From assembly GCF_024699945.1 (NCBI RefSeq), contig NZ_JAJOMY010000001.1:3665001-3729000 (forward strand): a stretch of DNA of 64,000 bases, written 5' to 3'. The DNA is from Phenylobacterium sp. J426. Lineage in GTDB: Bacteria; Pseudomonadota; Alphaproteobacteria; Caulobacterales; Caulobacteraceae. This document shows positions 1 to 64,000 of this stretch, one piece after another (positions within the stretch are counted from its first letter, which is position 1; the number at the start of each line of letters is the position of its first letter). The position numbers and the translations under genes are program-made. The notes under the pieces are model-generated. The model saw nothing but the letters and a program-made list of their open reading frames with translations, ran no database searches and was not told the DNA's origin.

Positions 1-2316
1 GAAGGTGCCGCTCTGCAGCGGCTGGTCGACCACCACCTGGTAGTAGTTCACGTCGGTGAGGTTCTGTGCCCAGACCTCCAGCATCCAGCGCTCGTCCTCC
101 GGCCCCACGCCGACGCGGCCGTTCCACAGGGTCATCGGCCGCTGACGCTTCAGCGGGTCGAGGTTCGAGCCGGTGTTGTAGGCCGAGGTGTAGCGGCCCG
201 AGACACTGGCCCGCAGCTTGAAGTCCTCGCCCAGCGGCTTCTCGTAGGCCGCCGACCAGGAGGCCGACCACAGCGGCGCGTAAGACACCCGCGAGGTGGG
301 CAGCCGCGGGCCGATGCCCGCCGTCGGCACGAAGTTCCCGAACTGGGTGACGGCATAGGTGACGCCGCCGGTGACGGTCAGGCCCTCGAACGGCGTACGG
401 TAGACGAGGTCAAGGTCGACGCCCTTCGAGGTCACCTTCGGCACCGAGGCCACCACGAAGCTGACGCCGGTGTAGGTGTTGAGCTGGAAGTTCTTGAAGG
501 TCTGGTCGAAGGCCGCCGCGTTCAGGAGCAGGGTGTTCCCGGCGAGATTGCTTTTGAAGCCGGCCTCGTAGCTCTCGACCGTCTCGGCGGCGAAGCTGGT
601 GTCCGGATTGATCCGGCCTGGCTCGAAGCGAGCACGGTCGAGGTTGAAGCCGCCGCTCTTATGGCTGCTGGCGTAGGACACGTAGGTCATCAGCTCCGGG
701 TTGAAGCGGTAGCTGACCTTCACCGTCCCGCCGAGGCGGTCCTCGCTGCGCTCCTGACGGGTGTCGACGTTGTTGAACGCCGGATCCCCCCGTGGGCGCG
801 CAGATCGCGGTGCGGGCCGCGGCCGGGATCGGCCGTACGATGGCCGCGGCGCAGGCGTTCCCCGGCGCGGTGTTCCGGTACCGCGAGAACACCTTCTTGG
901 TGTCGTCGGTGTAGCGAAGGCCGAAGGTGACCTCGAGGAGTCGGTGACGTGCCAGGTGTTGTTGGTGAACAGCGCCCAGCCCTTGTTGGAGTGGTCGTAG
1001 CGGTCGTACGAGCCCTGCCCGGCGATGAAGTTCTGGCCCGCCGGGATGCCCGTGAGCGCCGACACCGCCGTCGGGTTGGTCCCGCCCGAGAGCAGCAGGC
1101 CGAAGTAGGTTTCGTAGCTCACGCCGAAGAGCGTGTAGGCGCTCGATTCAAGCTGCTCGTCCGAGTAGTAGCCGCCGATCATCCAGTCGAGCGGCCCGCT
1201 CCGGCCGGCGAAGCGCAGCTCCTGCGAGAAGGTCTCGAACTTGGAGAACGTCCGGCCGTCATCGGGGCGATACCAGATGTCGGCCGAGCTGAAGTCGATG
1301 TCGTTCGCCTGGAAGTTCTCCCAGTCCCGCCAGGCGGTGATCGAGGTGACGGTGATGTCGTCCGTCAACTCCCAGTCCGCCTGCAGCGACACGCCCATGT
1401 CCTCGATGTCCTGGACGGACTCGCGGTTGGCGAAGGCGCGGCGCCGGAACGGGTCGGCCGGGCGCAGGATGCCCGCGTCGGCCGCCAGGGCGTCGATGAT
1501 CGCCGCGGTCGCGCCGGGCACCGTCGCCACGTCGAGGCAGCAGTGCTCTTCGCGCTTGGTCCAGTCGGCGAGGAAGCGGAACGAAAGCGAGTCCGTCGGC
1601 AGCCACAGAAGTTGCCCGCGGACGGTCGTCACGTTCTGGTCGTCGTTGTCCTTCTCGGTGGACGGCCCCGCGCCGTTGGAGACGTCGTAGAACCCGTCCC
1701 GCACCCGACGCGCAGCGAAGATGCGGCCGGCCAGGGTGTCGGTGATCGGCCCGGTCACCGAGGCCGCGGCGGCCAGATGGTCGTGGCTGCCGTAGGTAAG
1801 TTCGCCGTTGGCGCCGAAGTCGAACTCGGGGGCCTTGGTGATGACGTTGATCACCCCGGCCGAGGTGTTCTTGCCGAAGACGGTGCCCTGCGGCCCCTTC
1901 AGCACCTCGATGCGCTCCATCTCGCCGAGGTCGCCGAAGGCCACGCCCGAGCGCGCACGATAGACGCCGTCGATGACGGTGCCGACCGAGGATTCCAGGC
2001 CGGGATTGTCTCCGATGGTCCCTACGCCGCGGATCCGGATCGAGGTCTGGGCGCCGCCGGTGGAGGAGGTCACGCTGAGGCCGGGGGTCAGGACCTGCAG
2101 GTCCTTCACGTCGCGCACGCCAGCGTCCTGCAGCTGCTGGCCCGACACCACGTTCACGACGATCGGCACGTCCTGCAGGTTCTGCTCACGCTTCTGCGCA
2201 GTGACGACGATGCCTTCGATCACGGAGCCCTGGGCGTCGTCCTGGGCCGAGGCCGGACCGGCCGCGCACAGGCCAGCGATCACCAGGGCGGACGCGCCCC
2301 ACTTCCATTCGGTCAT
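1..2316 (-). CDS. TonB-dependent receptor, C-terminus beyond window, two indels
   Basis: Outer-membrane TonB-dependent receptor that takes up an unidentified substrate using energy from TonB. The ATG at 2316 follows a GGGAGGG ribosome site. A signal peptide ending ASAQ is followed by a TonB-box-like IVVTAQKRE, then a plug domain with the usual LKGPQGT and NTSAGVINVIT motifs, then barrel strands. It is clearly homologous to the receptor at 3439-5913, including a shared Cys-Cys motif in the barrel (EHCCLD here, EDCCVG there). One base is missing near 936-941 and one extra C sits in the C6 run at 786-791, so roughly 50 residues between them read in the wrong frame; the two errors compensate and the frame stays open to the window edge. 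The C-terminal barrel end lies outside the window. Substrate unknown. Confidence 0.9.
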   Translation of the reverse strand, partial: MTEWKWGASALVIAGLCAAGPASAQDDAQGSVIEGIVVTAQKREQNLQDVPIVVNVVSGQQLQDAGVRDVKDLQVLTPGLSVTSSTGGAQTSIRIRGVGTIGDNPGLESSVGTVIDGVYRARSGVAFGDLGEMERIEVLKGPQGTVFGKNTSAGVINVITKAPEFDFGANGELTYGSHDHLAAAASVTGPITDTLAGRIFAARRVRDGFYDVSNGAGPSTEKDNDDQNVTTVRGQLLWLPTDSLSFRFLADWTKREEHCCLDVATVPGATAAIIDALAADAGILRPADPFRRRAFANRESVQDIEDMGVSLQADWELTDDITVTSITAWRDWENFQANDIDFSSADIWYRPDDGRTFSKFETFSQELRFAGRSGPLDWMIGGYYSDEQLESSAYTLFGVSYETYFGLLLSGGTNPTAVSALTGIPAGQNFIAGQGSYDRYDHSNKGWALFTNNTWHVTDSSRSPSAFATPTTPRRCSRGTGTPRRGTPAPRPSYGRSRPRPAPRSARPRGDPAFNNVDTRQERSEDRLGGTVKVSYRFNPELMTYVSYASSHKSGGFNLDRARFEPGRINPDTSFAAETVESYEAGFKSNLAGNTLLLNAAAFDQTFKNFQLNTYTGVSFVVASVPKVTSKGVDLDLVYRTPFEGLTVTGGVTYAVTQFGNFVPTAGIGPRLPTSRVSYAPLWSASWSAAYEKPLGEDFKLRASVSGRYTSAYNTGSNLDPLKRQRPMTLWNGRVGVGPEDERWMLEVWAQNLTDVNYYQVVVDQPLQSGTF

Positions 2317-2415
2317 ACTTCCCTCCCGCGCCGCTCTTTGGCGGCTGAATGGCAGCCCGGCTTCAAACCGGGTCCGTCGAGGGAGAGCTTGCGGAGAGCG
2401 CCTGCAACGAACAAG

Positions 2416-2431
2416 CTATCGAAAGTGATAG
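2416..2431. promoter_or_regulatory. Inverted repeat between receptor and LuxR gene
   Basis: CTATC and GATAG are perfect arms around a 6-base spacer, lying in the 133-base gap between the divergent receptor (start 2316) and LuxR gene (start 2450). The placement fits an operator controlling one or both genes. Binding by the adjacent LuxR protein is inference only. Confidence 0.35.
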
Positions 2432-2449
2432 GGTGGAGGCGTCGAGGCC

Positions 2450-3214
2450 ATGTTCGCCCGGCCTGGGTCTTCAGTGCGACTGGAGGAAGCCGCCGCGCTG
2501 GCGCGCGAGATCGCGGCCGCCGGCAAGGCCATGGACCTGCCCTATACGGCCGTCAGCGCCGACATCGGCAGTCCGACCCCGCCGGTCGGACCTGACGGCC
2601 GCCCGCTCGCCGAGACCACGTTCCGCTGGATCGGCGACTTCCGTTACTGGGAGGATCGGGCCTTCGCCTTGAGGGCGGCCTTCATCCACGCCTGCCGCGC
2701 CTGCTCCGAGCCGTTCTACTTCACCGGCGGCCGCATGTGGTCGTGGCGCGCGAACGCGGCGCTGGAGGCGGTGACGGCGGAGGGGATCGAAGCTTTCGGG
2801 GTCGCGGCCGCCGTGGTCGCCCCGGCGTATCTGCCGGGCGGCGTGATCGGCGCGGTGGTGTGGGCGTCAACCGACCCCGAGCTGGACGTCGCCGGGCTCT
2901 TCGACGCGCGGGCGGCCGAACTGCATGCCTTGGCGTTGCGCTTCGTGGCGACCTACGCGGAGGCCACCGGCGCCGGCGCCACCGAGGCTCCGGCCCACCT
3001 TACGCGCCGGGAGATCCAGTGCCTGAAATGGGCGGCGGCCGGGAAGACCGACGCCGAGATCGGCAAGATCGTCGCCATCTCCACGCCTACCGTGCGGTTC
3101 CACATCGTCAACGCCTCGCGGAAGCTGGGGGTCGCGGGACGTTCCCAGGCCATCCATCGGGCCGCGACCCTCGGCTACATCGGCTCCGCAGACCTCCCGA
3201 CACTGCGCCCGTAA
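2450..3214 (+). CDS. LuxR-family regulator with degenerate autoinducer-type domain
   Basis: Predicted DNA-binding transcription regulator of 254 residues. Residues about 180-245 are a LuxR/GerE helix-turn-helix (LTRREIQCLKWAAAGKTDAEI followed by TVRFHIVNASRKLG). The N-terminal part (about 15-170) resembles the autoinducer-binding fold, with W/Y-rich stretches and a GG..GAVVWAS segment, but key family residues are not all recognisable, so the ligand may differ from an acyl-homoserine lactone. No luxI-like gene is in the window, so it is a LuxR solo here. ATG 2450 follows GGTGGAGG at some distance. It lies between two homologous TonB-dependent receptors and is a natural candidate to control them. 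Confidence 0.8.
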   Translation: MFARPGSSVRLEEAAALAREIAAAGKAMDLPYTAVSADIGSPTPPVGPDGRPLAETTFRWIGDFRYWEDRAFALRAAFIHACRACSEPFYFTGGRMWSWRANAALEAVTAEGIEAFGVAAAVVAPAYLPGGVIGAVVWASTDPELDVAGLFDARAAELHALALRFVATYAEATGAGATEAPAHLTRREIQCLKWAAAGKTDAEIGKIVAISTPTVRFHIVNASRKLGVAGRSQAIHRAATLGYIGSADLPTLRP

Positions 3215-3332
3215 TCCCCGCAATTTTGACTGACCGGCGTTTTTCCTTACGTGGCGGAAATATGGCTTTTCGCCTGTGAACCGCGGCAGGGGCGTGGCCG
3301 CCATGCCACAGCCGTCCATCGTGACGCATTTT

Positions 3333-3346
3333 TGACGCTCGCGTCA
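3333..3346. promoter_or_regulatory. Palindrome upstream of receptor gene
   Basis: TGACGC and GCGTCA are perfect arms with a 2-base centre, and an extra TGACGC copy lies 11 bases upstream at 3322-3327. The site is about 90 bases before the receptor start at 3439 within the 224-base gap after the LuxR gene. A regulator-binding site is plausible but unproven. Confidence 0.35.
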
Positions 3347-3438
3347 TTGCCGCGCGGCCGAAGCGCCTCTCTACCCGCCCGTGAGCGTGCGCCCGCGACT
3401 CCCCCTGTGGGGCGCAGCTCGGGGAGAACCAAAACCAT

Positions 3439-5913
3439 ATGCGTATGAACTATCTGATGCGCAGCACCGCCCTCGCGGGCGTCATGGCTGCCGCCGCCTT
3501 CGCCACCGCCGCGCAGGCGCAAGAGGAAACGACCGGGGCGCGCGAGATCGACGAGATCGTCGTCACCGCTCAGAAGCGCGAGCAGAGCCTGCAGGACGTG
3601 CCGATCGTCGTGACCTCTGTCAGCGGCCAGCTGCTGCAGGACGCCGGCGTCCGCGACATCCGCGAGCTGACCGTCCTGACCCCCGGCCTGACCGTCACCT
3701 CGACCTCGAACGAAACCATCGTCACCGCCCGCGTGCGCGGCGTCGGCACCGTGGGCGACAACCCCGGCCTGGAATCGTCCGTCGGCATCGTGATCGACGG
3801 CGTCTACCGCCCGCGGAACGGCGTGTCGTTCGGCGATCTGGGCGAAGTCACCCGCATCGAAGTGCTGAAGGGCCCGCAAGGCACCCTGTTCGGCAAGAAC
3901 ACCTCGGCGGGCGTGATCAACATCATCACCGCCGGCCCGACGCAGGACGTCCAGGCCCAGTCGGAAGTCACCGTCGGCGACTACGAGCAGTTCGGCTTCT
4001 CGAGCTCGCTGTCGGGCCCGATCACCGACGGCGTCACCGGCCGCATCTACGCCGCCGCCCGGGCGCGCAACGGCTACCAGGACATCATCACCGGTCCCGG
4101 TCCGCGTGGTCAGCACGACGACAACAACCAGAACTTCTACACCGTCCGCGGCCAGCTGCAGTTCGAGCCGACCGAAGCGGTCAGCTTCCGCGTCATCGCC
4201 GACTACACGAAGCGGAACGAGGACTGCTGCGTCGGCACCCAGCTGTTCGTCGGCGACGCCGCCAACAGCCGCGCCCGCTTCATCGAGGCGGTGCGTCCAG
4301 GCTCGCTGGACCTGACGTCGACGCCGTTCGACCGTCTGGGCTACGCCAACCGCCCGACCGACCAGCGTGTCGAGGACCGTGGCGTCTCGGGTGAGCTGAC
4401 GTGGCGCCTCACGCCGGACATGACGCTGACCTCGATCACCGCCTGGCGGAAGTGGAACGCCGAGACCGGCCAGGACAGCGACTTCACCGCCGCGGACCTG
4501 GTCTATCGTCCGAACGACGGCTCCAACGGCGTCGGCTTCAAGCAGTTCTCGCAGGAAGTCCGCGTCGCCGGGGAAGCTATGGACGGCCGCCTCAACTGGC
4601 TGGTCGGCGGCTTCTACGCCGAGGAGGACCTGGATAGCCGCGCCGTCTTCAACTACGGCTCGGACTACTACGCCTACTTCGCCGGGCGCGTGCTGAGCGG
4701 CGTGCCGGCGCTGGTCGGCCTGACGCCTGGCACGATCTTCCAGCAAGGCGCCGGTTCGGACGACCGCTACGCCCAGGACGGCAAGAGCTATGCGCTGTTC
4801 ACGAACAACTCGTTCGCGATCACCGAGCAGCTCGAGCTGACCGTCGGCCTGCGCTATCTGAAGGACAAGAAGACCCTCGTCACCGACTACACCACGACGG
4901 GTTCGTCCTGCGATCAGGGCGAGGCGCGCTTCGCGACCCTCGCCGGCCTGCTGGGCCAAGCCACCGCCACCACCATCGTCGGCGGCCTGTGCCTGAACGC
5001 CCAGAACAACGACTTCGACGATCTGGGCGTCACCACCCAGAAGCGCACCGAGGAAGAAGTCACCGGCACGGCCAAGCTAGCCTACCGCTGGAACCGCGAC
5101 TTGATGACGTACGCCTCGTACTCGCGCGGCTACAAGGCGGGCGGCTTCAACCTCGACCGCGAGCAGGCGATCCTCGTCACCCCCACCGGCCCGAACTTCA
5201 CGGCCGATGCGGACACCAGCTTCCGTGGCGAGTCGGTCGACAGCTACGAGCTGGGCGCCAAGACCTCCTGGCTGAACAACTCGCTGCTGCTCAACGCGGC
5301 GCTGTTCTACCAGAAGTTCGAGGACTTCCAGCTGAACACCTTCGTCGGCACGGCCTTCGTGGTCGAGACCCTGCCGAAGGTCACCTCGCGCGGCGTCGAC
5401 ATCGACTTCATCTACCTGCCGCCGGTCGACGGCCTCACCTTCCAGGGCGGCGTCACCTACGCCGAAACCGAGATCGGCGAATTCACCGCGGCCGACCTGC
5501 TCAACCCGACGCGCTTCAACAGCCTGCGCCGCCTGCCCGGCGCCCAGCTGTCGTTCGCGCCGCGTTGGTCGGCGTCGCTGGCCGGCTCCTACGAGCGTGA
5601 CGTGTTCTCGGACCTGAAGTTCCGCGCGAACCTCTCGGGCAAGTTCACCTCGCGCTACAACACCGGCTCCGACCTGCACCCGAGCAAGGTGCAGGACTCC
5701 ATGGTGCTGGTGAACGGCCGTGTCGGCCTCGGCGCCGAGGACGAGAGCTGGACCGTCGAGCTGTGGGCCAACAACCTGTTCAACAAGGACTACATCCAGG
5801 TCGGCTTCAACGGGCCGTTCCAGGTGGACGAGAACAACGACGCCGTCAGCGTCTACAACGCCTTCCTCGGCGCTCCGCGCACCGTGGGCGCGACGCTGCG
5901 GTTCAAGTACTAG
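3439..5913 (+). CDS. TonB-dependent receptor
   Basis: Complete 824-residue outer-membrane TonB-dependent receptor. Residues 1-28 are a Sec signal peptide ending QAQ, residues about 38-46 a TonB box-like segment (DEIVVTAQK), about 50-165 the plug (LKGPQGTLFGKNTSAGVINI), and the rest a 22-strand barrel ending in the aromatic residue typical of BAM substrates (TLRFKY). The start ATG 3439 is preceded by GGGGAGA. It is homologous to the receptor at 1-2316. It has no siderophore or vitamin marker that I can recognise, so the substrate is unknown. It is followed by a strong intrinsic terminator, so it is probably a single-gene transcript. Regulation by the upstream LuxR gene is a contextual guess. 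Confidence 0.95.
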   Translation: MRMNYLMRSTALAGVMAAAAFATAAQAQEETTGAREIDEIVVTAQKREQSLQDVPIVVTSVSGQLLQDAGVRDIRELTVLTPGLTVTSTSNETIVTARVRGVGTVGDNPGLESSVGIVIDGVYRPRNGVSFGDLGEVTRIEVLKGPQGTLFGKNTSAGVINIITAGPTQDVQAQSEVTVGDYEQFGFSSSLSGPITDGVTGRIYAAARARNGYQDIITGPGPRGQHDDNNQNFYTVRGQLQFEPTEAVSFRVIADYTKRNEDCCVGTQLFVGDAANSRARFIEAVRPGSLDLTSTPFDRLGYANRPTDQRVEDRGVSGELTWRLTPDMTLTSITAWRKWNAETGQDSDFTAADLVYRPNDGSNGVGFKQFSQEVRVAGEAMDGRLNWLVGGFYAEEDLDSRAVFNYGSDYYAYFAGRVLSGVPALVGLTPGTIFQQGAGSDDRYAQDGKSYALFTNNSFAITEQLELTVGLRYLKDKKTLVTDYTTTGSSCDQGEARFATLAGLLGQATATTIVGGLCLNAQNNDFDDLGVTTQKRTEEEVTGTAKLAYRWNRDLMTYASYSRGYKAGGFNLDREQAILVTPTGPNFTADADTSFRGESVDSYELGAKTSWLNNSLLLNAALFYQKFEDFQLNTFVGTAFVVETLPKVTSRGVDIDFIYLPPVDGLTFQGGVTYAETEIGEFTAADLLNPTRFNSLRRLPGAQLSFAPRWSASLAGSYERDVFSDLKFRANLSGKFTSRYNTGSDLHPSKVQDSMVLVNGRVGLGAEDESWTVELWANNLFNKDYIQVGFNGPFQVDENNDAVSVYNAFLGAPRTVGATLRFKY

Positions 5914-5940
5914 AGCGATCCTCTCCCAGAGAGGTTCGGA

Positions 5941-5974
5941 GCGGCCCGGAGCGATCCGGGCCGCTTTTCTTTTT
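5941..5974 (+). terminator. Rho-independent terminator after receptor gene
   Basis: A perfect 10-base-pair stem (GCGGCCCGGA with TCCGGGCCGC) around a GCGA tetraloop is followed by TTTTCTTTTT. It lies 28 bases after the receptor stop. Confidence 0.93.
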
Positions 5975-6011
5975 GGCGCCGCCCCCGGCCAGACAGCCCG
6001 GCGGGATGGAG

Positions 6012-6840
6012 CTAAGCCAGCCTGGCCGCGTGCCAGGCCAGATGATCCGCCATGAAGCTGGAGACGAAATAGTAGCTGTGGTCGTAACCGGGCTGCAGAC
6101 GCAGCGTCAGCGGCACGCCCGCGCGCTCGCAGGCGTCCGCCAGCAGCTCGGGCTTCAGCTGGTCCGCCAGGAAATCGTCGGCCTCGCCCTGGTCGACCAG
6201 CAGCTCGGAAACCTGGGCGCCGTCGTCCAGCAGCGCGGTCGCGTCATAGCGCCGCCAAGCCTCCCGGCCCTCGCCGAGGTAGCCGCGCAGCGCCTCTCGC
6301 CCCACGGGCAGCGCATCGGCGAGCTGATCGGCGCAAAGGCCGAGACGCTCTTCCAGCGGCCGGGGTTCTTCAGCGCCAGGGTCAGGGCGCCGTGACCGCC
6401 CATGGAATGGCCGGTGATCCCCTGGCGATCCATGTCCGCGGGGAACTGCGCGGCGATCAGCTCCGGAAGTTCGGAGACGATGTAGCTCTCCATCCGGAAG
6501 TGCTGCGCCCAGGGCGCCTGGGTCGCGTCGACGTAGAAGCCCGCGCCCTGGCCGAAGTCATAGGCTGGATCGTCGGCGACGCCCTCGCCTCTCGGACTGG
6601 TGTCTGGCGCGACGAAGATCAGGCCGAGCTCGGCGCAGGCCCGCTGGAACTGGCCCTTCTCCGTCACATTGGCATGGGTGCAGGTGAGACCCGACAGGTA
6701 CCAGACCACCGGCCGCGGCCCCTCGCGCGCCTGCGGCGGGACGAAGACGCTGAAGACCATCGGCGTGCCGGTCTCCCGGCTCTCATGCCGATAGACGCCC
6801 TGAAGGCCGCCGAAGCTCTTCGTCTGGGTGAGAAGCTCCA

Positions 6841-6841
<1 letters not shown>
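6012..6841 (-). CDS. fghA: S-formylglutathione hydrolase (frameshifted)
   Basis: Hydrolyses S-formylglutathione to formate and glutathione, the second step of glutathione-dependent formaldehyde detoxification in the cytoplasm. The esterase nucleophile motif GHSMGGHGA has Ser at residue 146, and the C-terminal part carries the GYDHSYYF histidine motif. The start ATG overlaps the stop of the dehydrogenase by one base (TGATG), so the two are translationally coupled. One base is missing around 6300-6303 (just after SSPMRCPWG); adding one restores a 276-residue protein of normal family length. The break is most likely a sequence error, since both halves are well conserved. Confidence 0.9.
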
Positions 6842-7951
<1,110 letters not shown>

Positions 7952-8029
7952 GGGCCACTCCAGATCTGGGATTTCGGGCGCGTTCTAGCACGCCCGCCTG
8001 CGTCGAACAGGGTCGGAGCGAGAGGCCGG

Positions 8030-8951
8030 CTAGTAGTCGCGCCGCTTCTCCATGGGCGCGTTGGGGTCGGGCGCCGCCGGCGGGGTGTAGGGCTTCAGCG
8101 CAGGCGCTGGCGTGGGCAGGGTCACCGGTCCCGAGGCCGTGGGTGGGGAAGCAGCAGGCAGGTCGATAACCGGCGCCGGCTCCGCCGCCGGAGGAGTCTC
8201 GGCGGCGCGGGCGGTCTGGGCGACCTCCGCGGTTGTTGCGGCCCGCCTTTGGGCGGCCGGCGCCGCCGCGACCTGGCGGGTCGGTGGTTCGGCGACAGGG
8301 GCGGCGGGCGGCGCCTCGGACGCTGTTGGCGGAGGGACCGCAGCGATCGTCGGCGCGTCAGCCGCGGCCGGGACCGTTGCGGCCGGCGCGACAACCGGCG
8401 CGACCGGTTCGGGGTCGCGCGTCAGCAGGAACGCCAATCCCCCCATTGCCGCGAGGCCCAGCCCGCCGGCCGTGGCGAGCGGCAGCCATGGCTTCGCCTT
8501 CGGCTTTGCGGCGCGGTCGGCGGGAGCCGCGAACACGGCGGCCTGAGGCTCCGGCGGCGCGACGACGGGCGGCGCAGGCGGAGCGACCGGCCGAGGCGCG
8601 GCGGCCGGCTGCGGCATCGGCCGCGGCGTCACGGGCTCCGGGATCGCGGACTGCGGCGGGATCCGGGCCTGGGATTGGGCCTGGGATTGGGCCTGGGGCT
8701 GAATCTGGCCCTGGACCTGGGGCTGCGGTCGCGGCCCGGGGGCCGGTGTGATCGGCCGGGTGAAGGCGGGCGTCGGTCCAGCGGGGCGGGTGAAGACCGG
8801 GGTGATGCTCTGCCGCGGCGGTTCAGGCGTCGGCTTCGGGGGGCGCGGCTTCGGCGGCCTTCGGCAGCGGCCCGACGCGGAACGGCGCCTGGGGCATCTT
8901 CGGCCAGGCGCTGTTGCGGGCGTAGGGGTTCTGATCGTTCGGTTCGGACAT
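8030..8951 (-). CDS. Pro/Ala-rich single-pass membrane protein (frameshifted)
   Basis: I do not recognise a family. ATG 8951 begins MSEPNDQNPYARNSAWPKMP. A G6 run at 8838-8843 (C6 on the coding strand) carries one extra base; correcting it joins this start to the long frame below, giving about 306 residues. The N-terminal half is Pro/Gln-rich with a QAQSQAQ repeat, then a single transmembrane segment (PWLPLATAGGLGLAAMGGLAF), then a long Ala/Pro/Thr-rich tail ending PMEKRRDY. The composition suggests an inner-membrane anchored protein with a periplasm-spanning, disordered region, similar in style to TonB or divisome linker proteins, but no functional domain is visible. Confidence 0.65.
8665..8700. 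repeat. 12-base tandem repeat in Pro/Gln-rich coding region
   Basis: Two exact copies of GGGCCTGGGATT and one degenerate third copy are in phase with the reading frame and encode the repeated Gln-Ala-Gln-Ser motif of the overlapping membrane protein. Confidence 0.8.
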
Positions 8952-9007
8952 GATCGTCTTGCGGTCAGGAGCTTTCAGACCACCTCTTCGCGTGGAGTTG
9001 GTCAGGA

Positions 9008-9532
9008 CTATGACGCCGAAGCGCCCTCACCCGCCAGTTCGCGTCGGCGGGCCAGGACGAGCGCGAGATCATAGGGGATGGCGAGGCCTTCGCGCAGCGT
9101 CATCCGCATCCAGTTTCCCAGGCTCGCGCCCCCGCGGCCCGGCAGCCTGGGCCCGGCCTCGCTGGCGACGGACAGGACGCCCAGCATCATGCGGATCCGC
9201 GGGACGTGATACGCGTCGCTACACACCATCACCCGGCTGGCGCCCGTCCGGCGGACCCAACGGGCCGCGACGGCCACGCTTTGCAGGGTGTCGAGGCTGG
9301 CGTCGTCCTGGATGAGCCGTTGGGGCGTGACGCCCTCGGCGAGCAACCGCTCGACCATCACCGAGGCTTCGGACGGACCGAAGCGGCCGACCCCGCCGGA
9401 ACACAGCACCGGGGCCTCGGGATACGCCTGCGCCGCCGCCAGGCCGTAACCGATGCGCCGCAGCAGGGACGGCGACGGCCCCTGCGGCAGGACGGCGGCG
9501 CCGAAGATGGCGATGAGCGGCGGGCCGGTCAT
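9008..9532 (-). CDS. YdcF/SanA-like DUF218 protein
   Basis: A 174-residue protein of the DUF218 (YdcF/SanA/ElyC) family. It starts with IAIFGAAVLPQG, followed by an SGG motif (CSGGVGRFGPSEA), an EG.....LIQDD.SLDT core and a CSDAYHVPR motif, all in the order known for the family. Members act at or near the cell envelope, some linked to peptidoglycan or envelope precursor metabolism, but the reaction is not settled. This copy has no signal peptide or obvious membrane segment. It lies just downstream (31 bases) of the small GIY-YIG-like gene on the same strand. Confidence 0.8.
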   Translation of the reverse strand: MTGPPLIAIFGAAVLPQGPSPSLLRRIGYGLAAAQAYPEAPVLCSGGVGRFGPSEASVMVERLLAEGVTPQRLIQDDASLDTLQSVAVAARWVRRTGASRVMVCSDAYHVPRIRMMLGVLSVASEAGPRLPGRGGASLGNWMRMTLREGLAIPYDLALVLARRRELAGEGASAS

Positions 9533-9563
9533 GGCGCCAGCATAGACCGCGCAACGGCTGCCG

Positions 9564-9875
9564 CTACTGGTTCAGCGGCGGGTGGTACTGTTCGATCAGG
9601 TCTTCACGTTCCGCCTCGCGCACGGCGCGGGTGACGTTCAGGCGCGTGAGGATCTTCGCCCCGGCGTACTTCCGCCGCGCCTCCTCCAGGGCGCCGCGCC
9701 AGTTCTGGCTGGCGAGGTTGTCCGTCTCGCCCGCGTAGACCACGTGCGGTCCCTCGGGCGTCACCTCGGCGATCACGTAGTTGGCGCCCGCCGGCGGCAG
9801 GAAGCGGTCCTCGTCGATCGACGTGTAGCGGTAGCGGGCGCCGGACTTGCCGGCGAGCTCGATCTGGCGGGTCAA
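9564..9875 (-). CDS. Small GIY-YIG-like protein
   Basis: A 103-residue protein. The order of NYVIAEV, VVYAGETDNLA, a helical region with Trp and Arg, and a C-terminal AEREDLIEQYHPPLN resembles the GIY-YIG nuclease fold (core strands with Tyr, the YAGET strand, then Glu followed by the Asn-Pro-Pro-Leu-Asn tail). The start is a TTG (9875) behind GGAGAG. Whether it cuts DNA cannot be told from sequence; the classic GIY motif is replaced by YVI. It faces away from the Mla operon with a 253-base divergent gap. Confidence 0.6.
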   Translation of the reverse strand: MTRQIELAGKSGARYRYTSIDEDRFLPPAGANYVIAEVTPEGPHVVYAGETDNLASQNWRGALEEARRKYAGAKILTRLNVTRAVREAEREDLIEQYHPPLNQ

Positions 9876-10128
9876 ACCTACTCTCCACTGTCACGCGGCC
9901 CCGGCGGACGCGGTTTGAATCGCGGCAGGCGGGGCGCGCCCCTCTCGTCGGGTCCGAATTCGACCAAATGTGGGCCTAGCTTGACCTTGGGACCTCACGC
10001 TCGAGCTCTGGCGGGGCGGAACAACCTTCGCCATATGGACGTTCGCCCCTTCCGGCGGCTCTGCTAGGGTGCTGACTTTCGAGGAGACACAAGACTCGGA
10101 CCGCCGACGCAGCGTCCGGGACGCCCGC

Positions 10129-11253
10129 ATGGAGAGACCCGCCGACTTCAGCCTCGAGCCCGCGACGGATCGTCCCACGGTGGCGCTTGCCGGCGACTGG
10201 ACCGCGCGCATGCTGGGCGGCGCAGGCCCAGGCCTCGCCGAAGCCCTCGATGGTCTCGACAACGTCGCTATCGACCTGTCCCGGGTCCGGCGGATGGATA
10301 CCGCGGGCGCCTACGCCATCGTGCGCGCAGCCGGCCGCGGCTTCGAACTGGACAAGGTGAAGGCGAGGCCCGAGACGCTGCGCCTGCTGGAAGTCGTGCA
10401 CGAGGCGGTCAAGGTCGAGCCCGAAACCCGCCGCGGGCCGGCGCGCGAAAGCCTGACCGTCCGCGTCGGCAAGGGCGTCGTCGCCTTCGGCAAGGACTTC
10501 CTCGACACCATGGGGTTCCTGGGCCACCTGCTGGTGGTGCTGGGCCGCAGCTTCGTGTGGCTCTTCACCGATCCCCGGCGCATCCGCTGGCCGGCGCTGG
10601 TCAGCACCATGGAGCGGGCGGGCCTCGACGCGATCCCCGTGGTGGCCGTGACGACGTTCTTCATCGGCGCGGTTGTGGCCTTCATCGGGGCCAGCATGCT
10701 GCGACAGTTCGGCGCCCAGGTGTTCGCGGTCGAACTCATCGGCATCTCGATGATGCGCGAGTTCAACATCGTGATCACGGCGGTGTTGCTGGCAGGCCGC
10801 TCGGCCTCGGCCTTCGCGGCCGAGATCGGCTCCATGAAGATGAACCAGGAGATCGACGCCATGCGGGTCATGGGCGTCGACCCGTTCGAGGCGCTGGTGC
10901 TCCCCAGGTTCGCGGCCCTGGTGGTCGTCATTCCCCTGCTGACCTTCGTCGCGACGCTGTCGGGCCTGGTGGGCGGCATCATCGTCGCCTGGTCCACGCT
11001 GGACCTTGGTCCGGCCTTCTTCCTGCAGCGGATCGTCGACAGCGTGGGGCCCACCCATTTCTGGCTGGCGCTGATCAAGGCCCCGTTCATGGCCGGCGTG
11101 ATCGCGGGGATCGGCTGCCGCCAGGGCATGGAGGTCGGCGGCGACGTCCAGTCCCTCGGCCGCCGGGTCACCGCCGCCGTCGTCCACGCGATCTTCGCGA
11201 TCATCGTCATCGATGCCGCCTTCGCCCTGATCTACATGGAGCTCGACGTATGA
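10129..11253 (+). CDS. mlaE: MlaE-type lipid ABC permease with N-terminal STAS domain
   Basis: Inner-membrane permease of an MCE/Mla phospholipid transporter between inner and outer membranes. Residues about 10-95 form a STAS-like domain (AIDLSRVRRMDTAGAYAI), and the rest is the MlaE permease with characteristic IGISMMREFNIVITAVLLAG, EIGSMK and EIDAMRVMG segments and five to six membrane helices. It opens a tightly overlapped operon with the ATPase, MCE protein, lipoprotein and patatin genes (ATGA overlap with the next gene). I chose ATG 10129; a GTG at 10069 in the same frame would add 20 residues. Confidence 0.92.
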   Translation: MERPADFSLEPATDRPTVALAGDWTARMLGGAGPGLAEALDGLDNVAIDLSRVRRMDTAGAYAIVRAAGRGFELDKVKARPETLRLLEVVHEAVKVEPETRRGPARESLTVRVGKGVVAFGKDFLDTMGFLGHLLVVLGRSFVWLFTDPRRIRWPALVSTMERAGLDAIPVVAVTTFFIGAVVAFIGASMLRQFGAQVFAVELIGISMMREFNIVITAVLLAGRSASAFAAEIGSMKMNQEIDAMRVMGVDPFEALVLPRFAALVVVIPLLTFVATLSGLVGGIIVAWSTLDLGPAFFLQRIVDSVGPTHFWLALIKAPFMAGVIAGIGCRQGMEVGGDVQSLGRRVTAAVVHAIFAIIVIDAAFALIYMELDV

Positions 11254-12086
11254 GCGGGCCCATGGACAAGGCGGCGGAAGCCCAGATTCCCGAAGACGAG
11301 CTGCTCGACAACGAAGGTCCTGCGGTGGAGGTTCGGGGACTGCGGTCGCAGTTCGGCGATCACGTGGTGCACGACAACCTCGACCTGACCGTCAAGCGCG
11401 GGGAGATCCTCGGCGTGGTCGGCGGCTCGGGCTCGGGCAAGTCGGTGCTGCTGAACACCATCATCGGTCTCAAGGAGCCCGAGGACGGCGAGGTGAAGGT
11501 GCTGGGCGCCGACCTCGCCCGCGCGTCGCGGCGCCGCTGGTCGGCGCTGGAGCGCAGCTGGGGGGTTCTGTTTCAGGCCGGCGCGCTGTTCTCCAACCTG
11601 ACGGTCAAGGAGAACGTCGCCGCGCCCATGCACGAGCACACCGACCTCACCGCCAAGGAGATCGACGAGCTCTCGGCGCTGAAGATCGCCCTCGTTGGGC
11701 TGCGACCCGACGCGGCCGATCTCAAGCCCTCGGAGCTTTCGGGGGGCATGCGCAAGCGCGTCGGCCTCGCCCGCGCCCTGGCGCTCGATCCCGAGCTGCT
11801 GTTCCTCGACGAGCCCACCGCCGGGCTGGATCCGATCGGCGCCGCCGCGTTCGACGCGCTGATCAAGGACCTGTCGGAGAGCCTGGACCTGACCGTCTTC
11901 ATGATCACCCACGACCTCGACACGCTGTATGAGATCACCGACCGGGTGGCCGTGCTGGCGGACAAGCACGTGGTGGCCACCGCCCCGGTGACCGAACTGG
12001 AAAAGGCGGACCACCCCTGGATCCGCGAATACTTCCTGGGACCGCGCGGCCGCGCCGCGGCGGGCGCCCGGACGAGAGAGGCCTGA
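11250..12086 (+). CDS. mlaF: Mla-type ABC transporter ATPase
   Basis: ATPase that powers the lipid transporter encoded around it. It has a Walker A (GGSGSGKSVLL), Q-loop (LFQAGALF), ABC signature (LSGGMRKR), Walker B (LLFLDEPTAGLDP) and switch His (ITHDL), in 278 residues. The family-specific GALFSNLTVKENV stretch marks it as MlaF rather than a general importer ATPase. Both start and stop overlap neighbours (ATGA and TGATG), so the operon is translationally coupled. Confidence 0.94.
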   Translation: MSGPMDKAAEAQIPEDELLDNEGPAVEVRGLRSQFGDHVVHDNLDLTVKRGEILGVVGGSGSGKSVLLNTIIGLKEPEDGEVKVLGADLARASRRRWSALERSWGVLFQAGALFSNLTVKENVAAPMHEHTDLTAKEIDELSALKIALVGLRPDAADLKPSELSGGMRKRVGLARALALDPELLFLDEPTAGLDPIGAAAFDALIKDLSESLDLTVFMITHDLDTLYEITDRVAVLADKHVVATAPVTELEKADHPWIREYFLGPRGRAAAGARTREA

Positions 12087-13057
12087 TGGAACGGAACGCC
12101 AACTACGCGCTCGTGGGCCTGTCCACCCTCATCCTGGTGGCGGCGCTGGCGATCTTCGTCGTCTGGCTGGCGCGTTTCCAGTTCGCCCAGCAGAACGACA
12201 CCTACGACATCCTCTTCCAGGGGCCCGTGCGCGGCCTGTCCGAAGGCGGCGACGTGCAGTTCAACGGCATCAAGGTGGGCGAGGTCACCAAGATCGCCCT
12301 CGATCGCACCAATCCCAGCCGGGTGATCGCCCGCGTTCGGGTCACCTCGGACGTGCCGATCCGGGTCGACAGCTTCGCGACCCTGGAGCCGCAGGGGATC
12401 ACGGGGGTGAACTACATCCAGATCACGGCGGGGACGCCGTCCAGGCCGCTGCTCAAGGACGAGGCGCAGCGCGAGTGCGAGCGCCAGGGCCTGGGCCTGG
12501 GACGCGAGTGCATTCCCGTCCTGCGCAGCCAGCGCAGCACCCTGTCCGATCTGCTGGAAGGCGGCGGCACGGTTCTGACGCGCACCATCGAGGCGCTGGA
12601 CCGGGTGAACCGCGTCCTCTCCGACCAGAACATCAAGACGTTCTCGGCGTCGCTGTCCGACGTCCAGGCCGTCACCGCCGAACTGCGCGAGCGCAAGGCG
12701 ATCATCGCCGACGCCCAGACCGCGTTGCAGCGGGTCGACGAGGCGACCGCCGAGATCACCCTCCTCGCGCGCTCCAGCCGTCAGCTGGTCGACACCGACG
12801 GCCGCCGCACCGCCAAGAACCTGGCTGACGCCGCCGAGGAAGCGCGCGCCGCGGCCGCCGACGTCCGCGGCATGGTCGCCCGCCTGCAGGGCCCGACAAC
12901 CGAATTCGCCACCAGCGGCCTGCCGCAGATCACCCAGTCGGTGAGCCAGCTGCAGGAGACAGCCGAGTCGCTCGAACGGCTGCTGAACGACCTGCAGCAA
13001 AACGGGATCGCCGGCTCCGTCTCCCGCAAGTCCGAAGAAGTGAAGGTGCCCCAATGA
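12086..13057 (+). CDS. mlaD: MlaD/MCE-domain lipid-binding protein
   Basis: Periplasmic, inner-membrane anchored MCE protein that passes lipids across the periplasm. One N-terminal membrane helix (about residues 7-30) is followed by an MCE domain (about 38-120: VRGLSEGGDVQFNGIKVGEV, ITGVNYIQI). A long helical region (about 150-310) has many heptad-like stretches and probably forms the multimer tube or coil. Length 323 residues. In operon with the permease and ATPase. Confidence 0.92.
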   Translation: MERNANYALVGLSTLILVAALAIFVVWLARFQFAQQNDTYDILFQGPVRGLSEGGDVQFNGIKVGEVTKIALDRTNPSRVIARVRVTSDVPIRVDSFATLEPQGITGVNYIQITAGTPSRPLLKDEAQRECERQGLGLGRECIPVLRSQRSTLSDLLEGGGTVLTRTIEALDRVNRVLSDQNIKTFSASLSDVQAVTAELRERKAIIADAQTALQRVDEATAEITLLARSSRQLVDTDGRRTAKNLADAAEEARAAAADVRGMVARLQGPTTEFATSGLPQITQSVSQLQETAESLERLLNDLQQNGIAGSVSRKSEEVKVPQ

Positions 13058-13698
13058 CGACGATGCGCCGCCTCGCTCCGGCGACCATGATGGCGGGCGT
13101 CCTGGCCGCCGGCGCCCTGGCCCTCGGCGGCTGCGCGCTGCTGGGCGGCGGCAAGCCCGCGCACCTCTACCGCTTCGGCCAGTCGGCAGTCGGCGAGCCG
13201 GGTCAGCCGTCGGCGCCCGTCCAGAGCGTCGGCGTCCTCCGGACGCCGGGACCCTTCCAGCGCGAAGCGGCCGGCGATCGGATCCTGACGGTCACCGGCG
13301 GCAAGGCGGCCTACATCGCCGAGACCCGCTGGGTCGCCCCGGCTCAAACCCTGTTCAACCAGGCCGTGGTCGCCGCCTTCGACGCCAACACCGGTCCTGT
13401 TCGCCTCGTTTCGCGCGGGGAGCCGGGCTCGGCGCCCTATGCGCTGCGGCTGGAGGTGCGGAACTTCGAGAGCCGCTACGACAACGGCTCGAAGGCCGCG
13501 CCGGTCGTCGTCATCCGCGTCGCCGCCACCCTCAGCGCCGGCCAGGCGAGCAGCGTGCGCGAGCGCATGTTCGAGACGCAGGTGCGCGCCGGCGACAACC
13601 GGGTCAGCTCGATCGTGGAAGCTTACGACGGCGCCGTGGCCCAGGTGCTGGGCGAGATCGTCGCCTGGACGAACGCCGAGGCCCGGCCAACCACCTGA
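13054..13698 (+). CDS. ABC transport auxiliary lipoprotein (PqiC/DUF330-like)
   Basis: A 214-residue lipoprotein with lipobox LGGC at about residue 27, so it is probably anchored in a membrane facing the periplasm. The body fits the ABC_trans_aux family found beside MCE transporters: an YRFG start, a YIAETRWVAPAQTLFNQAV segment and ALRLEVRNFESRY. It is expected to act with the MCE protein as the outer-membrane side partner. It overlaps the MCE gene by 4 bases and the patatin gene by 1 base. Confidence 0.88.
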   Translation: MTTMRRLAPATMMAGVLAAGALALGGCALLGGGKPAHLYRFGQSAVGEPGQPSAPVQSVGVLRTPGPFQREAAGDRILTVTGGKAAYIAETRWVAPAQTLFNQAVVAAFDANTGPVRLVSRGEPGSAPYALRLEVRNFESRYDNGSKAAPVVVIRVAATLSAGQASSVRERMFETQVRAGDNRVSSIVEAYDGAVAQVLGEIVAWTNAEARPTT

Positions 13699-14811
13699 TG
13701 AGCAAGCCTCCTGGGGCGTCGAACAGGCCCTTCTGGCCGAGACGGCGCGCCCCGCCGCCGCCGCCGGGCGCACGCGCCGAGCCCGCTGGATTCCCGGGCG
13801 TGCGGCTGTCGCTGCTCGACGATCTTGAGGCGACCGGCTTCTTCTTCCAGCAGGCCGGCGCCGGGGCGCAGCGTCCACGCCGTCCAGTCAAGGTGCTCGC
13901 CCTTTCCGGCGGCGGGGCTGGCGGCGCGTTCGGCGCGGGGGGCGCTCGTGGGACTGAGCCGTGCAGGCACCCGTCCGACATTCGACCTGGTCACCGGGGT
14001 CAGCACCGGGGCTCTCATCGCGCCCTTCGCCCTTCTCGGCCCCGCCTGGGATGAGAAGCTGCAGGACGCCTACACGGGCGGCTATGCGGCGGAGCTGCTG
14101 GGCCTGGGCTCGGTTCGCCCCGGCATGAGCCTTTATCCGGCCGCGCGACTGGAGGCGCTGGTCGAGCGCTATGTGGACCCTGAACTGATCCAGGCTGTTG
14201 CAGAGGCCCACCGGGCGGGCCGCCGGCTGTTCGTCGCCACCGCGAACCTCGACGCCCAGACGACCAGCATCTGGGACATGGGCGGGATTGCCGCCCACGG
14301 GGGCCCCGACGCGCTACGTCTCTTCGCAGATATCCTCATCGCATCGGCGAGCGTACCGGGCGTGTTCCCGCCGAAGCTTCTCCGCGTCGAGGCTGACGGG
14401 ATCGGCTACGACGAACTGCACGTCGACGGCGGTGCGATCAGCCCGCTGTTCGTCGTGCCCGAACCGCTGATCCTGCACCGGGCGCGCGAGCATGCCGCGG
14501 GGGGCGTGGAGGTCTATGTGCTCGTCAACACGAACCTGGAGCCAAGCCCACGGCCGACGCCGCTGGGAGCCGTCCCGGTGCTGGTCCGCAGCTTCGAGCT
14601 GATGCTTCGATCATCCTATCGGAGCGCTGTGCGGTCGGTGGCGGCGTTCTGCCAGCTCAACGGGTTTGCGCTCCACAGCGCGAGCATTCCGCACGAGGGC
14701 GACGGCGCGAACATGCTGCGCTTCGACCGGGAAGCGATGACCCGCCTGTTCAAGCACGGCGCGGAGATCGCCGAATCCGGCGGCCTCTGGCGCGGATCTG
14801 AGCCGCTCTAG
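13698..14811 (+). CDS. Patatin-like phospholipase (frameshifted)
   Basis: Predicted serine lipid acyl hydrolase. It carries the oxyanion loop ([15 protein letters not shown]), the nucleophile motif GVSTGA, and the catalytic Asp in VDGGAISP. An extra G in the G6 run at 13937-13942 splits the oxyanion loop from the nucleophile region; deleting it gives 370 residues in one frame. No clear signal peptide is seen, though the N-terminus is Pro/Arg-rich. It is the last gene of the Mla operon, coupled by a TGATG overlap to the lipoprotein gene. This suggests removal or remodelling of lipids moved by the transporter. Its stop shares a CTAG with the folD stop. Confidence 0.88.
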
Positions 14812-15701
14812 CCTTCGATGCCGGTGATCCGCTTCGCCGCCGTGACGGTGTTCTGCAGCAGGCAGGCGACCGTCATCAGGCCGACGCCGCCGGGCACAGG
14901 CGTCACGGCGCCGGCGACCTCCAGGGCCTCCTTGTAGTGGACGTCGCCGACCAGCTTCGTCTTGCCCTGGGCCGCCTTCACCGGATCGTCGAACGGAACG
15001 CGGTTGATGCCGACGTCGATCACCGTGGCGCCAGGTTTGATCCAGTCGCCGCGGATCATGCGCGGCCGCCCCACGGCGGCCACCAGGATGTCGGCCTCAC
15101 GGCAGACATCCGGCAGGTCGCGGGTGCGTGAGTGGGCGATGGTCACCGTGCAGTCGGCCTGCAGCAGCAGCTGCGCGACCGGCTTGCCCACCAGCTGGGA
15201 GCGGCCGACGACCACGGCCCGCGTTCCGGCCATGTCGCCCAGGGTCTCCCGCAGCAGGATCATGCAGCCCAGCGGCGTGCAGGGCACCAGCGCCGGGAGC
15301 CCCGCGGCCAGACGGCCGGCGTTCACGACATGGAGGCCGTCGACGTCCTTGTCCGGGCTGATGGCGGCGATCACCGCCTTCTCGTCCAGGTGCTTGGGCA
15401 GCGGCAGCTGCACCAGGATGCCGTGGATCAGCGGGTCGGCGTTCAGGTCGGCGACCAGTCGGATCAGCTCGTCCTGGCGCGTATTCTCGGGAAGGCGGTG
15501 CGTCACCGAGTGCATGCCGGCCGCAAGGCTGTGCTCGCCCTTGGAGCGCACATAGACCTGGCTGGCCGGATCCTCGCCCACCAGCACCACGGCCAGGCCG
15601 GGTTGCAGCTTGTAGTCGGCGCGCAGGCGCGCGACCTCCTCGGTCACCTGCGCCCGCAGGCGCTCAGCCACCACCTTGCCGTCGATGATCTTCGCCGTCA
15701 T
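14808..15701 (-). CDS. folD: Bifunctional methylenetetrahydrofolate dehydrogenase/cyclohydrolase
   Basis: Interconverts 5,10-methylene-, methenyl- and 10-formyl-tetrahydrofolate in cytosolic one-carbon metabolism. The 297-residue protein has the family signatures: the YVRSKGEHS region with catalytic Lys, [31 protein letters not shown] in the NADP site, and a C-terminal [12 protein letters not shown]. Length and motifs are normal. It follows the Nudix gene after 17 bases and is probably in one transcript with it. Confidence 0.96.
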
Positions 15702-15718
15702 GGCGCGCTGCTAGCCGC

Positions 15719-16177
15719 TCAGCGCTTCCGAAGCAATCGCAGCCATGCCGCGACGGCCCAGGCATGCGCCTCGTGCCGCAGCGTCTCGATCGCCTCGTGC
15801 GGCGGCAGCCATACCAGGGTGTGGTCGTCCTCCACCTTCAGCTCCGCATCCTCGCCGGTGATGTCGAGCACGAGGAAGGTCGCGCGGTTGTTGAACGCCT
15901 TGTCGCTGGTGTTGACGAAGAACTGGTCGGCCCTGGCGTAGGCCTCACCGACCGCGACCTTCAGCCCGGTCTCCTCGGCGAACTCGCGGACCACCGCTTC
16001 TTCGGGGCCCTCGCCCGGATCGAGCGCCCCGCCGGGAAGGTCCAGCCAAGCCGCATGGTCGGGCTTTTTCACCCGCACGGCGGCGATCTTCCCGTCCCGT
16101 TCCGCGATCCCGAACGCCGCCGGACGGTCGCCGTAGGTCCGCCCGGGCTCAGGTTGGCCGAACTGCGGGATCGCCAT
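15719..16177 (-). CDS. Nudix hydrolase
   Basis: A 152-residue Nudix hydrolase that should cleave a nucleoside diphosphate linked to another group. The Nudix box G-ALDPGE-...-REFAEETGL is intact (GGALDPGEGPEEAVVREFAE). The substrate cannot be predicted. Its start overlaps the stop of the S1/P1 nuclease (TGATG), and folD lies 17 bases downstream. Confidence 0.88.
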   Translation of the reverse strand: MAIPQFGQPEPGRTYGDRPAAFGIAERDGKIAAVRVKKPDHAAWLDLPGGALDPGEGPEEAVVREFAEETGLKVAVGEAYARADQFFVNTSDKAFNNRATFLVLDITGEDAELKVEDDHTLVWLPPHEAIETLRHEAHAWAVAAWLRLLRKR

Positions 16178-17184
16178 CAGTCGATCGAGTAGAGCGAGGG
16201 ATACGGGTCGACCTTGCCGGACAGCACATCCTGCACGGCGACGGGGCGCCAGCCGACGCTGCGAGTGGCGCTGGCGTTCCAGGCCTCGACGATCATGTCC
16301 CGCAGTTCTGACGCCCCCGCCGCCATCCGCTCGGTGGCGAAGGCCGGTCCGCGGGGGTCGCCCTGGGCCAGCCCGCCGGCCTTCTCAAGCTCGTACAGCG
16401 GCACGACGAACCTGTTGGTCGCCAGGATATAGTCGACGGTCCGCTGTTCGACCGCGCAGTCGCAGGCGCGGAAGGGCGTCATCTTCGCCGCCACGGCCGC
16501 CGCATCGGCCGTGGCGCGGACCATGGCGCTCTCGAACGGCGAATGGATGCGCGCCGTCGTGAAGCCCTGCGGGTTCGGGTAGTCGCCCCAGCCGTTGTAG
16601 TGGGTGGAGGTGTGCAAAGGCTGTGCGCCGTCGCCCACGAAGTGCGACAGGTCGCCGATGGTGGCCAGGATCAGCGCCTCGCGCCGGATCCGGTCGGCCC
16701 TGAACCAGGCGTGGTTCGACTTCCACTTCGGGTTCTTCTCGGCCGCCGTGAGCACGCGCCAATAGGCGAAGTCCAGCGCCAGCTGCTGCCACCGGTCGAT
16801 GATGGCGTAGTGCAGGTACCCGGCCTTGGCAGTGTCCAATTGGTGGGCCGCAAGCTGGGTCTCGTACTCGGCCTTGGTCGCGGGCATCGGCAGGAAGGGC
16901 GGGCCGCCGAGGATCGTGCCGTCGTCATGGATGTCGACGAAGTGGGCGGCGTCGCGGTCGTTGTCGTGGATCTTGCCGGCGCCTTTCGACCGGTCCGGCT
17001 CGCGCGACAGCTCGCCGATCGCCTCGACCCCCGCCTTGGACCGCAGGAAGGCCGGGAGGTCCGACGGCAGGGCCTTGGCGGCCAGCTGGCCGACGATCCG
17101 GTGGCCGGTGCCGCCCCAGGCGAAGGCGGTTGCGGGGCTTACGGCGACGGCGGCGGCGAGAGCCAGCGGAAGAATGCGCTTCAT
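16177..17184 (-). CDS. S1/P1-type zinc nuclease, secreted
   Basis: Predicted secreted zinc-dependent single-strand nuclease or phosphodiesterase. The start ATG 17184 gives a Sec signal peptide ending AFA, so the mature chain begins with the Trp that ligates zinc in this family (WGGTGHRIVGQLA). Later ligands are visible in HFVDI, NHAWF and GDLSHFVGDGAQPLHTS. 335 residues, normal for bacterial members. An upstream in-frame codon at 17232 would add 16 residues before the signal peptide and is less likely. Confidence 0.9.
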   Translation of the reverse strand: MKRILPLALAAAVAVSPATAFAWGGTGHRIVGQLAAKALPSDLPAFLRSKAGVEAIGELSREPDRSKGAGKIHDNDRDAAHFVDIHDDGTILGGPPFLPMPATKAEYETQLAAHQLDTAKAGYLHYAIIDRWQQLALDFAYWRVLTAAEKNPKWKSNHAWFRADRIRREALILATIGDLSHFVGDGAQPLHTSTHYNGWGDYPNPQGFTTARIHSPFESAMVRATADAAAVAAKMTPFRACDCAVEQRTVDYILATNRFVVPLYELEKAGGLAQGDPRGPAFATERMAAGASELRDMIVEAWNASATRSVGWRPVAVQDVLSGKVDPYPSLYSID

Positions 17185-17249
17185 CCGCTCCGTTTGAGGG
17201 CTCGGCGCCGCGAAGGCAAGCGGGTCACGCAACCTTCACGCGGGCGCGC

Positions 17250-17831
17250 TCAGGCGATGTTGAAGGCCTGCTCAACCCGGACGATCCAGGCCTGGGTCTT
17301 GGGATAGTCCGCCAGCCGGAAGCCGCCCTCCTCCGCCACCCGCGTGTAGGCCACGAGCGCGATGTCGGCGAGGGTCGGCCCCTGGCCCACAAGGAACGGG
17401 GTTTCCATGAGCCCCTCCTCGATCCGCTGCAGCGCCGCCTTCCCGCGTTCGACAAGGCGCGGGTCCAGCTCGGCCACCGGCTTGCCCTGGTACTTCACCT
17501 GGAAGCGGGCGACGGCGACGTAGGGCTCGTGGCTGTACTGCTCCCAGAACATCCATTCCAGCATCTTGGCCCGCGCGTAGGCGTCGGCGGGGATCAGGGC
17601 CGAGCCCTCCGCAAGGTGCAGGATCACGGCGTTGGACTGGGCCAGCGGCCGGCCGTCGTCCAGGATCACCGTCGGCACCTGGCCGGCGGGATTCAGCGCC
17701 AGGAACTCGGCCGTGCGGCTCTCGCCCTTCAGGACGTCGAGCTCGATCCAGCGGTAGGGAATCCCCAGATGGTCCGCTGTCCAACGGATCTTCAGGCAGT
17801 TCCCGGACTTCGAGTCGCCGTAGATTTCCAT
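17250..17831 (-). CDS. Glutathione S-transferase family protein
   Basis: A 193-residue GST-fold protein. The N-terminal thioredoxin-like domain (MEIYGDSKSGNC, then GQVPTVILDDGRPLAQSNAVILHLA with the cis-Pro and the glutathione-binding Gln-Ser) is followed by the helical C-terminal domain (FLVGQGPTLADIALVAYTRVA). ATG 17831 is chosen because GGGAGGTGG sits at ideal spacing; a further upstream GTG/ATG would add seven poorly conserved residues. Substrate unknown. Confidence 0.9.
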   Translation of the reverse strand: MEIYGDSKSGNCLKIRWTADHLGIPYRWIELDVLKGESRTAEFLALNPAGQVPTVILDDGRPLAQSNAVILHLAEGSALIPADAYARAKMLEWMFWEQYSHEPYVAVARFQVKYQGKPVAELDPRLVERGKAALQRIEEGLMETPFLVGQGPTLADIALVAYTRVAEEGGFRLADYPKTQAWIVRVEQAFNIA

Positions 17832-18018
17832 GTTTCCACCTCCCGCTGGCAAGCGGGGCTGTGCGCGAAATCCCCTGCACGATCAAGCGACGCTCTATGG
17901 GGATAGCGATTAGGAAATCTGACAGGCAGGCAGCCGACGAGGCCACAGGGGTTGCCCCTGCGGGTCGATGTCGGTAGGAGTCCGGCCACCAGTTCAACGA
18001 CGAAGGAGGACGCCGTCC

Positions 18019-18498
18019 ATGCGACGCCGCCTCGCCGCCCTGGCAGCTTTTTCCCTCATTCTCACCGCCACCAACGCGCAAGCCGCCTCGAATGATCCCG
18101 TGGGCGACCTGATTGGTTCGGTGATGACCGGCAACCTCCCCGGCGCGCCGGTCTTCAACCTCAAGGCCACGCTGTATCACGCCGGCGCCAAGGGCGTGGG
18201 CGCCCTGGACAGCCTGGGCTGCAAGGTCGTCGCCATGCGTACGGTCGCCGTCGACCGGCAGGTGATCCCGCGCCGCACGGTGCTGTTCATCAAGGAAACC
18301 GTCGGCCTGAAGATGCCCGACGGCAAGACGCACGACGGCTACTGGTACGCCTCCGACGTTGGCGGCGCGATCAAGGGCGAACGCATCGACCTCTTCACCG
18401 GCCACGGCTCGTCCTCGATGAAGCCGGTCCAGAAGCTGAACCTCTCGAAGCTTACGGCCGTGAAGGTCGGCGAGTTCAAGGGCTGCCCGCCGGCGTAG
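18019..18498 (+). CDS. Secreted 3D-domain protein
   Basis: A 159-residue exported protein. A Sec signal peptide (about 1-23, ending AQA) precedes a 3D domain (about 95-140) named for its three conserved Asp residues, with DGYWYASDVGGAIKGERIDLFTGHG. The domain also occurs at the C-terminus of MltA lytic transglycosylases and in Rpf-type cell-wall proteins, so a role in peptidoglycan turnover is reasonable. The start ATG is preceded by AAGGAGG at 18003-18009. Confidence 0.85.
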   Translation: MRRRLAALAAFSLILTATNAQAASNDPVGDLIGSVMTGNLPGAPVFNLKATLYHAGAKGVGALDSLGCKVVAMRTVAVDRQVIPRRTVLFIKETVGLKMPDGKTHDGYWYASDVGGAIKGERIDLFTGHGSSSMKPVQKLNLSKLTAVKVGEFKGCPPA

Positions 18499-18578
18499 CC
18501 GCCGGTCGCCGACTCCGAAATCCCCCGACGACGCTTGGACTTCAGCGCGACGGCTGAGTGGTTTCCTGGGACCCGATC

Positions 18579-18605
18579 CTGCAGGCGGGACCTGACGGCC
18601 TGCAG
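18579..18605. terminator. Weak hairpin between convergent genes
   Basis: An 8-base-pair inverted repeat (CTGCAGGC with GCCTGCAG) around an 11-base loop lies between the convergent 3D-domain and fpr genes. There is no T-rich tail, so it is only a possible termination or mRNA-end structure. Confidence 0.3.
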
Positions 18606-18637
18606 CGCCCACCGAGACCCGTGCTCGACCTCGTCGC

Positions 18638-19456
18638 CTAGGTCTCGACGAAGGCCTTTTCGAGCACGAAGTCGCCCGGCTGGGCGATCGAGCCCTCCTC
18701 GAAGCCGCGATCCAGGAGCTGCTGCTTCAGGTCGGCCAGCACGGAAGGGCCGCCGCACAGCATCACCCGGTCCACCGCGGGGTCGAACGGGGGCACACCA
18801 AGGTCCTCGAACACCTTGCCGCTCTCGATCAGGTCGGTGATGCGGCCGCGGGTCTTGAAGTCCTCACGGGTGACGGTCGGATAGTACTTCAGCTTCGGCC
18901 CGATCAGCTCGCCGAGGATCTCGTCGGAGGCGAGCTCGGTCTCCAGCAGTTCGCGGTAGTTCAGGTCGGCGACCTCGCGCACCGTGTGGGTGACGATCAC
19001 CTCGTCGAAGCGCTCATAGACCTCGGGGTCGCGGGCCAGCGACAGCCAGGGCGCGAGGCCCGTGCCGGTGCCCAGCATCCACAGCCGCTTGCCGGGCTTC
19101 AGGCCATCCAGAACCAAGGTTCCCGTGGGCTTCCGGCCGATCAGCACCTCGTCCCCCACCTGGATCTTCTGCAGGCGCGAGGTCAGGGGACCATCCGGAA
19201 CCTTGATCGAGTAGAATTCCAGCTCCTCGTGCCACGACGGCGAGGCGATGGAATAGGCGCGAACCAGCGGCTTGCCGTCTTCCTTGGTGAGGCCCACCAT
19301 CACGAACTGGCCGCTGGCGAAGCGGAAGGCCGGGTCCCGCGTCGTGCGGAACGAGAACAGGCTGTCGGTCCAGTGCTGGACCCAGGTCACCTTCTCCACG
19401 AAGAAGGCGCCGCTGGCCTTCTGGGCCGGCGCGGCGGCCACGGACACGTCGTTCAT
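18638..19456 (-). CDS. fpr: Ferredoxin/flavodoxin-NADP+ reductase
   Basis: FAD flavoprotein that exchanges electrons between NADPH and ferredoxin or flavodoxin. From ATG 19456 it has 272 residues: FAD-binding RAYSIASPSWHEELEFYSI, then NADP-binding GTGTGLAPWLSL and the C-terminal MLCGGPSVL. The frame is open for 73 codons upstream of this ATG, but that part overlaps cysH and looks like shadow sequence. As the last gene of the cob-cys operon it probably supplies reductant for sulfite reductase, which is inference from position. Confidence 0.93.
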   Translation of the reverse strand: MNDVSVAAAPAQKASGAFFVEKVTWVQHWTDSLFSFRTTRDPAFRFASGQFVMVGLTKEDGKPLVRAYSIASPSWHEELEFYSIKVPDGPLTSRLQKIQVGDEVLIGRKPTGTLVLDGLKPGKRLWMLGTGTGLAPWLSLARDPEVYERFDEVIVTHTVREVADLNYRELLETELASDEILGELIGPKLKYYPTVTREDFKTRGRITDLIESGKVFEDLGVPPFDPAVDRVMLCGGPSVLADLKQQLLDRGFEEGSIAQPGDFVLEKAFVET

Positions 19457-19475
19457 CAAGCTCTCTCTCGGCGGC

Positions 19476-20219
19476 CTAGATGTCGCCGCCCACGTTGTTC
19501 GCGGCGCCGGGCGCGCGGACCAGATGTATGCCGCATTCGGTCTTGTCCAACCCTTTCCATCGGCCGGCCCGGACGTCCTCGCCCTCCTCCACGGGCTGGG
19601 TGCAGGGCCAGCAGCCGATCGAGGGGAAGCCCTGGGCCACGAGGGGATGCGCCGGGAGCTCACGCTCGGCCGCATAGGCCTCGAGGTCTTCCTTGCCCCA
19701 GTTGGCCAAGGGGTTGAACTTCACCTTGCCGTCGGCGTGTTCGACCACCGGCAGATGCAGGCGGTCGCCGCCGTGGAAGCGTTTGCGGCCCGTCAGCCAG
19801 GCGTCGAAGCCCTGGATGGCGCGGTCCAGCGGCAGAACCTTGCGGACATGGCAGCAGGCGTCGGTGTCGGTCTGCCACAGCTTGCTCTGCGGGTCGGCGG
19901 TGGCCAGGTCCTGGTAGGCGGGCCTGAGGTCGCGCACGTCGGTCAGGCCCAGGCGCTGGGCGAGCTGGCGGCGATAGTCCAGCGTCTGGCCGAACAGCAT
20001 GCCGGTATCGAGAAAGAGCACCGGGATCGCCGGGTTCACCTGGGCGGCGAGGTCCAGCAGCACCGCCGACTCGGCGCCGAACGACGAGACGAGCGCAAGC
20101 TTGTCGCCGAAGGTCTCGAAGGCCGCCTCGACGATGGTCCGCGGGTGCGCCCGGCGCAGTTCGGCGTCCAGCCGTTGGGCCAAGGTCTCCGATGCCGGGG
20201 TGTCGTAGGCAAGGCTCAT
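19476..20219 (-). CDS. cysH: Assimilatory adenylylsulfate (APS) reductase, CysH family
   Basis: Reduces activated sulfate to sulfite in the cytoplasm using thioredoxin. It has the PP-loop SSFGAESAVLL, the catalytic ECGIH near the C-terminus, and two extra Cys pairs, DACCHVRK and GCWPCT, which bind a [4Fe-4S] cluster in APS-using enzymes and are absent from the PAPS-only E. coli form. So APS is the probable substrate. 247 residues from ATG 20219, overlapping the DUF934 stop (TGATG). Confidence 0.94.
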   Translation of the reverse strand: MSLAYDTPASETLAQRLDAELRRAHPRTIVEAAFETFGDKLALVSSFGAESAVLLDLAAQVNPAIPVLFLDTGMLFGQTLDYRRQLAQRLGLTDVRDLRPAYQDLATADPQSKLWQTDTDACCHVRKVLPLDRAIQGFDAWLTGRKRFHGGDRLHLPVVEHADGKVKFNPLANWGKEDLEAYAAERELPAHPLVAQGFPSIGCWPCTQPVEEGEDVRAGRWKGLDKTECGIHLVRAPGAANNVGGDI

Positions 20220-20716
20220 CACTCACGCTCCACATAGGCGGGGATGCGCGTGTCGGCCGCACGCTGATACACATGGCGGTAGCGGCGGGCGGCCGCGTCC
20301 CATTCCTGCGAACCGGCTCCGTCCGCGGGCTCGAAGGCGTCGAAGCCGCAGCGGACCATGAAGCCTGCCTGTTCCCGCAGTACGTCGCCGACCGCCCGCA
20401 CCTCGCCCGTGAAGGCGAAGCGCTCGCGCAGCAGGCGGGCGTTCGTATAGTGGCGGCCGTCCCGATACTTGGGGAACTCCAGCGCCACCACGGCGATCCT
20501 GGGCAGGTCGTAGGTCAGCGCCTCGACCGCCTCCTCGCTCGTCAGCCGCACGCCCACCTTGCGGCCTTCGTGCAGCAGCCGGTCGCCGTCGGCCTGGAAG
20601 CGGCTCAGGGAGATGATCACGTCCCCCGATGCGACGTCTTGGTCGTCGGCGACGTGGGTGAAGGCGTCTTCGGCGAGCTCGGCCCGGCCGTCTCGCCACC
20701 TAATGAGCGTCGGCAT
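20219..20716 (-). CDS. DUF934 protein of sulfite reduction operon
   Basis: A 165-residue DUF934 protein, found beside cysI in many proteobacteria. It starts MPTLIRWRDG at ATG 20716, 17 bases inside the cysI 3' end, and contains the conserved FPKYRDGRHYTNARLLRERF and VRCGFDAF segments. Its biochemical role is not established; position between cysI and cysH suggests an accessory role in sulfite reduction. Confidence 0.88.
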   Translation of the reverse strand: MPTLIRWRDGRAELAEDAFTHVADDQDVASGDVIISLSRFQADGDRLLHEGRKVGVRLTSEEAVEALTYDLPRIAVVALEFPKYRDGRHYTNARLLRERFAFTGEVRAVGDVLREQAGFMVRCGFDAFEPADGAGSQEWDAAARRYRHVYQRAADTRIPAYVERE

Positions 20717-22367
20717 AGACGGCCTCCTTGAACGGGGCGACGCCGGTGCGCCGGAAGGTGTCGAGGAAGCGCTCGCCGTCGGTCCGCTCACGCAGATAGA
20801 CGTCCACCAGGGTGTCCACGGCGTCGGCGACGCGGTCATAGGGCAGCGCCGGGCCAAGGATCGTGCCCAGGGCGGCGTCCTCGGCGCCGGAGCCGCCGAG
20901 CGTGAGCTGGTAGAACTCCTCGCCTTTCTTATCGACGCCCAGGATGCCGATGTGGCCCACGTGGTGGTGGCCGCAGGCGTTGATGCAGCCCGAGATCTTG
21001 ATCTTCAGCTCGCCGATCAGCTCGGCGCGCTCCTCGTCGCGGAACTTCTCGGCGATGTTCTGGGCCACCGGGATCGCCCGGGCGTTGGCCAGGGCGCAGT
21101 AGTCCAGCCCCGGGCAGGCGATGATGTCGCTGACCAGGTTGATGTTCGGCGTCGCCAGACCCGCCTCGCGCAGGCCCGCCCAGACCGCCGGCACGTCGTC
21201 CAGCTTGACGTGCGGCAGCACCAAGTTCTGCTCGTGCGTCACCCGGATGTCGCCCTGGCCGTAGCGCTCGGCCAGGTCGGCCACGACGTCCATCTGGTCG
21301 GCCGTGGCGTCGCCAGGGGTCTCGCCGACCGCCTTCAGGCTGATCTCGACGATCCCGTAGCCCGGCTTCTTGTGCGGCTTCAGGTTGTTGCGGACGAAGC
21401 GGGCGAAGGCCGGGTTGGCCGCCTTCTCCAGCTCCAGCGGCTCGGACTGGAGGGGCAGGCTCTCGAAACCGGTGGGCGCGAACGCCCCGCGGATGCGCGC
21501 CAGCTCGGTGTCCGGAAGGTCGACGCCTCCCTCGGCCTGGGCGTCCATCTTCAGCCACTCGGCCTCGACCTGGCGGGTGAACTCCTCGACGCCGAGCGCC
21601 GCGACCAGGATCTTGATGCGGGCCTTGTAGATGTTGTCCCGGCGACCGTGGCGGTTGTAGACGCGCAGGATCGCCTCCAGGTAGCTCATCAGCCGGTTGA
21701 CCGGCAGGAACTCCCGGATGGTGGGGCCGATGTGCGGGGTGCGCCCCATGCCGCCGCCGACGATCACCTCGAAGCCAAGCGCGCCGTCGCGGGCCCGCTT
21801 CAGCACCAGGCCGATGTCGTGCACCCGGGCCGCCGTCCGATCCTTCGGCGCTGCGGTGACCGCAATCTTGAATTTGCGCGGCAGGAAACTGAACTCGGGG
21901 TGGAAGGTCGACCACTGGCGGATCGCCTCGGCCCACACGCGCGGATCGTCCACCTCCTCGGCCGTCGCGCCGGCGTAGGGGTCGGCCGTGACGTTGCGGA
22001 TGCAGTTCCCGCTGGTCTGGATGGCGTGCATGTCGACGCTCGCCAACTCGTCCAGAATGTCCGGGGCGTCGCGCAGCTTGATCCAGTGGAACTGCAGGTT
22101 CGTGCGGGTCGTGAAGTGCCCGTAGCCACGGTCGTAGGTGCGCGCGATCCAGGCGAGCTTGCGCAACTGGATCGGGTTCATCGAGCCGTACGGGATCGCG
22201 ATCCGCAGCATGTAGGCGTGGAGCTGCAGGTACAGGCCGTTCATCAGCCGCAGCGGCTTGAACTGATCCTCGCTCAGGTCGCCGGCCAGCCTGCGCCCCA
22301 CCTGGCTGCGGAACTCCGCGGCCCGGTCGGCCAGCATCTCCCGGTCGATGGTGTCGTAGCGGTACAT
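20700..22367 (-). CDS. cysI: Sulfite reductase hemoprotein (nitrite/sulfite reductase family)
   Basis: Reduces sulfite to sulfide with six electrons. The 555-residue protein has two ferredoxin-like half domains and the paired cysteines that hold the siroheme-[4Fe-4S] centre (CPGLDYCALA, and ISGCINACGHHHVGHIG). No CysJ flavoprotein is encoded here; the fpr gene in the same operon may feed electrons through ferredoxin. The start ATG 22367 is 4 bases after the DUF2849 stop. Confidence 0.94.
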   Translation of the reverse strand: MYRYDTIDREMLADRAAEFRSQVGRRLAGDLSEDQFKPLRLMNGLYLQLHAYMLRIAIPYGSMNPIQLRKLAWIARTYDRGYGHFTTRTNLQFHWIKLRDAPDILDELASVDMHAIQTSGNCIRNVTADPYAGATAEEVDDPRVWAEAIRQWSTFHPEFSFLPRKFKIAVTAAPKDRTAARVHDIGLVLKRARDGALGFEVIVGGGMGRTPHIGPTIREFLPVNRLMSYLEAILRVYNRHGRRDNIYKARIKILVAALGVEEFTRQVEAEWLKMDAQAEGGVDLPDTELARIRGAFAPTGFESLPLQSEPLELEKAANPAFARFVRNNLKPHKKPGYGIVEISLKAVGETPGDATADQMDVVADLAERYGQGDIRVTHEQNLVLPHVKLDDVPAVWAGLREAGLATPNINLVSDIIACPGLDYCALANARAIPVAQNIAEKFRDEERAELIGELKIKISGCINACGHHHVGHIGILGVDKKGEEFYQLTLGGSGAEDAALGTILGPALPYDRVADAVDTLVDVYLRERTDGERFLDTFRRTGVAPFKEAVYADAH

Positions 22368-22371
22368 CGGA

Positions 22372-22731
22372 CTACTTCCGCTTGATCAGGTTGACGCGGC
22401 CGGTGGAGCGGGCCGCGCCGTGGGCGTGCTGCAGGGCCTCGATCACGGCCCCGCCCTCGGCCTGCTTGCCGTGGGCCAGGTGGTTGGTGGGCCCCAGCGC
22501 CCGGATGCGTTCCCGATAGGAGATCGGCGCCCAGACGCCTTCCGCCTCGATCAGGTCGATCAGATAGACGTCGACGACGACGGTCGGCTGGTTCTTGCCG
22601 TGCGCCTCGGCGGCCGTGGCGGCCTCGTCGTCGGAAAACAGCTCGGCGTCGGCGAAGCGCTCGACCCACTGGCCGGCCTTCCAGAACACGACCTCGCCGT
22701 CGAGCAGGCGGTTGGCGGTCAGCGCCTTCAT
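22372..22731 (-). CDS. DUF2849 protein
   Basis: A 119-residue protein of the DUF2849 family, seen upstream of cysI in alphaproteobacteria. It begins MKALTANRLLDGEVVFW and has a RERIRALGPTNHLAHGKQ segment. No catalytic motif can be recognised. It overlaps the cobA stop by four bases (ATGA), so it is firmly part of the sulfite reduction operon. Confidence 0.85.
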   Translation of the reverse strand: MKALTANRLLDGEVVFWKAGQWVERFADAELFSDDEAATAAEAHGKNQPTVVVDVYLIDLIEAEGVWAPISYRERIRALGPTNHLAHGKQAEGGAVIEALQHAHGAARSTGRVNLIKRK

Positions 22732-23561
22732 GCCCGCGCCTCGCGGATCAGGGTTTCGACCGTCGTTTCGCTCGAGCGCGCCAAGGCCATCGCCTCGCCG
22801 ACGATCAGCAGCGCCGGTCCCTTCAGGGCCGAAGCGGCCTCGGCCAGGCCCAGCAGGGTCGTGGCCACCCGGCGCTCGTCGCCGCGGCTGGCGTTCTCCA
22901 CGATCAGCGCCGGCGTCGCGCCCGAGCGCCCGGCGGCCATCAGCCGGCCGGCGATGGCGGTGGCCTGCGACAGGCCCATGTAGATCACCACCGTCTGGTT
23001 CGGGCGGGCCAGGCTCGCCCAGTCCAGGTCGGGCTCGGCGCCTTGCGAGGCGTGGCCGGTCACAAAGGTCACCGCCTGGGCCGAACCCCGGTGGGTCAGC
23101 GGCGCGCCCGCCGACGCGCCAGCCGCCAGCGCCGCGGTGACGCCCGGCACGACGTGGCAGTCGACGCCCGCCTCGCGGCAGGCTTCGAGTTCTTCGCCGC
23201 CACGGCCGAAGATGAACGGATCGCCGCCCTTCAGCCGCACGACCTCCAGGCCTTCAAGTGCGAAGGCGGTCAGCATCCGGTTGATCTCGTCCTGGCTGTA
23301 GGAGTGGCGCGACTTGCGCTTGGCGACACTGATGCGGCGCGCCTGCGGAGGCGCCAGCGCCAGGATCTCGTCCGACACCAGGCCGTCGTGCACCACCACC
23401 TCGGCGCTCTGCAGCACCTTCAGCGCCTTGATCGTCAGCAGCTCGGGATCGCCCGGACCGGCGCCCACCAGCCAGACCTGGCCGGGCCGGCGCGCGCGTT
23501 CGCCGCCGCCCAGGACGACCAGCCGATCCGTGCGCAGCGTCTTGTCGTTTCCTGGGGGCAT
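22728..23561 (-). CDS. cobA: Uroporphyrinogen-III C-methyltransferase
   Basis: Makes precorrin-2 from uroporphyrinogen III with two SAM, the first committed step to siroheme, the cofactor of the sulfite reductase encoded downstream. Motifs: VWLVGAGPGDPELLT, KRKSRHSYSQDEIN, VRLKGGDPFIFGRGGEE, VPGVTAALA and GTPLTHR-like GAPLTHRGSA. 277 residues. It lacks the CysG oxidase/chelatase half. The ATG 23561 is directly against a palindrome with no visible ribosome site, so either the mRNA is leaderless or translation begins at a later codon; the first 28 residues are not part of the family core. Confidence 0.93.
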   Translation of the reverse strand: MPPGNDKTLRTDRLVVLGGGERARRPGQVWLVGAGPGDPELLTIKALKVLQSAEVVVHDGLVSDEILALAPPQARRISVAKRKSRHSYSQDEINRMLTAFALEGLEVVRLKGGDPFIFGRGGEELEACREAGVDCHVVPGVTAALAAGASAGAPLTHRGSAQAVTFVTGHASQGAEPDLDWASLARPNQTVVIYMGLSQATAIAGRLMAAGRSGATPALIVENASRGDERRVATTLLGLAEAASALKGPALLIVGEAMALARSSETTVETLIREARA

Positions 23562-23562
23562 A

Positions 23563-23579
23563 TTTTAGGTTCTCTAAAA
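23563..23579. promoter_or_regulatory. Palindrome at start of sulfite reduction operon
   Basis: TTTTAG and CTAAAA form perfect 6-base arms around a 5-base spacer, immediately in front of the cobA ATG and in the 177-base divergent gap to a LysR-type gene. It is AT-rich in an otherwise GC-rich gap. It may be an operator or overlap the -10 region. Confidence 0.5.
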
Positions 23580-23738
23580 GCGCTGTACTCTGGAATCAGG
23601 ACGGGACGGACTTGCGCCCGTCCCGCCGACCGTCCGCCGATGAAAAGGGCCGATACACCTGCGGACGCTTGCAATAAGGGTCCGGGGGCCCCAATTCGCA
23701 ACCCAAGGACTTCTGCCGGGGCTGTCAGAGATTCTTCT

Positions 23739-24695
23739 ATGGACCGTAACAACCAGCGTCGCCGGCTTCCGCCGCTCAACGCCTTGCGCGCCTTCGAGGC
23801 GGCCGCGCGGCACCTGAACTTCAGCCGAGCCGCCGACGAGCTGGCGGTGACGCCGGGCGCGGTGTCCCAGCAGATCCAGAACCTCGAGGACTATGTCGGC
23901 GCCGCGCTGTTCAAGCGCACGCCCAAAGGCCTGCTCCTCACCGACGCCGCTCAGACCGCCCTGCCGGCGCTGCGCGAGGCCTTCGACCGCCTGGCGGAAG
24001 CCGCCAGCCTGCTCACCGCGGCCGTCGACGGGCGTCGTCTGACGCTGACCGCAGCGCCCTCGTTCGCCGCGAAGTGGCTGGTGCCGCGGCTGGGAGCCTT
24101 CGAGCGCGCCCATCCTCAGGTCGACGTCTGGCTGTCGGCCGGCATGGAGCTGGTGGACCTCACCGCCGGCGAGGTCGACATCGCCATCCGCTACGGCGCC
24201 GGCCGCTATCCCGGCCTCGAGGTGAAGCGGCTGATGAGCGAGACGGTGATCCCAGTGATCAGCCCCGCCCTCCTGGCCGAGCAGCCGCTGGAGACGCCCG
24301 AGGACCTCGCCAAACACGTGCTGCTGCACGACGGCTCGCCCGACGTCGACGACAGCTGCCCCGATTGGTCCATGTGGCTGGCGGCGCGGGGCCTGCGCGG
24401 CATCGACGGCCAGCGTGGCCCGCGCTTCAACCAGTCCAGCCTGGTGATCGAGGCCGCCGCCAACGGCCGCGGCGTCGCGCTCGCCAAACAAGCCCTGGCG
24501 ATGGCCGACCTGGAGGCCGGTCGCCTGGTCGCGCCTTTGCAGATCGCCACAGCGGTCGACTTCGCCTATTACCTCGTCCATCCCAAGGCCAAGGGTCGGC
24601 TGCCGCAGGTGAAGGCCTTCATCGGCTGGATCGAAGAGGAGGCCCGCGCGCACGAAGCGGCGCTCGCGGCCATCGACAACGGCGCCGGCATCTGA
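23739..24695 (+). CDS. LysR-family regulator, GcvA-like
   Basis: A 318-residue LysR-type transcription regulator. N-terminal winged helix about residues 10-70 (LNALRAFEAAARHLNFSRAA, TPGAVSQQIQNLED), then a periplasmic-binding-like effector domain (TAAPSFAAKWLVPRLGAFERAHP, EVDIAIRYGAGRYPGL). The sequence groups with the GcvA/AmpR-like branch. It is transcribed away from the cobA-cys operon and could control it, but GcvA-like proteins have varied targets. The frame is open far upstream, but the family start MDRNN at 23739 is clear. Confidence 0.92.
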   Translation: MDRNNQRRRLPPLNALRAFEAAARHLNFSRAADELAVTPGAVSQQIQNLEDYVGAALFKRTPKGLLLTDAAQTALPALREAFDRLAEAASLLTAAVDGRRLTLTAAPSFAAKWLVPRLGAFERAHPQVDVWLSAGMELVDLTAGEVDIAIRYGAGRYPGLEVKRLMSETVIPVISPALLAEQPLETPEDLAKHVLLHDGSPDVDDSCPDWSMWLAARGLRGIDGQRGPRFNQSSLVIEAAANGRGVALAKQALAMADLEAGRLVAPLQIATAVDFAYYLVHPKAKGRLPQVKAFIGWIEEEARAHEAALAAIDNGAGI

Positions 24696-24724
24696 CGACC
24701 ACGACGAGTGGCAAGACGAGTGGA

Positions 24725-25045
24725 ATGACGACGCTTACCGAAGACCGCCCGCGCCCCGCGGATTGCACCAACATGGCCGAGGTCCGCCAGGGCGTGGACG
24801 CCCTCGACCGCCAGCTGGTGGCCCTGCTGCTGGAGCGCCAGGGCTACATGGACGCCGCCGCCCGCATCAAGCAGGACCGCGAGACCGTCCGCGACAACGC
24901 CCGGGTCGAAGACGTGGTCGCCAAGGTGAAGGCCGAGGCCCGCCGGGTCGGCCTCTCCGAAGAGATCGCCGAACCCGTCTGGCGCACGCTCATCGAGCAG
25001 TGCATCCGCTACGAGTTCGGCGTCTGGGACAAGCTGCGGAGCTAG
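24725..25045 (+). CDS. Chorismate mutase (AroQ fold)
   Basis: A 106-residue all-helical chorismate mutase-type protein that should convert chorismate to prephenate; the isochorismate pyruvate-lyase branch is an alternative. Visible family residues: RQGVDALDRQLVALLLER, AARIKQDRETVRD with the active-site Arg/Lys, and a C-terminal IEQCIRYE. The ATG at 24725 is 29 bases after the LysR stop. Its stop codon shares a CTAG with the convergent DUF1993 gene. Confidence 0.85.
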   Translation: MTTLTEDRPRPADCTNMAEVRQGVDALDRQLVALLLERQGYMDAAARIKQDRETVRDNARVEDVVAKVKAEARRVGLSEEIAEPVWRTLIEQCIRYEFGVWDKLRS

Positions 25046-25569
25046 GCGTCGGCCATCTCGGGGAAGGCCCCGATCAGGTAGTCCATCTTGCCGATCGGCG
25101 CGCCCTGCTGGCGCAGCAGCGCATAGGCGGTCGTCACGTGGAAGAAGAAGTTCGGCAGTGAGAACTTCAGCAGGAAGTCGCGGCCCGAGAATCTGATCGT
25201 ACGATTCGGCATCGGCAGTTCGACGACAGCGTCCTCGCGGCCGTTGATCTGCTCCGGCTTCAGGCTCTCCAGGAACGCGATCGTCTTGGCCAGCCGCTCG
25301 CGCAGTTCCGGGATGGTCGTCTCCACGTCGGGAAAGCTGGGCGGCGTCTGGCCTGCCAGCCGCGCCGCGCCGTTCTTCGCCGCGTCCGACGCCATGTGGA
25401 TCTGCCGGTTGAACGGATGCATGTCGGCGATCAGCCGCGCCTCGGAATAGGCGTTGGGGTCCTTCCCGGCGTCCTTCGCGTGCGCCTCCGCCTTGTCGAC
25501 GATGGCCGACAGGTTCTTCAGCATCTGCAGATAGACGGGGATTGACGCTTCATAGAGCGACAGGGACAT
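25042..25569 (-). CDS. DUF1993 protein
   Basis: A 175-residue DUF1993-family protein (DinB-like four-helix fold). It begins MSLSLYEASIPVYLQML at ATG 25569, and has LIADMHPFNRQIHMASDAAK and the C-terminal FFFHVTTAYALLRQQGAPIGK typical of the family. Function unknown; relatives bind a metal ion, but a full His triad is not obvious. Confidence 0.85.
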   Translation of the reverse strand: MSLSLYEASIPVYLQMLKNLSAIVDKAEAHAKDAGKDPNAYSEARLIADMHPFNRQIHMASDAAKNGAARLAGQTPPSFPDVETTIPELRERLAKTIAFLESLKPEQINGREDAVVELPMPNRTIRFSGRDFLLKFSLPNFFFHVTTAYALLRQQGAPIGKMDYLIGAFPEMADA

Positions 25570-25628
25570 CGGACGCCTCCTCACGGCCAAGGTTGAGGCT
25601 GCGAGATAGGTATGAACGCCGAGGGGTG

Positions 25629-25961
25629 CTAGCCGCCGCCGATGCGCGTCAGGTAGCCTTCGATCGCCGCTACGGCCTCGGCGAGTTCACGCCGCACGGA
25701 AATGAGATCGGCCGGCGCCCCGAACTCCGCGCGGCTCGCCGCCTCGCCCAGCCGCCGCGCGCCGATGCCCAGCGCCGAGCCCTTGATGGCGTGCGCGAGC
25801 TCTCGCTGGTCATCTATGGGTCCCGCGAGCTTTTCGGTCCAGCCCGCCGCCTGCTCGCGGAAGGTGACGAGGACGTCGGTGATCACCTGCTGGTCGCCGG
25901 CGCAGAAGCCTTCCAAGTAGCTGAAATCGACCGCACCGCCCGCTTCCGCACCACCCGCCAA
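25629..25961 (-). CDS. Histidine phosphotransfer (HPt) domain protein
   Basis: A free-standing HPt domain of about 110 residues that would relay phosphate between response regulators. The phosphorylatable His is in ELAHAIKGSALGIGARRL, on the second helix of a four-helix bundle. I chose TTG 25961 because AGGAGA lies at good spacing; an earlier TTG at 25988 would add nine residues. No kinase or response regulator is adjacent, so its partners are elsewhere. It is not an obvious ChpT, which is longer and has a CA-like domain. Confidence 0.83.
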   Translation of the reverse strand: MAGGAEAGGAVDFSYLEGFCAGDQQVITDVLVTFREQAAGWTEKLAGPIDDQRELAHAIKGSALGIGARRLGEAASRAEFGAPADLISVRRELAEAVAAIEGYLTRIGGG

Positions 25962-26053
25962 AGTCTTTCTCCTGAACCGCCTTGCCAAGCGAAGGAATTT
26001 GCGTATTTTCCGCGCCCTCGCCGCCGGGGCTGAAAAGGCTCGGTAGCCGAGAC

Positions 26054-26129
<76 letters not shown>

Positions 26130-26281
26130 CTTCCTTCCAATCGTTCCTGCGGACTGCGATGGCGCGTTGAGCCGCGTCAACGTTCGCCGGCCTGAGGCGT
26201 CCGAGGCGATTGGCGCCGGGCTCCGGGCGTGAGACTCCAGGCCATGCCGACTCTTCACCGGATCAGCGACGGAGCCGCTGC

Positions 26282-27624
26282 GTGACGGCCGCGCCCACCG
26301 AGGCCGGAGTCGGCGCGATCCTGAGGCGGGTCGTGTCCAACGCCGGCGTGCTGCTGGGCGGCCGTTCGGTGAATGCGGTGCTGGGGCTGATCTATCTGGC
26401 CATCGCAGGGCGCAGCCTGGGCGCGGCCAACATGGGCGTTCTGGTGCTGATCACCGCCTTCGCCCAATTCCTCGGCGACGTGGTCAAGTTCCAGTCCTGG
26501 CAGACGGTGATCCATTACGGCGCGCGGCCCCTGGTGGAAGGCGACCGGCCGGCTTTCCAGCGGATGCTGCGCTTCACCCTCGTGCTGGATGCGGCCAGCA
26601 CGCTCCTGGGACTCGCCATCGGCGTCATCGGCTCTTTCGTGTTCGCCGACCGCCTTGGGTGGAGCCAGGCCATGGCGCCGGTGGCGGCGCTCTACATGCT
26701 CAGCATCGTCTTCGTCGTCTCGGCCATGCCGACCGGCCTGCTGCGGCTCTTCGACCGCTTCGACGTGCTGGCCCAGCAGACCGCGCTCGTGGGCTTCGTC
26801 CGCGTGCTTGGCAGCGTCGCAGCCTGGGCGTCGGGCGGCGGCGTGCCGGCGTTCCTGATGGCCTGGGCCGTGGGCAGCATCGCCGGTTGGCTCTACCTCG
26901 TGACGATGGGCGTTCGTGAACTGCGCCGCCGCGACCTGCTGGCCGACTTCTCGTGGAAAGGTCCGCTGGCCGATGGCATGCCGGGCGCCTGGCGCTTCGC
27001 CTGGAACACCAATCTGGCCGCCACTTTGGACGTGGCCTTCACCCACGTGGCCACCCTGATCGTCGGCGCCCTCGTGGGCCCTGCCCAGGCGGCGTTCTGG
27101 CGCGTGGGCCGGCAGGTGGCGGACGCCATCGCCAAGCCGGCCAAACTGCTGACGCCGGCGCTCTATCCCGAGTTGGCGAGACTGCGGGCGGGCGACCGCC
27201 ATGACGCCATGTGGCGCCTTGCCCGCCACGTGGGCGTTCTCGCCGGCGGCGTGGGCCTGGTGCTGCTCGCGGTCGCCGCCTTCGCCGGGGCCCGCTGCTC
27301 GCGCTCGTCATGGGTCCCGACTTCGCCCCGGCGGCCGGCGTGATGACCTGGCAGGTGGGCGCCGCAGTCATCGGCATCCTGGCCCTGCCGCTCGAGCCCA
27401 TGCTCGTCTCGCTCGGCAAGCCCGGACGGGCGGTGTGGGTGCGCCTGGTGGTCGGCGCCGCCTTCCTTGTCGCACTCCCCTTCCTTGTGCGGGCGTTCGG
27501 GCTTACAGGGGCCGGCGCAGGCTTGGTGGGGGCGGCCGCCGCCCTTGCCCTGGGCCTGGTCTGGTTCATCCTGAGAGAGAACGGGAATCGACCCGCCGCG
27601 CCGCCGTCGACCCCGACCGTCTGA
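26282..27624 (+). CDS. Polysaccharide/lipid flippase, MATE-like (frameshifted)
   Basis: Integral membrane protein of the Wzx/MurJ-MATE type with about 12 predicted helices in 447 residues after correction. It begins at GTG 26282, 7 bases after GGAG. The N-terminal SNAGVLLGGRSVNAVLGLIYLA, the central PALYPELARL-like motif (KLLTPALYPELARLRAGD) and the late LEPMLVSLGKP are family features. One G is missing in the G4 run at 27287-27290, which splits the last 110 residues. It directly precedes the ceramide synthesis genes by 10 bases and is likely cotranscribed, so a role in moving a sphingolipid-linked or glycan intermediate is suggested, not shown. Confidence 0.82.
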
Positions 27625-27634
27625 AAGACCTAGC

Positions 27635-29344
27635 GTGATCCCCACTCCGACAGCTCCGGACCGGCCGTTCCGCACCGGCGGCTTCGCCACCCTGACCGAG
27701 GCCCTGGACTTCGCGGCCGCCGGCCCGACGGGCGTCAACCTGTACGGCCTGCGCGGCGAACTGATCCTCGCCCTGCCCTACGCCGAGTTGCGCGAACGCG
27801 CCCGCGCCCTGGCGGCCCGATTCCTGGCCGCGGGCATCCAGCCCCTGGACCGGGTTGGTCTCGTCGCCGAGACGGACGCCGACTTCGTCGTCGCCTTCTT
27901 CGCCTGCCAGTACGCCCGGGTGACCCCCGCTCCGCTGCCCCTCCCGGCGCCGCTCGGCGGCCGCGAGGCCTATGTCGAGCAGATCGGCCGCATGCTGGGC
28001 TCCGCGAGGGCCGCCGCCGTGTTCGGCCCGGAGGCGCTCATCGACTGGCTCAGGGACGCCGCGGCCGCCGCCGGGACGCCCCGCGCCATGCGCGTCCAGG
28101 ACCTCCCCGAGGCGGCGCCCGTCGAGCTGACGGCGCCGCAGCCGGACGATCCTTGCTACGTCCAGTTCTCTTCGGGCAGCACGCGCAATCCCACCGGGGT
28201 GCTCTGCACTCACCGCGCGCTGATGGCCAACGCCACCGCTATCACCCGCGACGGCCTGAAGGTTGTCCCCGCGGACCGCGCCTTCTCCTGGCTGCCGCTC
28301 TATCACGACATGGGCCTGGTCGGCTTCCTGATGGCTCCGCTGGCGGCCCAGATGACCGTCGACCTGATGCCCACGGGCGCCTTCGTCCGCCGGCCGCTGA
28401 TGTGGTTGGACCTGATGTCCAAGAACAAGGCGACGGTCTCCTACAGCCCCACCTTCGGCTACGAGCTCTGCGCCCGGCGCGGCGACGGCGGCCGGGAAGG
28501 CCTCGACCTGTCGGCCTGGCGGATCGCGGGCTCGGGCGGCGACATGGTGCGGCCCGGTCCGCTGGCCGCGTTCGCCGAGCGTTTCGCCGCCACCGGCTTT
28601 TCGGAGAAGGCCTTCGTCGCCAGCTACGGCATGGCCGAGGCGACGCTCGCCTTGACCATGGCGCCGCTGGACACCGGGCTCCGCTTCGAGACGGTCGACA
28701 CCGATCGCATGGAGCGCGAGGGCGTCGCCGCGCCCGGCGAGAGCGGCCGCAGCCGCGCCTTCGTGCGCTGCGGCCCGGTGCTGCCGCTGCACGAACTGGA
28801 GGTCCGCGACGAGGCGGGCCGTGTCCTGCCCGAGCGTCGGGTCGGCCGGATCTTCGTCCGTGGCCCAAGCCTCATGCGCGAGTACTTCGGCGAGCCCGAG
28901 GCGTCGGCGCGCGTGCTTTCCGCCGACGGCTGGCTGGACACCGGCGACTTGGGCTTTCTCGCCGACGGCGAGATCGTGCCGACCGGTCGCGCCAAGGACC
29001 TGATCCTGCTGAACGGTCGCAACGTCTGGCCCCAAGACCTTGAGTGGTCTGCGGAATCTGAAATCGAAAAGCTGCGCAGCGGCGACGTCGCCGCCTTCTC
29101 AGTCGACCGCGACGCGGGCGAACAGCTGGTGGTGCTGGTGCAGGCCCGCAGCAGCGATCCCGAAGCGCGGCGCACGCTGGCGGACGACGTCGCGGCCCTC
29201 CTCCGGGCCCGTCACGGCGTGGAGGCCAAGGTCGAGTTGGTCGGGGCCCACGCCTTGCCGCAGACCTCGTCCGGCAAGCTCTCGCGCTCCAAGGCCAAGG
29301 CCCTCTACCTGGCCGGCGCCTTCGCCGCGGAGACCACGGCCTGA
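27635..29344 (+). CDS. aasR: Fatty-acyl-AMP ligase / acyl-ACP synthetase of ceramide synthesis
   Basis: Activates a fatty acid with ATP and likely loads it on the dedicated carrier protein AcpR. A 569-residue ANL-superfamily enzyme of the fatty-acyl-AMP ligase branch: core motif VQFSSGSTRNPTGV (A3-like), WLPLYHDMGLVG, FVASYGMAEATLAL, and GWLDTGDLGFLADGEI with the hinge. Catalytic Lys is in TSSGKLSRSK. GTG 27635 start. The neighbour order aasR-cerR-acpR-spt matches the ceramide genes described in Caulobacter crescentus (CC_1165 to CC_1162, from memory). Confidence 0.9.
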   Translation: MIPTPTAPDRPFRTGGFATLTEALDFAAAGPTGVNLYGLRGELILALPYAELRERARALAARFLAAGIQPLDRVGLVAETDADFVVAFFACQYARVTPAPLPLPAPLGGREAYVEQIGRMLGSARAAAVFGPEALIDWLRDAAAAAGTPRAMRVQDLPEAAPVELTAPQPDDPCYVQFSSGSTRNPTGVLCTHRALMANATAITRDGLKVVPADRAFSWLPLYHDMGLVGFLMAPLAAQMTVDLMPTGAFVRRPLMWLDLMSKNKATVSYSPTFGYELCARRGDGGREGLDLSAWRIAGSGGDMVRPGPLAAFAERFAATGFSEKAFVASYGMAEATLALTMAPLDTGLRFETVDTDRMEREGVAAPGESGRSRAFVRCGPVLPLHELEVRDEAGRVLPERRVGRIFVRGPSLMREYFGEPEASARVLSADGWLDTGDLGFLADGEIVPTGRAKDLILLNGRNVWPQDLEWSAESEIEKLRSGDVAAFSVDRDAGEQLVVLVQARSSDPEARRTLADDVAALLRARHGVEAKVELVGAHALPQTSSGKLSRSKAKALYLAGAFAAETTA

Positions 29345-30268
29345 GACTGGCCGCCGTCACCGGCGCCACCGGCTTCCTCGGCCGCCGGATCGTCCGCGCC
29401 CTGGCGGACGACGGCTGGCGGGTGCGGATCCTCGCCCGCAGAGATCCGATCGATCGGCTCTGGGCCGACCTTGAGCCGGAGGTGGTCGTGGGGGACCTCG
29501 CCGACCGGCGGGCCCTTGATGCGCTCAGCCGCGGCGCGGACGCCGTGATCCATGGGGCGGCGCTGGTGAAGGCCCGCAGCGCCGGCGAGTTCGCCGCCGT
29601 CAACCTCGAGGGCGCGCGACGCCTGGCGGAGGCATCCGTCGGGGTTCCCAACGTCGTCCTCGTGTCGAGCCTCGCCGCCCGCGAACCGCAGCTCTCGCGG
29701 TACGCCGCCAGCAAGCGGGCAGCCGAGCATGCCATGGCCGAGGTGCTGGGCGAGCGGCTCACAGTGGCTCGACCGCCGGCCATCTACGGCCCGGGGGATC
29801 GCGAACTTCTGCCTGTATTCCAGGCAGCCGACGCCCTGCCGGTGCTGCCGGTGCTGAGTCGTTCGGGCCGTGTCGGGATGATCCATGTGGAGGATGCGGC
29901 GCGGCAGGTCGCCGCGCTCGCCGGACGGCCCGCCGGTCGCCCCGTGGCGCTCAGCGACGACCGGCCCGAAGGCTACACCTGGTCCGAGCTCATGGCCGAG
30001 GCGGCCCGGGCGTGCGGGCGGACACCGCGCCTCGCCGCGGCGCCGGCCGCCCTGGTCCACTTGGCGGGAATCACAAATGATTTCAGAGCGATCTTCGGCG
30101 CGAACCCGATGCTGACCAGCGGGAAGGCGCGCGAGTTATTGCATCCGGACTGGTCCGTCGCGCCCGAGGAACGGCTGGGGGGGACTGCCCTCTCCCGTCC
30201 ACACTCTGGCGAGCGGATTCGCCGACACCGTGGCCTGGTATCGGCGCGCGGCGTGGATGAAACATTAG
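29341..30268 (+). CDS. cerR: Ceramide reductase-like NAD-dependent epimerase/dehydratase (frameshifted)
   Basis: Extended SDR expected to reduce the 3-keto group of the sphingoid base or oxidised ceramide, as CerR does in Caulobacter. The Rossmann motif GATGFLGRRIV is at the N-terminus and the active-site Tyr-X3-Lys is in SRYAASKRAAE. To include the Rossmann motif, the start must be upstream of GTG 29422; the only candidate is CTG 29341, which overlaps the aasR stop as CTGA. An extra G in the G7 run at 30177-30183 shifts the C-terminus; after correction it ends ...FADTVAWYRRAAWMKH with stop at 30268 and 308 residues. Confidence 0.87.
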
Positions 30269-30375
30269 TCGCCGTTTTGTGACGTGCGGCGCAGCGGATG
30301 GTGGAAATCCTAGGCCAACATGCTTAGGTACCGCCGCTGCGGTTGCAGTCTGTACGTACTTGGGGGGCTTGGCAC

Positions 30376-30630
30376 ATGGTGGAACTCGCGACGGATCTCA
30401 CCGTCCGCGAAGTCGCGAAGGCGGCCGAGACCGTGCTCCAGCGGCCGGTCAACGTCACCCCGGACACGGACATCGCCCGCGACCTCGCCGTCGACTCGCT
30501 CGCCCTGATGAACATCGTCATGGAGCTCGAGGACCGCTTCGACCTGTCGATCCCCCTCGACCGGCTGGCGACCGTCCAGACCGTCGGCGACCTCTCCGAA
30601 CTGATCAATACCCTGCGGACGAAGGCTTAA
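30376..30630 (+). CDS. acpR: Dedicated acyl carrier protein for ceramide synthesis
   Basis: An 84-residue acyl carrier protein. The phosphopantetheine attachment Ser is in the motif LAVDSLALMNIVMELED, where the usual DSL is present. Acidic helices surround it. It is followed after two bases by the serine palmitoyltransferase gene and is probably charged by AasR to give the acyl donor for Spt. ATG 30376 is preceded by a G-rich ribosome site at 30362-30368. Confidence 0.93.
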   Translation: MVELATDLTVREVAKAAETVLQRPVNVTPDTDIARDLAVDSLALMNIVMELEDRFDLSIPLDRLATVQTVGDLSELINTLRTKA

Positions 30631-30632
30631 GA

Positions 30633-31847
30633 ATGGGGCTGCTCGACAAGCATCTGGGCTATCGCGCCCCGTTGGAAGCCATCCGTGCGGTCGGCGCCGA
30701 TCCGTCCAACGTGCGCTTCGAGGCCATCACCTCGCCAACCGAGGGCGTGCTGAACGGCCGTCCGGTGATCCTGCTGGGCACCAACAACTACCTGGGCCTG
30801 ACCTTCGACCCCGACTGCATCGAGGCTTCGGCCGAGGCTGTGCGCCAGTGGGGCACCGGCACCACCGGGTCGCGCTTCGCCAACGGCACGTTCAAGGGCC
30901 ACGCCGCCCTGGAGCAGGCGCTCGCCAGCTTCTATGGCCGCAAGCACGCCATGGTGTTCACCACCGGCTATCAGGCGAACCTCGGGACCATCTCGGGCCT
31001 CGTCGGGCGCGGCGACCACCTGATCCTCGACGCCGACAGCCATGCGTCGATCTATGACGCAGCGAAGCTCTCGGGGGCCGAGGTCATCCGCTTCCGCCAC
31101 AACGACCCCGACGACCTGCACAAGCGCCTGCGCCGCCTCGGCGACGCGCCGGGCGGCCGGTTGATCGTCGTCGAGGGCATCTACTCCATGATCGGCGACG
31201 TGGCGCCCCTGAAGGAGTTCGTCGAGGTCAAGCGCGAGATGGGCGGCCACCTGCTGGTGGACGAGGCGCACTCGATGGGTGTGCTGGGCGAGAAGGGCCG
31301 CGGCCTGGCCGAGGCCGCCGGCGTCGAGGACGGCGTCGACTTCATCGTCGGCACCTTCTCGAAGAGCCTGGGCTCGGTCGGCGGCTTCCTCGTTTCGGAC
31401 GAGGAGAACTTCGACCTGCTGCGCATCGTCAGCCGGCCCTACATGTTCACCGCCTCGCTGCCGCCGGCGGTCATCGCTTCCACCCTCTCGGCGCTGAAGC
31501 GGCTTGAGGAAGACGCCAGCCTGCGCACCCGCCTCTCGGCCAACGCGGACCGGCTGTACGACGGCTTGCGCGACATGGGCTATTCGGTCGGCCCGCACGC
31601 CAGCCCGATCACCGCCGCCGAGATGCCCGACCAAGCGACCGCCGTCGGCATGTGGAACGCCCTGCTGCAGAACGGCGTGTACCTCAACCTCGCCATCCCG
31701 CCAGCCACGCCGGAGAACAAGTCGCTGCTGCGCTCCAGCGTCAGCGCGGCCCACACGCCCGAACAGATCGACGCTGTGCTCGCCGTGTTCGAACAGCTGG
31801 GCCAGGAGTTCGGCCTGCTGGAAGGCCGCCGCCGGGCGACCGCCTAG
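30633..31847 (+). CDS. spt: Serine palmitoyltransferase
   Basis: PLP enzyme that condenses serine with an acyl thioester to 3-keto-sphinganine, the first step of sphingolipid synthesis. 404 residues of the alpha-oxoamine synthase family: GTNNYLGL, GTGTTGSRFANGT, DADSHASIYD, the VDEAHSMGVLG Asp/His that hold PLP, and the Schiff-base Lys in GTFSKSLGSVGG. KBL/AONS-type synthases share these motifs, but the adjacent dedicated ACP and ceramide genes make Spt the clear call. AAGG precedes ATG 30633. Its stop shares CTAG with the convergent neighbour. Confidence 0.93.
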   Translation: MGLLDKHLGYRAPLEAIRAVGADPSNVRFEAITSPTEGVLNGRPVILLGTNNYLGLTFDPDCIEASAEAVRQWGTGTTGSRFANGTFKGHAALEQALASFYGRKHAMVFTTGYQANLGTISGLVGRGDHLILDADSHASIYDAAKLSGAEVIRFRHNDPDDLHKRLRRLGDAPGGRLIVVEGIYSMIGDVAPLKEFVEVKREMGGHLLVDEAHSMGVLGEKGRGLAEAAGVEDGVDFIVGTFSKSLGSVGGFLVSDEENFDLLRIVSRPYMFTASLPPAVIASTLSALKRLEEDASLRTRLSANADRLYDGLRDMGYSVGPHASPITAAEMPDQATAVGMWNALLQNGVYLNLAIPPATPENKSLLRSSVSAAHTPEQIDAVLAVFEQLGQEFGLLEGRRRATA

Positions 31848-32722
31848 CTCTTTCGGGCTTTCCGCAGGGTCCACAGCACACCGGGCGCCGCCAGGATCGG
31901 GTGGCGCTCGCGGAAGGGCGTGACCTCCAGGGCGACGCCCGTGTGCTTCTCGATCTTGTAGGCCGCATAGCGCGCCGCGCCGTCGAAGGTGAACGCGGCT
32001 TTCGCCAGCCTCGCCAGGTTCAGAGGCTTGCCAAGCGCCGAGCGCAGCGCCCAGCCCGGCAGGCCGCGCTTGTTCGGCCAGTAGGTCCCGGCCATCTCCG
32101 AGAACTCGACCCCCGCCGCGCGCCACGCCGGGCCCAGCAGGTCGGCGAACCGGCCGGCGTTCGACCCCAGCACCGCGTCGGCGCGATCGGGGCTCTCCAC
32201 CCGAAACTCGGCCGCGTAGGTCTTGCGGAACAGCGCCGTCCAATAGGCGTCTGGCGGGCCCTGCTGCGGGCCCAGCGCCGCGGCGTACCGAGAGGCCGTC
32301 TTGACCGCCTCGGCGACGGCCTGCACGACCTCCTCGTCATCCCCTGCGCTCCAGGCGATGGCCGCCGGCTGCACGAAGCGGGTCCAGATGGTGGTGTCCA
32401 GCGTGCGCCCTTCGGCCGCCTGGCGGAAAACCGACAGCGGCAGGGTGGCGGCCTTGGCCTTGAGCCCCTCGAACTCGTGGTAGCTGACCTCGGGCCAGAG
32501 CAGGCGCTCCACGGCGCCATGGAACCCCCGCCGGTGGGGCCGCCTGGTCAGTACGTAGAAGTCCAGCAGGCCCGAGAGGTCACCGGTCCTGAGCGTCGAG
32601 CCGTAGTAGAGCACCGCCACGTCCCGCGCCGGATCGGCCAACGCGGCGGCGAAGGCCCGTACGGCGTCCGGGAGCGGGCGCGCCAGTTCCCCGGCCAACC
32701 GCGCCTCCAGCGGCCCGCTCAT
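31844..32722 (-). CDS. Nucleotidyltransferase-like protein, candidate ceramide headgroup gene
   Basis: A 292-residue protein. The N-terminal LYYGSTLRTGDLSGLLDFYVL resembles the Gly-Ser and Asp-x-Asp signature of nucleotidyltransferases, and the layout (YYGS.., LDFYVLT.RP, then W..VSYHEFEGL) is reminiscent of Tam41-type CDP-diacylglycerol synthases. It is followed by two lipid-headgroup genes in the same operon. In Caulobacter a gene in this position (cpgA) is needed for ceramide phosphoglycerate; I call it the likely counterpart. It overlaps the kinase gene upstream by four bases (ATGA). A cytidylyl-transfer step is inference. Confidence 0.7.
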   Translation of the reverse strand: MSGPLEARLAGELARPLPDAVRAFAAALADPARDVAVLYYGSTLRTGDLSGLLDFYVLTRRPHRRGFHGAVERLLWPEVSYHEFEGLKAKAATLPLSVFRQAAEGRTLDTTIWTRFVQPAAIAWSAGDDEEVVQAVAEAVKTASRYAAALGPQQGPPDAYWTALFRKTYAAEFRVESPDRADAVLGSNAGRFADLLGPAWRAAGVEFSEMAGTYWPNKRGLPGWALRSALGKPLNLARLAKAAFTFDGAARYAAYKIEKHTGVALEVTPFRERHPILAAPGVLWTLRKARKS

Positions 32723-33633
32723 ACGACCACAAACTCCAGATCCGGCCCCTGCCGCACAATCAGCTCGCCGCCGGGATAGATCTCGCCGTCCAGCGTGAAG
32801 CCGCCTTCGAATGCCAGACCGATCTCCGAAACGTCGCGTCGACGGTAGCCCGCCTGTTCGAGCCAGGCGGCCTCGGATCCGGCGAGGAGCGCCGGAAGGG
32901 CCTTCGGAAGCTTCAGCGGCGGCGCTTCCACGGCTAGAACCTTGAGGCCCTCGTGCGGCGGGCCGAAGGGCTTCAGGCCCAGCGGGAACCGCTTCAGCGT
33001 CGCCGCCAGCACCAGGAACCAGTCCCGGGCCTCCGGCGCGGCGCCGCCCAGCGTCAGGGCGGCAGGCTCGCCGCGACGCCATGGGTCGTCCGCCCCACCC
33101 GCCAGCGTCCGACCGGCGGCGCTCAGGATGGTCATCACGATGGCCGCATTGTCGAAAAAGCCCAGGCCGTGGGTCTTCTGCGCCAGCTCGGTGCCTCTCA
33201 CGAAGGCGCCCATGCCGAACAGGAAGCCACGATGCTCCGGGACCGTCTCCCCGGGCCGCACCACCTCGAGGCAGGCGCGCAGCTTGCGCTTGGCCGGATC
33301 CCGCGCCGCCGCCAGCATGGCCCGGACCGGCGTGCCCAACGGCACGCCCAGGTCCAGCGCCAGCGCGTTGGTCTTGCCGTTCGGAATCACGCCGAACGTC
33401 GGCAGCCTATCGCCATAGGCCTTCGGCGCGCGGGTCAGCACGTCGCGCACCGTCCCGTCCCCGCCGTCAATCACCACCAGGTCGACGCCCGATTTCGCGA
33501 ACCAGGCCAGAGCCTCATAGAGATCGTCCGGCTTCTCCGGAACGGCCTCCAGCACGCCCGGCGGCGCGTCGGCCCGCGCCCCCGACTGGTTGCGGTGGCT
33601 CTTCAGGTTGCGGATGACCCCGGCGCGGATCAA
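32719..33633 (-). CDS. Lipid kinase, diacylglycerol/ceramide kinase type
   Basis: A 304-residue member of the DAGK catalytic family (DagK/LCB kinase). It has VVIDGGDGTVRDVL, the ATP-binding GGDGT motif, then GVIPNGKTNALALDLG. The C-terminal sandwich ends with FTLDGEIYPGGELIVRQGP, also typical. By position it should phosphorylate ceramide, as the Caulobacter ceramide kinase of this cluster does. The frame has no ATG near the core; TTG 33633 overlaps the upstream stop as TTGA and is the preferred start. Confidence 0.88.
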   Translation of the reverse strand: MIRAGVIRNLKSHRNQSGARADAPPGVLEAVPEKPDDLYEALAWFAKSGVDLVVIDGGDGTVRDVLTRAPKAYGDRLPTFGVIPNGKTNALALDLGVPLGTPVRAMLAAARDPAKRKLRACLEVVRPGETVPEHRGFLFGMGAFVRGTELAQKTHGLGFFDNAAIVMTILSAAGRTLAGGADDPWRRGEPAALTLGGAAPEARDWFLVLAATLKRFPLGLKPFGPPHEGLKVLAVEAPPLKLPKALPALLAGSEAAWLEQAGYRRRDVSEIGLAFEGGFTLDGEIYPGGELIVRQGPDLEFVVV

Positions 33634-34739
33634 CGCGCCAGCCAGGACACGACCCGGCCCTTCGGCAGCGCCATGGCTTGCACCACCTGCACCAGGTGCA
33701 CGATCAGGCAGATCGCCGTCCAGACGCCGACGAGGAACAGACCCCAGCCCGGCTGGCCGAACAGCCAAGCCAGCGTCAGGATGATCAGGTTGGGGTTCCG
33801 CCGCGCGGTGATCAGCCGGAAGAAGCTGTCGAACGGCCGCCAGCTGTGCACGTGGAAGCCGAACAGGCGCATGAACACGCCCTCCTCCACGCGCTGCAGC
33901 ACATAGCCGGCAAGTATCACGGCCAGGGTCAGTTCGGGGAACGGCGGAGGCAGGCCGACCTGGAAACAGCCGACGTACCAGGCCCACCACCAGAACGGCG
34001 GGTGGATCAGGTCGATGCCGTGGTCGAAGACATTGCCCCACTTCGACGAGGTCATGGTGGTGCGGGCGAGCTTGCCGTCCACCGTGTCCAGGAACGTCAT
34101 GACCCAGCCGGCCAGCAGGCCCCAGCCGAACTCGCCGATCCAGAACAGCCAGAAGGCCGCAAGCACCAGCAGGAAGCCGGCGAAGGTGACCATGTTCGGC
34201 GTCAGCTTGGCCTCAGCGCACCAGCGGGTGACGATCCGCGCCGGCACGGGCCATGCGTACTTCGTCACAAGATCGGTGACGCCCTTGTATGAGCCGGCGA
34301 AGGTGCGGGCTTCGATCGCGCGGACATTCTCCCGGCTCAGCTGGGCCAGCACCGGCGCTTCGCGCTTTCGCAGCGCCTCGTTGTATGCGAGCTCGTCGGG
34401 GCTCACGATCGTGAGGCCCACCGTCGGCCGACCGGCGGTGAGGTCCTGGGCGGCGGCCTCGGCCTGCCCGGCGGCGACATGGGCGGCCACCGCGCGTCCG
34501 TCGGCGGTCACCAGGACCGAGCCCGGCCGCTGAGCCAGGGTCTTCACCAGGGTCTCGTCATAGACCCAATCGCCCAGGGTGATCACCGCGGGCCGCCCGC
34601 TTGGCGGCGCCTCCACCGGCTCGACGCCCGAGCGGACGTACTGCCGCCGCAGCCGCTCGCGCGCCGTCATGCCCCACAGGCGCACGTCGCCAACGCCGAC
34701 GATCAGCCCTGCGGGCGCGGTCTTGCCCTCGGTCGTCAA
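33630..34739 (-). CDS. CDP-alcohol phosphatidyltransferase with N-terminal domain
   Basis: A 369-residue membrane enzyme that would transfer a phosphoalcohol from a CDP-linked donor. The signature D-x2-DG-x2-AR-x8-G-x3-D-x3-D is perfect (DTVDGKLAR then GNVFDHGID). About six membrane helices follow the N-terminal 150 residues, which form a soluble nucleotide-binding-like domain (WGMTARERLRRQ, VYDETLVKTL, LVTADGRAVAAHV). TTG 34739 keeps this domain whole; ATG 34670 is the alternative. First gene of a three-gene operon with the lipid kinase and nucleotidyltransferase. Likely counterpart of the Caulobacter ceramide phosphoglycerate synthase gene. Confidence 0.88.
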   Translation of the reverse strand: MTTEGKTAPAGLIVGVGDVRLWGMTARERLRRQYVRSGVEPVEAPPSGRPAVITLGDWVYDETLVKTLAQRPGSVLVTADGRAVAAHVAAGQAEAAAQDLTAGRPTVGLTIVSPDELAYNEALRKREAPVLAQLSRENVRAIEARTFAGSYKGVTDLVTKYAWPVPARIVTRWCAEAKLTPNMVTFAGFLLVLAAFWLFWIGEFGWGLLAGWVMTFLDTVDGKLARTTMTSSKWGNVFDHGIDLIHPPFWWWAWYVGCFQVGLPPPFPELTLAVILAGYVLQRVEEGVFMRLFGFHVHSWRPFDSFFRLITARRNPNLIILTLAWLFGQPGWGLFLVGVWTAICLIVHLVQVVQAMALPKGRVVSWLAR

Positions 34740-34815
34740 AGTTCGCTCGCGCCTCTCACGCAAATCGCCGGAAACTGGTACCTGCTCAGGGCCTGGAATA
34801 TTACGCGGCCCCGAT

Positions 34816-35700
34816 TTGTCCACCTTCCGCCTCGCCCATCTCTCGGACCCGCACCTGACGCCGCCCGACTCGGCGATGCGCGGCGGCGGCCTGTCCAAAC
34901 GCGTGCTCAGCCGCTTCGCCTGGCGGCGCAAGCGCCATCGGCACGATCCGGCGGTCCTGGAGACGATCGCCGCCGACGTCCGCGCCGCGCGACCCGACCA
35001 TGTCGCCGTGACAGGCGATCTCACCAATTTCGCGACGCCGGAAGAGTTCGCCGCCGCGGCGCGCTGGCTGGAACGGCTGGGCGACCCCTCCGCCGTCACA
35101 GTGAGTCCCGGCAACCACGACGCGCTGGTGTCCCGCGGAGCCCCGGCCCGCTTTGCGCCGTGGAGCCGCTGGCTGGGCGATCGTCCTGACGCGGAGTTCC
35201 CCCATATCCGCGTGCGCGGCCCGGTCGCCGTGATCAACGCCTGCTCGGCGGTCCCGACCGCACCGCACCTGGCCACCGGGGAATTGGGCTCGGCCCAGCT
35301 CCAGCGCCTCTCGGAGGCCCTCGAGGAAACGGGAGCCAAGGGCCTCTTCCGCGTCCTGCTGGTGCATCATCCGATCGCGCCCGGGCTCGTGTCGAAACGC
35401 AAATCGCTGACCGACGCCCAGGCGCTTCGTGAGCTGCTCGCCCGTCGTGGCGCCGAGCTCGTCCTGCACGGCCACGCCCACGAGGCGCTGCTGAACCGCG
35501 TCAACGGCCCCTCAGCGGCGATCCCGACGCTCGGCGTCCCGTCGGCGTCGACGCCGCCCGGTCACCACGACCCGGCCGCTCGCTGGAATCTCATCGAGAT
35601 CGCCCGGGGGGCGGACGGCTTCCAACTTCGGGTCCAGGCGCGCGGCGTGCGGGACGGTCCCGTCGTGGCGCCGCTCGGCGCCTTCACCCTGGCCGCCTAG
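34816..35700 (+). CDS. Calcineurin-like metallophosphoesterase
   Basis: A 294-residue two-metal phosphoesterase. Metal ligands appear in order: LSDPH, VTGDLTN, SPGNHDAL, LVHHPI and LHGHAHEALL. The start TTG 34816 is inferred since the LSDPH motif lies only 9 residues after it and no ATG is available. It is divergent from the CDP-alcohol transferase with a 76-base gap. In the sphingolipid context it may dephosphorylate a lipid or CDP-linked intermediate. The exact substrate is unknown. Confidence 0.85.
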   Translation: MSTFRLAHLSDPHLTPPDSAMRGGGLSKRVLSRFAWRRKRHRHDPAVLETIAADVRAARPDHVAVTGDLTNFATPEEFAAAARWLERLGDPSAVTVSPGNHDALVSRGAPARFAPWSRWLGDRPDAEFPHIRVRGPVAVINACSAVPTAPHLATGELGSAQLQRLSEALEETGAKGLFRVLLVHHPIAPGLVSKRKSLTDAQALRELLARRGAELVLHGHAHEALLNRVNGPSAAIPTLGVPSASTPPGHHDPAARWNLIEIARGADGFQLRVQARGVRDGPVVAPLGAFTLAA

Positions 35701-35792
35701 GTCCTGATGCGCGGCGGGCTTTCATGGCTGAGGCGCGGTCCCTATGATCGCGCGCCGCGGCCGCGCCGCACATCTCCAGTCATGGGTAGCTC

Positions 35793-36227
35793 GTGACCAA
35801 TCCGACGGCCCGCAAGTTCGGCTATCCGCGCAGTCTTGTCGCCGAGACCGGCTCCTGGCTGGTCCTTGTGCGCCCCCAGCAGCCGACGTTCGGCTCGCTC
35901 GTGCTTGTGTGCAAGGAGACGGCGGAGGCCTTCTCGGACCTGTCGCCGGCGGCCTTCGCCGACCTGAAGACAGCGGTCGACGGAATCGAGGCTCTGCTGC
36001 GCGACGCCGTGGGCTACGAAAAGATCAACTACCTGATGCTGATGATGGTCGATAAGGACGTGCACTTCCACGTCCTGCCGCGCTACGACGGTTCCCGTGA
36101 GTACGGCGGGAACAGTTTCCCCGACGCCGGCTGGCCAGGCCAGCCGCAACTGGCGTCCCATGTCGCCCTGGGCGAGGACGAGGCCGCGGCGTTGGCCGCT
36201 GACTTCGCCGCGCGCTGGCGCGCCTGA
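35793..36227 (+). CDS. HIT-family protein
   Basis: A 144-residue HIT-superfamily protein. The catalytic-type triad motif is present as DKDVHFHVLPRY, which has two of the usual three alternating histidines (H-x-H; the first position is Asp-Val), so it is closest to HIT hydrolases/phosphorylases but may be altered in activity. GTG 35793 start. It is followed by lptF after 15 bases in the same direction. HIT proteins act on nucleotidyl groups, which would suit clearing nucleotide-linked intermediates here. Confidence 0.78.
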   Translation: MTNPTARKFGYPRSLVAETGSWLVLVRPQQPTFGSLVLVCKETAEAFSDLSPAAFADLKTAVDGIEALLRDAVGYEKINYLMLMMVDKDVHFHVLPRYDGSREYGGNSFPDAGWPGQPQLASHVALGEDEAAALAADFAARWRA

Positions 36228-36242
36228 CCGCCGAGCGGACCT

Positions 36243-37443
36243 GTGAGCCTGATCGACCGCTACCTGCTGCGGCTGGCCTTCTGGCCCATGGTGGGCGCCA
36301 CGGGCGTCACCCTCGTGGCCCTGCTGCTGGAGCGGATCCTGCGGCTGCTCGACATGCTGTCGGCCTCCAGCGACCGCTTCAGCTTCGTGGCCCAACTCGC
36401 CGTGAACCTGGTTCCCCATTACATGGGCCTCACCTTGCCGGCCGCCTTCTTCATCGCCCTGATCGTGGTGGTGAACCGGATGAACCAGGCTTCTGAGGTC
36501 GACGCCCTGCTAGCCGCGGGCGTCTCGCTGACCCGCCTCGCCGCCCCCCTACCTCGCGCTGGCCGGCGTGCTCAGCTTCCTCACCCTGATCGTCTTCGGC
36601 GTCCTGCAACCCTACAGCCGCTACGCCTACCGCGCCGTGCTGCACGCCGCCCAGAACGCCGGCTGGAGCGGCGTCGTCCCCGAGGGGACGATCATCGAAC
36701 CGAACGACAAGCTGACCATGACCACGGACCAGGCCGACGCGGCCGGTCAGCGGCTCAGCAGGGTGTTCATCCGCCGCATCGACGAGAACGGCCGCGAGGA
36801 GGTCACCACCGCCGGCATGGCCGAGCTGCGCCGCACCGCCGATGGCCAGAACGTGACGCTGGCGCTCAAGGACGGGCAGCAGCTGCGGTTCAACGCGCGC
36901 GGCGAGCCGGAACTGTTGAGCTTCCAGGATTTCACGATGCAGCTGCCGCTCAGCGGCCCGGCGCGGCTCCTGCGCGCCCGCGGCGGCGACGAGCGGGAGC
37001 TCAACCTGTTCGAACTGGCCGCCAAGGCGAAGGACCCACATTCGGTCATTCCGAAGGAGACCCTGCTGGCCGAGCTCTACGGCCGCCTCGCCCGGGCGCT
37101 CGCCCTGCCGCTGCTGCCGCTGCTCGCCGTTCCGCTGGGTCTGTCGGCGAAGCGCAGCGGCCGGGCCCCCGGCGTCATCGTCGGCGGCATCCTGCTGCTC
37201 GCCTTCCATCACCTGATCCAGCTGGGCCAGGGGTTCGCAGAGACTGGCCGCGCGCCGGCCGAGCTCAGTGTCGGCCTGCCTTTCGGCGTCTTCGCGGCCA
37301 TCTGCCTGACGGTCTTCCTGACCAGCCGCAAACGCCCAGGCGAAACCCCGATCGGGCGGCTGATGGAGCGCCTCTCCGTCCTCGCCGCCCGCATCCGCAC
37401 GCGGATCCGGCGGCGGCGACCGGCTGAAGGCGCCGCCGCATGA
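36243..37443 (+). CDS. lptF: LptF-type permease of lipid export, sphingolipid cluster copy (frameshifted)
   Basis: Inner-membrane YjgP/YjgQ family permease of about 399 residues: N-terminal helices (MSLIDRYLLRLAFWPM, LVPHYMGLTLPAAFFIAL), a periplasmic beta-jellyroll-like domain in the middle, and C-terminal helices (LPLLPLLAVPLGLSAKRSGRA). An extra C in the C6 run at 36544-36549 breaks the first helix bundle (after SLTRLAAP). It overlaps lptG by ATGA. Genes of this type beside ceramide genes in Caulobacter are thought to help move anionic sphingolipid; the main LPS copy would be elsewhere. GTG start 36243. Confidence 0.9.
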
Positions 37444-38498
37444 GGCTCGCCCGTTATCTGTTCATGCTGACGGCCGGCCGCATCCTCGCGGCGCTGGCGG
37501 TGCTGGTGGGGGTCCTGCAGATCCTCGACCTGCTCGACGTCACGACGGAAATCCTCGACCGCGGACTGGGCGCGGGCGGCGTCTTCTACTACGGCCTCCT
37601 CAGGCTTCCGCGACTGATCGAGCAGGCCGCGCCGCTGGCGGTGCTGGCCGGCGCCCTCTTCGCCTTCGCAAAGCTGGCGGGCGAGAGCGCGGTGACCGCC
37701 ATGCGCTCGACCGGCATCTCGGCCTATCGCATCACGGCGCTGGCGCTACCGGCCGCCGCCCTGCTGGCTGCGGTCCAGCTGCTGAACGGCATGGTGATCG
37801 CGCCGCGCGCCGACGCCAGGCTCGCCGACTGGTGGCAGTCCACAGCGCCCCAGGAGGAGGCGGCGAAACCGCAGGACCAGATGACGTTCCGGGTGGGCGA
37901 CGAGATCGTCGTGGGCCGTCCCTCCGAGGATGCCCGGCGACTCGACGGGCTGACGATCTACCGGCGCGACGCCACCGGCCGCCTGGTCCAGCGGACGACG
38001 GCCGAAGCGGCCGTCTACGACCAGGGCGCGTGGCGTCTTGTGGCGCCGCGCTTTGAAGCGGTCTCGCCCGAGGGCGTGAGTTCGGGCGCGGCCCAATCGA
38101 TGACCTGGACCCAGAACATCAGACCCGCCGACGTCCAGGCGCTGCGCAGCGGGGCCGCCACCGTCTCGGCGGCCGAGGCCCGGCGTGCGTTGCAGGGTGG
38201 CGTTTCGGTGCGCCCGAGAACGTTCTACGACACCCAGGTGCAGCGGGCGTGGGCCGCGCCGTTCGCCTGCATCGTCATGCTGCTGCTCGCCGCGCCGGCC
38301 GCCATGGCCAATTTCCGCGGCGGCGCCTCGACCCTGATCGTCCAGTGTATGGCCGCTGGTCTCGTGTTCCTGGTCTTCGACGGCGCGTTCACGGCGCTGG
38401 GCGAGAACGGCGCCGCGCCGGCGATCCTCGCGGCCTGGGCGGCCCCGGCGATCTTCTCGGCGCTCGGCCTCACCGCCCTCCTCTACCTGGAGGGTTGA
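37440..38498 (+). CDS. lptG: LptG-type permease of lipid export, sphingolipid cluster copy
   Basis: Partner permease of LptF, 352 residues. N-terminal LTAGRILAALAVLVGVLQILDLLD, the PRLIEQAAPLAVLAGALFAF segment, a periplasmic domain (about 130-260), and C-terminal helices with PFACIVMLLLAAPAAM. It joins an ATPase of the LptB type, not found in this window. It overlaps the ceramide synthase gene downstream (TGATG), which ties the transporter to sphingolipid supply. Confidence 0.9.
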   Translation: MRLARYLFMLTAGRILAALAVLVGVLQILDLLDVTTEILDRGLGAGGVFYYGLLRLPRLIEQAAPLAVLAGALFAFAKLAGESAVTAMRSTGISAYRITALALPAAALLAAVQLLNGMVIAPRADARLADWWQSTAPQEEAAKPQDQMTFRVGDEIVVGRPSEDARRLDGLTIYRRDATGRLVQRTTAEAAVYDQGAWRLVAPRFEAVSPEGVSSGAAQSMTWTQNIRPADVQALRSGAATVSAAEARRALQGGVSVRPRTFYDTQVQRAWAAPFACIVMLLLAAPAAMANFRGGASTLIVQCMAAGLVFLVFDGAFTALGENGAAPAILAAWAAPAIFSALGLTALLYLEG

Positions 38499-39646
38499 TG
38501 GCCTACGACGACCCAGCCTCCAGCGTGCGCCTCCTGCCCGTCAGGACGCCCGCCGAGCTGGAGCGCTTCATCCGCGTGCCCATGCGGCTGCAGGCGAACG
38601 ATCCGAACTATATCGCCCCGCTCATGCTGGAGCGACGCGAAGCGCTTTCGGCGAAGACCAACCCCTTCTTCCAGCACGCCGAGGTCCAGTTCTGGCTGGC
38701 GGTGAAGGACGGCCGCGACGTAGGCCGCATCTCGGCCCAGATCGACCAGCTCAATCCCCAGACCGGGGAGGGCTACGGCAACTTCGGCCTGATCGCCGCC
38801 GAGGACGATCCGGAGGTCTTCGCCGCCCTCTTCGGCGCGGCCGAGGCCTGGTTGCGCGAACGCGGCTGCAAGGCGGCCCTTGGGCCGGTCAACCTCTCCA
38901 CCAACGAGGAGGTCGGCCTGCTGGTCGAGGGGCACGACACGCCGCCCATGGTGCTGATGGGCCACGACGCGCCGTTCACCGGCGCCCGGATCGAGGGCCA
39001 GGGCTACGCCAAGGCAAAGGACATCTACGCTTACGAGTGCAGCGTCGACCATGACCTTCCACCGGCGATCCTCCGCCGCGTGCGCAAGCCTGCCGCCGAT
39101 GGCGTGGTGCTGCGCACCTTGGACATGAAGCGCTTCGAGGCTGAGGTCCGCACGCTCACGGACATCCTCAACGACGCCTGGGCGGGCAACTGGGGCTTCA
39201 CGCCCACCACCGAGGCGGAGACCAAACAGCTCGCCACGGCGCTGAAGATGGTCATCGATCCGCGCCTTACCTGGTTCGCGGAGATCGATGGCGAGCCCGC
39301 GGGCTTCATGGTGCTGCTGCCCAACGTCAACGAGGCCATCGCGGACCTGAAGGGCAGGCTCGTCCCCTTCGGTTGGGCGAAGCTGCTCTGGCGGCTGAAG
39401 GTCGGGCGCGTGAAGTCCGGCCGGGTGCCGCTGATGGGCGTGAAACGGAAGTTCGCCTCGACCCACCGGGGCCAGCTGCTGCCCTTCCAGCTGATCGACG
39501 CCGTCGTCCTGGCGGCGCGTAAGCTCGGCTACAAGCGCTACGAACTGTCGTGGATCCTCGAGGACAACGCGCCGATGCGCCGCATCTGCGAGGCCGGCGG
39601 CGCGCGCATCTACAAGACCTATCGGCTATACGAGAAGGCGCTTTGA
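38498..39646 (+). CDS. cerS: Bacterial ceramide synthase, GNAT-like N-acyltransferase
   Basis: A 382-residue protein with a GNAT-like acyltransferase fold, expected to N-acylate the sphingoid base. Family features include FIRVPMRLQANDPNYIAPL, the GPVNLSTNEEVGLLVEG segment and a C-terminal YELSWILEDNAPMRRICEAGGARIYKTYRLYEK, matching the bacterial ceramide synthase of Caulobacter (CC_1154, from memory). It is unrelated to eukaryotic ceramide synthases. It starts on a TGATG overlap with lptG and ends on TTGA with the next gene. Confidence 0.87.
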   Translation: MAYDDPASSVRLLPVRTPAELERFIRVPMRLQANDPNYIAPLMLERREALSAKTNPFFQHAEVQFWLAVKDGRDVGRISAQIDQLNPQTGEGYGNFGLIAAEDDPEVFAALFGAAEAWLRERGCKAALGPVNLSTNEEVGLLVEGHDTPPMVLMGHDAPFTGARIEGQGYAKAKDIYAYECSVDHDLPPAILRRVRKPAADGVVLRTLDMKRFEAEVRTLTDILNDAWAGNWGFTPTTEAETKQLATALKMVIDPRLTWFAEIDGEPAGFMVLLPNVNEAIADLKGRLVPFGWAKLLWRLKVGRVKSGRVPLMGVKRKFASTHRGQLLPFQLIDAVVLAARKLGYKRYELSWILEDNAPMRRICEAGGARIYKTYRLYEKAL

Positions 39647-40396
39647 CCGGCTTCTCGGCCCTCGTGCTCGCCGGCTCGCGTGGGGGGGGCAGACCCGGTC
39701 GCGGACTATGCCGGGGTGGCGCACAAGGCGCTGATCGAACTCGAGGGCCGGCCCCTGCTGGCGCGCGTCGCGCAAGCGCTCCACGAGGCCGGCGCCGCCC
39801 GCGTCGGCGTCTCGTGCAACCACCCGGCCGTGGCGGCCCTGGCGCGCGACCTCGGCCTGGAGGTCCTGCCCGCGGCCGCCGGGCCCAGCCAGAGCGTCTT
39901 CGAAGGCGCCCAGGCGCTCGGCTTCCCGCTGCTGGTCACCACCGCGGACCACGCCCTGCTGCAGCCGGAGTGGGTCACGCGCTTCCTGGACGACATTCCG
40001 GCTGGAACCGACGTCGCCGCCCTCGTCGCGCCGAAGACCGCCGTCGAGGCCGCCGCGCCCACGACGAGGCGCACCTACCTCAAGCTGGCCGACGGCTGGT
40101 GGTCGGGCTGCAACCTCTTCTGGCTGGGCCGCGAGCAGGCGCTGGGCGCTGTGGCCTTCTGGCGCCGGCTCGAGGCCGAACGGAAGCGCCCCTGGAAGAT
40201 GGCGCGGATCCTCGGCCTTGGGATGCTGCTGAAGTACGTGACCGGGGCCCTGAGCCTCTCCGGCGCGGCCAGGCGGCTGGGCGAGCTGGCCGGCGTCGAG
40301 GCTCGCGTGGTCGCGACCCCGTATGGCCTGGCCGCTGTCGATGTGGACAAGCCCGCGGATCTCGATCTCGTCCGCGAGCTGACGGGAGGCCGCTAG
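39643..40396 (+). CDS. MobA-like NTP transferase (frameshifted)
   Basis: A 250-residue protein with an N-terminal nucleotidyltransferase-like loop (ALVLAGSRGGADPVADYAGVAHKALIELEGRPLLARV), then LLVTTADHALL, the metal-binding region, and a sugar/alcohol-phosphate-binding end (PYGLAAVDVDKPADLDLV). An extra G in the G8 run at 39682-39689 breaks the loop; removing it gives one frame. The start is TTG 39643, overlapping the cerS stop as TTGA. Donor and acceptor are unknown; it may make a nucleotide-linked headgroup donor. Confidence 0.82.
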
Positions 40397-41145
40397 GCGG
40401 TCACCGCCTCCTTCACCCAGCCGGCCGACAGCTTCATCAGGTTGTCGACGTCGGCGGGGAAGTCCATTTCGCCCCATTGCAACCCCTCGATCGACTGCAC
40501 CCGCACGTCGACGCCGCTGCGGGCCAGTTCGTCGATCGCCGAGAGGTACCACCGCTTCAGGCCTTCCGGCCGCTGCAGCGCCTGCTCCACGGCCGCGCGG
40601 AACTTGGCCGCGCCAACGGGCGAAAGGCGCAGGAAGCCGATCGACTCGGCGTCGTAGGCCTCGATGGTCTTGCCGATCGCCAGCAGCTTGCCGTGGTCGG
40701 TCAGCACCTTCATGTCGTCGGCGTCATAGCCCGGCTTGCGGTCGACGGTCACGGTGATCTCCGCAGGACCCGCCGCCTGTAGGCGCTCGACGATGCCTGG
40801 GCCAGGCAGCGTGTCGCCATTCAGCAGGAACACCTCGCGGTCGAACAGCTCGCGCACGATCCAGACCGAGGCGAGGTTGTCGGCTACCGAATAGAATGGG
40901 TTGAAGGCCAGCCGCACCGGCATCTTCGGCGCCAGGCGCGCGATCTCCGCCTCGACAGCGTCGGCCCGGAAGCCGGTGACGATCACCGCCTCTTCGACGC
41001 CTGCCGCCTCCAGCCGCTGCAGCTGCCAGGCGAGCAACGTCTTTCCCGAAAGCTCCACCAGGCACTTCGGCCGGGTTTCGGTCAGCGGCAGCAGGCGCTT
41101 GCCCTGCCCGGCGCTCAGGATGATGGCTCTGTTCGGCGACGTCAC
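40393..41145 (-). CDS. Nucleotidyltransferase, phosphocholine cytidylyltransferase-like
   Basis: A 250-residue nucleotidyltransferase of the LicC/RmlA-like type. It has the N-terminal AIILSAGQGKRLLPLTETRPK loop with the binding Lys, a FLLNGDTLPGPGIVERL metal-binding Asp, and VDNLMKL near the end. It should make a CDP- or NDP-activated small alcohol or sugar phosphate. The start GTG 41145 follows AGGGATCAAG. It is convergent with the MobA-like gene and shares its CTAG stop. In this setting it could supply a donor for lipid headgroup addition. Confidence 0.83.
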   Translation of the reverse strand: MTSPNRAIILSAGQGKRLLPLTETRPKCLVELSGKTLLAWQLQRLEAAGVEEAVIVTGFRADAVEAEIARLAPKMPVRLAFNPFYSVADNLASVWIVRELFDREVFLLNGDTLPGPGIVERLQAAGPAEITVTVDRKPGYDADDMKVLTDHGKLLAIGKTIEAYDAESIGFLRLSPVGAAKFRAAVEQALQRPEGLKRWYLSAIDELARSGVDVRVQSIEGLQWGEMDFPADVDNLMKLSAGWVKEAVTA

Positions 41146-41272
41146 GGGCTTGATCCCTGGCGAATGGTCGGGCCTGGATACACCGGAGGCGCACGCCCGC
41201 GGCCGTGATGCATTGCCGCGCCCGCCCCCCCGTTTGGCGAGCATCTTATCTAGTGCGCATTCCCGAAATGTG

Positions 41273-41306
41273 AAGAAACCTCGCAGGGCGAGCAGCCCGC
41301 GAGGTT
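41273..41306 (-). terminator. Strong hairpin downstream of SWIB gene
   Basis: GAAACCTCGC and GCGAGGTTTC are perfect 10-base arms, with an inner GGGC/GCCC stem around GAGCA, separated only by one bulged A. On the minus strand it lies 54 bases after the SWIB stop and is followed by a modestly T-rich stretch. Confidence 0.7.
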
Positions 41307-41359
41307 TCTCGGCATTCTAAAGTCTGGCTGGCCGCGGGCGCGCCGCGGCCGTTCAGCGC

Positions 41360-41621
41360 CTACTTCAGGTGCTTCGCCAGGTGCTTGTTCATCTCGAACA
41401 TCGACACCTTGTCCTTGCCGTCGAAGATCGGCTTCAGCTTGGCGTCGGCGAGGATTTCGCGCTTGTTCTGGGGGGTTCTGAAGATTGTTCTTCTTGATGT
41501 AGTCCCAGATCTTCGAGACGGTCTCGCCGCGGGACAGCTGCCCCGAGCCGACCACCGCCGCGAGTTCCGACGAGGGCGTCAGCGGCTTTTGCAGCGCGTT
41601 CGTGTTCTTTCCAGTGGCCAT
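41360..41621 (-). CDS. SWIB/MDM2-domain protein (frameshifted)
   Basis: A small 86-residue protein consisting mostly of a SWIB/MDM2 domain: LTPSSELAAVVGSGQLSRGE, then KIWDYIKKNNLQNP, then NKREILADAKLKPIFDGKD, KVSMFEMNKHLAKHLK. This domain occurs in chlamydial and plant chromatin proteins and in short free-standing bacterial proteins of unknown function. The two parts are split by an extra G in the G6 run at 41470-41475; deleting it gives one clean frame. ATG 41621. Confidence 0.88.
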
Positions 41622-41741
41622 GGGCTCCCCCAGCTAGAGTGTCCACGACTGCCCGGCGCGAGGGATGCGCCGAGTGAGTCGCTTGGAGGTATCCTAACGC
41701 GACGTACGCGCCGCGCTACAGCGAAGCGTGGTTAGCGCGCC

Positions 41742-42239
41742 TTAAGGCCGAGGCCCGGTCGTCAAGGACGGATCCTCGGCTTGCGCGGCGCGGGCGGCGT
41801 CGCGCTCGAAAGGCTCGCGGGCTTCGGGCGAGCGATGAACGTCGTCGTCGCCGCCGGCCGCCTCGACCATGTCGTACTCCGCCCGCGTCGCGGCTTCGGT
41901 GAGGGCGTCGTTCCGCTTGTCGCGCGTGAAGTAGCGGAAGGCGCCGTACGCGATCGCCAGACCCAGGATGGTGACGCCGACAACGTTCATCAGGCCCCAG
42001 CCGACGCCGCCGGCGTCGACCTCGCCGGGCCCGGGCCCGTTCGCGCCGCGGGTCGAGTTCAGGATGCCGATGCCGGTGGTGAGCGAGAACGCCCAGAATG
42101 CGGCGGCGGCCGCCCAGGCCACCCAGAGGAAGATCTTCCCGCCCACGCCGCCGCTGGCGGTTTCCACCGGCTCCTGACGGGCGTAGCTGTCGCGCTCGTA
42201 TGCGTTGTTGTCCAAGTCGCTGTAGGGCCGGACGGCCAT
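41742..42239 (-). CDS. Hypothetical two-TM membrane protein
   Basis: I do not recognise the family. 165 residues with two membrane helices (about residues 35-58 in GGKIFLWVAWAAAAAFWAF and about 80-102 in GLMNVVGVTILGLAIAYGAF). The N-terminus is Arg/Tyr/Asp-rich and the C-terminal tail is acidic (VEAAGGDDDVHRSPEAREP). Both ends probably lie on the cytoplasmic side. ATG 42239 follows GGGAG at good spacing. Confidence 0.65.
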   Translation of the reverse strand: MAVRPYSDLDNNAYERDSYARQEPVETASGGVGGKIFLWVAWAAAAAFWAFSLTTGIGILNSTRGANGPGPGEVDAGGVGWGLMNVVGVTILGLAIAYGAFRYFTRDKRNDALTEAATRAEYDMVEAAGGDDDVHRSPEAREPFERDAARAAQAEDPSLTTGPRP

Positions 42240-42300
42240 GTCGCGTCTCCCGGAGTTGCTTTTCGGGACTTCCAACACCTGGGCCGCGCGCCCGTTCCCG

Positions 42301-42936
42301 CTAAGGTGGCGACGCGACGGCGTTGACGCCCGCGCCCAGCAGCCGCGGCGTCAGCGTGCGATCGAACAGGTCCAACAGGCGGCCTCGCAGCCGGTCTTCT
42401 TCGCCGGCTCCATAGGTTTCGGTCTCGAAGTTGACGTCGGCCGCGCAGAGGGCGGCCTCGAGCGCGGCCATGCCTGGCCCCGCTGGGCGCCCGACCGCAT
42501 AGCCGAGATGGACGAGCGCGTTGAGCCGCTGCGCCAGCTCGGCCGCCGTCGCCGCGCCGAAGCCCCGGCCGAACAGCGCCGCAGCCGCCGACACCCGCTC
42601 CGCTCGCCACGCGGCCGTCTTCAACGCGAGGTCCGCGCCACGGCGCCAGCCGACCACGCCGACGCGGGCGTCATCTATCCGCCGCTCGTCCGCCAGCCAA
42701 TCCAGCCAGGCCTCGGTGTCGGCGCGGCGCTCGTCCGCCGGGCGGGCCGCCCAGTCGGGAGCCAAGACGAAATAGCCATGGGCCGCCAGCCGTCTTGCCA
42801 TCCGCTCGGCTTCCGCCCGTCCGGTTCGGTCGGCCAGCACCACAACGGGCGGTCGGCGCCCCTCCCCTTCCGGCCACACCGCCCAGGCGTCGACATGGCC
42901 GTCTTCGGCGGCGATCTCGATCCACGCTTCGGGCAT
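42301..42936 (-). CDS. Dienelactone-hydrolase-like protein lacking the usual nucleophile
   Basis: A 211-residue alpha/beta-hydrolase fold protein of the dienelactone hydrolase type. The strand order DGHVDAWAVWPEG, VVVLADRTG, ARRLAAHGYFVLAPDW and the nucleophile elbow VGVVGWRRGADLAL are present. The elbow reads GWRRG where active members have G-x-C/S-x-G, so the Cys/Ser is replaced by Arg, and no clear catalytic His is seen near the C-terminus. It may be a non-catalytic binding protein. It stands alone between small membrane and thioesterase genes. Confidence 0.72.
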   Translation of the reverse strand: MPEAWIEIAAEDGHVDAWAVWPEGEGRRPPVVVLADRTGRAEAERMARRLAAHGYFVLAPDWAARPADERRADTEAWLDWLADERRIDDARVGVVGWRRGADLALKTAAWRAERVSAAAALFGRGFGAATAAELAQRLNALVHLGYAVGRPAGPGMAALEAALCAADVNFETETYGAGEEDRLRGRLLDLFDRTLTPRLLGAGVNAVASPP

Positions 42937-43057
42937 GGCGCTCCTCGCTTCCAGCAGGCGCCACCATAATCCTAGCGATCTTATAGGAATAACCCGAAAG
43001 TTTGCGGCCGCGCGCAGAATTCCTGGTTTCAGCCTGGGGCGCGATGCGCCTCCGTCC

Positions 43058-43513
43058 TCATCGGTCGAACACCAGCAGCGTCGAGGTCGCCGTGGCGTAG
43101 AGGCGACCTTCGAGATCGGTCAGCTTGCCTTCGGCGAAGCCCGCGCGACGGCCCAGCTGGATCACCACGCCCTCGGCCCGCACGGGGCCGGTGTCCTTGG
43201 TCAAAGGCCGGTGGTAAGCGACCTTCAGCTCGAGGGTCGTATAACCCTGCCCAGCCTTCAGCTTCGAATGCACGGCGCAGCCGACCGCCGAATCCAACAG
43301 GGTCGCCGCGTAGCCGCCATGCACGGTGCCGATCGGATTGTAGACGCTCTCGTCCGGATGACCGCCGAAGACGACGCGCCCCTCCTCCAGCTCCACCACG
43401 TGGAAATTCATCGTCCTGCCGATGCCGCGGAAGCCGTCCTGTCGGTCGGGATCGAACGCCGCCTGCAGCTGCTGCAGGCCGGTCATCTGAGAAAGGTCGG
43501 TCACGGCGTTCAT
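43058..43513 (-). CDS. PaaI-type hotdog-fold thioesterase
   Basis: A 151-residue acyl-CoA thioesterase-like hotdog protein. The family motif VYNPIGTVHGGYAATLLDSAVG is intact, with the HGG of the substrate loop, and the later YTTLELKVAYHRPL and TATSTLLVF strands fit. It overlaps the TetR gene upstream by 4 bases, so they are one operon. Together with the divergent acyl-CoA synthetase this suggests a small CoA-thioester module under TetR control. Confidence 0.88.
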   Translation of the reverse strand: MNAVTDLSQMTGLQQLQAAFDPDRQDGFRGIGRTMNFHVVELEEGRVVFGGHPDESVYNPIGTVHGGYAATLLDSAVGCAVHSKLKAGQGYTTLELKVAYHRPLTKDTGPVRAEGVVIQLGRRAGFAEGKLTDLEGRLYATATSTLLVFDR

Positions 43514-44121
43514 CGCGATTGATCCTCCTGAGCCCTCATGCGGGCCTTGATGCTTCGGCGACAGTCCGCCAGCAGCCGCTCGGCCAGGGCGTCATCGGCC
43601 ACCGCGCGCGACAGCGTCACGGCGCCGGCCATTTCGGCGACGATGGAGGCCGCCATGCCCTCACGGTCGGGTTCGCTCTCCGGCAGCCAGGCCGCGACCC
43701 GGGTCACCATCCCGCGAACGCCCGCGTCGAACGCCTCTCGCACCGCCGCCGGCTGCCGCGGCAGCTCGCTGGCCAGCGCCGTGACCGGGCAGCCGTTCGC
43801 GACGCGGCCCCGGTGGGCCATCGAGACGTAGGCGTCGACGAAGGCGGCCACCGCCGCCTCGCGGTCCAGGCCCTCGGTCAGGCGTGCGAACCGCCGGCGG
43901 CTTTCATCGAAGGCCTCGCCGACTGCGGCGACGATCAGCGCCTGCTTGTTCGGGAAGTGGGCGTAGAAGCCACCGTGGGTCAGCCCCGCCTCGGCCATCA
44001 CCTCGGCCACGGCCAGGCCGTCCGGCCCCTTGGCGCGCACGGCGGCAGACGCCGCCTTCAGCACCCTCTTCCGCGTCTCCTGCTTGTGGCCCTCGGCGTA
44101 ACGCACGGCATAGCCCGTCAT
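43510..44121 (-). CDS. TetR-family regulator
   Basis: A 203-residue TetR/AcrR-type repressor. The N-terminal helix-turn-helix (about 15-60) reads RKRVLKAASAAVRAKG, VAEVMAEAGLTHGGFYAHFPNKQALI, which is the usual layout. The C-terminal ligand-binding helical domain contains NGCPVTALASELPRQ. A perfect palindrome sits directly in front of the gene, so autoregulation and control of the divergent acyl-CoA synthetase are likely. It is transcribed with the thioesterase. Confidence 0.92.
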   Translation of the reverse strand: MTGYAVRYAEGHKQETRKRVLKAASAAVRAKGPDGLAVAEVMAEAGLTHGGFYAHFPNKQALIVAAVGEAFDESRRRFARLTEGLDREAAVAAFVDAYVSMAHRGRVANGCPVTALASELPRQPAAVREAFDAGVRGMVTRVAAWLPESEPDREGMAASIVAEMAGAVTLSRAVADDALAERLLADCRRSIKARMRAQEDQSR

Positions 44122-44123
44122 TG

Positions 44124-44139
44124 TATGATAAAGATCATA
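44124..44139. promoter_or_regulatory. Palindromic operator of the TetR gene
   Basis: TATGAT-AAAG-ATCATA is a perfect inverted repeat beginning three bases upstream of the TetR start codon, in the 137-base divergent gap to the acyl-CoA synthetase gene. It is AT-rich in a GC-rich gap, as expected for a TetR-type site. Confidence 0.7.
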
Positions 44140-44258
44140 TTATGAGCCGCCGTAGGAAACACAAGCGCGACGGGCGTCTCCGCCCCGGTCATTGACTTGA
44201 CCCCACGAGAGGCCGCCAACTTCCCCCGCAAGAACAAGAGCCTGCGGGAGGAGTGGTC

Positions 44259-45893
44259 ATGGCCGGTTGGACGATTGCGCCGATCTGGGAGGCGGTCGCG
44301 AAGGCTCAGCCCGAGACGTCAGCTCTCGTCCAGGGGAGCCGCGAGATCTCCTGGGGCCAGTTCGACGCCCGCGCCGACGCGCTGGCCGCCCACCTGCTGG
44401 CCCGCGGCCTGACCCATCAGGCCAAGGTCGCCGCCTACCTCTTCAACGGCCCCGAATTTCTCGAGACCTATTACGCTGCGTTCAAGGCCGGCTTCGCGCC
44501 CGTGAACACAAACTACCGCTACGGACCTGAGGAGGTGTTCTACCTCTTCGACAACGCCGACGCCGAGGCCGTGGTCTTCCACGCTGGCTTCGCCGAGGTG
44601 CTCGAGCCGATCCGCGCGCGCCTGACCAAGGTGAAGGTTTGGATCGCCGTGGCCGAGCCAGGCCACAGCATTCCCGACTGGGCGGACGACTACGACGCGG
44701 TGGTCGCCAAGGCGCCGAAGGTGCGGCCCGTCCGCGGCGCATGGGGCCTCTCCGGCGACGACCTTCTGCTGCTCTACACCGGCGGCACGACCGGCATGCC
44801 CAAAGGCGTGATGTGGCGCCAGGACGACCTGTTCCAGGTGCTGGGCGCCGGCGGCAACGCGACGCTCGGCATTCCGCCGGTCGCTTCGATCGCAGAACTG
44901 ATCGAGCGCATCGCCGGCCCTGAGCACCTGCGCCCCATCACCGTCGCCGCCGCGCCGCTGATGCACGGCACCGGTCAGTTCTCGGCCTTCATCTCGCTGA
45001 ACATCGGCGGCACGGTCTGCACCCTGCCGTCGCGCAGGTTCGACGCCGTCGAGTTGTGGAACGAAGTCGAGCGTCTCCGCGCCACCAATGTGGTCATCGT
45101 CGCCCTCGCCTTCTCGACGCCGATGCTGGAGGCGCTGGACGCCAATCCCGGCCGCTGGGACCTCGCCTGCGTCCGCGCCATGAGTTCGTCGGGCTCGATG
45201 TGGAGCCAGGAGAACAAGCGCGGCCTGCTCGGCCATATGCCTCAGGCGCTGATCGCAGACAGCTTCGGCTCGTCCGAAGCCGTCGGCCTCGGCGCCTCGG
45301 CCTCTGCGGCGGGGATGGAAGCGCCGACCGCCGCCTTCATGCTCGGGCCGAACACCGCCGTCTTCAGCGAAGACGGCCGCCGCATCGAGCCAGGTTCGGG
45401 CGAACGCGGCCTGGTCGCCGTCTCCGGCTTCCTGCCCCAGGGCTACTACAAGGATCCGGAGAAGACGGCGAAGACCTTCAAGGTTATGGACGGCCAGCGC
45501 TGGAGCGTCCCAGGCGACTGGGCCGAGGTGAACGCCGATGGCTCGCTAAAGCTGCTCGGCCGTGGCTCGGTCTGCATCAACACCGGCGGCGAGAAGGTCT
45601 TTCCCGAGGAAGTCGAGGAAGCGCTGAAGACCCACGCTCACGTCCGCGACGCCGTGGTCGTGGGCGTGCCCGATCCCCGTTTCGGCGAGCGCATCTGCGC
45701 GGTGGTCGAGCCCGAAGCGGGCGCCGACCTTGGCCTCGCTGAGCTGTCGGCCCACGTCCGCGCCCAGCTCGCCGGCTACAAGGCGCCGCGCGAACTGGTG
45801 ATGGTCGACACCATCGGCCGCGCCCCCAACGGCAAGGTTGACTACAAGGCCATCAAGGACCGCGCGCTGGCGGCGCTGGGGCAGCCCGCCTAG
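44259..45893 (+). CDS. Acyl-CoA synthetase, FadD-like
   Basis: A 544-residue AMP-dependent acyl-CoA synthetase. Motifs: LLLLYTGGTTGMPKGVMW (P-loop), ADSFGSSEAVGLG, and the C-terminal lid with RGSVCINTGGEKVFPEEVEE and the PNGKVDYK catalytic Lys. Substrate could be a medium or long acyl, a steroid side chain or another carboxylic acid. ATG 44259 is chosen because GGGAGGAG is at ideal distance; a GTG two codons earlier is possible. It faces the TetR-thioesterase operon. Confidence 0.9.
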   Translation: MAGWTIAPIWEAVAKAQPETSALVQGSREISWGQFDARADALAAHLLARGLTHQAKVAAYLFNGPEFLETYYAAFKAGFAPVNTNYRYGPEEVFYLFDNADAEAVVFHAGFAEVLEPIRARLTKVKVWIAVAEPGHSIPDWADDYDAVVAKAPKVRPVRGAWGLSGDDLLLLYTGGTTGMPKGVMWRQDDLFQVLGAGGNATLGIPPVASIAELIERIAGPEHLRPITVAAAPLMHGTGQFSAFISLNIGGTVCTLPSRRFDAVELWNEVERLRATNVVIVALAFSTPMLEALDANPGRWDLACVRAMSSSGSMWSQENKRGLLGHMPQALIADSFGSSEAVGLGASASAAGMEAPTAAFMLGPNTAVFSEDGRRIEPGSGERGLVAVSGFLPQGYYKDPEKTAKTFKVMDGQRWSVPGDWAEVNADGSLKLLGRGSVCINTGGEKVFPEEVEEALKTHAHVRDAVVVGVPDPRFGERICAVVEPEAGADLGLAELSAHVRAQLAGYKAPRELVMVDTIGRAPNGKVDYKAIKDRALAALGQPA

Positions 45894-47221
45894 CGTTTGC
45901 CCCGCGGCTCCTGGCTGAGCCGCGTCATCAGCAGCGCCGCGCGCTTGGCCTGAACCTCCAGGCTCGTCAGGTCGACGGTCTCGCCCGGCGCATGGCTGCC
46001 CTCGCCCGCCGTGCCCAGGCCCACCAGCCCGTCGATGAACGACACGAACGCGATGTCGCCCGCGCCGCGGCTGGCTGGATCGCCCTCGGGCATCTGCGGC
46101 AGACCCAGCGTCTCGTTGACCGCATTCAACTTCGCCAGTAGCGCCCTGTTGCCCGCCGTCGGCGCCATGGCCGGATAGCCTGTCTCCGAGAACGTCAAGG
46201 TCGCGTTGGTCTTCGGCAGATGCCGGTCGACGATCGCCTGCATCTTGGCCCGCACCCGCGCCTCCTGCTCGTTCGAGAGTGTCCGGATGTCGCCGAGTGC
46301 GACCGCCTCGGCGGGGATGATGTTGGACTTGCCGCTGGCCGTGCCGCCGGTCTCGTCAGCCGCCACCGAAGCCTGCGCCCCGCCCACCAGGACGCCCACA
46401 TTGTAGGTCAGGTTCGGCTCGGGGAGCTCCCGCCGGAACGCGTCCAGGATGCGGGTCATCTCGTAGACCGCGCCGCATCCGGGACCTTCCATGCAGACCC
46501 CCGACGAGTGGCCGGACTTGGCCGTGGTCTTCAGCGTCCAGGAATTCGATGAGCGGCGGGCGATCGAGCCGATGTCCTGACCGCCCGCCCGCGAAAGCCC
46601 TTCGAAGTCGAGCGCCACATCGCTGGCCTTGCCCGCGGCGATCAGGTCGGCCCGGGCCAGCTCAATCGGCGACCCCGGCTTCTCCTCGTCACCGGTCAGC
46701 ACCACGATGATGTCGGCGGCCTTGAGCGTCCCGGCCGCCTGCATCGCCCGCAGGGCCGCCACGATGATCACCATCCCGCCCTTGTCGTCGCCGACGCCGG
46801 GTCCTTCGGCGATGTCGCCCCGTCGGGTCCACGCCTGGAACGGGCTGTCGGGTTCGAACACGGTGTCCAGGTGGCCAATCAGCAGCATCCGCTTGCCGCG
46901 GCCATTCCCCTTGTGCGTGGCCACGATGTGCCCGGCCCTGCCGGTCTTCTGCATCTGGATCCATCTGACGTCGAAGCCCAGGGGCTCCAACTCCGCCCGC
47001 ATCATCCGGCCGACCTGCTCGACGCCCTGCAGGTTCATGCTGCCCGAGTTCACCTTCACCAGCTCTTCGAGCAGGCCGATGTGGCGCTCCCGCTCGGCCT
47101 CGACCGCGGCGATCATCTTCGCCTCGGCCGGGCTGGGCGGCGCGGCGGTCGCCGGCGTCGCAAGGGCGAGGCAAAGGGCGCCAGCCACGAGAACCCGTGG
47201 GGCGGAACGGAACATCGGCAT
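45890..47221 (-). CDS. Secreted M20-family peptidase/amidohydrolase
   Basis: A 443-residue exported zinc peptidase of the M20 family (glutamate carboxypeptidase type). Sec signal peptide about 1-27 (ALATPATAA). Zinc ligands and catalytic residues can be followed: LLIGHLDTVF, GVGDDKGGMV, VLTGDEEKPGSP, ALDFEG and HAPGETVDL. A dimerisation domain lies in the middle. GGGAG precedes ATG 47221. It is 23 bases after the XRE gene stop and may share its transcript. The stop shares CTAG with the acyl-CoA synthetase stop. Confidence 0.9.
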   Translation of the reverse strand: MPMFRSAPRVLVAGALCLALATPATAAPPSPAEAKMIAAVEAERERHIGLLEELVKVNSGSMNLQGVEQVGRMMRAELEPLGFDVRWIQMQKTGRAGHIVATHKGNGRGKRMLLIGHLDTVFEPDSPFQAWTRRGDIAEGPGVGDDKGGMVIIVAALRAMQAAGTLKAADIIVVLTGDEEKPGSPIELARADLIAAGKASDVALDFEGLSRAGGQDIGSIARRSSNSWTLKTTAKSGHSSGVCMEGPGCGAVYEMTRILDAFRRELPEPNLTYNVGVLVGGAQASVAADETGGTASGKSNIIPAEAVALGDIRTLSNEQEARVRAKMQAIVDRHLPKTNATLTFSETGYPAMAPTAGNRALLAKLNAVNETLGLPQMPEGDPASRGAGDIAFVSFIDGLVGLGTAGEGSHAPGETVDLTSLEVQAKRAALLMTRLSQEPRGKR

Positions 47222-47244
47222 CGATAAGCTCCCGGAGGGGAATG

Positions 47245-47635
47245 TCAGCCCGGCTGATTGCTGCGCAGGCTGCGGACGAATTCGACAAGAGCCGAGCGGG
47301 ACACCCCGCGGGGCAGGTCGGCGAAGGCCTTGAGCAGTTCCAGCGCCCCCGGCTCGGCCAGCAGCGCCGCCACCTCGTCCACGGCGCTCGAGGTGGGCGA
47401 CGCCTCGCCGAACATCTCCGACACGGGCACGTTCAGCGTCTTGGCGATGCGCGCCAGCATGGACGCGCTCACCCGGTTGGCGCCCGCGCTCGTACTTCTG
47501 GATCTGCTGGAAGGTCACGCCCGCAGCTTCCGCCAGAGCTTGCTGCGACAGACCCTTCAGCTTCCGGAGGAGCCGGATGCGCGCGCCGACGGCGATATCG
47601 ACGGGATCGGCGACAGCGTCGGGTTTGCTGGCCAT
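47245..47635 (-). CDS. XRE-family regulator (frameshifted)
   Basis: A 129-residue helix-turn-helix protein. The HTH_3/Cro-CI domain (about 12-70) reads VGARIRLLRKLKGLSQQAL, AAGVTFQQIQKYERG, then ANRVSASMLARIAKTLNV in the next frame, with a C-terminal GVSRSALVEFVRSL. An extra base in the CCC run at 47483-47485 explains the break. ATG 47635 matches the usual start of this Caulobacterales family; a longer reading in the same frame continues upstream to 47899 and could be a fusion. A GTTCCGGAAC palindrome is directly upstream. Confidence 0.85.
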
Positions 47636-47636
47636 G

Positions 47637-47899
47637 AACGTTCCGGAACCTCTAACTTGCAGTCGTGCGCTAGCGCGCTCGGCTGGGCTGGTCATCCGCG
47701 GGGGCGCCCAATCCGCCTGCGGCGATTTCTGGTCCGAGATGCAGTAGCACGCCTCGGCGATCACGATGCCCAGCGCGCGCCGGAGGGCGCTGACGGCCGG
47801 GTTCGCCCCCTCGAGGGCGATCAGTTCCTCCTCATAGGGCGCCAGCAGCTCAACCAGGTTCTGGGCCAGTTTCCTGGCGTGCTCCGGATCGTGACTCAT
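47637..47899 (-). CDS. Hypothetical small protein or N-terminal extension of XRE gene
   Basis: An open frame from ATG 47899 (MSHDPEHARKLAQNLVELL) runs in frame into the XRE gene with no stop. The first 60 residues look like a real helical protein (EEELIALEGANPAVSALRRAL, ISDQK), but the part near 47640-47700 looks non-coding. A single-base error in the C/G5 run around 47699-47704 would instead end it at a stop near 47670 as a separate small protein. I do not recognise the family and cannot choose between the two. Confidence 0.45.
47640..47649. promoter_or_regulatory. Palindrome upstream of XRE gene
   Basis: GTTCCGGAAC is a perfect 10-base palindrome just four bases before ATG 47635. XRE-family proteins often bind such sites over their own start, so autoregulation is possible. 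Confidence 0.35.
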
Positions 47900-47948
47900 C
47901 GCGCCCCCTGTTGGGCGGACCCTGGGGGATTGTAGAGCTGAATGCAAG

Positions 47949-47975
47949 CAGCCCCGAAACCTCGTTCCGGGGCTG
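47949..47975. terminator. GC-rich hairpin after the GT-GLF gene
   Basis: CAGCCCCG pairs with CGGGGCTG around an 11-base loop, 24 bases past the stop of the minus-strand glycosyltransferase-mutase gene. The flanks are not strongly T-rich, so termination is only moderately supported. Confidence 0.5.
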
Positions 47976-47998
47976 TTCGCGTTCTGCCTGATCGGCGA

Positions 47999-50452
47999 TC
48001 AGTTGGCGGCGATCGCCTGGGCCGCCGTCTGGGCCTGGATGACCGTCCGGCCCTCGCGTTCGGCGATGCGGCGGAAGGTGGCGAGCGCCTGCCCGGTGAC
48101 CTGGTCCATGTTGTAGTAGCGGTAGGTGGCCAGCCGCCCCACGAAGTGGACCTCGGGCGTCTCCAGCGCCAGCGCCTCGTACTTCTTGTACAGCGCCTGG
48201 TTCTCAGGACGCGGCACCGGATAGTAGGGGTCGCCTTCGGCGCTCGGGTGCTCGTAGGTGATCGTGGTCTTGTCGCACTGCTGCCCGGTCATGTGCTTGT
48301 ACTCGCTGACGCGGGTGTAGGGCGTCTCCTCGTTCGGATAGTTGACCACCGCCACCGGCTGGAACCACGGCTGGTCCAGGGTTTCGTGCTGGAAGCGCAG
48401 GCTCCGGTACGGAAGCTTGCCGTAGCGGTGGTCGAAGTACTCATCGATCGGGCCGGTGAAGATCAGCCGGTCGAAGTCGGCCTCGTCGCGCACGTCCTCG
48501 TACTCGACGCCGAGCTGCAGCGTGACGCCCTTCTGGTCGACCATGTTCTCGAACATGCGCGTGTAGCCGTCGAGCGGCATGGCCTGGAACTTGTCGGTGA
48601 AGTAGCGGTCGTCGGTGTTGGTCCGCGTCGGCACCCGGGCCGTCACCGCCTTGTCCAGCTCGGACGGGTCCATGCCCCACTGCTTGCGGGTGTAGCCGCG
48701 GAAGAACATCTCGTAGAGTTCGCGGCCGACCTGGCTGATCACCACGTCCTCGGACGTGCGGATCTTCTCCACCGGCTCCGCACGGCTGGCCAGGAAGGCC
48801 TCGGCGTCGGCCTCGGTCTGCAGGTTGACGCCGTACAGCATGTTCAGCGTGGTGCGGTTGATGGGCATCGGCACGTGCAGCCCGCCCCTCACGCAAGCCA
48901 GCACCCGGTGCTCGTACGGCCGCCACCTGGTGAACTGCGACAGGTAGCGGAACACCTCTTCCGAGTTGGTGTGGAAGATGTGCGGGCCGTACTTGTGCAT
49001 CAGCACGCCGCCGGCGTCCTTCTCGTCATAGGCGTTGCCGCCCACGTGCGGCCGGCGGTCGACCAGCAGGACGCGCTTGCCCAGCTGGCTGGTCAGGCGC
49101 TCGGCGAGCACCGAGCCGGCAAAGCCCGCGCCCACGATCAGATAGTCGAAAGGCTTGTTGCGGCCGGCGGGCCGGATGGCGGGCGCAGCCAGGGTCGAGG
49201 AGCCGGCGCCTTGCGACATCGCCTCGTTGCGCGCCTGCTCGCGGGCAAGCAGTACGCGACTGATCTCCAGGTTCATGCGGGTGAAGGTCTCGTCCCACGA
49301 CAGGGTCGAAAGCTTGCTGTCGACGGCCTTGAGCCAGTCACCCTTGAGCCGCGACAGCGCCAGCGCCTTGTCGCAGGCCTCGATGAACGACGGGGCGTCC
49401 TCCGCGACCTTCACCGCCTCAAGGTCGCCATAGTGGCGCACGACGTCGACGATCGGCGTCGAGACGACGGGGCGACCGCCCGACAGGTATTCCGGCGTCT
49501 TAGTCGGGCTGATGAACCGGGTCGACTCGTTGATCGCGAACGGCATCAAGGCGACGTTCCAGCCGCCCAGGTACCGAGGCAGCTCGTCGTAGGTCTTGCC
49601 GCCGAGGTAGTGCAGGTTCGGCCGCTTCGGCAGGGTCTCCGGGTCGATCTTCACGACCGGGCCGAGGATCACCAGGCTCCACTCGGGCCGCGCGTCGGCG
49701 AGCGCCGCCAGCAGATCGAGATCCATCCGCTCGTCGACCACGCCGTAGAAGCCGAGCCTGGGCCACGGCAGGCTCGCCTGGTCCTGGGGCTCCTCGCGCA
49801 CGAGGCGCGCCTTGGCGAAATGCGCCCGATCCACGCTGGACGGGAACGGGTGCACGTTCGGATGGCGATCGCGCTTGGCCTCCCACAGGCTGTACCCGCC
49901 GGTGAAGACGACGTCGGCGAGATCGAACAGCTCGCGCTCGAGGATCGTCAGCTCGGGGGGCGCGAACTTGAAGTTCGCCAGCTCGTCCATGCAGTCATAG
50001 ACCGTGCAGGCGGCGGCCAGATGCCGCGAAAACGGCAGCATCATCGGCGTGTAGTACCACCGCAGGAGCGTTCCTTCGACGCCGGCCAGCATCGCGTCCA
50101 GCAGGCCCTTCAGGGCCGCCTCGCGGGCTTCCCCATCCATGCCTTCCGGCAATTGCGGCGTGGCGACGATCACGCCGCTGTCGGGACAAACCTTGCTGCT
50201 GAGCGTGGGCGGGGAACCCGCCGGGGCGGGCATGGGCTCCTCCCAGAAGACCACCTTCCGGGTCTGGGCGAAGCGGGTCATCAGATGCTGCGGCCGCTGG
50301 AACACGAAGTCCCAGCGCAGATGCGAAAAGCAGATTAGCGTTTCTCGAGGGTGGGAACGCCCCCCCACATGCGGCGGAAGCGGCGCAGCGCCAACGGCGC
50401 TCGGAACCCACGGAGTGTTCAAGACGCGATCCCCTGGAATGAAAACAGACAC
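47999..50452 (-). CDS. Fusion of glycosyltransferase and UDP-galactopyranose mutase
   Basis: An 817-residue two-domain protein. Residues about 38-400 form a GT4-like glycosyltransferase (CFSHLRWDFVFQRPQHLM, VYDCMDEL, PSSVDRAHF, LGFYGVVDERMDL, SPTKTPEYLSGGRPVV). Residues about 434-810 form a UDP-galactopyranose mutase (Glf): FAD-binding DYLIVGAGFAGSVLAERL, GGNAYDE, YGPHIFHTN, RKQWGMDPSELD, and the C-terminal GRLATYRYYNMDQVT. The mutase makes UDP-galactofuranose, and the transferase half could use it. The first 38 residues from GTG 50452 carry no domain. galE lies upstream. Confidence 0.92.
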   Translation of the reverse strand: MSVFIPGDRVLNTPWVPSAVGAAPLPPHVGGRSHPRETLICFSHLRWDFVFQRPQHLMTRFAQTRKVVFWEEPMPAPAGSPPTLSSKVCPDSGVIVATPQLPEGMDGEAREAALKGLLDAMLAGVEGTLLRWYYTPMMLPFSRHLAAACTVYDCMDELANFKFAPPELTILERELFDLADVVFTGGYSLWEAKRDRHPNVHPFPSSVDRAHFAKARLVREEPQDQASLPWPRLGFYGVVDERMDLDLLAALADARPEWSLVILGPVVKIDPETLPKRPNLHYLGGKTYDELPRYLGGWNVALMPFAINESTRFISPTKTPEYLSGGRPVVSTPIVDVVRHYGDLEAVKVAEDAPSFIEACDKALALSRLKGDWLKAVDSKLSTLSWDETFTRMNLEISRVLLAREQARNEAMSQGAGSSTLAAPAIRPAGRNKPFDYLIVGAGFAGSVLAERLTSQLGKRVLLVDRRPHVGGNAYDEKDAGGVLMHKYGPHIFHTNSEEVFRYLSQFTRWRPYEHRVLACVRGGLHVPMPINRTTLNMLYGVNLQTEADAEAFLASRAEPVEKIRTSEDVVISQVGRELYEMFFRGYTRKQWGMDPSELDKAVTARVPTRTNTDDRYFTDKFQAMPLDGYTRMFENMVDQKGVTLQLGVEYEDVRDEADFDRLIFTGPIDEYFDHRYGKLPYRSLRFQHETLDQPWFQPVAVVNYPNEETPYTRVSEYKHMTGQQCDKTTITYEHPSAEGDPYYPVPRPENQALYKKYEALALETPEVHFVGRLATYRYYNMDQVTGQALATFRRIAEREGRTVIQAQTAAQAIAAN

Positions 50453-50591
50453 ACGAAGCCCGGGGGTAAAACGCCGCTAGCCGCAGATCGTTCCACAGCT
50501 ATGCTTCGAGCCGCAGAATTCACGCCAGTAATCAAAAGATAATCGGCCGAACTTCAGTCCTTAGATCAGCTTATGTCGGGATCACGACTGT

Positions 50592-51638
50592 TTAGTTGGC
50601 GGTTTCGATCTTTCGGCTGGTCGCCCGACGTCCCGATCCATACGCCGGCTGAGCCTCCCAGCGCAGCGCGTCCGCGACGATCCGGTCAAGGCCCGAGCAG
50701 TTCGGCTCCCATCCCAGCAGGTCTCTCGCGCGCGTGGGGTCGGCGACCAGGCTCGGCGGGTCCCCCGCGCGGCGGGCGCCGACGCTATGCGGCACCGGGC
50801 GACCTGTGGCGCGGGCGACGGCCTCGACCACCTCCCGCACCGAAGCGCCCTTGCCCGTGCCCACGTTCACCGCCTCATAGGCGCCGGCTGCGAGCTCGAC
50901 CTCCAGGGCCGCCACGTGCGCGGCGGCGAGGTCGTTCACATGGATGTAGTCGCGCAGGCAGGTGCCGTCCGGCGTATCGAAGTCATCGCCGAACACCGTC
51001 AACGGCTTGCCGTCTCCCAAGGCCGCGGCGATGGCCAGCGGGATCAGGTGCGTTTCCGGCTCATGCGCCTCCCCGATGAGGCCCGACGGATCAGCGCCGG
51101 CGGCGTTGAAGTAGCGCAAGGCCACGGCGCTCAGCCCGTAGGCCTTGCACTGGGCCTGGATCATCCATTCGCAGGCGAGCTTGGTGTCGCCATAGGGGCT
51201 GGACGGCGCCTTCACGGCGTCTTCGGGGATGGTCTCCAGGGGACCTCGGCCGCCCTGGCCGTACACGGCGGCGCTGGACGAGAACACCATCCGCTCCACG
51301 CCGCGCTCGCGCATGGCGGTCAGCAGGCTCGTGGTGCCGGCGACATTGATCTCCCAGAACAGATCCGGCTGGGCGACCGAACGCCCCACCTCGATCAGAC
51401 CGGCGAAGTGGATCACCGACCTGGCGCCGTATTCGTCGAGCGCGTCGGCGACCGCCCGCGCGTCGCGAATGTCGCCGTCGACGAAGGCGCCCCAGCGAAC
51501 CGCCTCCCGGAACCCCGAACTCAAGCTGTCGAAGACGACGGGGAAGAACCCCCGCTCGCTCAGAGCCTTCGCCGTATGTGCGCCGATGTAGCCGGCTCCG
51601 CCCGTCACGAGGACGGCGGGCTTCGATCCCCGATCCAT
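50592..51638 (-). CDS. galE: UDP-glucose 4-epimerase
   Basis: Interconverts UDP-glucose and UDP-galactose. 348 residues with the NAD motif GGAGYIGAHT, the SSSAAVYG strand with the catalytic Ser, and SPYGDTKLACEWM with the active-site Tyr-X3-Lys. LRYFNAAGADPSG and NVGTGKGASV also match. It can supply UDP-galactose to the mutase domain of the neighbouring fusion protein. 139 bases separate it from that gene. Confidence 0.94.
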   Translation of the reverse strand: MDRGSKPAVLVTGGAGYIGAHTAKALSERGFFPVVFDSLSSGFREAVRWGAFVDGDIRDARAVADALDEYGARSVIHFAGLIEVGRSVAQPDLFWEINVAGTTSLLTAMRERGVERMVFSSSAAVYGQGGRGPLETIPEDAVKAPSSPYGDTKLACEWMIQAQCKAYGLSAVALRYFNAAGADPSGLIGEAHEPETHLIPLAIAAALGDGKPLTVFGDDFDTPDGTCLRDYIHVNDLAAAHVAALEVELAAGAYEAVNVGTGKGASVREVVEAVARATGRPVPHSVGARRAGDPPSLVADPTRARDLLGWEPNCSGLDRIVADALRWEAQPAYGSGRRATSRKIETAN

Positions 51639-51750
51639 GCGCGTTTAATCCCCTGCCTTCCACTCGAGTTCCAGCACTAAAGCCAAGTTTGGGAACGAAA
51701 CCGGAGAGCGACGGCTTAAAGCCGCGGGATGGACGGGAAAGCCAGGGTCT

Positions 51751-54002
51751 ATGCGAACTACAGTCGAGCTGTGGGGCGGGCACGAATGCACCGTCAACCG
51801 CGTGGGGCCGCAATTCCATGACCAGACGGTCCGCTCCGGCCACCACCACAGGCTCGACGATCTCGACCGGTTCGCGGACCTTGGCCTGAAGGCGCTCCGC
51901 TATCCGGTGCTGTGGGAGCGGGTGGCGCCCGACGTCCCGCAGAGCCGCGACTGGCGTTGGACCGACGAGCGGCTCGGCCGCATCCGGCAGCTGGGCATGC
52001 GGCCGATCGTGGGCCTGCTGCACCACGGCTCGGGTCCCCGCTACACCAGCCTCGTAGACGACGGCTTCTGCCGCCTCTTCGCCGACTATGCTCGCGCTGC
52101 GGCCGAGCGCTATCCGTGGGTCGAGGCGTGGACGCCGATCAACGAGCCGCTCACCACCGCGCGCTTCTCGGCTCTCTACGGCCTCTGGCACCCGCACCTC
52201 AGCGACGAACCCTTCTTCTGGGCCGCCCTGCTCAACCAGATCGACGGGACGCGCATGGCCATGCGGGAGATCCGCGCCGTGAACCCGCGCGCGCGTCTGA
52301 TCCAGACCGAGGACCTCGGCCGCACCTACGCCACGCGCCCGCTCGCCGGACAGGCCGAGTTCGAGAACCACCGGCGTTGGCTCACCTGGGACCTGCTCAC
52401 GGGCCGGGTGACGCCGGACCATCCCATGTTCGAGCGCATGGCCGCCTGCGGCTTCGGCGACCGGCTGCGGGCGATCGCCGACGACCCCTGCCCGCCCGAT
52501 GTCGTGGGGGTGAACCACTACCTGACCAGTGAGCGCTTCCTCGACCACCGCCTCGACGCCTATCCGCCCGAGCGCCACGGCGGCAATGGCGAGGTCGCCT
52601 ACGCCGATGTCGAGGCGATCCGCGTCGCGCTTCCCGCCCCAGGCGGACTGGAGAGCGTGCTCGAAGAGGCCTGGGCCCGTTACGGGCTGCCGCTGGCCGT
52701 CACCGAGAGTCACAACGGCTGCACCCGGGAGGAGCAGGTCCGGTGGATCCGCGAGGCCTGGGACACCGCCCAGCGCCTCCACGGGCGCGGCGTCGAGATC
52801 CGGGCCGTGACCGCCTGGGCGCTGCTCGGCGCCTACGACTGGAACAGCCTGCTCACCCAGAACAACGGCCACTACGAGGTCGGCGTTTTCGACGTGCGCC
52901 CCGAGACGCCGCGTCCGACGGCCTTGGTCCGCGAGCTCAAGCGGCTGGCGCATGGCGGAGAGCCCCACCCGGGGACGCTGGGGCCCGGCTGGTGGCGGCG
53001 CGACATCCGCCTCGAGTTCCGTCCTGTCTTCCGCCAGGTGGAGACGCCGGAGCCCCGATCGGCCTGGCGCGCCGAAGGGGGGGCCGACCGCTGCTGATCG
53101 CCGGCGCCACCGGCACCCTGGGCAAGGCCCTGGCCCGGGCCTGCGAATGGCGCGGCCTTGCTTATCGGCTCACGTCGCGGGCCGAGCTCGATCTGACGGA
53201 TCCCGCCTCCATCGCCGGCGCGCTCGACGGTCTTCAGCCCTGGGCCGTGGTCAACGCCGCCGGCTGGGTGCGCGTGGACGATGCGGAGAGCGCGCGCGAG
53301 CCGTGCCTGGCCGCCAATGCCGAGGGCGCGGTGCGCCTGGCCGAGGCCTGCGCCGCACGCAGCCTGCCGGTGATCGGCTATTCCAGCGACCTCGTCTTCG
53401 ACGGGGGCGCCGGCCGTCCTTACGTCGAAAGCGATCCGGTCGCACCGCTCAACGCCTACGGCGAAAGCAAGGCGCTGGCCGAGGCCGGGGTGCTGGGCGC
53501 CAATCCGCAGGCCCTCATGATCCGGACCGCGGCGTTCTTCTCGCCCTTCGATCCCTACAACTTCGCCCACCACGTCCGGCGCACGCTGCTCGCCGGCGAG
53601 CGTCTTCACGCCGCCGAGGATCTCGTGGTTTCGCCGACCTACGTCCCCGACCTGGTGGACGCCAGCCTCGACCTCCTGCTGGATGGCGAAACGGGCCTTC
53701 GCCACCTCGCCAGCCACGGCCAGGCCAGCTGGGCCGAGTTCGCCCGGATGGTGGCCCGCGCACTCGGACTCGACGAGGACCTGGTCGTTGGCGTGCCTGG
53801 CGCGAGCTTCGGCTGGCCCGCGGCCCGACCCGCGCACGTTCCGCTCGCCACCGAACGCGGCCGGGTGATGCCGGCGCTCGAGAACGCCATCGCTCGCCAC
53901 GCGGCCCTCGTCCGCGAAGCGGAGTTCGCGCCCGAGGCGGAAGCCCTCGCGGACCTCATGCCGGCAGAGCCGCGCGAACGGCGGCCCCCGCGGCTGTCCT
54001 GA
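51751..54002 (+). CDS. GH1-like and RmlD-like fusion protein (frameshifted)
   Basis: About 750 residues once one missing G in the G7 run at 53077-53083 is restored. The N-terminal half (1-440) resembles glycoside hydrolase family 1: YPVLWERV, TPINEPLTTARFSALYG with the acid/base Glu, LAVTESHNGC with a nucleophile-like Glu, and AWALLGAYDWNSLL. The C-terminal half (446-750) is a dTDP-4-dehydrorhamnose reductase-type SDR: LIAGATGTLGKAL, VNAAGWVRVDDAE, GYSSDLVFDG, and the active-site NAYGESKALAE. Fusions of this type are seen in other alphaproteobacteria and related phyla but have no defined reaction. The linkage of a retaining glycosidase fold to a sugar-nucleotide reductase is odd. Confidence 0.87.
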
Positions 54003-54012
54003 GGCAAATGCG

Positions 54013-54255
54013 CTAGTTCCGGGTGGAGGAGACCTCCTCGACCTCCTCGTCGTCCTCGTCGTCCTCGTCGTGCTCGCCTTCGACCTCGAAGACATCCTCC
54101 TCGGCCTCGGACAGAAGCTCGTCGAGGGCGTCGATCACCGCGTCCAGCTGTTCGGGGCTGGCGGCGAAGTCCATCTTCTCGCCGGCGTCGTCCTCCAGAT
54201 GCAGGACGAAATCCTCCTCGCGGACCGAGATCGAGAACTTGGCGAGCTGTCGCAT
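54013..54255 (-). CDS. Small acidic protein of unknown function
   Basis: An 80-residue protein whose last 30 residues are mostly Glu and Asp (FEVEGEHDEDDEDDEEVEE). The first 50 residues (MRQLAKFSISVREEDFVLHL) look like a small folded domain. ATG 54255 follows AGGAGG at six bases, which strongly supports translation. I do not recognise a family. The acidic tail suggests binding to basic partners or DNA mimicry, but that is speculation. Confidence 0.72.
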   Translation of the reverse strand: MRQLAKFSISVREEDFVLHLEDDAGEKMDFAASPEQLDAVIDALDELLSEAEEDVFEVEGEHDEDDEDDEEVEEVSSTRN

Positions 54256-54314
54256 GATGGCCTCCTGACCGACTATCGGCATAACCACCCAGACCGCCTT
54301 TCGTTCAGCCCGGG

Positions 54315-54938
54315 TCAGGCCAAACGACGCACCGCCGCCATCACCCGCGCCGCCTTCTCGGCCGTTTCGGCGGGCGATTGCCCGGCCTTGTAGAGCTCAC
54401 CGCCCAGGCCGAAGGCGCGCGCCCCCGCCGCCCACCAGTCGGCCATGCCGTCCGGGCCCACCCCGCCGACCGCCCAGACGGTCACGTCGGCCGGCAACAC
54501 GGCCTTCAGCTGCTTCAGATGCGCCGGGCCGTAGGTCACCGCAGGGAACAGCTTCAGGTGCCGGGCGCCCGCTTCGATCGCCGTGAAGGCCTCCGTGGCC
54601 GTGGCGAACCCGGGCGCCGGGTCCAGCCCCAGCTCGACCGCCCGCCGGATCACTTCAGGCTGGGTGTTGGGCGAGACGATGATCCGTCCGCCGGCCTCGG
54701 CCACCGCTTCCACCCGCTCGGGCGTGAGCACCGTCCCTGCGCCGACCGCCATCCGGTCGGCGAAGGTCTCCGCCAGCGCGCGGATGCTGTCCAGCGGCTC
54801 CGGCGAGTTGAGCGGCACCTCCACGCCCCGCACGCCGGCCTCAAACAGCGCCTGCGCATGGTCCAGGATCTCATCGGGACGCACGCCGCGCACGATCGCG
54901 ACCACCGGCGCTTCGGCCAGGGCGGCCTCCAGCTTCAT
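54315..54938 (-). CDS. dgoA: 2-dehydro-3-deoxy-6-phosphogalactonate aldolase
   Basis: Cleaves 2-keto-3-deoxy-6-phosphogalactonate (KDPGal) to pyruvate and glyceraldehyde 3-phosphate. A 207-residue KDPG/KDPGal aldolase: IVRGVRPDE with the active Glu region, VEVPLNSPEPLDSI characteristic of the DgoA branch, GAGTVL, the Schiff-base Lys in HLKLFPA, and AVGGVGPDGM. It starts in overlap with the kinase (4 bases) and is the last step of the pathway encoded here. Confidence 0.93.
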   Translation of the reverse strand: MKLEAALAEAPVVAIVRGVRPDEILDHAQALFEAGVRGVEVPLNSPEPLDSIRALAETFADRMAVGAGTVLTPERVEAVAEAGGRIIVSPNTQPEVIRRAVELGLDPAPGFATATEAFTAIEAGARHLKLFPAVTYGPAHLKQLKAVLPADVTVWAVGGVGPDGMADWWAAGARAFGLGGELYKAGQSPAETAEKAARVMAAVRRLA

Positions 54939-55846
54939 CGTCTCGCCCTTTCATACAGCGCGAACAGACCCGCGATCGCCGCGGCCTCGCCGTCGTGCAC
55001 ATCGGCCGACACGCCACGCGCCGCAAGGGCGCGCGCGTAGAGGCCGCACAGCTGCGGATCGCCCAGCAGAGACACAGGCTCGTCTCCGCGGCATCCCAGC
55101 AGCCCCGGCAGGCTCGCAACCTCGGCTCCGATGAGCAGGCCGGAGAGATAGCTCGGCGTCTCCTCAGCCGGGCGGCCTTCGCCCACCACCCGAGCCCGCG
55201 CCGTGAACAGCCGCGCCGCCAGGCCGTCCCCCTCGCCCGCCGCCGCCGTCCCGGCGTCGAACGCCGCCATGTCGTCGGCCGGAGCCTCGCTCTTCAACAC
55301 GCTGTGGGTCTTCAGCACCGCGAACAGCTCGCCGGTCATGGCGGTGACGAACCGCGTGAGCCGCCCGTCCTCCACCAGCATCCACTTGGCGTGGGTCCCC
55401 GGATGACAGACCAGCCGCCGCCCCTCGCAGCGGGCCCTATCGGCCGCCAGCCAGCCGAAGACCTGCGTCTCCTCGCCCCGCATCACATCGCCCTGGCCGT
55501 TGAAGCCGCCACAGCGCACGCCGGGTACGATGCGGATCCAATCGGGTCCCTCCACGGCCTTCAGGCGCTGCGCCAGGTCGTCCAGGCCAGCCGGCGCGTC
55601 GGCATAGGGCGCCAGCGTCCATCCAAGGTTCGAGCCCACCATGCCGCACAGGATCGCCGGCAGCCCGTCAGCCGCGAGCGCGGGCCGCACCTCATCCCGG
55701 AACCGCGCCTCCGCCTCCCCGGGATCCAGCTTCGAGACGCCCAGACCCGGGAAGTCCCGGTCGCCGACCACCTTGCCGGCGGCGTCCAGCGTCCAGGCGC
55801 GCAGGTTCGTCGTGCCCCAATCGCAGGCGAGCACCGCCGCGGCCAT
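54935..55846 (-). CDS. dgoK: 2-dehydro-3-deoxygalactonokinase
   Basis: Phosphorylates 2-keto-3-deoxygalactonate on O6 with ATP. A 303-residue DgoK-family sugar kinase: N-terminal phosphate loop CDWGTTNLRAW, CGMVGSNLGW, PGVRCGGFNGQGDVMRGEE, CHPGTHAKWM and FVTAMTGELFAVL. The pathway order kinase-aldolase and the neighbouring dehydrogenase, dehydratase and lactonase point to De Ley-Doudoroff galactose catabolism. It overlaps the SDR stop (TGATG). Confidence 0.94.
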   Translation of the reverse strand: MAAAVLACDWGTTNLRAWTLDAAGKVVGDRDFPGLGVSKLDPGEAEARFRDEVRPALAADGLPAILCGMVGSNLGWTLAPYADAPAGLDDLAQRLKAVEGPDWIRIVPGVRCGGFNGQGDVMRGEETQVFGWLAADRARCEGRRLVCHPGTHAKWMLVEDGRLTRFVTAMTGELFAVLKTHSVLKSEAPADDMAAFDAGTAAAGEGDGLAARLFTARARVVGEGRPAEETPSYLSGLLIGAEVASLPGLLGCRGDEPVSLLGDPQLCGLYARALAARGVSADVHDGEAAAIAGLFALYERARR

Positions 55847-56598
55847 CAGAGCCGCCCCGCGTCGACGATCAGGTTCTGGCCGGTGATCATCCGGGCGTTG
55901 TCGCTGGCCAGAAACAGGGCCGCATCGGCGATGTCGTCGGGATATAGCCGCTCCTTGAGGGCCACCTGCTCGCGCCAAGCCGCCTCGGCCTCCGGCGTCA
56001 GCCAGAGCTCCAGCTGCCGCTCGGTGATCACCCAGCCTGGGGACAGGGCATTCACCCGCACCTTGTCCGGGCCCCATTCGCGGGCCAGTCCCTTGGACAG
56101 CGAGTTGATCGCGCCCTTGGCCGCCACATAGGTCGCCATGTGAGCCGGCCCCCACAAGGCATTGATCGAACTCACGTTCACGATGGCGCCGCCGCCGGCC
56201 GCCTTCATCATCGGATAGGCCGCCACGGACGCCGCAAAGGCCGGGTCGAGGTTGACCGCCAGCCCCTTGCGCCAGGCCTCGATCGAGGTCTCGGCGGCTT
56301 CGTGCCGGGTGTCGTTGGCGACGTTGTTGATCAGCACGGTGATCGGCCCCAGGGCGTCGGCCGCGTCCTGGATGGCGGCCTGCAGAGCGTCGGCGTCGGT
56401 CACGTCGCAGCGTCGAAACCAGGTCCGCTCACCCAGCTTCGCGGCCAACGCGGAGCCCGCGTCTTCCTGGAGGTCCACGAAGGCCACTCTGCACCCCTGG
56501 CCGTGGAAGCGCTCCACGAAGCAGGCGCCGATCCCGGATGCGCCCCCGGTGACGAAGACGGTCCGGCCGTCCAGGCTAGGATAGGTCGCCTCGCCCAT
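55846..56598 (-). CDS. SDR-family sugar 1-dehydrogenase
   Basis: A 250-residue classical SDR: GGASGIG cofactor loop, NNVAN, the NVSSINALWG Ser and Tyr-X3-Lys in ATYVAAKGAINS. The overall layout (start YPSLDGRTVFVTGG, end NLIVDAGRL) closely resembles the Caulobacter xylose dehydrogenase type, which oxidises the anomeric carbon of a free sugar. With the downstream kinase and aldolase of KDPGal, galactose or L-arabinose is the most likely sugar. The four genes dehydratase-SDR-dgoK-dgoA are contiguous. Confidence 0.87.
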   Translation of the reverse strand: MGEATYPSLDGRTVFVTGGASGIGACFVERFHGQGCRVAFVDLQEDAGSALAAKLGERTWFRRCDVTDADALQAAIQDAADALGPITVLINNVANDTRHEAAETSIEAWRKGLAVNLDPAFAASVAAYPMMKAAGGGAIVNVSSINALWGPAHMATYVAAKGAINSLSKGLAREWGPDKVRVNALSPGWVITERQLELWLTPEAEAAWREQVALKERLYPDDIADAALFLASDNARMITGQNLIVDAGRL

Positions 56599-58323
56599 CT
56601 AATGGCTCTCGCGGGTGACTTCGGCGCTCGACTTGCCGACCAGGAAATCCAGGTCCGCGCCCCGGTCCGCCTGCAGCACGGTGTCGATGTAGAGCCTGTA
56701 CCAGCCGCGGTCGAACCGGGAAGGCTGCAGCCCCGCCTCCCACTCGCGGCGGCGCTGCGCCAGCTCCGCCTCGCTGACGAGCAGGTTCAGGGTGCGGTTC
56801 GGCCCGTCGAACTCGATCTCGTCACCGGTCCTGACCAGCGCCAGCGGCCCGCCGGCCTCGGCTTCCGGCGAAACGTGCAGGATCACCGTGCCATAGGCCG
56901 TGCCGCTCATCCGCGCGTCGGAGATCCGCACCATGTCGCGCACGCCCTTCTGCAGCAGCTTCGGCGGCAGGGCCATGTTGCCCACCTCCGGCATGCCCGG
57001 GTAGCCCTTCGGCCCGCAGCCCTTCAGGACCAGGATCGAGGTTTCGTCGACCTCCAGGTCCGGGGCATCGATGCGGGCGTGGTAGTCCTCGATGTCCTCG
57101 AACACCACCGCCCGGCCGCGGTGGGTCAGGAGCTCGGGCGACGCGGCGCTGGGCTTCAGGATCGCGCCGTCTGGACAGAGGTTGCCGCGCAGCACCCAGA
57201 CGCCCGACGACGGCCCGACCGGCTGCTCCACCGTGCCGATCACCTCACGGTTCCACACCTCCGCGGCGTCGGCGATCTCGCCCTGGGTGTGGCCGGACAC
57301 CGTGATGGCCTCGCGGCGGAACAGCGGCCCCAGCTCCTTCATCACCGCCGGACAGCCGCCGGCGTAACAGAAGTCCTCCATCAGGTACTTGCCCGACGGC
57401 ATCAGGTTGACCAGCAGCGGGACCTCGCGGCCCAGCCGGTCGAAGTCCTCGAGCGTGAGCTCGATCCCGACCCGGCCCGCCAGCGCCAGCAGGTGCACCA
57501 CCGCATTGGTCGAGCCGCCGATCGCCGCGTGCATCAGGATGGCGTTCTCGAAGGCCTCGCGCGTCAGGATCTGCGACAGCTTCACGTCGTCCTTCACCAG
57601 CTGGACGATGCGGTTCCCGGTCAGGTGCGCCAGGGTCTTGCGCCGGCTGTCCACGCCGGGCAGCGCCGCATTGTTCGGCAGGCAGACACCCAACGCCTCC
57701 ATCAGGCTGGCCATGGTCGAGGCCGTGCCCATGGTGTTGCAGACCCCGTGGCTGCGGCTCATCGAGCTCTCGGCCGACAGGAAGTCCTTCAGCGTCATCT
57801 CGCCGGCCCGCACCGCCTCCGAGAACCGCCACACGTCGGTGCCCGACCCGATGTCCTTGCCGTGCCACTTGCCGTTCAGCATCGGGCCCGAGCTCACCAC
57901 CATGGTCGGCAGGTCCACAGACGCCGCGCCCATCAGCTGCCCCGGCGTCGTCTTGTCGCAACCGCCCAGCAGGACCACGCCGTCGATAGGATTGGCCCGG
58001 ATGCTCTCCTCGACTTCCATGGCCAGCAGGTTCCGAAACAGCATCGCTGTCGGCCGCATCTGGGTCTCAGGCAGGCTCATGGCCGGAAACTCGATCGGGA
58101 CGCCGCCGGCTTCCCAAACGCCGCGTTTCACGTACTCGGCCAGGTCGCGCAGGTGGAACTGGCAGGTCACCAGCTCGGACCAGGTGTTGCAGATGCCGAT
58201 CACCGGCCGCCCGTCGAACACATGGTCCGGCAAGCCCGTCCCCTTGATCCAGCTGCGATGGATGAACCCGTCGCGGTCGAGCTTGCCGTAGCTCTTCTGG
58301 CTGCGCAGCGGCTTCTTCGCCAT
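56599..58323 (-). CDS. IlvD/Edd-family sugar-acid dehydratase
   Basis: A 574-residue iron-sulfur dehydratase that removes water from a sugar acid to give the 2-keto-3-deoxy acid. It has the cluster-ligand cysteines (LLGGCDKTTPG, SHGVCNTMGTAST, YAGGCPAVM), and IEFPAMSLPETQMRPTAML. It groups with L-arabonate/D-xylonate/galactonate-type dehydratases rather than with IlvD of branched-chain synthesis, as judged by its sugar-operon context. Galactonate is the best guess since DgoK and DgoA follow. It is the first gene of the four-gene operon. Confidence 0.9.
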   Translation of the reverse strand: MAKKPLRSQKSYGKLDRDGFIHRSWIKGTGLPDHVFDGRPVIGICNTWSELVTCQFHLRDLAEYVKRGVWEAGGVPIEFPAMSLPETQMRPTAMLFRNLLAMEVEESIRANPIDGVVLLGGCDKTTPGQLMGAASVDLPTMVVSSGPMLNGKWHGKDIGSGTDVWRFSEAVRAGEMTLKDFLSAESSMSRSHGVCNTMGTASTMASLMEALGVCLPNNAALPGVDSRRKTLAHLTGNRIVQLVKDDVKLSQILTREAFENAILMHAAIGGSTNAVVHLLALAGRVGIELTLEDFDRLGREVPLLVNLMPSGKYLMEDFCYAGGCPAVMKELGPLFRREAITVSGHTQGEIADAAEVWNREVIGTVEQPVGPSSGVWVLRGNLCPDGAILKPSAASPELLTHRGRAVVFEDIEDYHARIDAPDLEVDETSILVLKGCGPKGYPGMPEVGNMALPPKLLQKGVRDMVRISDARMSGTAYGTVILHVSPEAEAGGPLALVRTGDEIEFDGPNRTLNLLVSEAELAQRRREWEAGLQPSRFDRGWYRLYIDTVLQADRGADLDFLVGKSSAEVTRESH

Positions 58324-58465
58324 TCCCGCGACCCCTCGCCTTCTCTCTAGATGCCCAGAGATTAAACCCGCCAGCCCGGCCGTGGTTCAGGCCTACCGCG
58401 CGTGGTGCAGATACCATCGTCGTGCTATCGCGCGGCGCTTTGTGCGGACTGGAGTTGGAGGGCGC

Positions 58466-59440
58466 GTGCTCGACTCGCTGCAATTGGCGCTCACGAACCT
58501 CCTGGCCCCCGCGGTCCTCTTCTTCCTGCTCGGTTTCGGGGCTGGCTGGCTGCGCTCCGACCTGACGGTTCCAGAGAGCGCCGCCAAGACGCTGGCCCTC
58601 GTCCTGATGCTGTCGATCGGCTTCAAAGGAGGCGTCGAGGCGTCCAAGGCAGGACTGTCGCAAGACTTCGCTTCTGCAGCGACCGCCGGCGTCGCCCTCA
58701 GCTTCGGCATCCCGGTCCTCGGCTTCTTTGTGCTCCGGGCGATCAGCGCGCTGGACCGTGCTACCGCCGCCGCGACCGCGGCCCACTATGGTTCGGTCTC
58801 CATCGTCACCTTCGTCGCCGGAACTGAGTTCCTACGGGCGTCGGGCCTGCAGTTCGGCGGCTACATGGTCGCCGTCGTCGCCCTGATGGAGACCCCGGCC
58901 ATCCTTTCGGCCCTCCTGCTGGCGGGCTCTGGCGCGGCCGGTCGCCAGGGCCTGCGCGGCGAGTTGATCCGCGAGGTGGCGCTGAACGGATCCGTGGTCG
59001 TGCTGATCGGGTCGTTCCTGATCGGAGCGATCAGCGGCTCCGCCGGCATGGCCAAGCTCGAGGTGTTCGTCGGCCCCGTCTTCCAGGGCGTGCTCGTCTT
59101 GTTCCTCCTGGACATGGGGCTCGTGGCGGCCCGGCGGCTGAAAGCGGCGCGCAGCCTGACCCCGGCCCTCATCGCCTTCGCCCTCGTGATGCCGCTGGTG
59201 TCTTGCGGGCTGGGCCTCGCCATCTCGCTGGCCCTGGGCCTTGGGGCTGCGGATGCTGCGGTCCTGGCGATCCTCGCCGCCAGCGCCTCCTACATCGCGG
59301 TGCCCGCGGCGATGCGCATCGCATTGCCCGACGCCGATCCGGGGGTCTATCTGACCCTCTCGCTGGCGATCACTTTCCCCTTCAACCTCGTGGTCGGCAT
59401 CCCGCTGTACACGGCCGCAGCCCAGGCGATGATCGGGTGA
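58466..59440 (+). CDS. sbtA: SbtA-family sodium-dependent bicarbonate transporter
   Basis: A 324-residue integral membrane protein of the SbtA (DUF897) family with about 10 helices: N-terminal NLLAPAVLFFLLGFGAGWLRSD, the LMLSIGFKGG segment with its conserved Gly, AHYGSVSIVTFVAG, and VALMETPAILSALLLA near the middle. C-terminal ASASYIAVPAAMRIALPDADPG matches as well. The GTG 58466 start lies after TTGGAGG. Its partner SbtB-like protein is encoded 3 bases downstream. The usual role is bicarbonate uptake for carbon fixation or anaplerosis. Confidence 0.92.
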   Translation: MLDSLQLALTNLLAPAVLFFLLGFGAGWLRSDLTVPESAAKTLALVLMLSIGFKGGVEASKAGLSQDFASAATAGVALSFGIPVLGFFVLRAISALDRATAAATAAHYGSVSIVTFVAGTEFLRASGLQFGGYMVAVVALMETPAILSALLLAGSGAAGRQGLRGELIREVALNGSVVVLIGSFLIGAISGSAGMAKLEVFVGPVFQGVLVLFLLDMGLVAARRLKAARSLTPALIAFALVMPLVSCGLGLAISLALGLGAADAAVLAILAASASYIAVPAAMRIALPDADPGVYLTLSLAITFPFNLVVGIPLYTAAAQAMIG

Positions 59441-59443
59441 CCC

Positions 59444-59752
59444 ATGCAGACCACCGGACGCAAGAAGCTTGAGATCATCATCGAGGCGACCGTACTGCGG
59501 CGCGTCGAACAGTTTCTCGACGAGGCCGGAGTCCGAGGCTGGACCGTGCTTCCCAGCATCGAGGGCCACGGCAGCCATGGCGACTGGAGCAGCGGCGACT
59601 TCACGCCGGGGCAGGAACGGCGGCTGATCGTGGCGGTTGCGACCTCCGACGTCGCGCAGCGGGCGCTGGATCGCCTGGCGAGCTTCTTCGCCGACTATCC
59701 CGGGATCGTCTTCCTGAGCGACGTGGAAGTCCTGCGGCCCGAACGCTTCTAG
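59444..59752 (+). CDS. sbtB: PII-like SbtB protein
   Basis: A 102-residue PII-family protein of the SbtB-like branch. It starts RKKLEIIIEATVLRRVEQFLDEAG with the classic first strand-helix, has GHGSHGDW in the T-loop region, and VEVLRPERF at the end. PII-like SbtB proteins bind adenine nucleotides and switch SbtA on or off. The gene follows SbtA directly. Confidence 0.9.
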   Translation: MQTTGRKKLEIIIEATVLRRVEQFLDEAGVRGWTVLPSIEGHGSHGDWSSGDFTPGQERRLIVAVATSDVAQRALDRLASFFADYPGIVFLSDVEVLRPERF

Positions 59753-59761
59753 GCGCCCGCC

Positions 59762-60628
59762 CTAGCCCTCGTACACCGGCAGCGGGAGCCCCTTCACGCC
59801 CCAGGCCGTGAGGGTGTCAACCGCGAAAAGCCCGCCCGCCAGCGGCTGCTTGGCCCGCGCCTCGTCCGACAGCTCGTCCCAGGCGCTGGTGATATAGAGC
59901 GTGCCGAGATCAGGACCACCGAACGCGCAGCTGGTCGGCTGCTCGACGGGGACCTGGACGACCCGGTCCACCCGCCCATCCGGTGCGTAACGCACGATCC
60001 GCCAGCCGCCCCACTGAGCGTTCCAGAGATGTCCCTCCGCATCCACCGCCGAGCCGTCCGGCGAGGCGTTGGTCCCACGCGTGTGGGCGAACTCGCGCAC
60101 CTGCGACAGATCCGCCGTCTGGTGGGCGAACAGGGTCTGCAGCTTGGAGTCGGCCATGTAGAGCACAGAGCCGTCCGGGCTGAACGACACCGTGTTCGGG
60201 ATGTGAATGCCGGTCAGCACGCGCGTCGTCTTGCCGTCGCGGTCGGTCCGGAAGACGCTGCCCGGTCGTTTGCCGCCGTCGTCGTCCATGGTCGACCACC
60301 AGAAGCGGCCCTGCATGTCGACCTTGCCGTCATTGGTGCGGAAGCCCGCGCCCAGCTCATAGGGCTGCGTCACCGCGATCGTGCCGGCCTGCGGATCCAC
60401 GATCGCGAGCCCCTTCTCCGTGGCCATCAGCAGGCCGCCCGCCGCGCGCGGGACCGCCGCGCTCGCCCGCATCGGCAGGTCGAAGGTTCCGCTGTCGCCG
60501 GTCGCCGGCTCGAACCAGGCGAGGCGGGGATGCTTGATGTCGAACCAGTACAGCCTTCGCTCGGCCGCCGACCAGAGAGGGCCCTCCCCGAGGCGGTCTG
60601 CCGCATTCACCACGCACCGAACTTCCAC
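59762..60628 (-). CDS. SMP-30/gluconolactonase-family sugar lactonase
   Basis: A 288-residue six-bladed beta-propeller lactonase: metal-binding Glu in LGEGPLWSA, NDGKVDMQGRFW, NTVSFSPDGSVLYMADS with Asn and Asp ligands, and the C-terminal blade. It hydrolyses the aldonolactone made by the sugar dehydrogenase (55846-56598), so it is the missing step of the pathway. It is read toward the SbtB gene and ends 10 bases from it. The start ATG 60628 is conventional. Confidence 0.9.
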   Translation of the reverse strand: MEVRCVVNAADRLGEGPLWSAAERRLYWFDIKHPRLAWFEPATGDSGTFDLPMRASAAVPRAAGGLLMATEKGLAIVDPQAGTIAVTQPYELGAGFRTNDGKVDMQGRFWWSTMDDDGGKRPGSVFRTDRDGKTTRVLTGIHIPNTVSFSPDGSVLYMADSKLQTLFAHQTADLSQVREFAHTRGTNASPDGSAVDAEGHLWNAQWGGWRIVRYAPDGRVDRVVQVPVEQPTSCAFGGPDLGTLYITSAWDELSDEARAKQPLAGGLFAVDTLTAWGVKGLPLPVYEG

Positions 60629-60779
60629 CAGATGACCTCCCGACGAACGGACTGGGAATCATGAGACACTTCCAGGACCGGTCGCGCCTAACCTGCGACA
60701 CCCTGACCGCCGCGTTTCAATACCGTTCAGGGTCGTCGCCCTACTATCTTAGTCGACAGAATCGGTAGGGGTCTCCCAA

Positions 60780-61022
60780 GTGTCGCTCTCCAGCTATTCC
60801 GACGTCTTCTCGATCGACCACGAGCGTGGCTACGACGAGACGATCTCCCCGGGCGACCTCGTCCGCACGGGGCCCAACCTCTATCCCCACTTCGAGGTTC
60901 TCGCCGTCCATGGCGACAAGGCCTGGGTCCGGAACGTGCTGAACGGCTCCGACCACCTCGCCCTCCTCGCCCGCTGCCGCAAGATCAACGGCCAGCCCGG
61001 CCTCGCCGAAACGGCGGAATAG
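60780..61022 (+). CDS. Hypothetical small protein
   Basis: An 80-residue protein starting at GTG 60780: SLSSYSDVFSIDHERGYDE then ISPGDLVRTGPNLYPHFEVLAVHGDKAWVRNVLNGSD. It reads like a small beta-rich domain with conserved Gly and Trp, but I do not recognise the family. It stands alone, with 151 bases to the divergent lactonase gene. Confidence 0.6.
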   Translation: MSLSSYSDVFSIDHERGYDETISPGDLVRTGPNLYPHFEVLAVHGDKAWVRNVLNGSDHLALLARCRKINGQPGLAETAE

Positions 61023-61030
61023 GCGCCGAT

Positions 61031-61091
61031 CTCCTCCTCTCTCCCCTCCACAACGGAGAGGGAGAGGGAGAGGAGAACGTCCTGATTTTTC
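61031..61091 (+). terminator. Possible terminator after small hypothetical gene
   Basis: A pyrimidine-rich arm (CTCCTCCTCTCTCCCCTCC) is followed after ACAAC by an imperfectly complementary purine arm (GGAGAGGGAGAGGGAGAGGAG) and then GATTTTTCTG. It lies just after the stop at 61022. Confidence 0.4.
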
Positions 61092-61214
61092 TGAACCCCG
61101 GTCCGCCCCCGGAGTTATCGCTTTGGGGAGCGAGCGACCGCGCTCGCGCGAGTACACGGCTGCGCCGCTTTCGAGCCGGCCACTTCCAGGGGAGGACGCG
61201 CCATCTCCGCTTTC

Positions 61215-62504
61215 ATGTTCGCCACCGGGATCGAGAACTCCATCCCCCGCATCCAGAACGGCCGCGTCCGGGTGGACCAGATGGAGTCCTGCGGTCACTA
61301 CCGGCATTGGCGGAAGGACTTCGACCTCGTCGAAGAGATGGGGATCAAGTACCTGCGCTACGGCCCGCCGCTGCACACCACCCTGATCGGACCCGAGAGG
61401 TACGACTGGGAGTTCTCGGACGTCACCTTCGCCGAACTGCGCCGCCGCAACATCAATCCCATCGTCGACCTCTGCCACTTCGGCGTGCCCGACTGGATCG
61501 GCGACTTCCAGAATCCCGACTTCCCGGAGCAGTTCGCCAGGTACTCCGCCGCATTCGCCCGGCGCTTCCCGTGGGTGCAGCTCTACACGCCGGTCAACGA
61601 GATGTTCATCTGCGCCCAGTTCTCGGCCAAGTTCGGCTGGTGGAACGAGCAGGGCACGACGGACCTCACCTTCGTCACCGCGCTGAAGCACATCGTGCGG
61701 GCCAACGTGCTGGCCATGCAGGAGATCCTCAAGGTCCGGCCCGACGCGATCTTCATCCAGAGCGAGTCCTCGGAGTACTTCCACGCGGAGAATCCGTCCG
61801 CCATCAAGCCGGCGGAGATCGAGAACTCGCGCCGCTTCCTCTCACTCGATCTCAACTACGGCCACCGGGTCGACAGCGAGATGTACGAGTACCTGATGGA
61901 CAACGGGATGACGCGCGAGGAGTACCACTTCTTCCTCGGCAATTCGCTGCGCCACCACTGCATCCTGGGCAACGACTACTATTGGACGAACGAGCACCGG
62001 GTGTCGGCCGACGGGACTCACCGGGCCTCGGGCGAGATCTTCGGCTACTCCGAGATCACCCGGCAGTACTACAACCGCTACCGGCTCCCGGTGATGCACA
62101 CCGAGACCAACATCGTCGAGGGTCCGAACGGCGACGAGGCCGTGAACTGGCTCTGGAAGGAGTGGGCCAACGTGCTCCGCGTCCGCAACGATGGCGTGCC
62201 GACGGTCGGCTTCACCTGGTACTCGCTGACCGACCAGATGGACTGGGACACTGCCTTGCGCGAGACCAATATGCGGGTGCACCCGGTGGGCCTCTACGAC
62301 CTCAACCGTGAGATCCGTCCGGTGGGCCTCTCCTACAAGCAACTGATCAAGGACTGGGGCGAGGTGCTGCCCACCCAGAGCATCTGCCTCACGGTGCCCG
62401 TCGTGCCGCCGGCCGAGTACGGCGAGCCCGGCGCGGAACGCCAGCAGGTGGAGGCCCGGCGGCTCCGGGCGGTCGAACTCGCATCTGGCGGCCAGACCGG
62501 CTAG
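61215..62504 (+). CDS. GH1-like family protein (beta-glucosidase-type)
   Basis: A 429-residue GH1-fold protein: YLRYGPPLHTT, LYTPVNEMFICAQFSAKFGWW with the acid/base Glu in the NEM motif, and HTETNIVEG with the nucleophile-like Glu. A GFTWYSLTDQMDWD tail is typical of this atypical group. It shares fold and context with the N-terminal half of the fusion at 51751-54002 but is otherwise distinct. It may hydrolyse or bind a galactoside or other oligosaccharide, and is followed by a mutarotase gene after 9 bases. ATG 61215 has only a distant ribosome site. Confidence 0.82.
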   Translation: MFATGIENSIPRIQNGRVRVDQMESCGHYRHWRKDFDLVEEMGIKYLRYGPPLHTTLIGPERYDWEFSDVTFAELRRRNINPIVDLCHFGVPDWIGDFQNPDFPEQFARYSAAFARRFPWVQLYTPVNEMFICAQFSAKFGWWNEQGTTDLTFVTALKHIVRANVLAMQEILKVRPDAIFIQSESSEYFHAENPSAIKPAEIENSRRFLSLDLNYGHRVDSEMYEYLMDNGMTREEYHFFLGNSLRHHCILGNDYYWTNEHRVSADGTHRASGEIFGYSEITRQYYNRYRLPVMHTETNIVEGPNGDEAVNWLWKEWANVLRVRNDGVPTVGFTWYSLTDQMDWDTALRETNMRVHPVGLYDLNREIRPVGLSYKQLIKDWGEVLPTQSICLTVPVVPPAEYGEPGAERQQVEARRLRAVELASGGQTG

Positions 62505-62513
62505 GCGCTCCGG

Positions 62514-63575
62514 ATGGGGCGGATCGAGATCGTCACCCTGCGCGCCGACGCGCCGGCCGACCGGCCCGGCTTCGTCGAGGCGCAGGTCCTCCCCGGCCGC
62601 GGCATGATGCTGCTGCAGGCGAAGCTGCGGCTGCTCACAGGCGAGATCGTCGACGCCCTGTTCTCCCCCTCGCCCGATGAACTCGCCGACGCCTTCGGCG
62701 GCCCTGACGACTTCGCCGGCAACAAGACCTTCGCGTTCGGCGGCGCCGTGCTCATCCCCTACGCCAACCGCATCCGAGGGCGCGACCTCGGCGAGGCGCG
62801 AGAGATCGAAGCGACGGTCGACGGGCGCTCGGCTCGCCTGCCGCGCAACTGGGGCGGCAAGGCGCCGGGCGCGGCGCAGTACGCCATGCACGGCCTGATC
62901 CTCCAGACACCCGTGCCGTACGAGCGCCTCTCGCCCGGCCGGCTGACCGGACGCCTCGACGCCGGCGACTTCGGCGGGCGCTGGCCCGGACGGGCGGAGT
63001 TCGACTTCGAATGGCGCCTCGAGAACGGTGAGCTGGCGCTCGGCGTCACGGCCCGCAACGTCGGCGACGCCGACCTGCCGCTGGGCATCGGCTTCCATCC
63101 CTACATGGCGCTGCCCTCAGGTGATCGCCGCCAGGCGCGCCTTCGGCTTTCCGCCCAGGTCCGCACAGAGGTGAACAACTACGACGAGGTCCTGCCGACC
63201 GGCCGCCTGCCCCCCAACGCCGGCACGCCCTATGACTTCGGCGAAGGGCCCGCCCTGGGCGATCTCTTCCTTGACGACTGCTTCACCGAACTTGCGCGAC
63301 AGGACGGCCGGGTCGTCGTGGAGGTGGAGGATCCCCTCGCCGGCATCGGTTACCGCTTCGCTTCCCAAAGCCCGCATGTGAAGGCCGTCCAGGTGTATGC
63401 GCCGCCGGAGAAGCCCTTTGTCGTCGTCGAGCCGCAGTTCAACGTCGCCGATCCGTTCGGAGACGTCTGGCCCGCGGGGATGGACACCGGAATGGCCAGG
63501 CTGAAGCCGGGCGCAAGCTTAACCTATGATTGTCTGTTGAGCGCCTACGCCGTGGGGAACCGCTCGCGGGGGTAG
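62514..63575 (+). CDS. Aldose 1-epimerase (galactose mutarotase)
   Basis: A 353-residue GalM-family protein that interconverts alpha and beta anomers. Active-site features: IPYANRIRG, YAMHGLILQ with the general-acid His, GIGFHPYMAL, and the C-terminal VVVEPQ with the catalytic Glu. It fits the sugar catabolism encoded at 54315-60628 by giving the correct anomer to the sugar dehydrogenase. Probably cotranscribed with the GH1-like gene. Confidence 0.92.
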   Translation: MGRIEIVTLRADAPADRPGFVEAQVLPGRGMMLLQAKLRLLTGEIVDALFSPSPDELADAFGGPDDFAGNKTFAFGGAVLIPYANRIRGRDLGEAREIEATVDGRSARLPRNWGGKAPGAAQYAMHGLILQTPVPYERLSPGRLTGRLDAGDFGGRWPGRAEFDFEWRLENGELALGVTARNVGDADLPLGIGFHPYMALPSGDRRQARLRLSAQVRTEVNNYDEVLPTGRLPPNAGTPYDFGEGPALGDLFLDDCFTELARQDGRVVVEVEDPLAGIGYRFASQSPHVKAVQVYAPPEKPFVVVEPQFNVADPFGDVWPAGMDTGMARLKPGASLTYDCLLSAYAVGNRSRG

Positions 63576-63590
63576 TGCTTTCCCAGCGCC

Positions 63591-63878
63591 ATGAACCGCG
63601 CACGCAAGAGTGAACAGAGGCAAGAGACCTGCGAAGTCATCGACTTCGACGAGGCGCTACTCGACTCCTGCCCGGCCGAAGAAAAGGCCGAGCTGCTGGG
63701 CGAGGCGCGCATCATCGCCAAGGCCTTCGCCAACGAGGGCGGCGTCGAGGAGTTGGAGGAGATGGCCCAGACGCTGTCCTGCGGCTTTCGCGACGCCGAG
63801 ATCGAGCGGGCTCATGCGCGCAAGCTCTCAGCAGCCCTGAAGCGCCTGGCGAAGGATCCCTGGAAGGACGAGCCCTAA
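63591..63878 (+). CDS. Hypothetical protein
   Basis: A 95-residue protein, mostly helical and acidic in the middle (CPAEEKAELLGEARIIAKAFA, EELEEMAQTL), with a basic N-terminus (MNRARKSEQRQE) and Lys/Arg-rich end. I do not recognise the family. The start ATG 63591 lies 15 bases past the mutarotase stop and is in the same direction. Confidence 0.6.
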   Translation: MNRARKSEQRQETCEVIDFDEALLDSCPAEEKAELLGEARIIAKAFANEGGVEELEEMAQTLSCGFRDAEIERAHARKLSAALKRLAKDPWKDEP

Positions 63879-63894
63879 GTCGACGTGCGGGCGG

Positions 63895-64000
63895 CTACTC
63901 GGCCGCCGCCGTCGCCTTACGCTTGGTCTTCGGCTCAGGCCGATCCAGCAGCTTCCGCAGCATCGAGGCCATCACCGGGGTGTCGTAGGGCTTGTCCAGC
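63895..64000 (-). CDS. Response regulator receiver-type protein, C-terminal fragment
   Basis: Only the last 34 residues are inside the window (LDKPYDTPVMASMLRKLLDRP, then a Lys/Ala-rich tail, stop at 63895). The KPYD motif and following helix are typical of the end of a receiver domain, where the conserved Lys-Pro precedes helix 5. It could be a stand-alone receiver or the receiver domain of a hybrid histidine kinase. Confidence 0.65.
   Translation of the reverse strand, partial: LDKPYDTPVMASMLRKLLDRPEPKTKRKATAAAE

Follow-up and report, generated by a model that had tools for sequence, protein, structure and literature searches.

The window analysed here (a 64-kb stretch, 64,000 nucleotides, of Phenylobacterium sp. 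J426) contains three minus-strand genes, cpgA, cpgB and cpgC, which overlap at their ends and are convergent with spt. The cpgA stop and cpgB start share TTGA, the cpgB stop and cpgC start share ATGA, and the stop codons of cpgC and spt overlap tail to tail in CTAG. A further gene, cpgD, lies approximately 6 kb from this module within the same window. The genes are listed below.

27635 to 29344, plus strand: aasR-like fatty acyl-AMP ligase (NF006624, 857 bits)
29422 to 30282, plus strand: cerR-like reductase (profile match and synteny; the open frame extends further upstream)
30343 to 30630, plus strand: acpR-like acyl carrier protein (ORF as listed and synteny; the true start may be downstream)
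30633 to 31847, plus strand: spt, serine palmitoyltransferase (NCBIfam equivalog NF047599, 660 bits, cut-off 500)
31844 to 32722, minus strand: cpgC orthologue (CC_1161/CCNA_01219), 292 aa, predicted Tam41-fold nucleotidyltransferase and proposed CTP:ceramide-1-phosphate cytidylyltransferase (AF2 model, Foldseek, 52% identity to C. vibrioides locus L079)
32719 to 33633, minus strand: cpgB orthologue, ceramide kinase, 304 aa (DAGK_cat, GGDGT, synteny; TTG start in the overlap with the cpgA stop)
33630 to 34739, minus strand: cpgA orthologue, class I CDP-alcohol phosphotransferase, 369 aa (CDP-OH_P_transf; N-terminal domain of Af2299 type at approximately residues 6-148, with about six TM helices after it)
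34816 to 35700, plus strand: CC_1158-like metallophosphoesterase (PF00149, E 5.7e-12; start inferred from sequence)
35793 to 36227, plus strand: HIT family protein, CC_1157-like (synteny; the homologue in L113 is annotated HIT family)
36243 to 37443, plus strand: lptF2-like permease (synteny; a frame change near 36547 splits the gene; L113 homologue annotated LptF/LptG family)
37440 to 38498, plus strand: lptG2-like permease (synteny; L113 homologue annotated LptF/LptG family)
38498 to 39646, plus strand: cerS (CC_1154), GNAT-type bacterial ceramide synthase (profile match, synteny)
39680 to 40396, plus strand: CC_1153-like MobA/CofC-type nucleotidyltransferase (NTP_transf_3, E 4.3e-17; 58% to L079; the start may lie upstream)
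40393 to 41244, minus strand: cpgD orthologue (CC_1152/CCNA_01210), CTP:phosphoglycerate cytidylyltransferase (profile match, synteny, motifs; the true start is probably downstream in frame)

When the window proteins were searched in loci L079 and L116, the window proved syntenic gene by gene with C. vibrioides L079 from cpgD to aasR. The core ceramide genes spt, acpR, cerR, aasR and cerS adjoin cpgA, cpgB, cpgC and cpgD in conserved order, the arrangement of the Caulobacter-type cpg pathway. The Phenylobacterium module is the orthologue of Caulobacter cpgC-cpgB-cpgA, and the gene set is thus already known. A sequence-only reading of this DNA had described an overlapping module of a nucleotidyltransferase-like protein, a DAGK-type kinase and a CDP-alcohol transferase beside Spt, and had matched it to the ceramide phosphoglycerate genes of Caulobacter. 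Coordinates, junctions, profile matches and the CpgC model confirm the former and the synteny confirms the latter, but the pathway is larger than three genes. The founding paper is reportedly that of Zik et al. Caulobacter cpg mutants, the ceramide kinase and the lipid products have been published (PMC11324152, PMC12275187, PMC10331486). What is added here is evidence on CpgC and CpgA, two enzymes whose activity is unproven in the papers found.

CpgC of the window has no Pfam or NCBIfam match at the thresholds used. Its AlphaFold (AF2) model (mean pLDDT 92.3) shows a predicted nucleotidyltransferase plus winged-helix fold, that of Tam41, and the "Tam41-like look" remarked upon earlier is borne out by structure. 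The top five rows of a Foldseek search were all Tam41 (6ig4_A, E 5.9e-9; 7ecd, E 1.9e-6), with modest TM-scores of 0.50-0.61 by query. Structural alignment gave Z 18.5 over 219 residues with 7ecd (Firmicutes Tam41-CTP-Mg) and Z 15.1 with yeast Tam41 (6ig4), compared with Z 7.2 for the best non-Tam41 fold. D54, K90, R115, P119, Y169 and R174 are invariant in all 24 sequences of alignment A1, drawn from 27 genomes with the omission of G295 (of the same genus as G363 and close to it in score) and of G103 and G394 (matches in two pieces). D54 is the sole invariant acidic residue before residue 150 in these sequences, and Tam41 likewise retains one of the three usual acidic residues (PMC11646218). 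Moreover, the K, R-F-x-x-P and Y-x-x-D/E-x-R motifs of CpgC align with yeast and Firmicutes Tam41. The Pfam Tam41 profile PF09139 gave no match to the window CpgC and matched one of the 24 aligned sequences (E 1.1e-4); among 398 genomes its only match, at 21 bits, fell short of the cut-off of 24. A CpgC profile matched a yeast Tam41 fragment weakly (E 0.052, hhalign probability 1%), and Tam41 did not appear in a PDB profile search with A1 that admitted matches up to E 1. The nucleotidyltransferase nature of CpgC rests on the structural model, the link to Tam41 by sequence having failed or been weak.

CpgB matches DAGK_cat (E 2.5e-12) and carries the GGDGT lipid-kinase motif, read by eye; Caulobacter CpgB is a ceramide kinase for which biochemistry has been done (PMC10331486). 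In 78 of 80 named loci, the 80 being the best of a genome scan that has no bearing on the outer range of CpgC, CpgC has a same-strand cpgB match no more than 700 bases away; the exceptions are L106, at a contig end, and L070, which lacks cpgB. The same is true of 22 of 25 other loci, fetched as 20-kb stretches that leave out G295. In the remaining three, cpgB is approximately 820 (L132) or 720 (L135) bases away, or absent from a stretch that contains a run of N (L136, G114).

Among 398 Pseudomonadota genomes, CerS was found in 43, CpgC in 27 and CpgA in 10. The distributions are nested: all 27 CpgC genomes have CerS, all 10 CpgA genomes have CpgC, and CpgC is absent from all 355 sampled genomes that lack a CerS match. 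Within the 27, CpgD is present in exactly the same 10 genomes as CpgA (Fisher 1.2e-7, uncorrected for kinship). By this nesting, CpgB and CpgC form a pair for the first headgroup, and CpgA and CpgD a separate pair for the second. CC_1153 has a match in all 27 CpgC genomes and does not track CpgA; the matches extend down to 65 bits, and paralogues are therefore likely included.

A scheme for the whole pathway, considered rather probable overall, would comprise a Caulobacter-type module with the following steps. As the CpgC model matches Tam41, CpgC would most likely activate ceramide 1-phosphate with CTP to give CDP-ceramide. CDP-ceramide and glycerate or phosphoglycerate would then yield ceramide phosphoglycerate (CPG) through a transferase outside the module. 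CpgD makes CDP-glycerate, as shown by others, and CpgA would move phosphoglycerate from CDP-glycerate onto CPG to form CPG2, a step suggested by the genetics of others and supported here because CpgA and CpgD co-occur exactly and CpgA has an Af2299-like architecture. Export of the lipid is probably the task of LptF2/G2, as proposed in PMC11324152. The more specific claim, that CpgC acts as a soluble CDP-ceramide synthase, with a Tam41 fold and CTP:ceramide-1-phosphate cytidylyltransferase activity, and that a bacterial sphingolipid headgroup may be built via CDP-ceramide, parallel to CDP-diacylglycerol, is put forward tentatively from the model, at slightly less than an even chance.

Published schemes have CpgC alone turning ceramide 1-phosphate into CPG with no free CDP-ceramide, by a mechanism unstated there. 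Caulobacter indeed requires CpgB and CpgC for CPG formation, CpgA and CpgD being dispensable (PMC11324152; PMC12275187), and 17 of the 27 CpgC genomes lack both CpgA and CpgD. Eleven of these 17 have just two PF01066 proteins (the other six have three to five), so that no dedicated transferase is evident. Nevertheless, the predicted fold belongs to a nucleotidyltransferase that uses CTP, and direct glycerate attachment is called energetically not very favourable by the PLoS Pathogens authors, making this reading unlikely. The Tam41 fold would also suit an ordinary CDP-diacylglycerol synthase that lies beside spt by chance. However, a PF01148 (CdsA-type) protein is already present in 27 of 27 CpgC genomes, CpgC is confined to sampled genomes with a CerS match, cpgB adjoins it in nearly all loci, and deletion of cpgC in Caulobacter abolishes CPG (PMC11324152); this possibility is very improbable. 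For the preferred route through CDP-ceramide, no dedicated transferase for the step to CPG was seen, and Caulobacter without CpgA still makes CPG (PMC11324152). A second CDP-alcohol transferase was sought in the gaps of cpgA-less clusters and rejected: the long gap ORFs in seven stretches resemble, by eye, flippases, fatty-acid desaturases or hydroxylases and, in one case, an LptF/G-type permease. The only PF01066 protein found in the window genome besides CpgA is PgsA-like, and each of the three CpgC-bearing genomes sampled from this family encodes CpgA and one PgsA-like protein as its two PF01066 members. The suggestion that PgsA, a housekeeping enzyme and the one further CDP-alcohol transferase found, might perform the CPG acceptor step with a phosphoglycerate in Caulobacteraceae is a doubtful one.

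CpgA matches CDP-OH_P_transf (E 2.7e-11), and all eight positions of its signature D-xx-DG-xx-AR...G-xxx-D-xxx-D are invariant in 30 of 30 sequences (alignment A3: the window, one each from 27 hand-chosen of 47 loci with a match, plus L176 and L178). Long open frames fusing cpgA to cpgB in L044 and L086 were discounted as probably due to a frame error. The CpgA model matches Af2299 over its full length (Z 24.3, 311 residues, rmsd 3.2; profile match over 15-240), and its TM part also matches eukaryotic choline phosphotransferases, which have a soluble donor and a lipid acceptor (8ero, E 1.2e-9, Z 12.9). About six TM helices were counted by eye in the helix list of the model and the extra C-terminal helices of CPT1/CEPT1 type are absent, giving the Af2299-type organisation, in which six TM helices follow a cytidylyltransferase-like N-terminal domain in the cytosol. 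Three or four additional TM helices are typical of CDP-alcohol transferases that act on lipid acceptors (PMC4634129), so a total of about six fits badly with CPG as acceptor. Af2299 accommodates CDP-glycerol (PMC4634129).

The N-terminal domain of CpgA had been taken as a sign of an unusual activated donor. Such a donor exists, namely CDP-glycerate (PMC12275187), but its source is CpgD, at 40393-41244 and outside the three genes, and the N-terminal domain instead resembles the Af2299 accessory domain. CpgD of the window has, by eye, GQGKR, RPK and NGD, corresponding to the catalytic motifs G-x-G-x-R, R-P-K and N-G-D; the catalytic R, K and D residues are named in PMC12275187, where CpgD makes CDP-glycerate and accepts several phosphoglycerates in vitro. 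A bifunctional CpgA that, like IPCT-DIPPS, produced its CDP donor in its N-terminal domain would account for the cytidylyltransferase-like fold of that domain (Z approximately 8.4-9 with MobA, IspD, IPCT and others), for the full-length structural match to IPCT-DIPPS (Z 22.0) and for D61, kept in 29 of 30 sequences. Against this, the domain has approximately 140 residues versus approximately 200 for IPCT, conservation is lacking at the G-x-G-x-R and G-D positions (R20 is arginine in 19/30 and D57 aspartate in 8/30, compared by sequence and not mapped on structure), and a separate CpgD occurs in exactly the genomes with CpgA; bifunctionality is thus highly unlikely. The domain probably corresponds to the shortened cytidylyltransferase-like domain of Af2299 and is probably non-catalytic. 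The in vitro tolerance of CpgD might also allow the Phenylobacterium genes to make another acidic headgroup, e.g. ceramide phosphoglycerol, but the kept catalytic motifs and the complete synteny with Caulobacter leave this improbable.

Anionic sphingolipids help Caulobacter to live without lipopolysaccharide and underlie polymyxin sensitivity (PMC12275187; PMC11324152). The step from ceramide 1-phosphate to CPG is left open in PMC11324152 and PMC12275187, and the structural match to Tam41 provides a concrete reaction to assay for this unproven step. Within the open-licence PMC literature, no paper was found on CDP-ceramide or joining Tam41 and Caulobacter, and Tam41 is absent from the main text of PMC11324152.

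The closest known system is the cpgABCD pathway of Caulobacter crescentus (CC_1152-CC_1162), which has the same gene content, order and orientation as the window from cpgD to aasR, with identities between the window and L079 of 47-72% for spt, cpgA, cpgB, cpgC, cpgD and cerS. It differs in that the window belongs to another genus and has an lptF2 split by a frame change. Tam41/TAMM41, the mitochondrial and Firmicutes CTP:phosphatidate cytidylyltransferase, shares with CpgC the motifs, the predicted fold and the presence of just one invariant acidic residue in the nucleotidyltransferase part. In contrast to Tam41, the window CpgC has no PF09139 match, CpgC is accompanied by CerS in 27 of 27 sampled genomes, and its lipid substrate is presumably ceramide 1-phosphate. 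Af2299 and IPCT-DIPPS, the CDP-alcohol phosphotransferases of Archaeoglobus, resemble CpgA in two-domain architecture and signature motif. However, the N-terminal domain of CpgA is short and poorly conserved, and published genetics indicate a sphingolipid as the substrate of CpgA, whereas neither archaeal enzyme processes lipids (PMC4634129).

In Caulobacter, ceramide phosphoglycerate (CPG) requires CpgB and CpgC, and its diphosphoglycerate form (CPG2) requires CpgA, CpgD and CC_1153, with a contribution from CC_1158 (PMC11324152); published work identified both lipids by high-resolution mass spectrometry. CpgB has been reported to be a ceramide kinase (PMC10331486) and CDP-glycerate the product of CpgD (PMC12275187), for which structures have been published (PMC13228409). 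Three of these genes form an overlapping set in the window:

31844-32722, minus strand, cpgC, overlapping cpgB
32719-33633, minus strand, cpgB, overlapping both neighbours
33630-34739, minus strand, cpgA, overlapping cpgB

The overlaps joining them are TTGA and ATGA, and the stop codons of cpgC and spt, which lie tail to tail, have a CTAG in common.

The PLoS Pathogens authors took an InterPro domain in CpgC to indicate a possible CDP-DAG synthase and put forward NDP-activated ceramide as one option (PMC11324152). An AlphaFold model of CpgC, built from a 24-sequence alignment (mean pLDDT 92.3), retrieved Tam41 from yeast and a Firmicutes bacterium in the top five rows of a Foldseek search (query TM-scores 0.50-0.61). 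With VIA-align, the model matched the CTP-Mg complex of the Firmicutes protein (7ecd) at Z 18.5 over 219 residues (rmsd 2.9, model residues 14-246) and yeast Tam41 (6ig4) at Z 15.1, and the best non-Tam41 fold, an aminoglycoside nucleotidyltransferase, at Z 7.2 over 112 residues. The match spans both the nucleotidyltransferase and the winged-helix parts described for Tam41 (PMC7018664). Invariant residues of CpgC include D54, K90, R115, P119, Y169 and R174 (each in 24/24 aligned sequences), and its K, R-F-x-x-P and Y-x-x-D/E-x-R line up with both Tam41 proteins. Tam41 is reported to retain only one of three usual acidic residues (PMC11646218); D54 is the sole invariant acidic residue within CpgC residues 1-150 of the alignment. 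Searches with window CpgC gave nothing in Pfam (E up to 1) or NCBIfam (E up to 0.1), a CpgC profile search of the PDB with the same limit of E 1 did not retrieve Tam41, and the E of 0.052 that hhalign returned for a yeast Tam41 fragment is weak. The Pfam Tam41 family, PF09139, matched one of the 24 aligned sequences (E 1.1e-4), and the only genome hit to it scored under the family cut-off. On sequence alone the evidence linking CpgC to Tam41 is weak, and for this reason CpgC is described here as working like Tam41, not as a curated family member.

From the fold, and from the place of CpgC after the ceramide kinase, we infer that its product would be CDP-ceramide. A PF01148 (CdsA-type) protein occurs in all 27 CpgC genomes, a finding that argues against CpgC as the sole CDP-DAG synthase of the cell. 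Should CDP-ceramide be the product, forming CPG would require PgsA, CpgC itself or a protein outside the PF01066 CDP-alcohol transferase family. The three sampled genomes of the window's family that carry CpgC (G259, G351 and the window's own) have two PF01066 proteins apiece: CpgA and a second protein that scores best against the NCBIfam pgsA model (106.8-110.7 bits over the matched part, against a cut-off of 109.1). The window's assembly is 94% complete, so one PF01066 protein could be absent from it. The CPG-forming step is the weakest link in the proposed pathway.

A profile search with CpgA matched Af2299 over residues 15-240 (E 7e-10), with the N-terminal domain within the match, as well as a PIP synthase fusion (E 2.5e-10) and choline phosphotransferase 1 (E 1.2e-9). 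The CpgA model (pLDDT 93.3) aligned with Af2299 at Z 24.3 over 311 residues, with IPCT-DIPPS at Z 22.0 and with choline phosphotransferase at Z 12.9; in Foldseek, Af2299 came second after a PIP synthase construct. Af2299 has a cytosolic cytidylyltransferase-like domain and is described as accommodating CDP-glycerol (PMC4634129); the N-terminal domain of CpgA is therefore a known accessory. The eight CDP-alcohol phosphotransferase signature residues are invariant in 30/30 CpgA sequences, and the mean top-residue share is 0.49 in the N-terminal domain versus 0.69 in the transmembrane part. Lipid-acceptor enzymes of this class are said typically to have extra transmembrane helices beyond six or so (PMC4634129). 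The CpgA model has about six, a predicted count that argues against a lipid acceptor; if the helix-number rule holds, CpgA may combine a soluble acceptor with a lipid donor, and the last pathway step would then change.

Of 398 Pseudomonadota genomes, 43 have CerS and 27 have CpgC at E up to 0.001, and 10 have CpgA at 230 bits or above; in 40 more the CpgA query scored no higher than 37 bits, and these matches are interpreted as other CDP-alcohol transferases. The sets are nested, with CerS in 27/27 CpgC genomes and CpgC in 10/10 CpgA genomes. When the 27 CpgC genomes were searched for CpgD, it was present (at least 148 bits) in precisely the 10 carrying CpgA, which span nine genera; the next score was 76.8 bits, in G345, and the other 17 lack both. 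Fisher's test of this co-occurrence, which ignores kinship, gave 1.2e-7, or 1.3e-6 with G345 counted. A cpgB match lay at most 700 bases from cpgC in 78 of the best 80 named loci and in 22/25 other stretches. These counts therefore mark CpgB-CpgC as a unit and CpgA-CpgD as an add-on pair.

Variant clusters were also seen. The conjugative IncP plasmid pDCB2 of Diaphorobacter sp. JS3051 (NZ_CP065408.1 46964-77623) bears cpgD, a CC_1153-like gene, two CpgA paralogues, cpgC, a DAGK-type kinase, a cerS-like gene, and lptF/G, HIT and phosphoesterase genes. Matches to spt and cerR were not found within this stretch, which has in their place a fatty acyl-AMP ligase, an adenylation-carrier protein, a P450, a desaturase and a lipid A-type acyltransferase; the set looks like headgroup and export genes combined with a different lipid anchor. 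In Roseomonas marmotae the ceramide, cpg and lptF/G cluster sits on a plasmid record of 320 kb (NZ_CP061095.1), and the cpgC and cpgA searches each matched 13 Roseomonas plasmid records. Genome G008 has its own CpgA (52% identity) and two further CpgA-like proteins at 33-34% (L125 16348-17334; G008:C11:237247-237921); the gene for one of these two lies between lptG2 and cerS. In a Caulobacteraceae MAG (L070 8880-10864) cpgA is directly followed by cpgC, and no cpgB match was found in its 20-kb stretch. In the window, lptF2 (36243-37443) consists of two open frames meeting near 36547, a Phenylobacterium homologue being a single frame, and the flippase gene (26210-27624) also seems, by eye, divided over two frames; assembly errors are likely, loss possible.

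The closest named CpgC locus, among the best 80, is a Phenylobacterium MAG (85% identity). The window's series runs aasR, cerR, acpR, spt, cpgC, cpgB, cpgA, metallophosphoesterase, HIT protein, lptF2, lptG2, cerS, MobA/CofC-like and cpgD, and compared with the sphingolipid region of C. vibrioides it keeps identical gene order and orientation from aasR through cpgD. The three-gene set is the orthologue of the known Caulobacter module, and this synteny of the whole region bears out the sequence-only reading, which had proposed a ceramide headgroup module matching the Caulobacter genes. Published Caulobacter work already covers both the module and the general notion that CpgC carries out an activation step; what the present analysis adds is a model-based structural assignment for CpgC, the least understood protein of the module.
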